Source: an uncultured Prevotellaceae bacterium (GTDB taxonomy: Bacteria > Bacteroidota > Bacteroidia > Bacteroidales > Bacteroidaceae). Taken from it: a stretch of DNA of 41,829 nucleotides. A model generated the notes under the pieces. It searched no databases, was not told the DNA's origin, and saw only the letters and a list, made by a program, of their open reading frames with translations. Shown here piece after piece: positions 1 through 41,829 of the stretch (positions are counted from its first letter, which is position 1; every line of letters begins with the position of its first letter). The position numbers and the translations under genes are program-made. The DNA lies in the NCBI GenBank assembly GCA_946415525.1, contig CAMKSZ010000004.1, positions 1 through 41,829 of the forward strand, written 5' to 3'.

Positions 1-612
1 GAGTCTTCTGAGTACTCAGAGTACTCTGATAACTCCGAGTCTTCAGAAAACTCCGAGACCACAAATGATGCTTCAGCTGTCGATATTCCCGTCCCTGCTC
101 CTGCCAGCGATGTCGTTGCTCCCATCGTGCCTGCCACTTCCAACCCCGACGCTCCTATTGAGGAACCTGCTCCTCCAACCAAGAGAAACTTCACCGGGCT
201 GGCTGTGTTGTTGGGCGCGGTGGCCATTATCGGTCTGGTTATCTTCTTCTTCAATCAAACTGGCGATGAGGAGGGGAATGTAGTGGCGTCGGATGTCTCT
301 CTTACTGCCGACTCAGCATTGGTAGCCGAAAACGATAGCATCTCAACCACAAGCGCATTGCCTGAAAACGAGGCGTCCGACACCATCGACTTCGATGCCA
401 TGAATGCCCAGATTCCTTATGGGGCATACGACATCGTGGCCATCGATACGGTCATCACCGTAGGAAAAGGACAGACGGCTCTCAGTATATCGAAGATGAT
501 GCTCGGAACGGAATATACCATTTATATCGTCGTGGCCAATGATGGAAACGACCAACCACAGCCCGGACAACCTTACAGGATTCCCAAACTGCAACTCCGC
601 AGCAAGAAATAA
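1..612 (+). CDS. 5'-truncated membrane protein: Ser/Glu-rich low-complexity linker, single TM helix, C-terminal LysM-like segment
   Basis: Frame 1 is open from base 1 (ESSEYSEYSDNSESSENSE...) through the 127..612 ORF. TM segment FTGLAVLLGAVAIIGLVIFFF. C-terminus IDTVITVGKGQTALSISKMMLGTEYTIYIVVANDGNDQPQPGQPYRIPKL resembles LysM. The N-terminus lies outside the window. Confidence 0.75.
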   Translation, partial: ESSEYSEYSDNSESSENSETTNDASAVDIPVPAPASDVVAPIVPATSNPDAPIEEPAPPTKRNFTGLAVLLGAVAIIGLVIFFFNQTGDEEGNVVASDVSLTADSALVAENDSISTTSALPENEASDTIDFDAMNAQIPYGAYDIVAIDTVITVGKGQTALSISKMMLGTEYTIYIVVANDGNDQPQPGQPYRIPKLQLRSKK

Positions 613-660
613 CGGCTAGGAGCATAGCATTTCACGATACAACGAAATATTGTCGCCATC

Positions 661-1179
661 ATGCCAGAGGAACTTCAAAAACCGGAAAAGCCTTCGTCTG
701 TCAGTAAAAAAGAGGTACGCAAACAAAGGCTGCTGGAATCTCAGAGTTATCGTATGATGAAAAAGGTGGCGCTCTACATGGACCAGTATTACCTCGATGG
801 GGTGGCTGGACTGGTGCCGGGTGGACTGGGCGACATGGCAGCGTCGGCGCTTGCTCTCGTTCACGTGTATTTCAGTCTCTTCAAGTTGCGCTCCATCCCT
901 CTTACCTTGGCTGTGCTCAACAATGCGATGCGCGATGTGCTCATGGGCATGCTCCCGTTTTTTGTCGGCGATGTCATCGATTTCTTCAACAAGTCGCATT
1001 CGAAAAACATGAAGTTGATCGATGGATATATCAACAACGACCCACTTGTCGTCCATGAACTTCATCGGAAAGCCTGGCAGTCGGCTGCTGTGCTTGTTCT
1101 TCTTATCGTTGCCATTGCAGGAATGGTGTGGTTCCTCATCTGGCTCACCAAAACGCTGGGCACGGCATTATTCTCTTGA
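661..1179 (+). CDS. DUF4112-like membrane protein
   Basis: 172 aa ORF with DGVAGLVPGGLGDMAASALALVHVY, a pattern typical of DUF4112, plus a C-terminal TM helix. Confidence 0.75.
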   Translation: MPEELQKPEKPSSVSKKEVRKQRLLESQSYRMMKKVALYMDQYYLDGVAGLVPGGLGDMAASALALVHVYFSLFKLRSIPLTLAVLNNAMRDVLMGMLPFFVGDVIDFFNKSHSKNMKLIDGYINNDPLVVHELHRKAWQSAAVLVLLIVAIAGMVWFLIWLTKTLGTALFS

Positions 1180-1210
1180 AACAACAACGTTTCAAGATTT
1201 CTCTTTTTTC
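1175..1210 (+). terminator. Putative intrinsic terminator after the DUF4112-like gene
   Basis: Inverted repeat cttgaaac-aacaac-gtttcaag followed by a T-rich tract (atttctctttttt). Confidence 0.5.
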
Positions 1211-1269
1211 TTTAATTGTGGTATGGGTATTTGTGAGCCGCTTGTGATGAACTGTATGCAAATTCGTCA

Positions 1270-1803
1270 TCAGTCCTCGCTTGAGTCGGCTGTACGCAGG
1301 ATGATACTCGTGGCACCAATCGTAAAAAGTGAGCCGTCCTCGAGCACACGACGCTCACGGTCGCCAAGAATCTCATTGTCTACAAAGGTGCCGGTGTTGC
1401 TCGGTCCGTCGCGAAGCACATATTTCAGCTTGCCGTTCTTGCCTCGCGACACGTTTATCACACAATGCAGCATGTCGACGCTGGGATCGTTGGTCTCAAT
1501 CGGAAGGGTGGTCTTGCTGCCCTTCATGTAGCGGCCAATGGTGTTGTCGCCCATGCGCAGGGGCAGCACTTGCTTGTAATGGAAAACATTCTCGATGACA
1601 AGCAGACTGCCGCAGTTGGCCTCGGTCATCTCCTCCTCAGGGTTCTCCTCTTTCTGCGTGTTGCGCAAATGAGATACCCCCATACGAATACCGAACTGCT
1701 TTCCACAGTTCGGACATTCGAAGACCAATGACTGGCCAGCCTCGTAACGGGTCTCGTCGAAAGTGATGAATTGGTCACATTTCGGACAACGTACTCTCTT
1801 CAT
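1270..1803 (-). CDS. Zinc-ribbon + FHA domain protein
   Basis: N-terminus MKRVRCPKCDQF...FECPNCGKQFG (CxxC...CxxC ribbon). C-terminal FHA-like IGRYMKGSKTTLPI..DPSVDMLHCVINV...DGPSNTGTFVDN. Confidence 0.85.
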   Translation of the reverse strand: MKRVRCPKCDQFITFDETRYEAGQSLVFECPNCGKQFGIRMGVSHLRNTQKEENPEEEMTEANCGSLLVIENVFHYKQVLPLRMGDNTIGRYMKGSKTTLPIETNDPSVDMLHCVINVSRGKNGKLKYVLRDGPSNTGTFVDNEILGDRERRVLEDGSLFTIGATSIILRTADSSED

Positions 1804-1806
1804 CGG

Positions 1807-2922
1807 CTATTTCACTTCCATGATCCATCCGCTGCTCACAACACCGTCGTTTTGAAGTGTCTGCAACTGGGCAATGGCTTCTTCCTTGTCGGCATAGTCG
1901 CCATAGACGACCATATGGTCGTTCTTATACTCGAAGAGAGCGGCCTTGCGGGCTCCTTTCTCGTGGATGGAGGCAAGGAAATTCTGCGCGTTCTCCAATG
2001 GAAGGCTGCAACCCAGTACCACGGTGAAATGCCCGGGAGTGGGAAGCACGGCCTCTGCATTGAGCGACTCAATGTGCTTGGCCAATTCCTCAAAAGCGCC
2101 TACGATACTGCGTGACTCTGGGGTGGCGGCACTTGTTGCAGTGGCAACTTCTTGTGCCGGTGTCTCAGCCGACAGGGTAACGGCAGCCACTTCCTTCACC
2201 TCCTTCTTGGGGGTGATGGTGGTGAGCAGACTGGCCTCGGCGGGCTGATTGTCGACGATGACATCCTGGTTGGGTGACACCGGACGGGCAAAGAGCAGCA
2301 GCGCCACGGCAGCCACGGCGGTCACGGCGAGGTTGCGCAATAAGCTGACTTTTATACTGATGGTTTTTTCCTCACGCTGATGGTCGGAGGGGGATACTTG
2401 TGACATCATTGTTGCAAGACTGGGTTGGAAGGATGGGTTGGGTGTGATGCGACGGCTCTCCAAGGTGATGGTGCCGGGCTTGTCGGTGTGCTTGAGCACT
2501 TCTGCGAGCAAAGGCATCTCGATGCTGCTCAGACCGTAGAGCATGGGGGTGAGCAGCCCCGACTCGTTGGGCTCGAACTCATAACGGCCCTCGTCGTTCG
2601 AACGGAGCGTGCCAAGGTCGGCAAACTCATAACTGCCTGTGTGCTCAATCTGATTCTTCACCGATTCCACCTCGCGCTCCAGCATCGCCACAGCCTCAGG
2701 ATAACTGATGTCATAGGCATCGGCATACGACTGTGCCAACAACGGGTCGCTCATCGTGAGCTGGGGGTTGAAGCCTAAGGTTCGCAATGGGGGTATGAAC
2801 ATGCTGTCGCGGTCGTCGTAGCGGGCTTCCACATGGTGAGCCATAAAACCACCCAGATTGGGCACGATCACGCAGTCATTGTTCAACAAGAGTATTTCAA
2901 TGTGTCTTCCTAATTCTATCAT
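1807..2922 (-). CDS. HU-like (CCDC81-type) N-terminal domain, TM helix, C-terminal SPOR domain protein
   Basis: MIELGRHIEILLLNNDCVIVPNLGGFMAHHVEA resembles bacterial HU-CCDC81 N-termini. TM LLRNLAVTAVAAVALLLFA. C-terminus GHFTVVLGCSLPLENAQNFLASI...VVYGDYADKEEAIAQLQTL is SPOR-like. Confidence 0.85.
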   Translation of the reverse strand: MIELGRHIEILLLNNDCVIVPNLGGFMAHHVEARYDDRDSMFIPPLRTLGFNPQLTMSDPLLAQSYADAYDISYPEAVAMLEREVESVKNQIEHTGSYEFADLGTLRSNDEGRYEFEPNESGLLTPMLYGLSSIEMPLLAEVLKHTDKPGTITLESRRITPNPSFQPSLATMMSQVSPSDHQREEKTISIKVSLLRNLAVTAVAAVALLLFARPVSPNQDVIVDNQPAEASLLTTITPKKEVKEVAAVTLSAETPAQEVATATSAATPESRSIVGAFEELAKHIESLNAEAVLPTPGHFTVVLGCSLPLENAQNFLASIHEKGARKAALFEYKNDHMVVYGDYADKEEAIAQLQTLQNDGVVSSGWIMEVK

Positions 2923-2926
2923 GCTG

Positions 2927-2958
2927 CAAAATTAGTTCTTTTTATCGGGAATCACAAA
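2927..2958 (-). promoter_or_regulatory. Bacteroidetes-type promoter TTTG-N20-TAATTTTG upstream of the HU/SPOR gene
   Basis: Minus strand reads TTTG TGATTCCCGATAAAAAGAAC TAATTTTG CAGC ATG; the -7 box ends 4 nt before the start codon. Confidence 0.65.
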
Positions 2959-3011
2959 GTTTTATGTCAAAAAATACTTAAAGATTCACAGCCTTCCTTC
3001 CAGGGAGGTGT

Positions 3012-5576
3012 TTATTTGATCTTGGTTACTAAACGCTTCATGTTGGGGTCGGCACTCGAGTTGCCCACCATTACCTCGTAGCGACCGGGAAGCACCCACA
3101 TGGTGTTGGTCTGACTGTCCCAAACCTCGAAGCGCTCACGGGGCATCTCGATGGTCACTTGCCTCGATTCACCTGGTGCAAGCGATACTTTAGCGTATCC
3201 ACGCAAGGTCTTGATTGGGCCATCGTTGTCGCCAATTCGCTTAATATATACTTGAACAGTTTCGCTGCCTTGACAATGGCCTGTGTTGGTGACATTCACT
3301 GTCAGTAGGCCTTTCTTCAACTTGGGCTTGGCGATATCGAAGGTGGTGTAGCTCAGTCCATGACCGAAGGCAAACAAAGCGTCGCCCTTGAAGTAGCGGT
3401 AGGTGCGGCCTGCCATGCGGTAGTCGAGGAAATCGGGTAACTGGCCCACGTTGCGGTAGAAGGTGATGGGCAGTTTGCCACTGGGGTTGTAGTCACCGAA
3501 GAGTACGTCGGCCACGGCCTGACCTCCCGACTCTCCAGGATACCAGGCCTGGAGGATGGCGTCGGTGGTTCGCGTCTCTGGCTCTAGGGCGATGGCACTG
3601 CCCGAGCAGTTCACAAGCACCACTTTCTTGCCTGCGGCATGGAGGGCGGCGATGACCTTGCGCTGCGCCTCGGGCAGTTCAATGTCGGTGCGGTCGCCTC
3701 CCTTGAAGCCTGGGGCATCGACTTTCATCTCCTCTCCTTCTAGGCGGGGTGAGATGCCACCCACGAAAATCACCGTCTCGCAGTCTTTGGCCTCGGCCAC
3801 CACCTGGTCCATGGTGGGAGTGAGTGGATGGATGATGTCGAAATAAAGGGCTGCCATGTCCTTGCTCTGCTGATAGTCGAGTTGGAGGGTGTAGCGTTCG
3901 CCGGCTTTTACCTGCATTTTCCGTTCGGCTGCTTGGATGCGGTCACGACCGCTCCATACATTCACCAAGGTGTCGCCATTGATGATGAGGCGGGCACAGT
4001 CGTCGAACTTCAGTCTGAAAGTCACCTCCTCGTCGTGTGTGGGGCAGAATGTACCCTCATAACGGGCACTGAAGTCCTCGAGCGATACGCCGGGGGCGAA
4101 GACGGTGTTGCCGCCATTGCTTAGGTTGACGGGCTCCGAGTAGGTGGCAATGGCAGCGTGCGACCCCTCAAACTTCTTGTTGTTGAAATAGGTGGCACGT
4201 AGGCCTCTCTGGCCATCGGGTGTGACGATGTCGCCGAAACGGCTCTCATCTACCGTGTTTTTCGTCAGGTCGCAGGCTGCATAGTATTTCACCTGGCCCA
4301 CTTTTTCCCTGATGCCTTCCAGGATAGTGACATTGCTGGTGGGATAGCCAGAGTAGTTGGCCCACTGCATCACCGAGTCGTTGGCATTGGGACCCATCAC
4401 CATCACCCGGCTGTCTTTCTTCAACGGGAGCACACCATTGTTGTGCAACAGTGTCATCGACTCGCGGGCCATATCGAGGGCAAGGCGCTTGTGCGACGGA
4501 CTGGCAATCACGCTCGCGGGCATTTTCTGCCAGTCGACAAGGCTCTCCGAGTCGAAGTCGCCCAACTCGAAGCGGGCTTTCAACAGGCGCTTCAGACTCA
4601 CGTCAATCTCGGCCTCGGTAATCTCGCCGGCTGCCACAGCCTCGGGAAGCGTGCGGTAGTTGCTTCCACACTCCACGTCGGTACCAGTGCGCACGGCTAG
4701 GGCAGAGGCCGCATGGGCATTGGCCGACACGCCATGGCGGCCGGGCTTCCAGAAATCGTCGATGCCGCCGCAGTCGCTGGTCACAATGCCGTCGAATCCC
4801 CACTCGTCGCGAAGGATGCGTTGCAGGTAGCGGGAGTTGCCACAGCAGGGTTCTCCGTCGATGCGCTGGTAGGCACACATGATCTCGCCCACATGGCCTT
4901 CCTGGACGAGTTGCTTGAAGGCGGGCAGGTAAGTTTCCCATAGGTCGCGCTCAGGCAGCGACTCCACGTTGAACACATGGCGGTTCCACTCCGGACCGCT
5001 GTGTACGGCAAAGTGCTTGGCGCAGGCCAGCAGCTTGCGGTAGCGGTGTGAGCCGTCTCCCTGAAGGCCTCGCACGACGGCCAGTCCCATGCGCCCGGTG
5101 AGGTAGGGGTCCTCGCCATAGGTCTCCTGACCACGGCCCCAACGGGGATCGCGGAAGATGTTGATGTTGGGCGTCCAGAACGACAAACTCTGGTAGCGCT
5201 TGATCTCGCCGGTACGCCGGGCGAGGTTGTTCTTGGCGCGGGCCTCGTCGCTGGCGGCATCGAAGACTTTGAACAGCAGGTCGTCGTCAAACGAGGCAGC
5301 CATGCCTATCGTAGAGGGGAAGACAGTGGCGAAACCATTGCGGGCCACACCATGGAGCGCCTCATTCCACCAGTCGAACTGGGGGATGCCCAGGCGTGGG
5401 ATGGCCTTCGACGAACTCATCATCAGCGTGGCCTTCTCTTTGAGAGTGAGGCGGCTGCACAGGTCGGCGGCGCGCTCCTCGGCACTGAGCGAGGCATTTT
5501 GGTAGGGGAAGGGTTGTGCACAGAGTGTGTGGATGCCAAGCAGGAGGGCAAAGGAAAGTAAGATAGGCTTTTTCAT
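3012..5576 (-). CDS. Secreted glycoside hydrolase family 3 (beta-glucosidase/beta-xylosidase-like) with inserted PA14 domain
   Basis: Signal peptide MKKPILLSFALLLGIHTLCAQ; GH3 core with IVTSDCGGIDDFW; PA14-like GLRATYFNNKKFEG...FRLKFDDCARLIINGDTLV; C-terminal Fn3-like domain. Confidence 0.93.
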   Translation of the reverse strand: MKKPILLSFALLLGIHTLCAQPFPYQNASLSAEERAADLCSRLTLKEKATLMMSSSKAIPRLGIPQFDWWNEALHGVARNGFATVFPSTIGMAASFDDDLLFKVFDAASDEARAKNNLARRTGEIKRYQSLSFWTPNINIFRDPRWGRGQETYGEDPYLTGRMGLAVVRGLQGDGSHRYRKLLACAKHFAVHSGPEWNRHVFNVESLPERDLWETYLPAFKQLVQEGHVGEIMCAYQRIDGEPCCGNSRYLQRILRDEWGFDGIVTSDCGGIDDFWKPGRHGVSANAHAASALAVRTGTDVECGSNYRTLPEAVAAGEITEAEIDVSLKRLLKARFELGDFDSESLVDWQKMPASVIASPSHKRLALDMARESMTLLHNNGVLPLKKDSRVMVMGPNANDSVMQWANYSGYPTSNVTILEGIREKVGQVKYYAACDLTKNTVDESRFGDIVTPDGQRGLRATYFNNKKFEGSHAAIATYSEPVNLSNGGNTVFAPGVSLEDFSARYEGTFCPTHDEEVTFRLKFDDCARLIINGDTLVNVWSGRDRIQAAERKMQVKAGERYTLQLDYQQSKDMAALYFDIIHPLTPTMDQVVAEAKDCETVIFVGGISPRLEGEEMKVDAPGFKGGDRTDIELPEAQRKVIAALHAAGKKVVLVNCSGSAIALEPETRTTDAILQAWYPGESGGQAVADVLFGDYNPSGKLPITFYRNVGQLPDFLDYRMAGRTYRYFKGDALFAFGHGLSYTTFDIAKPKLKKGLLTVNVTNTGHCQGSETVQVYIKRIGDNDGPIKTLRGYAKVSLAPGESRQVTIEMPRERFEVWDSQTNTMWVLPGRYEVMVGNSSADPNMKRLVTKIK

Positions 5577-5595
5577 TGTAGAGTAGTATTTGCCA

Positions 5596-5627
5596 CAAAT
5601 ATAGCGATATTTTGCGAAACTGGCAAA
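5596..5627 (-). promoter_or_regulatory. Bacteroidetes-type promoter TTTG-N20-TATATTTG upstream of the GH3 gene
   Basis: On the plus strand caaatata (5596-5603) and caaa (5624-5627) are separated by 20 nt. Confidence 0.6.
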
Positions 5628-5629
5628 TT

Positions 5630-5671
5630 TTAGAAAGAATAAATGGCGCAGTGCCGGAGCACCGCGCCATT
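5630..5671 (-). terminator. Intrinsic terminator of the decarboxylase operon
   Basis: aatggcgc-a-gtgc-cgga-gcac-c-gcgccatt hairpin, followed on the minus strand by TTTATTCTTTC. Confidence 0.6.
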
Positions 5672-5703
5672 GAGAAAGTGGTATGGTTGTGGTTTGTTTG
5701 TGC

Positions 5704-6861
5704 TTAGCTGAAGAATCCGAGCAACGTACCGGCTGCCACGGCCGAGCCGATCACGCCGGCCACGTTCGGACCCATGGCGTGCATGAGCAGGAAGTTGTGG
5801 CGGTCGTACTCCAGACCGAGGTTGTTGGAGATGCGCGCACTCATAGGTACGGCACTCACACCGGCATTACCGATGAGCGGATTGATCTTCTTGTCGGCCG
5901 GGAGGAAGAGGTTCATCGCTTTCACGAACAGCACGCCGCTGGCACTGGCGATGATGAACGCCATGGCACCGAGCACGAAGATCTTGATGGTATTGAGCGT
6001 GAGGAACTCGCTGGCCTGGGTGGAACAGCCTACGGTGAGGCCGAGGAGAACCACGACCACATCGCTGAGGGCACTGCCGGCGGTCTTGGCCAGACGGGTG
6101 GTCTTGCCACTCTCTTTCAGCAGGTTGCCGAAGAAGAGCATACCAAGCAGTGGGAGGCCAGAGGGCACGAGGAACGTGGTGAGCAGAAGTCCGATGATGG
6201 GGAAGAGGATGCGCTCGGTCTGACTCACGTGGCGGGCGGGCTTCATGTGGATCACGCGCTCTTTCTTCGTGGTGAGCAGGCGCATCAACGGGGGCTGGAT
6301 CACCGGCACCAACGCCATGTACGAATAGGCGCACACGGCAATGGCACCCATCAGGTTCGGACAGAGCTTCGACGACAGGAAGATGGCGGTAGGACCGTCG
6401 GCACCACCGATGATGGCAATACCGGCAGCCTGGTTGGGCTCAAAGCCAAGGGCCAAAGCCACCATGTAGGCACCGAAGATACCAAACTGTGCCGCAGCAC
6501 CGATGAGCACCAACTTCGGGTTGCTGATGAGTGCCGAGAAGTCGGTCAATGCCCCGATGCCAAGGAATACCAACGGAGGATACCAGCCTTGACGCACACC
6601 TTGGTAGAAGATATTCAAGACGGAGTTGTCTTCGTAAAGACCGATCTCTAGACCGGCGTCGGCACGGAAGGGGATATTGCCCAAGATGATACCCAGACCG
6701 ATGGGGACCAGGAGCAGAGGCTCGAAGTCTTTGCGGATAGCCAGCCAGATGAAGATGCCGCCCACCACAATCATGATGAGGTTGGGCAGCGTGGCATTGG
6801 CAAAACCCGTATACGACAGGAAGTCGAAAAATTTTGATGTGATAAAATCCAAGAATCCCAT
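5704..6861 (-). CDS. Sodium ion-translocating decarboxylase beta subunit (OadB/MmdB/GcdB family)
   Basis: 385 aa polytopic protein with family-typical segments such as GGADGPTAIFLSSKL, IPLIGNAGVSAVPMSARI-like and HAMGPNVAGVIGSAVAAG. Confidence 0.93.
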   Translation of the reverse strand: MGFLDFITSKFFDFLSYTGFANATLPNLIMIVVGGIFIWLAIRKDFEPLLLVPIGLGIILGNIPFRADAGLEIGLYEDNSVLNIFYQGVRQGWYPPLVFLGIGALTDFSALISNPKLVLIGAAAQFGIFGAYMVALALGFEPNQAAGIAIIGGADGPTAIFLSSKLCPNLMGAIAVCAYSYMALVPVIQPPLMRLLTTKKERVIHMKPARHVSQTERILFPIIGLLLTTFLVPSGLPLLGMLFFGNLLKESGKTTRLAKTAGSALSDVVVVLLGLTVGCSTQASEFLTLNTIKIFVLGAMAFIIASASGVLFVKAMNLFLPADKKINPLIGNAGVSAVPMSARISNNLGLEYDRHNFLLMHAMGPNVAGVIGSAVAAGTLLGFFS

Positions 6862-6865
6862 AGCG

Positions 6866-7315
6866 CTATCCGATTGTTATCAGGGTGGCACCCTCCATCA
6901 CGGTGTCGCCACGGGTTACTAATACAGAGGTCACCTTGCCATCGTGGTCGGCCTCGATGTTGTTCTGCATCTTCATGGCCTCGAGCACCACCACGGTATC
7001 GCCGTTCTTCACGGTGTCGCCCACACTCACCTTCACCTCGGTGATGGTACCGGGTAGCGGGGCAATGATCTTCGTGCCGGGACCTGCAGCCATCTGGGGC
7101 TTGGCGGCAGACTCCTCCTTGGCGGCGGGAGCGGCGGCAGGGGCGGGAGCGGCGACTGGGGTCACCTTCTTCGGATGGGGATGCTTGGTCACGGCATGGG
7201 CCATCTCAACCTCGATGGGCTTGCCATTGACAATCACTTTGGCAACGTTGCCTTCAATGTCTTCTATCTCTACGGTGTAGTCGATACCATCGACTTTATA
7301 TTGATACTTGTTCAT
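6866..7315 (-). CDS. Biotin carboxyl carrier protein subunit (MmdC/OadA-C-terminal type)
   Basis: Pro/Ala linker and EAMKMQNNIEADHDGKV biotinylation motif. Confidence 0.93.
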   Translation of the reverse strand: MNKYQYKVDGIDYTVEIEDIEGNVAKVIVNGKPIEVEMAHAVTKHPHPKKVTPVAAPAPAAAPAAKEESAAKPQMAAGPGTKIIAPLPGTITEVKVSVGDTVKNGDTVVVLEAMKMQNNIEADHDGKVTSVLVTRGDTVMEGATLITIG

Positions 7316-7334
7316 TTTCTCCTATGCTTGGTTA

Positions 7335-8276
7335 TTAGATTCTTGTCCATTTCGTGAATTTGGGAATGAGGGTAATCACGCCACTCTCGGTGTCGTGGGT
7401 GTCGTCGAGATACTCCTTCAGGGCCATGGCAACGACGGCCATCAGCACCTCGGGATCTTCGTCACGCCGCTTCGTCACCACGCCGGGGAACGCGCGCTCG
7501 TCTTCTTCCTCCATACTGATTTTGCTCAGAATGCGCTCCCTGTGAGCACGTTTGGCGCTCTGGCGCTTCCGTTCCTGCCTGCTGCGCATTAACTTGCCAA
7601 AAAGGGAGAAGAAAACCCACAACAGGGCAAGACAGGTGAACACGATGCCCATCGAGAGCAATGTGATACCGAAACCATGTGGGTCGTCGCGCTTGATCTG
7701 CGACACCTTGCTTTCAGTCACGTTGATGTAGTTCTCGATTCCCGGGGTCACGGCATCCACGGCCTTCACCTCCCATATGTCAGAGCCGTCTTTCTGGCGG
7801 GCATACGAGGTGTTGGCATTCAAGGTCGTGGGGATGGTGACAGAGTCTACCAGGTCCACGCCATTGCCTTCAAAAAGACCAATCCATACCTTGCCCTCGC
7901 TGGGAATGACCGAAGTGAGGTGGGTGGAACCTTTGGCGGGATGGCTGTTCAGGTACAAGAGCAAATGTTGACGGCCCGACAGGTTGGTGCGGACCTCATT
8001 GTTGGGAATGATGCTCATCTTCGACACGCGCTCCGGAACGGTCAGAGACTTGTTGAGCACAGCCGTATCGGTGGTGATGTACATCCCACGTACATTGAAT
8101 GTGGAGAACGACGTGTTGGCCAACTCTATCCAGGCCAAGTGCTCGCCATACTCATCCACAATGCTCGAGGTATTGTTCGTCATCACCTCGTTGATCTTGA
8201 TGTTCTTGGCTCCCTGACCGAACACCACGAGGCTACACAACGCCAATACGGCAGTTAGTGAATACTTCTTTTTCAT
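7335..8276 (-). CDS. OadG-like subunit with N-terminal secreted lamin-tail-like domain
   Basis: Signal peptide; INEVMTNNTSSIVDEYGEHLAWIELANTS (lamin-tail-like); TM LLSMGIVFTCLALLWVFFSLFGKLM; C-terminus DPEVLMAVVAMALKEYLDDTHDTESGVITL as in OadG-type subunits; operon position. Confidence 0.83.
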   Translation of the reverse strand: MKKKYSLTAVLALCSLVVFGQGAKNIKINEVMTNNTSSIVDEYGEHLAWIELANTSFSTFNVRGMYITTDTAVLNKSLTVPERVSKMSIIPNNEVRTNLSGRQHLLLYLNSHPAKGSTHLTSVIPSEGKVWIGLFEGNGVDLVDSVTIPTTLNANTSYARQKDGSDIWEVKAVDAVTPGIENYINVTESKVSQIKRDDPHGFGITLLSMGIVFTCLALLWVFFSLFGKLMRSRQERKRQSAKRAHRERILSKISMEEEDERAFPGVVTKRRDEDPEVLMAVVAMALKEYLDDTHDTESGVITLIPKFTKWTRI

Positions 8277-8313
8277 CGAAATGTATTATATTTGATAGAT
8301 TGTTGATGTCTTG

Positions 8314-10005
8314 CTAGCCACAGAAGAAGAGCACCAGGATCTGCGCGGTGAGAATGCGCAGGAACATGCTCAGTGGGTAGACAGTGGAATAGCCTACGCC
8401 AGGTGCCTCACGACTGCAAATCTGGTTGGCATAGGCCAAGGCAGGTGGGTCGGTGTAGGCACCGGCCAGCATACCGATAATCGTGAAGTAGTTGAACTTG
8501 TAGACCAACTTGGCTATCGTGCCGATAATCAGGATGGGCAGCACGGTGATCAGCACACCTGTGTAGACGTATTTCAGACCATCGCCCGACACCACGGTGT
8601 CCCAGAATCCGGCACCGGCCTTGATGCCCACACTGGCTAGGAACAGCACCAAGCCTATCTCGCGCAGCATCATGTTGGCACTGGTGGTGGTGTAGGTCAC
8701 CAACTTCACACGGTATCCGAATCGGCCGATGAGGATGGCGATGATGAGCGGACCACCGGCCAGACCCAGTTTCATGGGCACTGGCATGCCGGGGATGGCA
8801 ATGGGCAGGCTGCCGAAGATGATGCCAAGCATCACGCCAATGAAGATGGTGGCGATGTTGGGCGCGTTCAGGCGCTTCACCGAATTGCCCATCATCTCGG
8901 CCACGCGGTTCACGTTGTCCTCCGGACCCACCACCATAATGCGGTCGCCCACATGGAAGTGGTGGTTGCGGCCGGCAAAGAGGTCGAGGCCGTGACGTGT
9001 GATACGCGTTACGTTCACGCCATACACGCTCGAGAAGTGCATCTTGCCCAAGGTCTTGCCGTTCATGCGTGGACTGGTCACCACGATGCGGCGCGACACC
9101 ATCGGCTGTTGTTGCTCGTTCTCCTCTTTCCACTCACTCTCCAGTTCCGGACCTATGAAAGCCTTGATGGGCTCGGCGTCGGCCTCGGCACACACGATAA
9201 GCAACTCGTCGTTGATCTCGAAAATCGTGTTACGGTTGGGAATGCCCACCTGACCATTGTGCAGGATGCGCGAGCATACGAAGTCGCGGTTCAGAAACTC
9301 GCTGATCTGCATCAGCGTACGCCCTGCAAGGTAGGAGTTGGCCACACGCAAGTGCATCTTGTAGGGCTTGGCATGGGGATTCTCGGCCTCCAGGGCTTCC
9401 AATTTGGATTCCTCGTCTTCCAAGCGGCAATGGGTGATGTAGCGGACAGCGACAGAGGCCAGGATGATGCCGGTGACACCAAGCGGGTAGGCGCAGGCAT
9501 AACCCGAGGCAATCTGCGGGGCTCCCTCGGCGAATACGGTACTCAGGGCCTCGGTGGCGGCACCCAGACCAGGGGTGTTGGTCACGGCTCCATAGAGCGT
9601 ACCAATCATCATCGGCAGGTTCGACGGGTTGGAGGTGTCGAAAAACAGGTAGTAGCAGCCAAACATCACCAGGATGTTGAGCAGGATGACTCCGGTGGAC
9701 AGTCCGTTGAGGGTGATGCCGTCTTTCTTGAAACTCTCAAAGAAGCCGGGACCCACCTGCAGACCAATCATGAACACGAAGAGTATCAGACCAAAATCCT
9801 GCAGAAAATTCAATATTTCGATTGGCGCGGTGAAATGGATGTGACCAGCCAGGATGCCGGCGAAAAGAACGAATGTGACACCCAGGGAGATGCCAAAAAA
9901 CTTAATCTTGCCCAGATACACACCCAGCGCTATCACGCAGGCATAGAGCAGCACCGTGTGGGCGATAGAGTCAGTTTCGGTAAAAAGATGAATTAGCCAA
10001 TCCAT
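8314..10005 (-). CDS. AspT/YidE-family (AAEx-type) transporter with paired TrkA-C-like domains
   Basis: 563 aa with two TM blocks flanking a soluble region containing two RCK_C/TrkA_C-like repeats ([38 protein letters not shown]). Confidence 0.88.
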
Positions 10006-10045
10006 TTCAATAAAAGCAATTTTCGTTCAAGGTGCAAAATTACTC

Positions 10046-10083
10046 ATTTTATTGCGCAAAAAATAATTTTTGTGCAATAAAAT
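10046..10083. repeat. Large near-perfect inverted repeat in the transporter/mutA divergent intergenic region
   Basis: attttattgcgcaaaaa (10046-10062), aataa-type 4-nt loop (10063-10066), tttttgtgcaataaaat (10067-10083): 17-nt arms, one G:T position. Confidence 0.85.
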
Positions 10084-10167
10084 CTAGGCTATAGAACAAG
10101 ATTTTGAATTTTTCACGTTTAAATATTAAATTATCCGAATTTCTTTCCATATGTCGCAAAAAACCAT

Positions 10168-10175
10168 TATCTTTG
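10168..10175 (+). promoter_or_regulatory. Candidate -7 box TATCTTTG upstream of mutA
   Basis: Matches TAnnTTTG; only a weak -33 candidate (TTTC about 21 nt upstream). Confidence 0.5.
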
Positions 10176-10242
10176 CACGATGATTTAAGGCCCTTTTCTT
10201 AAACCTTAATTACTTTTCAACTTATATAATAAACATTTCGCT

Positions 10243-12093
10243 ATGTCAAACAACAAGGAAAAACTCTTTAGCGAGTTTCAGGCTCCCACCACGCAAGAAT
10301 GGCTTGACAAAATCCAAGTGGATCTCAAGGGCGCCGATTTCAACAAGAGGCTTGTCTGGAGAACCAATGAAGGTTTCAACGTGCAGCCCTTCTATCGTAG
10401 GGAAGATGTACTGAAACTAAAGACACCGGAGTCATTGCCCGGTGAATTCCCCTTCGTCCGTGGCAACAAGAAAGATGACAACACTTGGTATGTCCGACAG
10501 AACATTCTGGTAGAAGATGCCGTTGAAGCCAACGCAAAAGCATTGGACATACTCAACAAGGGCATCGATTCTTTAGGTTTCTGCATTCCGGGAAACAAGG
10601 TGAGTGCAGAACTGGTCTCTACATTATTAAATAATATAGAGTGCGAGTATATTGAAGTCAACTTCAGTACCTGCCAGAAACACTCGCTTGAATTGGTTGA
10701 GATTCTCAAAGCCTATTTCGAGAAGAAAGGTTACGACAAAGAAAAACTTGTCGGCAGCATTGACTTTGATCCCATCGAAAAACTTGTCATGAAAGGCAAG
10801 GATGTGTTGGACATACTTGAAGACGCTACGAAAATTGTAGAGGCGCTCAAAGACTATCCTTATTTCCGTTGCATTACCGTCAATTCTGAGGCACTGAACA
10901 ATTCAGGCGCTTATATCGTTCAGGAATTGGGTTATGCCTTGGCTTGGGGCAATGAGTATCTGCAAATTCTTACGGAGGCAGGTATGGATGTCGATTTGGC
11001 AGCCAAGAAAATCAAGTTCAACATGGGCGTCAGCGAGAACTATTTTATGGAACTTGCCAAATTCCGTGCCGCTCGTATGCTTTGGGCACAAATTGTGAAG
11101 CAGTATGAACCCAAATGCGATTGCGCTTGCAAGATGGTTGTCAACGCAACGACATCCAAATACAATCAGACTGTTTTCGACAGTTATGTCAATCTCCTTC
11201 GGTCACAGACTGAGGCAATGAGTGCAGCATTGGCAGGCATCCACTCCATGGTGGTAACACCTTTCGATGCATCGTATGAGAAACCCAACGATTTCTCGGA
11301 GCGCATTGCCCGCAATCAGCAGTTGCTATTGAAAGAAGAGTCGCATTTCGGCCAAGTTGTCGATCCAGGAGCAGGTTCCTACTATATTGAGCACCTTACA
11401 GACAGCCTTGCTGTTGAGGCATGGAAATTATTCCTTCAAGTGGAAGAAGATGGTGGTTTCCTTGAGTCCGCAAAGAATGGAAAAGTGCAGGACGTTATCA
11501 ATGAGACCAACAAAAAGCGTCATGCCGATGCCGCCAAGCGTAAGGAATTCATTCTCGGCACTAACCAGTTCCCCAATTTCACCGAAAAGTCAGAAGGAAA
11601 GAAGGGCCTGGATGGATGCAAGAAATGCTGTTCTGGCGAAGAGGCTCCTTTCAAGGCAGTAGAGTCCACCCGCCTTTCTGCAGATTTTGAAGAATTGCGT
11701 ATCCATACCGAGAACACTCGCGTGCCCGTGGCATTTATGTTGACCATTGGTAATTTGGCCATGCGTCAGGCCCGCGCACAATTCTCCTGCAACTTCCTGG
11801 CTTGCGCTGGTTACAAGGTAATCGACAATTTGGGCTTCAAGTCTGTAGAAGAGGGCGTTGACGCCGCTCTTGCCGCAGGTGCCGACATCGTTGTGATTTG
11901 TTCAAGTGACGACGAGTATGCAGAATATGCCATTCCGGCGTTCAATTATCTGAATGGTCGCGCTATGTTTGTTGTTGCAGGTGCACCAGCATGTATGGAC
12001 GACCTCAAGGCTGCCGGAATTGAGAATTTCGTGCATGTACGTTGTAATGTGCTGGAAACACTTAAGGAATACAATGCCAAGTTGGGAATCTAA
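10243..12093 (+). CDS. mutA: Methylmalonyl-CoA mutase small (beta) subunit
   Basis: MM-CoA mutase-like barrel sequence; directly upstream of mutB; C-terminal B12-domain fold without the DxHxxG motif. Confidence 0.93.
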
Positions 12094-12107
12094 AAAAATT
12101 GACAGTC

Positions 12108-14270
12108 ATGAGAAAAAGTTTTAAAGACATAGATATTTATGCTGGCATTCAGCCGCAAAATGGTGCTGAGTGGCAAGCAGCCAACGGCATTGAATACAAC
12201 TGGAAGACACCCGAGCATATCGAGGTGAAGCCAGTTTATACCAAGGAAGACCTGGAGGGCATGGAGCATCTTGACTTCACCGCTGGCATTCCTCCTTTTC
12301 TGCGTGGCCCTTATTCCATGATGTATCCTTTCCGCCCTTGGACCATCCGTCAGTATGCAGGTTTCTCTACAGCCGAGGAGTCTAACGCTTTCTATCGTCG
12401 CAACTTGGCCTCCGGACAAAAGGGTTTGTCTGTGGCTTTCGACCTTCCTACACACCGTGGATATGATCCCGATAACGCACGCGTCGTAGGTGATGTCGGT
12501 AAGGCTGGCGTGTCGATTTGCAACGAAGAGAACATGAAGGTGCTTTTCTCTGGTATTCCTCTTAATAAGATGTCTGTTTCGATGACAATGAATGGTGCCG
12601 TGCTGCCCATTCTCGCATTCTACATCGTGGCAGGTCTTGAGCAGGGTGCCCAACTTGAAGAGATGGCTGGCACCATTCAAAACGACATCCTCAAGGAGTT
12701 CATGGTGCGCAACACTTACATCTATCCACCAGCATTCTCTATGAAGATTATCGCCGATATCTTCGAGTTTACTTCACAGAAGATGCCGAAGTTCAACTCC
12801 ATTTCCATCTCCGGCTATCACATGCAGGAGGCTGGAGCCACGGCAGACATTGAGTTGGCTTATACTTTGGCCGACGGCATGGATTATATCCGAACAGGTG
12901 TCAATGCTGGAATTGACGTGGATGCTTTCGCACCTCGTCTGTCGTTCTTCTGGGCCATCGGAATGAACCATTTCATGGAAATTGCCAAGATGCGTGCAGG
13001 TCGTCTGCTTTGGGCAAAGATTGTCAAGAGTTTTGGCGCAAAGAACCCGAAATCGCTTGCTCTTCGTACACACTCGCAGACATCTGGATGGTCGCTGACC
13101 GAGCAAGACCCATTTAACAATGTTGGACGTACCTGCATCGAGGCCATGGCTGCCGTGCTGGGCCATACGCAGTCGCTCCACACCAACGCTCTCGACGAAG
13201 CCATCGCTCTGCCGACAGATTTCTCTGCTCGTATTGCTCGCAACACACAGATTTACATTCAGAACGAGACCAAGGTCTGCAAGCAGATCGACCCATGGGC
13301 AGGTTCTTATTACGTGGAGTCGCTCACCAACGAACTGGTGCATAAAGCATGGGAGCACATTCAGGAAATCGAAAAACTCGGCGGTATGGCTAAAGCCATT
13401 GAGACTGGCATTCCCAAAATGCGTATTGAGGAAGCCGCTGCCCGTACACAGGCTCGTATCGACTCAGGCGTTCAGACCATTGTGGGTACCAATAAATACC
13501 GTCTCGACCATGAGGATCCCATCGACATTCTGGAAGTCGACAACACTGCGGTACGCAAACAGCAAGAAGAATCCCTGGCAGCCGTTCGCTCAACTCGTGA
13601 CGAAGCCGCTTGCCAAGAGGCACTGAAGGCCATTACGGCTTGTGTCCGCGACTTCAAGGAAGGCCGCAAGAGCAAGGACAATCTGCTCGACTTGGCGGTG
13701 AAAGCCGCTCAGTTGCGCTGTACCCTCGGTGAAATCAGTGATGCCTGCGAGGAAATCGTGGGTCGTTATAAGGCAATCATTAGAACAATTTCAGGCGTGT
13801 ATTCATCAGAGAGCAAAAACGACTCCGACTTTGAGAAAGCATGTGAGTTGACTGAAGAGTTTGCAAAGAAGGAAGGCAGGCGTCCTCGTATCTTCGTAGC
13901 CAAAATGGGTCAGGATGGCCATGACCGTGGTGCCAAAGTTGTGGCAACAGGCTATGCCGACTGCGGCTTCGACGTTGACATGGGTCCGTTGTTCCAGACA
14001 CCGGCAGAAGCCGCTCGTGAGGCTGTAGAGAACGACGTTCACATTGTTGGCGCATCGTCGCTTGCAGCAGGCCACAAGACATTGATTCCCCAGTTGATTG
14101 AGGAGTTGAAAAAACTTGGCCGCGAGGACATTATGGTCATTGCTGGTGGCGTAATTCCCGCACAAGATTACGATTTCTTGTACAAGGCGGGCGTAGCAGC
14201 CATCTTTGGACCTGGTACTTCTGTTGCCAAGGCCGCAGTGGAGATGATGAACATCTTACTTGACAAATAA
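12108..14270 (+). CDS. mutB: Methylmalonyl-CoA mutase large (alpha) subunit
   Basis: [57 protein letters not shown] and B12-binding [14 protein letters not shown] at 12108 preferred over the TTG at 12099. Confidence 0.97.
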
Positions 14271-14290
14271 ATAGTGTCAATAAGAATAGC

Positions 14291-14326
14291 AAATTCGGGC
14301 GGGTATTTTGAAACCCGCCCGAATTT
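14291..14326 (+). terminator. Hairpin terminator of mutAB
   Basis: Perfect 14-bp arms aaattcgggcgggt / acccgcccgaattt just after mutB. Confidence 0.8.
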
Positions 14327-14377
14327 GTGTTATATACCAAATGTAAACTATAGTGATTGGTCCTGGGAGATATAGCG

Positions 14378-15055
14378 TTATTCTATACTCTCTATTTTTA
14401 CTCCCTTGAGTTCAGACATTATACTCATGACATGTGACTCATATTTGCTTCGCTTGACATTTACTTCGACAGATACTTGATACATGGCTTCGGGATTGTC
14501 ATGATTCTCACGCATGTTGTAGGAGTCTATTGTCATCCCATCCTGGCGCATCTTGTTGAGGACGGCCTTGACATCTTCGATGCTTGGAGAAGAGAAAGTG
14601 ATATTTATATTGCGAGTTCCAAATTTTTGCAGGATGAAGTTTAGTGCTTCCAAACAAATGAGCACCATGATGGTGCTGGCCATGGCAAGCATATACAGGC
14701 CAGAGCCACAAGTCATGCCGATGGCAGCAGTCACCCATAAGCCTGCAGCCGTGGTAAGACCCTTGACGACATGCCGTTGGAATATGATTGTGCCGGCTCC
14801 AATAAAACCTATGCCACTCACTACTTGGGCAGCCACGCGCGAAGGGTCAACCCTGACCGACAAACCCGACGCTTGGGTTTGCAAGAGCAATTCTTCAAAA
14901 CCATATTGTGAGACAATCATGAACAGGGCGCTGCCAAGTGCCACGAGAAAGTGAGTGCGGAAACCTGCTTCTTTGGCACGATAGCCACGCTCCAAACCGA
15001 TGGCGCCACCCATGACAGCAGCAGCAAACAAACGAAGGATAAATTCTGAAGTCAT
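14378..15055 (-). CDS. MgtC/SapB family membrane protein
   Basis: MTSEFILRLFAAAVMGGAIGLERGYRAKEAGFRTHFLVALGSALFMIVSQYGF; start set at 15055 because the longer ORF would cross a terminator hairpin and clpC. Confidence 0.9.
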   Translation of the reverse strand: MTSEFILRLFAAAVMGGAIGLERGYRAKEAGFRTHFLVALGSALFMIVSQYGFEELLLQTQASGLSVRVDPSRVAAQVVSGIGFIGAGTIIFQRHVVKGLTTAAGLWVTAAIGMTCGSGLYMLAMASTIMVLICLEALNFILQKFGTRNINITFSSPSIEDVKAVLNKMRQDGMTIDSYNMRENHDNPEAMYQVSVEVNVKRSKYESHVMSIMSELKGVKIESIE

Positions 15056-15081
15056 AGTATCATTTATTAATTTGGTGCAAA

Positions 15082-15114
15082 ATTGCGGCAGACAAAATGA
15101 TTGTCTGCCGCAAT
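15082..15114 (-). terminator. Hairpin terminator of clpC
   Basis: Perfect 14-bp inverted repeat attgcggcagacaa-aatga-ttgtctgccgcaat. Confidence 0.7.
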
Positions 15115-15122
15115 AGCAAATA

Positions 15123-17660
15123 TTATTCAAAAATAAGTTGTTCGTCTTCGGGGTTCTTGCGAATATGAATAGTTGCTCCAAAGGGCACCTCACCACTCAG
15201 AATCCGCTCGCAAAGACCATCCTCAATATAGTTTTGTATGGCCCGCTTTAATGGTCGGGCACCGAATTGAACATCGTAACCCTTGGTGGCGACAAACTCT
15301 TTTGCATCATCGCTGATATCAAGTTGGAAGCCCAATGCTTCAACGCGCTTGAATAGGCCTCTGAGTTCGATTTCGACAATCTGCTTGATGGCATTCAAAT
15401 CGAGTTGGTCGAAAGTGATGATCTCGTCAAGACGGTTGAGAAACTCTGGAGCAAACTGTCGGCTCAGGCTTTTTTGAATGATGGAGCGGGCGTGTTCCTT
15501 ATCGCTTTCATTCAAACTCAACCCCAAGGCTCCACCAGCGTTGAAACCAACACCACGTCCAAATTCCTTTAGTTGGCGTGTACCGGCATTGGAAGTCATG
15601 ATAATCACCGTATTACGGAAGTCCACCAGCCTACCGTTGCCATCTGTCAAGCGACCCTCATCGAGCACCTGTAGCAGCAAGTTAAACACATTGCCGTGGG
15701 CTTTTTCTATCTCATCGAGCAAGACGATAGAGTAGGGGTGACGACGGACTTTTTCGGTTAACTGGCCACCTTCCTCGTAACCAACATATCCCGGAGGAGC
15801 ACCCACCAGCCGAGAGACATTGAAACTCTCCGTGAATTCACTCATGTCGATACGGATAAGGTCGTCTGCACTACCAAACATGTATTCAGCCAACTTCTTG
15901 GCCAAGTAAGTCTTACCTACACCTGTGGGGCCCAAGAACATGAATACGCCAATAGGGTGGTTGGGATCTTTCAGCCCCACTCGATTGCGCTGGATGGCCT
16001 TCACCATCTTCTCGATGGCTGCATCCTGTGCAATCACCGCTTTCTTTAGTTCGTCGCCCATGGCACGAAGCCTTACACCTTCCGCTTCTGCCATACGTTG
16101 CACGGGAACACCAGTCATCATTGAAACGACATCGGCTACTTCTTTTTCCGTGACGGTCTCTCGCTGGTCAATGTTGTTGTTCGACCAATCTTTGTTCAGG
16201 CGGTCCAACTCCTCTTCAGCAATGGTTTGCTGATCTCTATAACTTGCTGCCAACTCGAAATTCTGGTTGAGGACCGCATTCTTTTTCTTCTTCTTAATTT
16301 CCTCAATTTCTTTTTCCTTCTCGGCAATTTCGGGAGGAACATGGGCATTTTGCAAGTGAACACGCGCTCCAACCTCATCCATGGCATCAATAGCCTTGTC
16401 GGGGAACGATCTGTCGGTAACGTAACGTTCGGTCAAGCGGACACAATTGGTAAGTGCATCCTCTGTATAGTTTACATGATGATGCTGCTCGTATCTATCC
16501 TTGATGTTTTGGAGTATCTGCAAAGTCTCTTCTGCCGTGGTGGGTTCCACCATGACTTTCTGGAAACGTCGCTCCAAAGCGCCATCCTTTTCTATGCTGT
16601 TGCGATATTCATCCAGCGTAGTGGCACCAATGCACTGAATTGTTCCTCGTGCCAATGCGGGCTTAAGGATATTGGCGGCATCCATCGACCCCGGTGTGGA
16701 ACCAGCACCTATGATAGTATGCACTTCATCTATGAACACGATGATGTCGGGATTGTCTTCCAATTCCTTGATAAGTGCCTTAATGCGCTCTTCGAATTGT
16801 CCACGGTACTTCGTACCTGCAACAACAGAGGTTAAGTCAAGGTTGACCAAACGTTTGTTGAAGAGAATAGGCGAGGTGCGATGCTTGACAATCAATTGGG
16901 CAAGACCTTCTACGATAGCACTTTTACCGACACCCGGCTCACCAATCAAAATCGGGTTGTTCTTCTTGCGACGGCACAAAATCTCCATCACCCGCTGCAT
17001 TTCCTGCTCTCTTCCAACAACAGGGTCAAGTTTGCTTTCAGAAGCAGCCAGCGTGAGGTCTGTGGAGAAATTGTCGAGTACAGGGGTTTTGCTCATAGGC
17101 TTACGCGCTTGGGCGGCCATACCCTTTCGACTGCGGCTGGCATTGTCGTTCATGCCTAAAGGGTCGTCTTCTTCATCTTCCGCATCATCGGGCAACCCCA
17201 ATCCATCGGTTGTTTTACTTGCTTTCTGTTGAAAATACTTTAATACGTCTTCGTAATTCATTGAATGACTTTCCAATACGGTTTTAGCACCATTGTCCAC
17301 CTTGTCGTGCAAAATGGCAAGGAGTAGGTGCTGGACATCTATGGTTTCGGTGCGTTGAAGTTTTGCCTCAAGCACAGCAAGTTTCATGATGTTGTTGGCA
17401 CGGTCGTCAAGAATAAGGTCACGAGGGTTAATGGGCGCAATGCCATTCTTGCTACTCACCTTATTCTCCAAATCTCTTTTCACAGCCGGCATGTCAACAT
17501 TGAAACTGGCAAACAAATGCGATATCGCGCTGGAGTTATCTCTGAGGATTCCCATCAACAGATGTTCGGGGCACACGTTCTGGCTGGCCAGTCGCATCGC
17601 CTCCTCGCGGCTATATGACAAGATCTCGGAAACCCTGGGGGAAAACTGGCTATTATTCAT
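15123..17660 (-). CDS. clpC: ClpC-type ATP-dependent Clp protease ATP-binding subunit
   Basis: Clp N-domain, two AAA+ Walker A motifs (GEPGVGKSAIVEGLA; GPTGVGKTYLAKKLAEYMFG), UVR-like middle region. Confidence 0.95.
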   Translation of the reverse strand: MNNSQFSPRVSEILSYSREEAMRLASQNVCPEHLLMGILRDNSSAISHLFASFNVDMPAVKRDLENKVSSKNGIAPINPRDLILDDRANNIMKLAVLEAKLQRTETIDVQHLLLAILHDKVDNGAKTVLESHSMNYEDVLKYFQQKASKTTDGLGLPDDAEDEEDDPLGMNDNASRSRKGMAAQARKPMSKTPVLDNFSTDLTLAASESKLDPVVGREQEMQRVMEILCRRKKNNPILIGEPGVGKSAIVEGLAQLIVKHRTSPILFNKRLVNLDLTSVVAGTKYRGQFEERIKALIKELEDNPDIIVFIDEVHTIIGAGSTPGSMDAANILKPALARGTIQCIGATTLDEYRNSIEKDGALERRFQKVMVEPTTAEETLQILQNIKDRYEQHHHVNYTEDALTNCVRLTERYVTDRSFPDKAIDAMDEVGARVHLQNAHVPPEIAEKEKEIEEIKKKKKNAVLNQNFELAASYRDQQTIAEEELDRLNKDWSNNNIDQRETVTEKEVADVVSMMTGVPVQRMAEAEGVRLRAMGDELKKAVIAQDAAIEKMVKAIQRNRVGLKDPNHPIGVFMFLGPTGVGKTYLAKKLAEYMFGSADDLIRIDMSEFTESFNVSRLVGAPPGYVGYEEGGQLTEKVRRHPYSIVLLDEIEKAHGNVFNLLLQVLDEGRLTDGNGRLVDFRNTVIIMTSNAGTRQLKEFGRGVGFNAGGALGLSLNESDKEHARSIIQKSLSRQFAPEFLNRLDEIITFDQLDLNAIKQIVEIELRGLFKRVEALGFQLDISDDAKEFVATKGYDVQFGARPLKRAIQNYIEDGLCERILSGEVPFGATIHIRKNPEDEQLIFE

Positions 17661-17724
17661 CTTTTTACACTTCTTTTAATCAATTATCAACCAATCAAAT
17701 CAAAAACTGTGCCAAACCAGCAGG

Positions 17725-18222
17725 TCAGCCCCAAAATTTTTGGTATTCATCTTCAAAATTGGGTGTCATCATATCTTTTCCCATACAATCCACAATCTCT
17801 TCTTTCTTGAAAAACTTACCACCATCCAATTCTTCCTTATTGGGATATACGGTACCATCATATACAGCCTTAAATACATATACCAATTCCCGCTCGCGTT
17901 TTCCCTCAAAAATGTATTTTCCCAAGAACTGGCTTTCGAAGTCAACAATACCTAATTCTTCGCGAACTTCACGGCGTAATGCTGTTTCAACATCCTCTCC
18001 AAAATCAATGTGACCTCCAGTGGCAGTATCCCATTTCCCTGGCTGTATGTCTTTCCATTGAGGCCGCTTCTGCAAGTACAATTCACCGGCACTATTAAAT
18101 AGGTGCAAGTGGACCACGGGATGTAAGATGCGGGAGCCATCATGGGCATGCCCTCTATCGATGCTTCCAATCACCAAACCATTTTCATCGACTACCGGGA
18201 AGAGTTCTTTTTTGTTATCCAT
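17725..18222 (-). CDS. NUDIX hydrolase
   Basis: Nudix box GGHIDFGEDVETALRREVREELGI; start MDNKKELFPV at 18222 avoids overlap with ispE. Confidence 0.92.
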   Translation of the reverse strand: MDNKKELFPVVDENGLVIGSIDRGHAHDGSRILHPVVHLHLFNSAGELYLQKRPQWKDIQPGKWDTATGGHIDFGEDVETALRREVREELGIVDFESQFLGKYIFEGKRERELVYVFKAVYDGTVYPNKEELDGGKFFKKEEIVDCMGKDMMTPNFEDEYQKFWG

Positions 18223-18235
18223 TATATATGATTCT

Positions 18236-19075
18236 TTAGAGAGGTACAACGGCAGTGAAACAATTTTCACATAATTCCTTAGGTAGGGTAGGGCATTCCT
18301 TGAATATTCCATACACAGTACTTCCGCTACCGCTCATTTGGGCAAAAAGCGCTCCTTGCCGATACAAAGCGGCCTTGATTTCACCTATTCGGGGATAAAG
18401 GCGGAATATGGGTTCTTCAAAATCGTTGAACAGTTCATCACGCCATGTCTCGATGGGTTGCCTGACGATGTCACGACAACATTTGGCAGGCTTTTTCGGG
18501 ACTATTTGACTGAAAGCATCACGAGTAGATACAGCGATAGGAGGCTTCACCAATGCAAGATAGTAGCCTATAAGGTTGCCATATTTACCGTCGGCTGGTT
18601 CCAGAATTTCACCTATTCCTTGAGCATAAGCCGGTTCTGAAGTAATGAAAAATGCACAGTCGGCTCCAAGAAGGGCGGCATAACGCTCCATTTCGGCTAT
18701 TCCCATATTAAGGTGAAATTTCTCGTCAAGCAACCTTATCATATAGGCCGCATCACTTGAGCCGCCTCCAAGGCCAGCCTGAGTGGGGATTTGCTTACAA
18801 AGATGGACATGAACGCGCGGAAGGCTGAAATCTTGGGCCAAAAGACGGTATGCCTTGACAACCAAGTTTTCATCTTCTTTGCCGGCTATTTCAAGGCCAG
18901 ACAACTTGATGTCGCAAGGGACGGTGCTTGGAAAGTCATGATCCATTTTATGCACTTCCAAAGCATCGTAGAGTGGAACCGGATAAAAGACGGTTTCGAG
19001 CAGATGATATCCATCGGAACGCCTGGATACAATATTCAGTCCCAAATTAATCTTAGCGCATGGAAAAACTGTCAT
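18236..19075 (-). CDS. ispE: 4-diphosphocytidyl-2-C-methyl-D-erythritol kinase
   Basis: AKINLGLNIVSRRSDGYHLLETVFYPV and GHMP motif PTQAGLGGGSSDAA. Confidence 0.95.
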   Translation of the reverse strand: MTVFPCAKINLGLNIVSRRSDGYHLLETVFYPVPLYDALEVHKMDHDFPSTVPCDIKLSGLEIAGKEDENLVVKAYRLLAQDFSLPRVHVHLCKQIPTQAGLGGGSSDAAYMIRLLDEKFHLNMGIAEMERYAALLGADCAFFITSEPAYAQGIGEILEPADGKYGNLIGYYLALVKPPIAVSTRDAFSQIVPKKPAKCCRDIVRQPIETWRDELFNDFEEPIFRLYPRIGEIKAALYRQGALFAQMSGSGSTVYGIFKECPTLPKELCENCFTAVVPL

Positions 19076-19337
19076 AACTGTGTCTATCTAAAAAATAACA
19101 TGTTCGTCGCATTTTATGCTTCTTGCGCAAAGTTAAGCAAAATAATGAAAACATATCATTTTCAAGGCAAAGATTTAGCATTTATTATTGTATTTCACTA
19201 TACATTCTCTCTATGCTCAAACGCTTTCATTCAGACAAGGCCATAGGGAAACCTTTGTGAACCCAAATGATAAATTCGAAGCCACAGGATAGAACAACAG
19301 AAACTTTAGAACGTTTTTTATATTTTAAGGTCAGTTG

Positions 19338-21293
19338 TCATAATGCAGAATAGTCTTTGGAATACCTGAGCATTTGCTCCTCATAGGTTTCCGAATAATC
19401 TACTTTAATATCGATAATCTCACCTGTTGTTGAATAAACTGGTTCAAGTTTAGGATTGAGGAAACCTTTGTAGGGAGCGAGATTCAGTTTCTCGTATCGC
19501 TGAAGAATTTCCTTATGTAGTACGGGATCCAGTGTCACAGCGTAATCCTCCACCAACTTTCTGGCAGCCTCGTAGTCACCTTCGCTTTTGATACGCTGTA
19601 TTTCTGCCAATAGTTGCCCGAATAAGTCTCTCAAACCAGTGTAATCATTTATTTTCAAGTAAGTCTTGCCTTCATTCACGACCAACTCTATGCTTCCTTT
19701 GGCATGATCATAGACCCATCTGGCAATCAATGCCCTATTGCGCATGTGCGCCTCTTCGATCACGTTACCTTCACGAATTCGGGTCATCTGTGTCAACAGA
19801 CCATTCATAAGATAGGAGTAGTATTGTGCCTTGTATGCTTCACTATCTGGCAAAATTCCTAATTCCAAGAGTATGGGGTCGGCCATATAATAAAGTCCAA
19901 AAAGATCTGCCCTTGCTTCTTCTATGGTGTTTCCGTATGATTTCAACCCATCAGGGTCGGTGCCAGGCAACAACTGGCCACTGCCATGGCCGAGACATTC
20001 ATGCAAATCAGTATGGAGGTCATCACAGACATCGCCATATTTTTCAATAAGTTCCAAAGTAGTTTGATCATACACAAACTCCTCTTTGAATCCATTGCCA
20101 TGAGCAGCACGCTTGTACGCGTCGGTAATATTTGAAATAGTGATGCTTTTGCTGCCATATTCGGCTCGTATCCAGTCAGCGTTGGGCAAATTGATTCCAA
20201 TGGCAGTAGATGGATATTCCTCCCCACCCAACATAGCGGCGCAAATTGCACTGGCTGTCACCCCCTTCACCTTTTGCTTTCGGAACCTTGGGTCCACAGG
20301 CGAGTGGTCTTCAAACCATTGCGCATTGTCGCTGATAATCTGACACCTACGAGAAGCCACGTGATCCTTGTATTCCACCAACCCCTCCCATGTGGCCTTT
20401 AGGCCCAATGGGTCGTCATAGACTTCTATAAATCCATTGATGAAATCGACATCACCCTCATGGCAACCGACCCATTTGATGCAGTATTTATCGAAATCCC
20501 TCAAATCGCCACTTCGATAATAATCGATGAGGAGAGAGATGTAATTACGCTGCTGGTTGTTTTCCGCAACTTCTCGTGCTTTTCCAAGCCAATAAACAAT
20601 TTTTTCTAATGCGGCACCATACATGCCATTAATTTTCCAAACTTGTTCTTCCAAACGATTGTCTATCTTGACAAGCCTACTATTCAGTCCCCAAGAGAGA
20701 GGATGTTCTTCGTTCCCCTTTTTTTTGTTGGCATAATAACGTTCCACCTCAACTTGGGACACATTATTATAAAAATTGCATGCTGAAGTTTTAACCAAAT
20801 CTACCCCATCTTCCTTGTTGGTCTTCTTGGGAAATAGACGAGCCTCAAATAATACTTCCAAAACATCATCGAGATGATTCTTTACAGAATCCCATTTTGT
20901 ATATTTCGGAAAATAATTGTCAATTTGGGAAATAATATTTAAAAAAAATTCCTTTGAAAAGCCAGGTTCAAACTTTTCACCGCCATAATGGTGGTGTATG
21001 CCGTTTGAAAACCAAACCCGCTTCAAATAGGTTTGGAGCGCTATGTAATCCTGATTATCGACTTGTCCGTTTTCTTTCAAGTACAAATAGACAATCTCCA
21101 GAAGATTTCTAATCTGGAGATTGTAAATGCACATTTGGTCAAAAGTGATGTCACGTCCCCACAATGTTGCTTCGGAGAGATAGTAAACATAAAGTTTTTG
21201 ACGCAAAGTCAAATCCTCAAAACCATTTAAGCGATACCTAAGTATCTGAATGTCAGCGAATCTCTCCCCGACGTAACAGAAATTTTCCGTCAT
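19338..21293 (-). CDS. Dipeptidyl peptidase III-like metallopeptidase (M49)
   Basis: HECLGH zinc motif (DLHECLGHGSGQLLPG) with downstream EEARADLFGLYYM. Confidence 0.92.
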   Translation of the reverse strand: MTENFCYVGERFADIQILRYRLNGFEDLTLRQKLYVYYLSEATLWGRDITFDQMCIYNLQIRNLLEIVYLYLKENGQVDNQDYIALQTYLKRVWFSNGIHHHYGGEKFEPGFSKEFFLNIISQIDNYFPKYTKWDSVKNHLDDVLEVLFEARLFPKKTNKEDGVDLVKTSACNFYNNVSQVEVERYYANKKKGNEEHPLSWGLNSRLVKIDNRLEEQVWKINGMYGAALEKIVYWLGKAREVAENNQQRNYISLLIDYYRSGDLRDFDKYCIKWVGCHEGDVDFINGFIEVYDDPLGLKATWEGLVEYKDHVASRRCQIISDNAQWFEDHSPVDPRFRKQKVKGVTASAICAAMLGGEEYPSTAIGINLPNADWIRAEYGSKSITISNITDAYKRAAHGNGFKEEFVYDQTTLELIEKYGDVCDDLHTDLHECLGHGSGQLLPGTDPDGLKSYGNTIEEARADLFGLYYMADPILLELGILPDSEAYKAQYYSYLMNGLLTQMTRIREGNVIEEAHMRNRALIARWVYDHAKGSIELVVNEGKTYLKINDYTGLRDLFGQLLAEIQRIKSEGDYEAARKLVEDYAVTLDPVLHKEILQRYEKLNLAPYKGFLNPKLEPVYSTTGEIIDIKVDYSETYEEQMLRYSKDYSAL

Positions 21294-21294
21294 T

Positions 21295-21777
21295 TCATTG
21301 TTGTGGTTGGGTGGCTTTCCTTGATTTTCTTTGTTCTTTCTTCCCTTCTTTCAGTGAGGGGTGCTGAGCAAAATGCCTAATTTTGTATTCACGCGGTGTA
21401 AGACCATTGATTTTATAGAAAGAAGCGTAAAACGACTGCCTATTGGAGAAACCCACAACACTGCTGATTTCCTCCATGTTCATGTCCTGATATCTTTTAT
21501 CCACCAGCATCGTCATGGCTTCTTCTATTCTATACTTGTTGACAAACGACGTATAGTTCATGTGAAAACGCACGTTGACAACAGCCGAGATGTACCGGGT
21601 ATTAGTCCCTAAGTCTTCTGCCAGTTTCTTGGCTGAATAATCCTTGTCCTTATACTTCTTCTGAATCAAGATAAAGTCCAAAATTTTCTCCTTCAACTCA
21701 TCCATTAGACGCGGACTCACAAGGCTCCTATAGGCAGCCTCCTTCTCTTTTTTTTCTGTAATGTTGTATTTTGCCAT
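21295..21777 (-). CDS. Small AraC-family DNA-binding protein
   Basis: HTH_18-like YSAKKLAEDLGTNTRYISAVVN...MNMEEISSVVGFSNRQSFYASFYKINGLTPREYK; no sizeable sensor domain. Confidence 0.88.
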   Translation of the reverse strand: MAKYNITEKKEKEAAYRSLVSPRLMDELKEKILDFILIQKKYKDKDYSAKKLAEDLGTNTRYISAVVNVRFHMNYTSFVNKYRIEEAMTMLVDKRYQDMNMEEISSVVGFSNRQSFYASFYKINGLTPREYKIRHFAQHPSLKEGKKEQRKSRKATQPQQ

Positions 21778-21815
21778 ATCTATTCAAATAAAAGTGAAAT
21801 CTATTACTACATTTG

Positions 21816-21846
21816 CAAATATACTATTTTTTATTTATTTCCACAA
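21816..21846 (-). promoter_or_regulatory. Bacteroidetes-type promoter TTG-N20-TATATTTG upstream of the AraC/M49 operon
   Basis: Plus-strand caaatata at 21816-21823 and caa at 21844-21846. Confidence 0.5.
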
Positions 21847-22152
21847 TATTATTTATCATTTTTTTTTAATGTTTTCAAAAAAAGGAAGAAAATTGCGAAG
21901 AATAGGATATATTTATTATACACAAATATAGATAATAATGGGATTTTTAGCCGGTCGAGATATAAGATACTTATGTACTCATATTTAGCGAAAAGATACT
22001 CGTAAAGAATCTTCGACACAATTCCACAGTTAAGTTAATAAAGGTATGCCGTGACGTCGTGAAATAATGTATTTGGGATGCATATTGATGTCAAAATGTG
22101 AGAAAAAAGGCATTTTTATTTAATAATATGTCTTAAAGTGTAGGAAAAACCT

Positions 22153-22160
22153 TACCTTTG
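22153..22160 (+). promoter_or_regulatory. Candidate -7 box TACCTTTG upstream of purU
   Basis: Matches TAnnTTTG and lies 27 nt before the purU start. Confidence 0.5.
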
Positions 22161-22187
22161 CACTTATTTTAGAGAAAAATAGAGAAA

Positions 22188-23051
22188 ATGAGACCATCAG
22201 CCATTTTGCTTCTGCATTGCCCCGACCAAAAGGGCATCATCTCAGAGGTGACAAAATTCATCACCGACAACAAGGGCAATATTGTCTATCTTGACCAGTA
22301 TGTGGACAGGCAGGACGGAATGTTTTTCATGCGAATCGAATGGGAACTCGACAATTTTCTTATCCCCCGTGAGAAAATCGAGGAATATATCTCTACGCTC
22401 TACGCCCAGAGATACCAAATGACTTTCAATCTCTATTTCAACGACCGACGCCCTCGCATGGCCATTTTTGTAAGTAAAATGAGCCATTGCCTCTATGACC
22501 TGCTCGCACGTTACAAAGCCGGCGAATGGGAGGTTGAAATACCATGTATCATCAGCAATCACGAAGATTTGCGCTATGTGGCAGAACAATTTGACATTCC
22601 CTATTACGTTTGGTCAGTCAAAAAAGACCATTCCAACAAGGCAGAAGTAGAAGAAGCCGAGATGAAACTACTCAAGGAGAAGAATGTCACCTTCATTGTT
22701 TTGGCGCGATATATGCAAATCATCACCGAGCGGATGATCAATGCGTACCCACACCACATTATTAATATACACCATTCATTCCTACCTGCTTTCGTGGGTG
22801 CCAAACCCTATCATCAGGCATGGGAGCGAGGCGTGAAAATTATTGGCGCCACCAGCCATTATGTAACTACCGACTTGGATGCTGGTCCAATAATCGAGCA
22901 AGACGTTGTACGAATCACTCATAAGGACGACCCCAACAGTCTGGTGCTAAAAGGCCGAGATTTAGAGAAAATTGTCCTCTCACGTGCCGTCACCAAGCAT
23001 ATCCAGCGAAAGATATTGACCTACCACAACAAGACCATCATATTCAGTTGA
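22188..23051 (+). CDS. purU: Formyltetrahydrofolate deformylase
   Basis: N-terminal ACT-like LLLHCPDQKGIISEVTKFI; formyltransferase-like core with INIHHSFLPAFVGAKPYHQAWERGVKIIGATSHYVTTDLDAGPIIEQD. Confidence 0.96.
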   Translation: MRPSAILLLHCPDQKGIISEVTKFITDNKGNIVYLDQYVDRQDGMFFMRIEWELDNFLIPREKIEEYISTLYAQRYQMTFNLYFNDRRPRMAIFVSKMSHCLYDLLARYKAGEWEVEIPCIISNHEDLRYVAEQFDIPYYVWSVKKDHSNKAEVEEAEMKLLKEKNVTFIVLARYMQIITERMINAYPHHIINIHHSFLPAFVGAKPYHQAWERGVKIIGATSHYVTTDLDAGPIIEQDVVRITHKDDPNSLVLKGRDLEKIVLSRAVTKHIQRKILTYHNKTIIFS

Positions 23052-23059
23052 TTCCCATT

Positions 23060-23686
23060 ATGGATGTAGCAATAGTTAAATACAATGCAGGAAATATCTA
23101 TTCTGTGGTAAACGCTATCCGCAGATTAGGCATAGAACCATGCCTGACCGACGACCCTGAAAAGTTGAAAAGCGCCGATTGCGTGCTATTCCCAGGACAA
23201 GGTGAGGCAAGCGGAGCCATGAAATACCTGCATGAGCATCAACTTGACCAAGTGATTCGCGAACTAAGGCAACCCGTGCTCGGCATCTGCATCGGACAGC
23301 AACTTATGTGCAGGCATTCTGAAGAAGGCGACACCGATTGTTTGGGAATTTTCGATACTGACGTATGCCTTTTTCGTCCAGACAGTAGAGAAGACAAAAT
23401 CCCAGCCATGGGATGGAATGAAATCACTCATTTGAAATCACCTCTATTTAATGGTGTCGACGAAGGTTCTTTTGTTTACTTTGTCCATAGTTATTTCGTT
23501 CCTGTTTGTCCATATACAATAGCAGTGGCAGACTTTGTCCATCCCTATAGTGCCGCTATCAGAAAGGACAACTTTTTCGCCACTCAATTTCATCCCGAAA
23601 AAAGTGGACTTGTGGGCGAGCGCATTATTCGCAATTTCTTGAACTTTGCATTTGAAGGAGCCAATCATAAATCCAAGCACCAATGA
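23060..23686 (+). CDS. hisH: Imidazole glycerol phosphate synthase, glutamine amidotransferase subunit
   Basis: Class I GATase motifs VLGICIGQQLM and ATQFHPEKSG; ATG at 23060 preferred. Confidence 0.95.
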   Translation: MDVAIVKYNAGNIYSVVNAIRRLGIEPCLTDDPEKLKSADCVLFPGQGEASGAMKYLHEHQLDQVIRELRQPVLGICIGQQLMCRHSEEGDTDCLGIFDTDVCLFRPDSREDKIPAMGWNEITHLKSPLFNGVDEGSFVYFVHSYFVPVCPYTIAVADFVHPYSAAIRKDNFFATQFHPEKSGLVGERIIRNFLNFAFEGANHKSKHQ

Positions 23687-24393
23687 TAGAACTGATACCA
23701 GCCATAGACATCATTGCAGGTGAATGTGTAAGACTCACCAAGGGCGATTACGCAAAGAAAACCACCTATCACACCAACCCAGTGGAGGTGGCTGTCGAAT
23801 TCGAACGATTAGGGTTCAAGCGACTCCATGTCGTCGACCTCGATGGTGCCAAGTCGAAACATATCGTCAATACCGAGGTGCTTAAATCCATCACTCATTC
23901 TACCAATCTTATTGTTGATTTTGGTGGTGGGATAAAGACCGATGCCGACATTGAGAAGGCTTTTGAATGTGGGGCGTCCATGGTAACAATCGGTTCCGTG
24001 GCAGTGACTTCCCCTCATTTATTCGCCGGATGGTTGGAAAAGTATGGTGCCGACAAGATGATATTGGGAGCGGATGTGAGAAACGGCATGGTGAGCATTA
24101 ACGGATGGAAGGAAGACACCCAAGAGGCACTCTTGCCTTTCCTCAAATTTTATGTGGAAAAGGGAGTAAAGCACGTCTTATGTACTGACATTTCTCGAGA
24201 CGGCACGCTCACAGGCCCCTCCACCTCCCTTTATACAGCCGTGATGAAGGCATACCCTTCCTTGCATTTGATTGCCAGCGGAGGCGTATCATCCAACGCA
24301 GACATTGAAGAACTCGACCGTAACGGCATTCCTGCCGTGGTGTTTGGGAAAGCCTTTTATGAGGGAAGAATCGATATCAACAAATTGACATAG
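23683..24393 (+). CDS. hisA: ProFAR isomerase
   Basis: [23 protein letters not shown]...[14 protein letters not shown]; overlaps hisH by 4 nt. Confidence 0.96.
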
Positions 24394-24395
24394 AC

Positions 24396-25154
24396 ATGGG
24401 GCTTGCAAAAAGAATCATACCGTGCCTCGACGTGAAAGACGGCACAACAGTAAAAGGAACCAATTTCGTCAACCTCCGTCAGGCTGGCGACCCCGTTGAA
24501 CTGGGCAAGGCGTATAGCAATGCCGGTGCCGACGAGTTGGTATTCCTCGACATCACGGCGAGCCATGAGCGGCGGAAGACCTTTACCGATATGGTGACCC
24601 GTGTAGCAGCCGAGGTGAACATTCCTTTTACTGTTGGCGGAGGTGTCAACGAATTGTCTGACGTGGAGCGCCTGTTATATGCAGGAGCCGACAAAGTCAG
24701 CGTCAACAGCGCCGCATTGAAGCGTCCCACCCTTATCAACGAGATTGCCAACCGGTTTGGCTCCCAGGTATGCGTGTGCGCCATAGATGCACGGTTTCAT
24801 GAGGGCGAATGGATTTGTTACGTAAATGGAGGGCGTATCCCCACAGAGCGCAAGTTGATTGAATGGGCATCCGAAGTTGCCGACCGTGGAGCGGGCGAGA
24901 TTCTCTTCACCAGCATGAACCATGACGGCGTGAAGAATGGTTTTGCCATAGAGGCACTTGCTGAGTTGCATGAGAAACTTCCCATTCCGATAATTGCCAG
25001 TGGGGGAGCCGGAAACATGCGCCATTTTAGCGATGCGTTCATTAAGGGGAAGGCCGATGCAGCCTTGGCAGCCAGTGTTTTCCACTTCGGTGAGATTGAG
25101 ATACCCGAATTGAAATCCTTCTTAAAAGCAGAAGGTATAAAAATAAGAATATAA
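24396..25154 (+). CDS. hisF: Imidazole glycerol phosphate synthase, cyclase subunit
   Basis: [53 protein letters not shown]. Confidence 0.97.
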
Positions 25155-25166
25155 AAGATAAACCAC

Positions 25167-25781
25167 ATGAACATAGATTTTGCAAAATGCGGAGGTCTCG
25201 TCCCCGCCATAATACAAGATGCCGATACACGCCAAGTGCTTATGTTGGGTTATATGAACCAAGAAGCACTCGACAAAACCCTCTCCTCAGGATTGGTCAC
25301 ATTCTTTAGCAGAACTCGCCAAACTTTATGGACCAAGGGTGAGACATCGGGCAACTATCTAAAATTAGTTGACATAAAGACCGATTGCGACAACGACACC
25401 CTGTTGGTGCGCGTCCATCCTGTCGGCCCGGTTTGCCACACAGGCAGCGACACCTGCTGGAATGAAACCAACGAGTCCAACCCCTTGACATTCTTGTCTC
25501 ACTTGCAAAATTTCATCGAAAAGCGCCATGAAGAAATGCCAGAAGGGAGTTATACGACAAGCCTTTTCCGAGATGGCTTGAACCGTATGTCACAAAAAGT
25601 GGGTGAAGAGGCTTTGGAATTGGTCATCGAGGCAACCAACGGTACTAACGAGCGCCTAATCTATGAAGGTGCCGACATGCTTTACCATCTCATAGTATTG
25701 CTCACCAGTAAAGGGCTACGAATAGAAGACTTGGCTAAGGAACTTCAAGTCAGACACGACCCCAACTGGCACAAACATTAA
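25167..25781 (+). CDS. hisIE: Bifunctional phosphoribosyl-AMP cyclohydrolase / phosphoribosyl-ATP pyrophosphatase
   Basis: HisI half LMLGYMNQEALDKTLSSGLVTFFSRTRQTLWTKGETSGN; HisE half QKVGEEALELVIEATN. Confidence 0.96.
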   Translation: MNIDFAKCGGLVPAIIQDADTRQVLMLGYMNQEALDKTLSSGLVTFFSRTRQTLWTKGETSGNYLKLVDIKTDCDNDTLLVRVHPVGPVCHTGSDTCWNETNESNPLTFLSHLQNFIEKRHEEMPEGSYTTSLFRDGLNRMSQKVGEEALELVIEATNGTNERLIYEGADMLYHLIVLLTSKGLRIEDLAKELQVRHDPNWHKH

Positions 25782-25821
25782 CCATATCAAGAAATCATTA
25801 ATTTGTCTTAATTTATCAAAT

Positions 25822-26529
25822 ATGCTGATAGACTACCAGAAAGTAAATGTCGTGCAAGACGACAACGTCGTGCTTAAAGATGTCAATCTGCAAGTCAATG
25901 AAGGCGATTTTGTGTACATTATCGGCAAAGTAGGCTCTGGCAAAAGTTCTTTGCTGAAAACCATGTATTGCGAACTCGACCATTCCTCTCCCCAAAAGGC
26001 AGAAGTATTGGGCCAGGACGTATGTCACATTCGTCGTCAAGACGTCCCAGCCCTTCGACGTGAAATGGGCATCATTTTTCAAGATTTCCAGTTGCTACAC
26101 GATAGTTCCGTCAGGAAAAACCTCGAATTTGTCTTAAAAGCAACTGGCTGGCGCAAGCGCAAAGAACGTGAAGAGCGTATCAACAAAGTGCTCGATGCCG
26201 TGGGTATGTTGGACAAAATTGACAAAATGCCATACGAACTTTCGGGTGGCGAGCAGCAACACATTGCCATCGCACGAGCCATTCTCAACAAGCCACGCAT
26301 CATTATAGCCGATGAACCAACAGGTAATTTGGACATAGAAACCGCCCGCCACATTGTTGGCCTGCTCAAGAAAATCAGTAAGGATGGAACGGCTGTGGTG
26401 ATGACTACCCACAACATACAACTCCTTGACGAATTTCCTGGCACAATATACCGTTGCAAAGACGGGAGTGTGACCGATGTGACACACGAATACCATCAAA
26501 TTGACCTCACCGAAGACAGTAAGGAATAA
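25822..26529 (+). CDS. FtsE-like ABC transporter ATP-binding protein
   Basis: Walker A GKVGSGKSSLLKT; signature LSGGEQQHIAIARAI; Walker B IIIADEPTGNLD; FtsE-like length and sequence. Confidence 0.85.
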   Translation: MLIDYQKVNVVQDDNVVLKDVNLQVNEGDFVYIIGKVGSGKSSLLKTMYCELDHSSPQKAEVLGQDVCHIRRQDVPALRREMGIIFQDFQLLHDSSVRKNLEFVLKATGWRKRKEREERINKVLDAVGMLDKIDKMPYELSGGEQQHIAIARAILNKPRIIIADEPTGNLDIETARHIVGLLKKISKDGTAVVMTTHNIQLLDEFPGTIYRCKDGSVTDVTHEYHQIDLTEDSKE

Positions 26530-26557
26530 AAAAACAGAAAATCAAAAACAAACGACC

Positions 26558-27874
26558 ATGATAGTAATGAAATTCGGCGGAACATCCGTCGGCACCCCCG
26601 AAAGAATGAAATCAGTAGCAGAACTGACCACTCGAAGCGGTGAGCCAACGTTTGTGGTGCTTTCGGCCATGTCGGGCACCACCAATACTCTGATAGAGAT
26701 TTCCGATTATCTATACCAAAAGAATCCCGATGGGGCCAACGAAGTAATCAACATGCTTGAAAAGAAGTATATGCAGCATGTTGAGGAACTTTTCAGCACA
26801 GAGGAATGGAAGGAAAAGACAAGACTATTCATCGAAGAAGAGTTCAACTATCTTCGCTCTTTCACCAAAGACCTCTTCACAAGTTTTGAGGAGAAGAGCA
26901 TTGTCGCCCAAGGTGAAGTTATCAGCACCAACATGATGGCCAACTACTTGCATGAGAAAGGGGTTAATGCTATTTTGCTTTCAGCACTCGACTTCATGAG
27001 GACAGATAAAAACGCCGAACCTGACCCACAATACATCAAGGAGAAATTAAGTGCCATCCTCAGTGAGAACGAAGGATACCAAATCTACATTACTCAAGGT
27101 TTCATCTGCAGGAATGCCTATGGTGAAGTAGATAACCTACAGCGTGGCGGCAGCGACTACACCGCATCGCTCATCGGCGCCGCCATTAATGCAGAGGAGA
27201 TACAAATTTGGACAGACATCGACGGCATGCACAACAACGACCCGCGCATCGTCGATGATACGGAAGCCGTTAGGCAACTCAATTTCGAAGAAGCAGCCGA
27301 ACTTGCCTATTTCGGTGCCAAAATCCTACACCCCACATGCATCCAACCTGCCAAATATGCAGGCATTCCCGTCAGGCTCCTCAACACCATGCAGCCTGAT
27401 GCCGAAGGCACCATTGTCGACAATGTCATCATGCGTGGCCAGATCAAGGCTGTTGCCGCCAAAGACAACATCATTGCCATAAAAATAAAGAGTTCGCGCA
27501 TGCTCCTCGCCACAGGTTTTCTGCGCAAGGTGTTCGAAATTTTTGAAAGTTACCAGACTCCCATCGACATGGTGTGTACATCCGAAGTGGGTGTTTCTGT
27601 TACCATTGACAACGACGCTCACCTAAGCCCCATCGTCAATGAATTGAAAAAATATGGGACGGTGACAGTCGATGCGCACATGTGCATCATCTGTGTCGTA
27701 GGCGACCTCGACTGGAGCAATCTCGGTTTCGAAACACTTGCCACGGATGCCATGAAGGACATCCCCGTCAGAATGATATCTTACGGTGGCTCCAACTACA
27801 ACATTTCTTTCTTGGTGAAAGAGCAAGACAAGAAACGTGCACTTCAAAACCTCAGTGAAAAATTATTCAAATAG
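26558..27874 (+). CDS. lysC: Aspartokinase
   Basis: MIVMKFGGTSVGTPERMKSVAEL, GGSDYTASLIGAAINAEEIQIWTDIDGM, C-terminal ACT domains; ATG at 26558. Confidence 0.95.
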   Translation: MIVMKFGGTSVGTPERMKSVAELTTRSGEPTFVVLSAMSGTTNTLIEISDYLYQKNPDGANEVINMLEKKYMQHVEELFSTEEWKEKTRLFIEEEFNYLRSFTKDLFTSFEEKSIVAQGEVISTNMMANYLHEKGVNAILLSALDFMRTDKNAEPDPQYIKEKLSAILSENEGYQIYITQGFICRNAYGEVDNLQRGGSDYTASLIGAAINAEEIQIWTDIDGMHNNDPRIVDDTEAVRQLNFEEAAELAYFGAKILHPTCIQPAKYAGIPVRLLNTMQPDAEGTIVDNVIMRGQIKAVAAKDNIIAIKIKSSRMLLATGFLRKVFEIFESYQTPIDMVCTSEVGVSVTIDNDAHLSPIVNELKKYGTVTVDAHMCIICVVGDLDWSNLGFETLATDAMKDIPVRMISYGGSNYNISFLVKEQDKKRALQNLSEKLFK

Positions 27875-27877
27875 GAC

Positions 27878-29035
27878 ATGAAAGGACATTTCCCATTGGA
27901 TAAATTCCAGGAAAAAGAGACACCTTTTTATTATTATGACACAGACTTGCTTCGAGAGACCTTGCGCGCCATCAACCGCGAGGCCTCGAAGCATGAGAGA
28001 TTTGTCGTCCACTATGCCATCAAGGCCAATGCCAATGCCAAGGTGCTTAACGTCATTGCCCAGGCAGGTTTGGGAGCCGATTGTGTGAGCGGTGGTGAAA
28101 TTCGTGCCTCGCTCGCGTCTGGTTTCCCCTCTTCGAAAATAGTATATGCAGGTGTAGGAAAGTCGGACTGGGAAATCATTCTCGGTCTTGAAAAGAACAT
28201 CTTCTGTTTCAACGTGGAGAGTGTGGCAGAACTTGAGGTGATCAATTTGTTGGCCGGCCAACATGGCAAAGTGGCACGAGTAGCCCTGAGAATCAATCCC
28301 GATGTCGGTGCCCATACACATGCGAAAATCACGACAGGTCTTGCCGAAAACAAATTCGGCATCGCCATGAATGATATGGAGGGTGTCATTGAAACTGTGA
28401 ACTCTATGAAAAATGTGGAACTCATAGGACTCCATTTTCATATCGGTTCGCAAATCCTTGACATGGGCGACTTCGCAGCCCTCTGCAATCGCATCAACGA
28501 CTTACAAAAGCAGTTGAGTCTCAAAAACATAAGAATCCAGCACATCAATGTGGGCGGTGGACTCGGCATAGACTATTTCCATCCAAACCGTGTTCCCATT
28601 CCTGATTTCAAGAGTTATTTCGACACCTACGCCCGACACCTGAAACTTCGTCCAGAACAAACGCTACATTTTGAACTCGGAAGAGCGGTCGTCGCTCAAT
28701 GTGGCACCTTAATTGCCCGTACTCTTTATGTAAAGCAAGGGGCAACAAAACAATTTGTCATCGTAGATGCCGGCATGACCGACCTCATCCGACCTGCACT
28801 TTACCAAGCATATCATAAAATCGAAAACATCTCCAGCGACGAAAGCATCTCAACCTATGACGTGGTGGGGCCTATATGCGAATCAAGCGATGTATTTGGA
28901 AAATCCGTTGATTTGAACACTACTCGCCGAGGCGACCTCATCGCTTTTCGATCAGCCGGTGCATACGGAGAAATCATGGCTTCACAATACAATTGTCGGA
29001 AATTGCCCATAGGATATATTACAGAAGAATTATGA
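27878..29035 (+). CDS. lysA: Diaminopimelate decarboxylase
   Basis: PLP-binding FVVHYAIKANANAKVL; IHVGGGLGID-like motif; CESSDVFGKS. Confidence 0.95.
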   Translation: MKGHFPLDKFQEKETPFYYYDTDLLRETLRAINREASKHERFVVHYAIKANANAKVLNVIAQAGLGADCVSGGEIRASLASGFPSSKIVYAGVGKSDWEIILGLEKNIFCFNVESVAELEVINLLAGQHGKVARVALRINPDVGAHTHAKITTGLAENKFGIAMNDMEGVIETVNSMKNVELIGLHFHIGSQILDMGDFAALCNRINDLQKQLSLKNIRIQHINVGGGLGIDYFHPNRVPIPDFKSYFDTYARHLKLRPEQTLHFELGRAVVAQCGTLIARTLYVKQGATKQFVIVDAGMTDLIRPALYQAYHKIENISSDESISTYDVVGPICESSDVFGKSVDLNTTRRGDLIAFRSAGAYGEIMASQYNCRKLPIGYITEEL

Positions 29036-30177
29036 CCTTCGACACTCTTACAATTGTCATCTCTGCCATTCTTGTCCTCCTTGCGCTTGTCTCACCGATG
29101 ATGAGTCCATTTTTCCGACGCGTGAGAAAACAGCCACATGCTGCTTCATCCCAGACAGCGCCCCCAATAACTGTTTTGCTTGTGTCTAATGGTGATCATG
29201 TGGCGCTCGACGAGCATCTGCCCATATATCTGACACAAGACTATGCTCCTGGCTATCAAGTCGTTGTAGTCACAGAAAAGGCAGACATTGAATCCGAGAA
29301 TGTGCTTAAACGCTATCTGAACGACTACAATCAAAAACTCTACCACACCTTTGTTCCAGAAAGTGCACGGTACATGAGCAAAAACAAGTTGGCCATCACA
29401 TTGGGAGTGAAAGCGGCTCAACATGAATGGATTGTCCTCACCGACCCTCGTTGCAAGCCAATTAATAACCATTGGCTGGAAGCAATGAGCCACCACATGG
29501 GGAGTGACAACAACATGATTCTCGGTTATGCCAACTATTCCGACGATGCAGAACCGTTTCACCGATTCGAGCAATTGCACACAGCCCTTTACCTTCTCCA
29601 CGAAGCACAAGAAGGACGTGCCTATCGCACCAATTGTCAGCATCTGGCATTCAGAAAAAGTGATTTTATGAACAGGTCAGGATTCTTGGAGTATCTCAAA
29701 TACTCAATTGGAGAGTATGACTTCCTCGTGAACAAATACGGCCTCTCATCACCAATGGAAATTGCTACTGACGAAGATACATGGCTCATAGAAAACCCCA
29801 TTCCAAAGAAGTCATGGCAAAACAGGCAAGTCTATTTTTATGAAGTTGGCAAACATCTTGAAGGTGGGGCTATGTCACGCTTTCTTCAAGGTATCGACCA
29901 AATTTTCCTCCATCTTGTCAATTTGCTGATTTTTGGGGTTTCCGTTTTCGCTGGTTTCACCTCCCGATGGTTGCTTCTCGGTGCATGTGTACTCGCCCTC
30001 ATCCTCACCATCGCCTTTCGTACCTTCAATGCCAAGAAAGCAATCAGGAGTTTTGGTGTCAAGATACCTGGATGGAAATTATATTACTATGAGTGCATCA
30101 TCCTTTGGCAACATCTCCTTACCCATCTCCGATATGAATATGCCGACAAAAACGATTTCATCAGCCACAAAGTATGA
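29032..30177 (+). CDS. Membrane-anchored glycosyltransferase family 2-like protein
   Basis: N- and C-terminal TM helices; GT2-like VTVLLVSNGDH-type core; start overlaps the lysA stop (ATGA). Confidence 0.75.
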   Translation: MTFDTLTIVISAILVLLALVSPMMSPFFRRVRKQPHAASSQTAPPITVLLVSNGDHVALDEHLPIYLTQDYAPGYQVVVVTEKADIESENVLKRYLNDYNQKLYHTFVPESARYMSKNKLAITLGVKAAQHEWIVLTDPRCKPINNHWLEAMSHHMGSDNNMILGYANYSDDAEPFHRFEQLHTALYLLHEAQEGRAYRTNCQHLAFRKSDFMNRSGFLEYLKYSIGEYDFLVNKYGLSSPMEIATDEDTWLIENPIPKKSWQNRQVYFYEVGKHLEGGAMSRFLQGIDQIFLHLVNLLIFGVSVFAGFTSRWLLLGACVLALILTIAFRTFNAKKAIRSFGVKIPGWKLYYYECIILWQHLLTHLRYEYADKNDFISHKV

Positions 30178-30277
30178 CTTGCTTTATCATAAGAAGATAG
30201 AAATCTTTTCTTTGCCGACTACAAATATTGTAAGAATAGGAAGAATTTGACGGAAATGTATTAACTTTGCATACCAT

Positions 30278-31528
30278 ATGGCAATGAGAATACTACATTT
30301 CTTTCCAAGGATGCCAAAACAAGCCGACTTGGCATCCTATTTCGACATCTTCTTGGAGAAGATGGCCGAAACAACGGAATTGCACCTTGCCCAACTTACT
30401 CCAGAATCCACAACTTCACAAAAATATACCCGGCACTGCATTGGCAATGGCACTTCCGAATATGGAGAAAAGGGATGGATTAATTACCCTGCCCTAAAAA
30501 GGCGTTATCTGACACTCCTTTATGGCTTAATGCCACAAATTGTCCATATCCATGGCTGTTATGATTATATAAGCAGCAAGGTCATGTCATGGTCTGTACA
30601 ACGTGGATTTCTGGTCGTGTTCTCTCCATATGGTGGCATGAGCCCTCATTTCATCGAAGAAGAATATGGCATGAGAACCTGGAAAATGATTCTCTACCAA
30701 AAAAAGATGGCAACCAATGCATCATGTGTTGTCGTGTCGGACAAAGAAGAAGAGGCCTACTTGATAAATAGCAAAATAGCCAGACGAGTTCAGTATATTC
30801 CCGACCCACGAGATGGCGACTATGTTGATTTGGACAGTTATACATCCAGTATTCTTCGGATATATCAAAAAATCATCGACACAGACATGGGCGTGCACCT
30901 TGACAAGAACAGTCGCGAAGCCGTGTGTGCACTCCTTCACTTGAGTTTGGCTGGCGAAAATGAACGCAAGCCCCTTTGCCCAGAAGACATCCTTAATCTT
31001 CGAGCCATAGCACCACGCCAGTGGAGCAACATCATGATTTTCGCTATGGAACAAGGTATAAGCCAATACGTGTCACAAGGCATTCTAAAAGCACAACTCA
31101 ACTTGCCTGCCATTGATGTCCAACAGATAGAACAATTCCCTGCGCTGCACCCCAAAGACAAAAATAAACTGGAGTCTGGGCAGTTGCTGAGTGACAATTG
31201 GCTGCTTAAGAGGAAAGCCCGGAAATTGGAGAATGTGGAACCTGTCGCGAAAAAGATTTGCATCATGTTGTTCAATCTTCAATATCATTCGCAAAGGCTC
31301 ACGTTAAGCCTCCGTCATTTGTGCGACCTTTACGAGGTCTATCGTTTTGAAAACGTCGATGAGGACTTCCTTAAAAATCTCTTGGAAGAGTTGGGCTTGC
31401 TTACTTTTGCCCGTCGCATTAATCAAGTGCTCTCTGAAACAATTTACCTTGAACATGGATTCATGCCTGTGCCGGCACTCGACGACCGTGGAACATCCAT
31501 TATCAGGAACAACCTTATCAAATACTAA
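30278..31528 (+). CDS. GT4-like N-terminal domain with an unusual C-terminal region
   Basis: MRILHFFPRMPKQADLASYFDIFLEKM; IVHIHGCYDYISSKVMSWSVQRGFLVVFSPYGGMSPHFIEEEYGMRTWK; C-terminal half not recognisable as a standard GT-B catalytic half. Confidence 0.6.
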   Translation: MAMRILHFFPRMPKQADLASYFDIFLEKMAETTELHLAQLTPESTTSQKYTRHCIGNGTSEYGEKGWINYPALKRRYLTLLYGLMPQIVHIHGCYDYISSKVMSWSVQRGFLVVFSPYGGMSPHFIEEEYGMRTWKMILYQKKMATNASCVVVSDKEEEAYLINSKIARRVQYIPDPRDGDYVDLDSYTSSILRIYQKIIDTDMGVHLDKNSREAVCALLHLSLAGENERKPLCPEDILNLRAIAPRQWSNIMIFAMEQGISQYVSQGILKAQLNLPAIDVQQIEQFPALHPKDKNKLESGQLLSDNWLLKRKARKLENVEPVAKKICIMLFNLQYHSQRLTLSLRHLCDLYEVYRFENVDEDFLKNLLEELGLLTFARRINQVLSETIYLEHGFMPVPALDDRGTSIIRNNLIKY

Positions 31529-31533
31529 AATAG

Positions 31534-33531
31534 ATGAAAAAAGTCAAGACACAACCTACCGATGACGACATGCGCTATTTAAGGCTCTTGTCGCATACGT
31601 TTCCCACCATCGCTGAAGCGAGTACGGAAATCATTAACCTCCAGGCTATCCTCAACCTTCCTAAAGGCACCGAGCATTTCCTGGCAGACATCCATGGTGA
31701 ATTTGAGGCATTCCAGCATATACTAAAAAATGCCTCTGGCAATATCAAGCGCAAAGTCAACGACATTTTCGGCAACCAGATCCGTGAATCGGAAAAGAAA
31801 GAATTGTGTACCTTGATCTATTATCCCCGGCAGAAACTGGAACTGGTCAAGGAAAAGGAAGAGGACATTAACGATTGGTACCACATCACCATCCACCATT
31901 TGGTGAAGGTTTGTCGTGAAGTATCCAGTAAATACACTCGTTCAAAAGTGAGGAAAAACCTTCCTGCAGAATTCAGTTATATCATCCAAGAACTTCTTCA
32001 CGAACGCACAGAGGATGTGGACAAGACGGCCTACATCAGCGCAATCATCGACACCATCATATCCACAGGCAGCGCAGACGACTTTATCGTAGCCCTTTCG
32101 AATGTCATCCATCGTTTGGCAATTGACCAACTGCACATTCTCGGCGACATATACGACAGAGGACCAGGGGCGCACCTAATACTCGACACGATGGAAACCT
32201 ACCATAATTGGGATATTCAGTGGGGTAATCACGACATCCTGTGGATGGGTGCCTGCGCAGGCAACGAAGCCTGCATTTGCAATGTCATCCGCCTGTCGCT
32301 CCGCTATGCCAATCTCGTCACCTTGGAGGAGGGTTACGGCATCAATCTCGTTCCTCTCGCCACTTTCGCTCTTGACACTTATGGCAACGACCCATGTGAG
32401 GAATTCTTACCCCGTCTTTTGAATGGCGACGACTCAATGGATGAGAAAACACGTCTCCTCACTGCGCGAATGCACAAGGCCATTTCCATCATCCAGTTTA
32501 AACTCGAAGCCCAAATGGCTGCGCAGCATCCAGAATGGCACATGGACGACAGGGCGGTGCTCAGTTTCGTGGATTATGAAAAGGGGACCATCACACTCAA
32601 TGGCCAAGAATACACTTTAACCAGTAATTCGTTCCCAACCATCGACCCAACGTCTCCCAATGAACTTACCCTCGAGGAACGCGCATTAATGGACCGCTTG
32701 CATCACTCATTTGTTGTCAGCGAAAAACTTGACAGGCACATTCAGTTGTTGCTCAGTCATGGATGCATGTATGCCGTGTTCAACAACAACCTTCTGTTTC
32801 ACGCATCCATTCCACTCAACGAGGACGGTTCGTTGAAAGAAGTGGAACTCTACGGCGGACGCCTCTTCAAGGGAATGGAATTGATGCACAATATAGGCAT
32901 GATTATCCGTTCCGCATTCCAAAACGACACCGACGAGGCCGAGCGCAAATACAGCATCGACTATTTCCTTTACCTATGGTGTGGCAAAGACTCTCCTTTG
33001 TTCGACAAATCGAAGATGGCAACCTTCGAACGGTATTTCCTTAAAGAAAAGGAGACACACAAAGAAGAAAAAGGCTATTATTTCAAACTTCGCGACAATG
33101 CCCAAATTTGCGATCGCATCATGGACGCTTTTGGAGTGGAAGGCCCCAATCGCCATATCATCAACGGTCACGTACCTGTCCATGTGAAGACTGGCGAGAA
33201 TCCCATTAAAGCAGAAGGAAAACTAATGGTGATCGATGGCGGTTTTTCTGAAGCATACCACAAAGAGACCGGCATTGCGGGATATACATTGGTGTATCAT
33301 AGTCGAGGCTTCCAATTAGTTCAACATGAGCCATTCACCTCTACAAGAGACGCTATCCAGCGTGGAACCGACATTCTTGGCACTACACAGATTGTGGAAA
33401 TGTCTTCACATAGGATGCGCGTTTCCGACACCAACAAAGGCGAGGAAATTCGCCAACAAATATGCGATTTGGAGAAACTGCTCTACTCCTATCGTCACGG
33501 CATTATCAAGGAGAGAGAGCGCAAACGCTAA
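31534..33531 (+). CDS. fbp: Fructose-1,6-bisphosphatase class III
   Basis: 665 aa; HFLADIHGEFEAFQHILKNASGNIKRK; LHILGDIYDRGPGAHLILDTM; WGNHDILWMGA. Confidence 0.95.
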   Translation: MKKVKTQPTDDDMRYLRLLSHTFPTIAEASTEIINLQAILNLPKGTEHFLADIHGEFEAFQHILKNASGNIKRKVNDIFGNQIRESEKKELCTLIYYPRQKLELVKEKEEDINDWYHITIHHLVKVCREVSSKYTRSKVRKNLPAEFSYIIQELLHERTEDVDKTAYISAIIDTIISTGSADDFIVALSNVIHRLAIDQLHILGDIYDRGPGAHLILDTMETYHNWDIQWGNHDILWMGACAGNEACICNVIRLSLRYANLVTLEEGYGINLVPLATFALDTYGNDPCEEFLPRLLNGDDSMDEKTRLLTARMHKAISIIQFKLEAQMAAQHPEWHMDDRAVLSFVDYEKGTITLNGQEYTLTSNSFPTIDPTSPNELTLEERALMDRLHHSFVVSEKLDRHIQLLLSHGCMYAVFNNNLLFHASIPLNEDGSLKEVELYGGRLFKGMELMHNIGMIIRSAFQNDTDEAERKYSIDYFLYLWCGKDSPLFDKSKMATFERYFLKEKETHKEEKGYYFKLRDNAQICDRIMDAFGVEGPNRHIINGHVPVHVKTGENPIKAEGKLMVIDGGFSEAYHKETGIAGYTLVYHSRGFQLVQHEPFTSTRDAIQRGTDILGTTQIVEMSSHRMRVSDTNKGEEIRQQICDLEKLLYSYRHGIIKERERKR

Positions 33532-33570
33532 TGCACAAACCAAATAAGCATTGAAATATTAGAACCGAAA

Positions 33571-33599
33571 TATGCCGCACTCATTCTGAGTGCGGCATA
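33571..33599. terminator. Bidirectional hairpin terminator between convergent fbp and the phosphohexomutase
   Basis: Perfect 13-bp arms tatgccgcactca-ttc-tgagtgcggcata. Confidence 0.75.
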
Positions 33600-33633
33600 C
33601 TTGATTATAGAGCGATGGTAGCCTAAAATGCTA

Positions 33634-35382
33634 TTAGAGACCGAGGTCTTTCTTGATTTGTTCAATTCTCTCCTCGGCAGCCGCCATACAACGCTCGTAG
33701 CATCCAGCACACTTGAACGACGGATCCTTCACTTCGATATAGAACTTTATCTTAGGTTCTGTTCCTGAAGGACGGACACTTACCTTGGTATCGTCTTCGC
33801 AGAACCATTGCAGTACATTCGAGGTGTCAGGCATCTCGATAGGAGTGACATTGCCTTTGATATCCTTTGCCTCAAGTGTCTGGAAGTCCTTCCATAAGAC
33901 AATTTTGGCTCCTGCAAGCACTGAAGGAGGATTCTTGCGGAAATCAGCCATCATCTGCTTGATCTCGTCGGCACCAGTCTTTCCTGGGCGGACCACATTG
34001 ACGGTAAATTCACGTGAGAAGCCATATTCCGAATAGATATTCATCAGCAAGTCATAGAGCGTCATGCCATTATCCTTTGCCCAAGCGGCAATTTCGCAAA
34101 TCAGACAGATGGATGCTGGTGAATCCTTGTCGCGAACCTTGTCAAACGGCAGGAATCCAAAACTCTCTTCGCCACCGCCGATATATTTATTCTTGCCTTC
34201 CGAAATACGGATTTCATTGGCAATCCACTTGAATCCTGTGTAGCAGTCGCGCAATTCCACACCATTCTTGTCGGCAATTTTCTTGATAACCTCGGTGGTA
34301 ACAATCGTCTTAACGAGGAATTCGTTGCCCTTGAGTTGGCCAAGTTTCTTCTTGTTGGCAATGATATACCAGCAGAACATCATACAGGTCTGGTTGCCGT
34401 TGAGGATTTCCCACTCACCTTTATTGTTTCTACAAACAATGGCAAGACGGTCTGCGTCAGGGTCGGAAGCAATGACAACGTCGGCATTGAGCCTCGTTCC
34501 CAATTTCATGCCTAAGGTCATGGCTTCAGCATTCTCTGGATTTGGCGAAACGACAGTGGGGAAATTGCCGTCGATAACCATTTGCTCTGGCACGACATGA
34601 ATATTTTGGAAACCCCAAGAACGCAATGCTTCAGGGATAATCACACGGCCAGTGCCATGCATCGGAGAATAAACGATGTTGAGGTCTTTATGGCGAAGGA
34701 TGACATCTTGGTCAACCATTGCCTCTTTGACAGCCTGGAGATAGTCCCAGTCCATTTCGCCGCCGATGATTTCGATAAGTTCTTTATTGCCTTCGAATTT
34801 CACATCTTCGATGGCCACTTTGTTCACCTCATCGATAATACCTTTGTCATGGGGAGCGAGCACTTGTGCTCCATCATCCCAATAAGCCTTGTAGCCATTG
34901 TATTCACGAGGATTGTGAGAAGCGGTTACGTTAACACCTGCCTGGCAGCCCAACTGGCGAATTGCGAACGAAATCTCAGGAGTGGGCCTAAGGCTCTCGA
35001 AGAGATAGACCTTGATGCCGTTTGCAGAGAAGATGTCGGCCACGGTTTCTGCGAACATACGGCCATTGTTTCTGCAGTCATGCCCCACCACAACACTAAG
35101 GTCGTCACGACCAGCAAATGCCTTGTTGATATAGTTGGCAAAACCTTGTGTTGCCATACCTACAATGTATTTGTTCATGCGGTTGGTTCCTGCACCCATG
35201 ATGCCGCGCAAGCCACCAGTTCCGAATTCCAGGTCACGATAGAAAGCATCTATCAGTTCTGTTTTGTCTTCATTGTCGAGCATGGCCTGTACAGCCGTCC
35301 TTGTTTCCTCGTCGAAAGCAGGCGACAACCATTTTTGGGCTCTTGCCTCACATTGTTTGATAAGTTCTGCGTTATTTTCCAT
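33634..35382 (-). CDS. Phosphoglucomutase/phosphomannomutase (alpha-D-phosphohexomutase)
   Basis: TASHNPREYNGYKAYWDDGAQ, ASDPDADRLAI, GGGEESFGF, RPSGTEPKIKFY; start MENNAELIKQ at 35382. Confidence 0.95.
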   Translation of the reverse strand: MENNAELIKQCEARAQKWLSPAFDEETRTAVQAMLDNEDKTELIDAFYRDLEFGTGGLRGIMGAGTNRMNKYIVGMATQGFANYINKAFAGRDDLSVVVGHDCRNNGRMFAETVADIFSANGIKVYLFESLRPTPEISFAIRQLGCQAGVNVTASHNPREYNGYKAYWDDGAQVLAPHDKGIIDEVNKVAIEDVKFEGNKELIEIIGGEMDWDYLQAVKEAMVDQDVILRHKDLNIVYSPMHGTGRVIIPEALRSWGFQNIHVVPEQMVIDGNFPTVVSPNPENAEAMTLGMKLGTRLNADVVIASDPDADRLAIVCRNNKGEWEILNGNQTCMMFCWYIIANKKKLGQLKGNEFLVKTIVTTEVIKKIADKNGVELRDCYTGFKWIANEIRISEGKNKYIGGGEESFGFLPFDKVRDKDSPASICLICEIAAWAKDNGMTLYDLLMNIYSEYGFSREFTVNVVRPGKTGADEIKQMMADFRKNPPSVLAGAKIVLWKDFQTLEAKDIKGNVTPIEMPDTSNVLQWFCEDDTKVSVRPSGTEPKIKFYIEVKDPSFKCAGCYERCMAAAEERIEQIKKDLGL

Positions 35383-35436
35383 ATTATTAAAAATTAAAAA
35401 ATGTGTATCTAATAGTAGCAGTTTAATTGCAATATG

Positions 35437-35444
35437 CAAAGATA
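35437..35444 (-). promoter_or_regulatory. Candidate -7 box TATCTTTG upstream of the phosphohexomutase
   Basis: Plus-strand caaagata. Confidence 0.5.
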
Positions 35445-35531
35445 ACAAAAAATATTATGAAAAGCATTATTTTACCTACTTTTTTTATCATTTTAAGACA
35501 AAAGATGTATGGATGTTGTCTTTGATCTGTT

Positions 35532-35700
35532 TTAATATGTTGTTTTTAGTTTCATGAGTGACCTACAAGCATCCACCATTTCCTCTTTTTGGGGAATGCC
35601 CATTCCTAACAATTTTTCAAGTGCTAACTCTGATGCCTCACAGCAAGTTGGGCACGTCCTTCCTCGGCTCTTGCCCTTTCAAAACTTGAAAAAGAAGACA
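35532..35700 (-). pseudogene. Probable decayed tail of a coding sequence
   Basis: Minus strand reads ...SFERARAEEGRAQLAVRHQS* in one frame, then ELALEKLLGMGIPQKEEMVDACRSLMKLKTTY* in another; both look protein-like and no start is intact. Confidence 0.4.
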
Positions 35701-35770
35701 AAATATAGTTTTTATAGAAAATTGCTATCAAATTTTGATAATTTTTATGTTAGTTTTCAAGAAAAAAAGT

Positions 35771-35778
35771 TAAATTTG
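35771..35778 (+). promoter_or_regulatory. Candidate -7 box TAAATTTG upstream of the Na/Pi cotransporter
   Basis: Matches TAnnTTTG; no convincing -33. Confidence 0.4.
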
Positions 35779-35839
35779 TACCCTAAAACGTCACCAACAT
35801 TACCATATTTGTCAAATTGTTCATATTAATTATATACTA

Positions 35840-37561
35840 ATGGAAACCAACGGTAATATTTTAATGCTCGTTTTCAAATTGCTTGGTTCACTGGCTCTTC
35901 TCATGTTTGGCATGAAATTGATGAGTGAAACTTTGCAGAAAATGGCTGGCCCCCAATTGCGTCATGTCTTAGGCAAGATGACGACCAATCGTTTTACAGG
36001 CATGTTGACAGGTGTTTTCGTGACTGCTGCGGTGCAGTCAAGTACGGCAACCACAGTGATGACTGTTTCTTTTGTTAGTGCAGGTTTGCTGACTCTTGCC
36101 CAGGCTATTAGTGTTATTATGGGAGCCAATATCGGCACCACACTGACAGCATGGATTATGACAGCAGGAGTCAATTTCAAAATTTCCGATTTTGTCTGGC
36201 CTGCTTTCATTCTTTCCATAATTTTGATTTATACCAAACGCCATCATAATAAGGGAGATTTCCTTTTTGGTGTTGCATTTTTATTTCTCGGTCTTGGCAC
36301 CTTACGCCAAACGGGTGAAGACATGCATCTTGGAGAACAGGAAGCAGTGTTGAACTTCTTTTCTTCCTTCGACCCGCAAAGTTTCTCCACAACGTTGTTG
36401 TTTTTGCTCATCGGCGGCATACTTACCATGTGTGTCCAGTCATCGGCTGCCGTCATGGCCATCACCATGATTTTGTGTTCAAGTGGCGCGTTGCCTATTT
36501 ATCAAGGCATTGCTCTCGTTATGGGTGAAAATATCGGCACCACTCTAACCTCCAATTTCGCTGCCCTCACGGCTCCCATTCAAGCGAGACGTGCAGCCTT
36601 GGCGCACATGTTCTTCAATTTCTTTGGAGTCTGCTGGGTGCTTATAGTCTTTTATCCTTTCATCGACATGGTTTGCCAAATAGCAGGCTATGATTCGACG
36701 ATGACAAAAGAAGCAGTGGGCGAGACCGCTTTTCTTGCCAATGCCGCTAAACTTAATGTAGTGCTTGCAACCTTTCACTCTGCTTTCAACGTTATCAACA
36801 CTTTCATTCTGATTTGGTTCATTCCCCAAATAGAAAAACTGGTTTGCAAACTGCTGAAGGCCAAAGATGAAAAAGAAGACGAGAACGAGCCTGTCAGACT
36901 TCGTTACATTGAAGGTGGTCTGATGCAGACCCCGGAAATTTCGGTAATGCAAGCACAAAAGGAAGTTGTACTTTTCTCCAAGCGAATGCAGCGGATGTTT
37001 GGTATGGTGCGTGAACTTCTTGTTGAGAAAAATGAAGAGGAATTTGTCAAGAACTTCTCTCGCATAGAAAAATATGAAGGCATTAGCGACCGTATGGAGA
37101 TAGAGATAGCAAAATATCTTGAAGAGGTTAGTTATGCCCATCTCAGCGACGAAACGAAGTCGAAAGTCCGTGCCATGTTGCGCGAAATAAGCGAACTGGA
37201 GAGCGTTGGCGATGCTTGCTACAATTTGGCTCGCTCATTAAACAGAAAGCAACAGAGCGCTGTAGATTTCACGGAAGACCAGTATAAGCATATTGGTGCT
37301 ATCATGCAATTGACTGATGAAGCGCTCACTCAAATGAACAAAGTAATGCAAGGCAGGCGCGAGGATTTGAGTTCCGACGAGACCTATCGCATAGAAAAAG
37401 AAATCAACGCTATGCGCAACCAGTTGAAAGCCCAAAACATCGTCGATGTCAACGACCAAAAATATACGTATGCCATAGGTACCATGTACACTGATGTCAT
37501 CAATGAATGTGAAAAATTGGGTGACTATGTTGTGAATATAGTTGAAGCAAGACTTGGATAG
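35840..37561 (+). CDS. Na/Pi cotransporter family protein with C-terminal PhoU-like domain
   Basis: Duplicated QSSTATTVMTVSFV / QSSAAVMAITMI and GANIGTTLTAW / GENIGTTLTSN; PhoU-like helical C-terminus. Confidence 0.93.
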   Translation: METNGNILMLVFKLLGSLALLMFGMKLMSETLQKMAGPQLRHVLGKMTTNRFTGMLTGVFVTAAVQSSTATTVMTVSFVSAGLLTLAQAISVIMGANIGTTLTAWIMTAGVNFKISDFVWPAFILSIILIYTKRHHNKGDFLFGVAFLFLGLGTLRQTGEDMHLGEQEAVLNFFSSFDPQSFSTTLLFLLIGGILTMCVQSSAAVMAITMILCSSGALPIYQGIALVMGENIGTTLTSNFAALTAPIQARRAALAHMFFNFFGVCWVLIVFYPFIDMVCQIAGYDSTMTKEAVGETAFLANAAKLNVVLATFHSAFNVINTFILIWFIPQIEKLVCKLLKAKDEKEDENEPVRLRYIEGGLMQTPEISVMQAQKEVVLFSKRMQRMFGMVRELLVEKNEEEFVKNFSRIEKYEGISDRMEIEIAKYLEEVSYAHLSDETKSKVRAMLREISELESVGDACYNLARSLNRKQQSAVDFTEDQYKHIGAIMQLTDEALTQMNKVMQGRREDLSSDETYRIEKEINAMRNQLKAQNIVDVNDQKYTYAIGTMYTDVINECEKLGDYVVNIVEARLG

Positions 37562-37664
37562 AAGGATAATTGAAGGGGATGCACTTGAATGTCCTGTTAA
37601 AAGAATAGTCATCTTATTCAAGTAATGCATTTTGTTCATACAAAATTTTGAAAGACCAACAAGC

Positions 37665-37695
37665 AAATAGCCCAAGGCTTCGCCTTGGGCTATTT
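37665..37695 (+). terminator. Intrinsic terminator after the Na/Pi cotransporter
   Basis: Perfect 14-bp arms aaatagcccaaggc-ttc-gccttgggctattt. Confidence 0.75.
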
Positions 37696-37825
37696 TGACA
37701 TAGAAACCAAAGATTACTCTTTTCATGTCAACTGCATACTTGTTTTCATTGTAATGTAGCGGGTGGTCTTTCTCTCGTTTTCATTGAAAAATAGCGATAA
37801 ATGAAAGTTTTTCCTTTCTACGGCC

Positions 37826-37854
37826 TTTGATTCTTGAAAAAAAGATTAATTTTG
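37826..37854 (+). promoter_or_regulatory. Bacteroidetes-type promoter TTTG-N17-TAATTTTG upstream of the DUF6057-like gene
   Basis: TTTG at 37826-37829 and TAATTTTG at 37847-37854. Confidence 0.55.
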
Positions 37855-37869
37855 TAGGAAAATCTCTCC

Positions 37870-39702
37870 ATGATGAAAAAACTTAGAATCATCCCTGTTT
37901 GTGTTGTTATGGTGGCCGTTATTTTGGCTGCTACACTACTTGTCCTTTATGAAGACGAGTATTTATGGAAAGTTCAAGAATTAAACTTGTTTTTGAACAC
38001 GGGATTCTTTTTTAAGCAGCAAATGGTGGTGCCTGGTGGATTGTTGATTTGGCTTTCCCAGTTTTTTACACAATTTTTCTATCATCCGTGGTTGGGCGTT
38101 TTTTTGTTGGCTGCTTGGTGGTGCTTAAATGTGGTGGTTTCTGCATGTACCTTTAAAATTCCTTTGAAATGGCTCACTTTGCTTCTTGTTCCACTTGCAT
38201 TATTTATTATTAATAATGTGGATTTAGGCTATTGGATTTATTATCTGAAATTACCAGGGCACATGTTCGTGCCAGTGGTGGGCACCACTGCTGCTTTATC
38301 ATTGGTATGGTTGTTTCGCAAGATTACCCTAAAATTTCAGATGCGGCTCCTCTTCATGATGGTGGCATCCATTGTCTCCTATCCATTATTGGGTGCTTAT
38401 GGCTTGTTTGCCACGGTACTTATGGCTGTCATTTTATGGCGAATGGATGACATGAACATCACATGGAAGTCGGTGTATTCCCTTTGTTCGCTTATTTTGA
38501 TATGGGGAGTACCCTTGGTATATTATAGGACTATTTTTTACCAAACCAGCCTCGAGAACCTTTATTTCTCTGCACTCCCAGTGTTTGTCATCGACAAGAA
38601 CTACAGTGCTTATTATATCCCCTTCATCCTTTTGGCCATTTTTTATATCATTGCTGCTCTTTGTTTTCGCATGAGAGACATGCAAGAAGAAGTGAAGAAA
38701 TGGTGGATTTGGAATATATGTCAAGCCTGCATTATCCTTATGGTAGTTTATGCAACAGGACGGTTTTGGTTTAAGGACTATAATTTCCATAAAGAACTGC
38801 GCATGCAACGATGTATGGAGCAAAATGATTGGCAGGGGGTGATGGCTCAAGAAACACCAGAGGGAGACGAGCCAACGAGAGCCATTGTGATGATGAGGAA
38901 TTTGGCTCTGGCTCGCTTGGGCAGACAAGGCGACGAGATGTATCATTACCGCATCGGTTCGAAAAAGCCAGAATCTCCTTTCCCTGTGAAGATGACACAG
39001 GTGGCAGGTAAGTCCATTTACTATCATTATGGGCAAGCCAATTATTGTTACAGATGGTGCTTGGAAGACGGCGTAGAGCAGGGGTGGAGAGCCGAGTATC
39101 TCCAATACATGACAAGGTGCTGCATCGTAAATGGAGAATACACGACAGCAATGAAATACATCGACATGTTGAAACATACATTGTTCTTCAAGGAGTGGGC
39201 TGAGAAACAAGAATCGCTCATGAATGACAAAAAAGCACTAAAGTCAGACCCAGGCTATGGCCCTGTGTTTCACATGATGGGTTACGAGGATCGGTTGACG
39301 AGCGACCGTTCCTTAGTGGAGTACTATTTATATTTCGAACTTGCGAACATCGACTCCGACGACCCAATTTTGCAGGAGCAGACGTTGATTGCTGCAATGT
39401 GGACTAAAGATATCGCTACTTTTTGGCCAAAGTTCTTTAAATACATGCAACTTCATCCTGGACAGCGTATGCCTATTCATTATCAGGAGGTTGCCATGCT
39501 CTATGGGAACCTCGAGCATCAAGTTGACATCAGCAAGTTCCCTTTCGACGAAGTCGTAGTGAAAACCTATCAGAACTTTATGGCGAGGGCCCAGCAATAT
39601 GCGGGAATGAGTGAGGAGATGATGAAGGAGCGCTTTTATCCTGAATTTGGCCATACTTTCTATTATGAATATTTCCTCAATAGGAAACAAGAATTATATT
39701 GA
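37870..39702 (+). CDS. DUF6057-like polytopic membrane protein with soluble helical C-terminal half
   Basis: 610 aa; multiple TM helices in the first ~300 aa, then a helical repeat-like region ending ...FGHTFYYEYFLNRKQELY. Confidence 0.7.
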   Translation: MMKKLRIIPVCVVMVAVILAATLLVLYEDEYLWKVQELNLFLNTGFFFKQQMVVPGGLLIWLSQFFTQFFYHPWLGVFLLAAWWCLNVVVSACTFKIPLKWLTLLLVPLALFIINNVDLGYWIYYLKLPGHMFVPVVGTTAALSLVWLFRKITLKFQMRLLFMMVASIVSYPLLGAYGLFATVLMAVILWRMDDMNITWKSVYSLCSLILIWGVPLVYYRTIFYQTSLENLYFSALPVFVIDKNYSAYYIPFILLAIFYIIAALCFRMRDMQEEVKKWWIWNICQACIILMVVYATGRFWFKDYNFHKELRMQRCMEQNDWQGVMAQETPEGDEPTRAIVMMRNLALARLGRQGDEMYHYRIGSKKPESPFPVKMTQVAGKSIYYHYGQANYCYRWCLEDGVEQGWRAEYLQYMTRCCIVNGEYTTAMKYIDMLKHTLFFKEWAEKQESLMNDKKALKSDPGYGPVFHMMGYEDRLTSDRSLVEYYLYFELANIDSDDPILQEQTLIAAMWTKDIATFWPKFFKYMQLHPGQRMPIHYQEVAMLYGNLEHQVDISKFPFDEVVVKTYQNFMARAQQYAGMSEEMMKERFYPEFGHTFYYEYFLNRKQELY

Positions 39703-39715
39703 TAATAAAGACATC

Positions 39716-41251
39716 ATGAAGATATTCCATTCATACTTTTCGTCTCATATCGCTTTGCCGGTGATAGTGGCATGCCTTTGTTTCGTTCTCGCGTCTTGTC
39801 ATCAAGTGCAAATACCTGGTCAATTCACCAAAAAAGACACCGCACCCAAAATATATCCCGATTATGTTGGGGTGACAATCCCTGTCAACATAACACCGCT
39901 TACCTTTAAAATGGATTCACCATCAGAGGAAATGGTGGCTCGTCTTAGTTACAATGGACAAGAAATCATTTGTGGAGGCGAAGACGCTCGCCCTGATATT
40001 GACGAATGGCATTCGTTGATGGAAAAGGCGAGTGGGCATGACATCACTGTCGAAGTATATTCCAAGGAAAACGGTGGATGGGTGCTCTATCAACCATTTT
40101 CCATCACGGTATCTCCTGACAGCATCGACCCCTATATCAGTTATCGCCTCATTTCTCCTTCGTATGTGACCTATGAGGAACTCACCATTAACCAGCGATG
40201 CCTTGAAAACTATGACGAACGTGTGATATACGACAATATGCTGTGCACCACAGCCACCGACGGACAATGCATCAACTGCCACAACTACCAGCAATACAAT
40301 CCTGACAGGATGCAATTCCATGCAAGGCAAAACCATGGTGGCACGGTCATCGCTTATGATGGACAAGTGAAAAAAGTGAATATGAAAAACGACTCCATTC
40401 TCTCTGCAGGAGTATATCCTACTTGGCACCCGTGGCTCAAATTGATTGTCTATTCCACAAATAAGACCAGTCAGTCATTCCATACTCGCGACCTTAATAA
40501 AATCGAAGTATTTGATGCAGGAAGCGACTTGATTGCCTTCGATATTGACAAAAATGAAGTGACCAATATCGAGAATGACCCGGACGAAATGGAAGTATTT
40601 CCGTTCTGGGCTCCTGATGGCAAAATGCTTTATTATTGTAGTGCTCATTTTGAATATAAGGACACTGTGTCCAAGGAGGTGGAGACCATCCGGAGAGCAA
40701 AGGAACTAAAATACAACATTTATAGAAAGTCATTCGACCCCGAAACTCGCATCTTTGGCCATCGGGAATTGGTGTTCAATGCCGACTCATTAAACAAAAG
40801 CGCAACACTGCCAAGAATTTCGCCAGATGGAAAATGGCTGGTTTTCACTTTGGGCGAATACGGGTGTTTCCATATATGGCACAGGGATGCAGATTTATGG
40901 ATGATGAACTTGCAAACTCGAGAGGCGAGGAATCTGGAGGAAGTAAATTCCAACAATACAGAAAGTTATCACTCTTGGTCAAGCAATGGTAGATGGCTGG
41001 TGTTTAGTAGCCGTAGATACGATGGTGGATATACAAGACCATTTTTCGCTCATGTCAACAAAGACGGCAAGGGTTCAAAGCCTTTTGAACTTCCACAGCC
41101 TTTCCCTGACTACAATCGAATGTCGATGAAGTGTTTCAATATACCCGAGTTCATGAAAGGCCCGGTCAAAGTATCGCCTCAGTCATTTGCCGACATCCTT
41201 AGAGGATCTGGCGAACCTCCTGTTAAGTATGTTCAACAGTTACGGCCGTAA
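39716..41251 (+). CDS. Lipoprotein with a CXXCH (heme c-type) motif and TolB/PD40-like propeller repeats
   Basis: Lipobox VLASC; CINCH at 40268-40282; SAGVYPTWHPW, EVFPFWAPDGKMLYYCSA, PRISPDGKWLVFTLG, YHSWSSNGRWLVFSSRRYDG repeats. Confidence 0.82.
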   Translation: MKIFHSYFSSHIALPVIVACLCFVLASCHQVQIPGQFTKKDTAPKIYPDYVGVTIPVNITPLTFKMDSPSEEMVARLSYNGQEIICGGEDARPDIDEWHSLMEKASGHDITVEVYSKENGGWVLYQPFSITVSPDSIDPYISYRLISPSYVTYEELTINQRCLENYDERVIYDNMLCTTATDGQCINCHNYQQYNPDRMQFHARQNHGGTVIAYDGQVKKVNMKNDSILSAGVYPTWHPWLKLIVYSTNKTSQSFHTRDLNKIEVFDAGSDLIAFDIDKNEVTNIENDPDEMEVFPFWAPDGKMLYYCSAHFEYKDTVSKEVETIRRAKELKYNIYRKSFDPETRIFGHRELVFNADSLNKSATLPRISPDGKWLVFTLGEYGCFHIWHRDADLWMMNLQTREARNLEEVNSNNTESYHSWSSNGRWLVFSSRRYDGGYTRPFFAHVNKDGKGSKPFELPQPFPDYNRMSMKCFNIPEFMKGPVKVSPQSFADILRGSGEPPVKYVQQLRP

Positions 41252-41319
41252 CAAACACACCACCAAACAGGCTTACAAGTACAAAAATGGTGATTCCATG
41301 TGTTTTTTTTCAAAAAACA

Positions 41320-41351
41320 TTTGTGAGTGTCATTAATATTGTGTAATTTTG
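41320..41351 (+). promoter_or_regulatory. Bacteroidetes-type promoter TTTG-N20-TAATTTTG upstream of tRNA-Ser
   Basis: TTTG 41320-41323 and TAATTTTG 41344-41351. Confidence 0.65.
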
Positions 41352-41377
41352 CAACCCGAAAATAGAAAGAAACATTA

Positions 41378-41465
41378 GGAGAGATGCTCGAGTGGCTGAA
41401 GAGGCACGCCTGGAAAGCGTGTATACGTCAAAAGCGTATCCCGGGTTCGAATCCCGGTCTCTCCG
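41378..41465 (+). tRNA. tRNA-Ser (anticodon GGA)
   Basis: Acceptor GGAGAGA/TCTCTCC; anticodon arm CACGC-CTGGAAA-GCGTG (GGA at 41412-41414); long variable arm; T-arm CCGGGTTCGAATCCCGG; CCA not encoded. Confidence 0.96.
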
Positions 41466-41472
41466 CAGTAAT

Positions 41473-41500
41473 AACAGAGAACGTGAGGTTCTCTGTTTTT
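41473..41500 (+). terminator. Intrinsic terminator after tRNA-Ser
   Basis: aacagagaac-gtgag-gttctctgtt followed by Ts. Confidence 0.7.
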
Positions 41501-41513
41501 CATTCTCCTCAAT

Positions 41514-41829
41514 ATGGATAATCTTATTTCAAGCATTCACAATCCCAAAATCAAGAAACTTCTTGCTTTGCAGCAAAAATCAAGTATGCGCAAGAAAGAG
41601 GGATTGTTTGTTGTTGAAGGACAACGCGAACTGACCCATTGTTTGAACGCTGGGTATGTTGTTGATTCTTTGTTTTATTGCGAGTCAATGGTGTCGGAAG
41701 ACGCATTGGCGGCTATTTCCTCTTCCATACAGGATACCGCCAAGTTATTCATAGTCACCCCCGAAGTATATGAAAAAATAGCCTATCGCGGTACTACCGA
41801 AGGTTTTGTAGCAGAGATTGTCGAGCAAA
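41514..41829 (+). CDS. TrmH/SpoU-family RNA methyltransferase, N-terminal part (3'-truncated by window end)
   Basis: MDNLISSIHNPKIKKLLALQQKSSMRKKEGLFVVEGQRELTHCLNAGYVVDSLFYCE...EVYEKIAYRGTTEGFVAEIVEQ; open to window end. Confidence 0.85.
   Translation, partial: MDNLISSIHNPKIKKLLALQQKSSMRKKEGLFVVEGQRELTHCLNAGYVVDSLFYCESMVSEDALAAISSSIQDTAKLFIVTPEVYEKIAYRGTTEGFVAEIVEQ

Follow-up and report, generated by a model that had tools for sequence, protein, structure and literature searches.

Little has been described of how the Bacteroidota coordinate cell division with chromosome segregation, and the locus considered here raises the question of whether one membrane protein, reaching from the nucleoid side to the wall side of the envelope, could take part in it. 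The locus lies in a stretch of 41,829 nucleotides from an uncultured Prevotellaceae bacterium (the window, meaning the whole stretch that was analysed) and consists of a gene for a protein with HU-like, transmembrane (TM) and SPOR parts, here called HU-SPOR, which is a single-copy, class-wide candidate for such a role, followed by a gene for a zinc-ribbon protein with an FHA domain. It was originally predicted that HU-SPOR could couple the chromosome to division-site peptidoglycan and that the FHA protein, by reading phosphothreonine, would place this coupling under kinase-dependent control. Residue tests narrow this domain-based story to two questions, namely whether the HU pair binds DNA or protein, and whether the FHA domain binds phosphothreonine at all.

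Domain layout and transcription of the gene pair

The two genes, their domains and the upstream elements are listed in Table 1; the coordinates of both genes and the gap between them agree exactly with those of the original prediction.

Table 1. Features of the HU-SPOR/FHA locus, given as window positions.
Feature	Position	Strand	Basis
TTTG, possible -33 element, 20-nt spacer to the -7 element	2955..2958	-	Read from sequence
TAATTTTG, match to the Bacteroidota -7 element TAnnTTTG, 12 nt before ATG	2927..2934	-	
HU-SPOR gene, 371 aa: tandem HU (CCDC81 type)-linker-TM-linker-SPOR	1807..2922	-	Pfam, AlphaFold2 model, Foldseek
HU domain 1 (HU1), residues 1-59, PF18174 HU-CCDC81_bac_1	2746..2922	-	Pfam E 9.2e-29
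HU domain 2 (HU2), residues 61-129, PF18175 HU-CCDC81_bac_2	2536..2742	-	Pfam E 1.6e-23
Single TM helix, residues ~194-212	2287..2343	-	Hydropathy peak 2.12; helix 192-211 in model
SPOR domain, residues 296-359, predicted periplasmic	1846..2037	-	Pfam E 3.8e-6; Foldseek
Gap, 3 nt, HU-SPOR stop to FHA start	1804..1806	-	Gene coordinates
Zinc-ribbon and FHA gene, 177 aa, predicted co-transcribed with HU-SPOR	1270..1803	-	
Four-Cys zinc ribbon, C6, C9, C30 and C33 invariant	1684..1797	-	Alignment
FHA domain, residues 88-163; Arg91, Asp110, Thr137	1315..1542	-	Pfam E 8.6e-10

What had been described as an HU-like N-terminus proved to be two HU domains in tandem, both above the curated cut-offs of the bacterial HU-CCDC81 families (99.6 against 26 bits for HU-CCDC81_bac_1 and 82.8 against 35 bits for HU-CCDC81_bac_2), which places the protein in this group. 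As in the class-wide homologues analysed with Pfam and hydropathy, the HU pair is followed by a TM helix and a C-terminal SPOR domain. The single TM helix that had been claimed corresponds to one hydropathy peak and to a helix in the model, and the SPOR-like C-terminus is confirmed by the SPOR profile (27.6 bits, cut-off 21) and by Foldseek matches to SPOR structures. In the AlphaFold2 model the SPOR domain reaches a pLDDT of ~90 and HU2 of 65-83, HU1 being modelled at low confidence (~32-57). When the whole model was compared with the PDB, the structure prediction that had been proposed as a check returned both folds, since Foldseek retrieved the SPOR domains of CwlC, FtsN, DedD, DamX and RlpA as well as HU proteins, with probabilities up to 1.0 and modest E-values (6.5e-4 and ~0.02). 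Direct sequence search of the PDB gave no match for HU-SPOR; the sole match there for the FHA protein, to a zinc finger, was discarded as spurious. Because positive charge lies on the N-terminal flank of the TM helix in most homologues, an N-in/C-out topology of HU-SPOR with a single TM helix is supported, rather than the opposite topology. The partner likewise turned out much as described: its FHA domain is recognised by profile (39.3 against 20.7 bits) and by fold, the model having a mean pLDDT of 81.6 and matching MDC1 and mycobacterial FHA domains in Foldseek (E from 1.5e-6, probability 1.0), and its zinc ribbon, for which profile matches fall below cut-off, is assigned from the four invariant cysteines. 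The domain and gene-pair observations are far beyond chance.

The sequence TAnnTTTG is the -7 element of Bacteroidota promoters. It is found 12-13 nt before the HU-SPOR ATG in all 26 of the other orthologs tested, as compared with its occurrence anywhere within 120 nt in 3.7% of trials on shuffled upstream regions, and no copy occurs within 120 nt of the FHA start, either in the window or in the orthologs analysed (0/25). Since the motif stands at this distance before HU-SPOR and never before FHA, the two genes are predicted to be transcribed as one bicistronic mRNA that would be leaderless or nearly so.

Distribution of HU-SPOR and of its FHA partner

The HU1 profile was detected in 131 of 148 genomes of the order Bacteroidales and, within a sample of 297 genomes of the phylum, in 58 genomes of the class Bacteroidia; the genomes with a match nearly always hold one strong copy. 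All ten diverse homologues inspected have the HU-HU-SPOR architecture, the SPOR domain being below threshold in two. Judged from these searches, HU-SPOR represents a known, widely conserved and usually single-copy architecture of the class. A role in partitioning has reportedly been proposed for the Bacteroidetes HU-CCDC81 members by Burroughs and colleagues in 2017. As this HU clade has been published under a title that names chromosome partitioning (Burroughs, Kaur, Zhang, Aravind 2017, Cell Cycle 16:1093), the notion of a tether re-derives a proposal already in print and cannot count as new. The window protein resembles other Bacteroidetes HU-CCDC81 proteins in that both profiles score far above cut-off, in the same order, with a TM helix and SPOR domain after them and usually one copy per genome; it differs in the downstream FHA partner and in the more acidic HU pair of the window's family. 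Literature searches on Bacteroidetes SPOR and HU proteins returned nothing relevant. HU-SPOR itself is real and well conserved and belongs to a known family, and its operon partner, specific to the window's family, was not found described.

Of the 106 genomes of the window's family that have both genes, 105 carry FHA immediately downstream of HU-SPOR and on its strand, and one further genome shows the SPOR end followed by FHA at a contig edge. A scan of genome contigs found the same gene order in its 37 Prevotellaceae-type loci. This linkage spans ~20 genera, among which the flanking genes otherwise change. Outside the family, ten Bacteroidales genomes carry a full-length FHA homologue together with HU-SPOR, on different contigs in every case. 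Conservation of the pair across the Bacteroidales, which had been proposed as a check, thus holds for the window's family but not for the rest of the order, and an order-wide operon was rejected on the same count (adjacency 0/10). Most simply, the operon would have formed once near the base of the window's family and been strongly kept. Searches with HU1 and full-length profiles did not find HU-SPOR in 11 FHA-keeping genomes from two genera of that family (g284 and g281), one of which holds a weak, stop-containing match to the SPOR half. Because these genomes retain FHA in the absence of a detectable HU-SPOR, the two proteins do not appear to form an obligate complex, and FHA is, on genome content, not an obligate partner. 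The new finding is the near-constant pairing, in one bacterial family, of HU-SPOR with an adjacent FHA gene that is predicted to be co-transcribed.

Residues bearing on DNA, glycan and phosphothreonine binding

For the predicted binding of DNA by the HU domain, the fold was recovered by profiles and Foldseek, and the basic DNA-binding surface and arms, as judged by net charge only, were not. The HU pair of the window protein has a net charge of -14 and a pI of 4.37 (HU2, computed over residues 60-131, contributes -10), whereas for the genome's two ordinary HU proteins the charges are +3 and +2 and the pI is ~9, net charge being a weak proxy in this comparison, as an overall acidic protein can bind DNA through a local patch. 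Every one of the 32 close orthologs likewise has an acidic pair (net -8 to -19), and among 22 more distant members the charge, at -15 to +2, is in no case clearly basic. The stretch that replaces the basic arm of HU, EARYDDRDSMFIPPLRT in HU1 and NDEGRYEFEPNESG in HU2, is acidic too. With an acidic HU pair in a genome whose ordinary HU proteins are basic, the idea of DNA binding is weakened, its probability being lowered but not brought to nothing. Protein binding, on the other hand, has a precedent by analogy in the HU-CCDC81 clade, since a eukaryotic CCDC81 protein has been located within the microtubules of cilia, where, as a microtubule inner protein, it has a protein-contact role (PMC11961760).

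Denuded glycan is the ligand of SPOR domains, and every SPOR protein known functions in division or morphogenesis; in a solved SPOR complex the glycan is contacted by Q270 of RlpA, a residue that is highly conserved where the structure of the SPOR domain is known (PMC6895207). In an alignment read by eye this position is Val302 in the window protein; Gln is absent there from the 54 family members aligned, which have Val, Ile or another residue, and a further SPOR protein of the same genome (L189) also lacks the glycan-site Gln. Given this family-wide loss, it is uncertain whether the SPOR domain of HU-SPOR itself binds glycan. Compared with FtsN, DedD and DamX of E. coli, which are likewise bitopic, end in a C-terminal SPOR domain and are among the Foldseek matches, HU-SPOR differs in having a tandem HU fold as its cytoplasmic part and Val in place of the conserved Gln. 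Another family of the class (f5, probably Flavobacteriales) has five loci in which HU-SPOR adjoins dprA and a thioesterase gene, with an EnvC-like protein and a DUF4292 gene encoded close by. This EnvC-like protein has a signal peptide, a coiled coil and an M23 domain that, on reading, is devoid of the HxxxD/HxH metal ligands. EnvC activates the septal amidases that make denuded glycan (PMC12440217).

Of the residues that define a canonical phosphothreonine-binding FHA domain, the partner protein keeps the Arg and has lost the Ser and the Asn. The phosphate-contacting Arg91 of the GR motif is invariant (28/28, and all other subfamily members aligned). In place of the pocket Ser, three residues before the conserved His, every window-family partner aligned has Asp (Asp110 in the window protein), and outgroup members have Asp, Glu, Gly or Ala but never Ser. 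Where canonical domains have the Asn of the NG(T) loop, nearly all have Thr (Thr137, T-G-T), with His in L019 and Val in L172 as exceptions. Both Ser and Asn are present in all eight FHA paralogues aligned. These two replacements weaken the predicted reading of phosphothreonine, of which the FHA fold and the Arg stand. In the HU-SPOR partner the phosphate pocket seems to have been converted, and Asp110 may face Arg91. The established phosphothreonine readers MDC1 and mycobacterial FhaA and GarA share with this partner the full FHA fold, the GR motif and the His, and differ in the pocket Ser and Asn and in the N-terminal zinc ribbon seen in the window's family. A zinc-ribbon FHA paralogue of the same genome (G000, contig C35, L045) has the same layout and a core that aligns gap-free across the pocket, but it keeps the Ser (VSRAH) and the Asn, is unlinked to HU-SPOR and adjoins a Ser/Thr kinase and a PP2C phosphatase. 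As for kinase-dependent control, two kinase-family genes exist in the genome, but it is the Ser-bearing paralogue, not the HU-SPOR partner, that adjoins a kinase, and kinase-gated control in its canonical form is unlikely.

Adaptor, tether or passenger

The best-supported reading of these data, which we hold tentatively and at somewhat less than an even chance, is that HU-SPOR serves as an adaptor anchored to the septal wall, its HU-fold head being a docking place for proteins and the non-canonical FHA protein an accessory. HU-SPOR would be an N-in/C-out bitopic adaptor of the inner membrane, concentrated by its periplasmic SPOR domain where peptidoglycan loses its peptides, at the constricting septum, and its cytoplasmic tandem HU pair, instead of acting as a general clamp on DNA, would present a folded acidic surface on which proteins of division or chromosome segregation dock. 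Within the window's family, a small cytoplasmic zinc-ribbon/FHA protein would have joined it as a co-transcribed partner, one that probably binds a protein ligand through its non-canonical pocket (Arg kept, Ser to Asp) and serves as an accessory of the same site; this last step is the least certain one, because FHA also exists without HU-SPOR. The sequence comparisons and models demonstrate the HU-HU-TM-SPOR architecture, its class-wide conservation and the FHA adjacency in the window's family on which the adaptor is built, and it is further favoured by the domain folds, the acidic HU pair, the positive-inside flank, the EnvC-like gene near HU-SPOR in family f5, the promoter pattern and the protein-contact role of eukaryotic CCDC81. 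Against it count the weakness of charge as a proxy, the low pLDDT of HU1, the lost glycan Gln and the genomes with FHA and no HU-SPOR. A bolder, family-wide version, in which the septum-anchored acidic HU head and the co-transcribed FHA with a self-filled (Asp-for-Ser) pocket form a phospho-independent division scaffold unit, seems improbable; if it were true, the HU fold would have been turned in bacteria from binding DNA to docking proteins, a change that CCDC81 also appears to have undergone in eukaryotic cilia.

The nucleoid-to-septum tether, in which the tandem HU pair binds DNA, SPOR binds septal peptidoglycan and one protein bridges both, is less likely than the adaptor without being far-fetched, as the HU fold is clear by profile and Foldseek, tandem HU domains can mimic an HU dimer, the gene is conserved and single-copy in the class, in another family of the class six loci have dprA, a DNA-processing gene, beside HU-SPOR, and the title of the earlier publication names chromosome partitioning. 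It is set back by the acidity of the HU pair in every close ortholog beside the basic ordinary HU proteins of the same genome, by the arm-region sequences and by the microtubule assemblies in which eukaryotic CCDC81 works (PMC11961760). Doubt could also be cast on the wall end, if SPOR here did not read septal denuded glycan and HU-SPOR were a general envelope or stress protein. The glycan-site Gln is replaced in every family member aligned and the SPOR score of the second HU-SPOR copy in the bin falls below cut-off, but the clear SPOR fold in Foldseek and the division or morphogenesis roles of all known SPOR proteins (PMC6895207) make this a distinctly unlikely reading, and the loss of the Gln, shared with L189, may be a Bacteroidota habit.

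The remaining alternatives concern the FHA gene. That its product gates HU-SPOR by reading a Thr which one of the genome's own Ser/Thr kinases has phosphorylated must be considered very improbable. In its favour, the fold is certain, the phosphate-contacting Arg is present in every family member aligned, the genome has two kinase-family genes and the operon is conserved in the window's family. Against it, the pocket Ser gives way to Asp in all window-family partners aligned and to Asp, Glu, Gly or Ala in outgroups, the Asn is almost always Thr, and a kinase and PP2C phosphatase instead adjoin the Ser-bearing paralogue. More credible, if still on the unlikely side, is that FHA is a passenger in the HU-SPOR operon of the window's family, with shared expression only and the two proteins working apart. 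The genes are unlinked in 10/10 of the other Bacteroidales genomes with both, two genera keep FHA without HU-SPOR, and the lack of a second promoter motif before FHA fits a passenger as well; against this, linkage in 105/106 genomes over ~20 genera with changing flanks is more than drift usually keeps, to which it may be replied that selection for co-expression alone could suffice.

A few observations on the surroundings may be added. A part in defence was also considered, but the neighbouring genes gave no hint of one. On contig C35 (L040, L043, L045), the kinase, the PP2C-like phosphatase, the zinc-ribbon FHA paralogue and a second FHA gene form a signalling cluster that also has caspase-like and formylglycine-enzyme-like genes, the assignments beyond kinase and FHA being made by eye. 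At the left edge of the window, a cut gene (1-612, + strand) encodes the C-terminal part of a second HU-membrane protein and converges with the HU-SPOR/FHA operon across a DUF4112 gene. The full gene (L001, 8311-9699, - strand), encoded after ftsY and rimO, has two HU domains (PF00216, E 3.5e-15), a linker that is very acidic, a single TM helix and, at the C-terminus, a LysM-like part. In genome G502, where FHA and HU-SPOR are not linked, HU-SPOR is immediately preceded on its own strand by an HU-TM-LysM-like gene (L173, 649-1800 and 2001-3017). The possibility that the assembly holds only the window's copy was rejected, as the bin has a second pair on contig C1 (L196) whose HU-SPOR and FHA are 53% and 82% identical to those of the window, which is most simply explained by a second species in the bin; the bin thus probably mixes two related species. 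Contig C1 repeats ftsY, rimO, HU-LysM, FHA, HU-SPOR and a GH3 gene, ~47-92% identical to those of the window species, and the GC content of this copy is 51%, against 47% for the window species.
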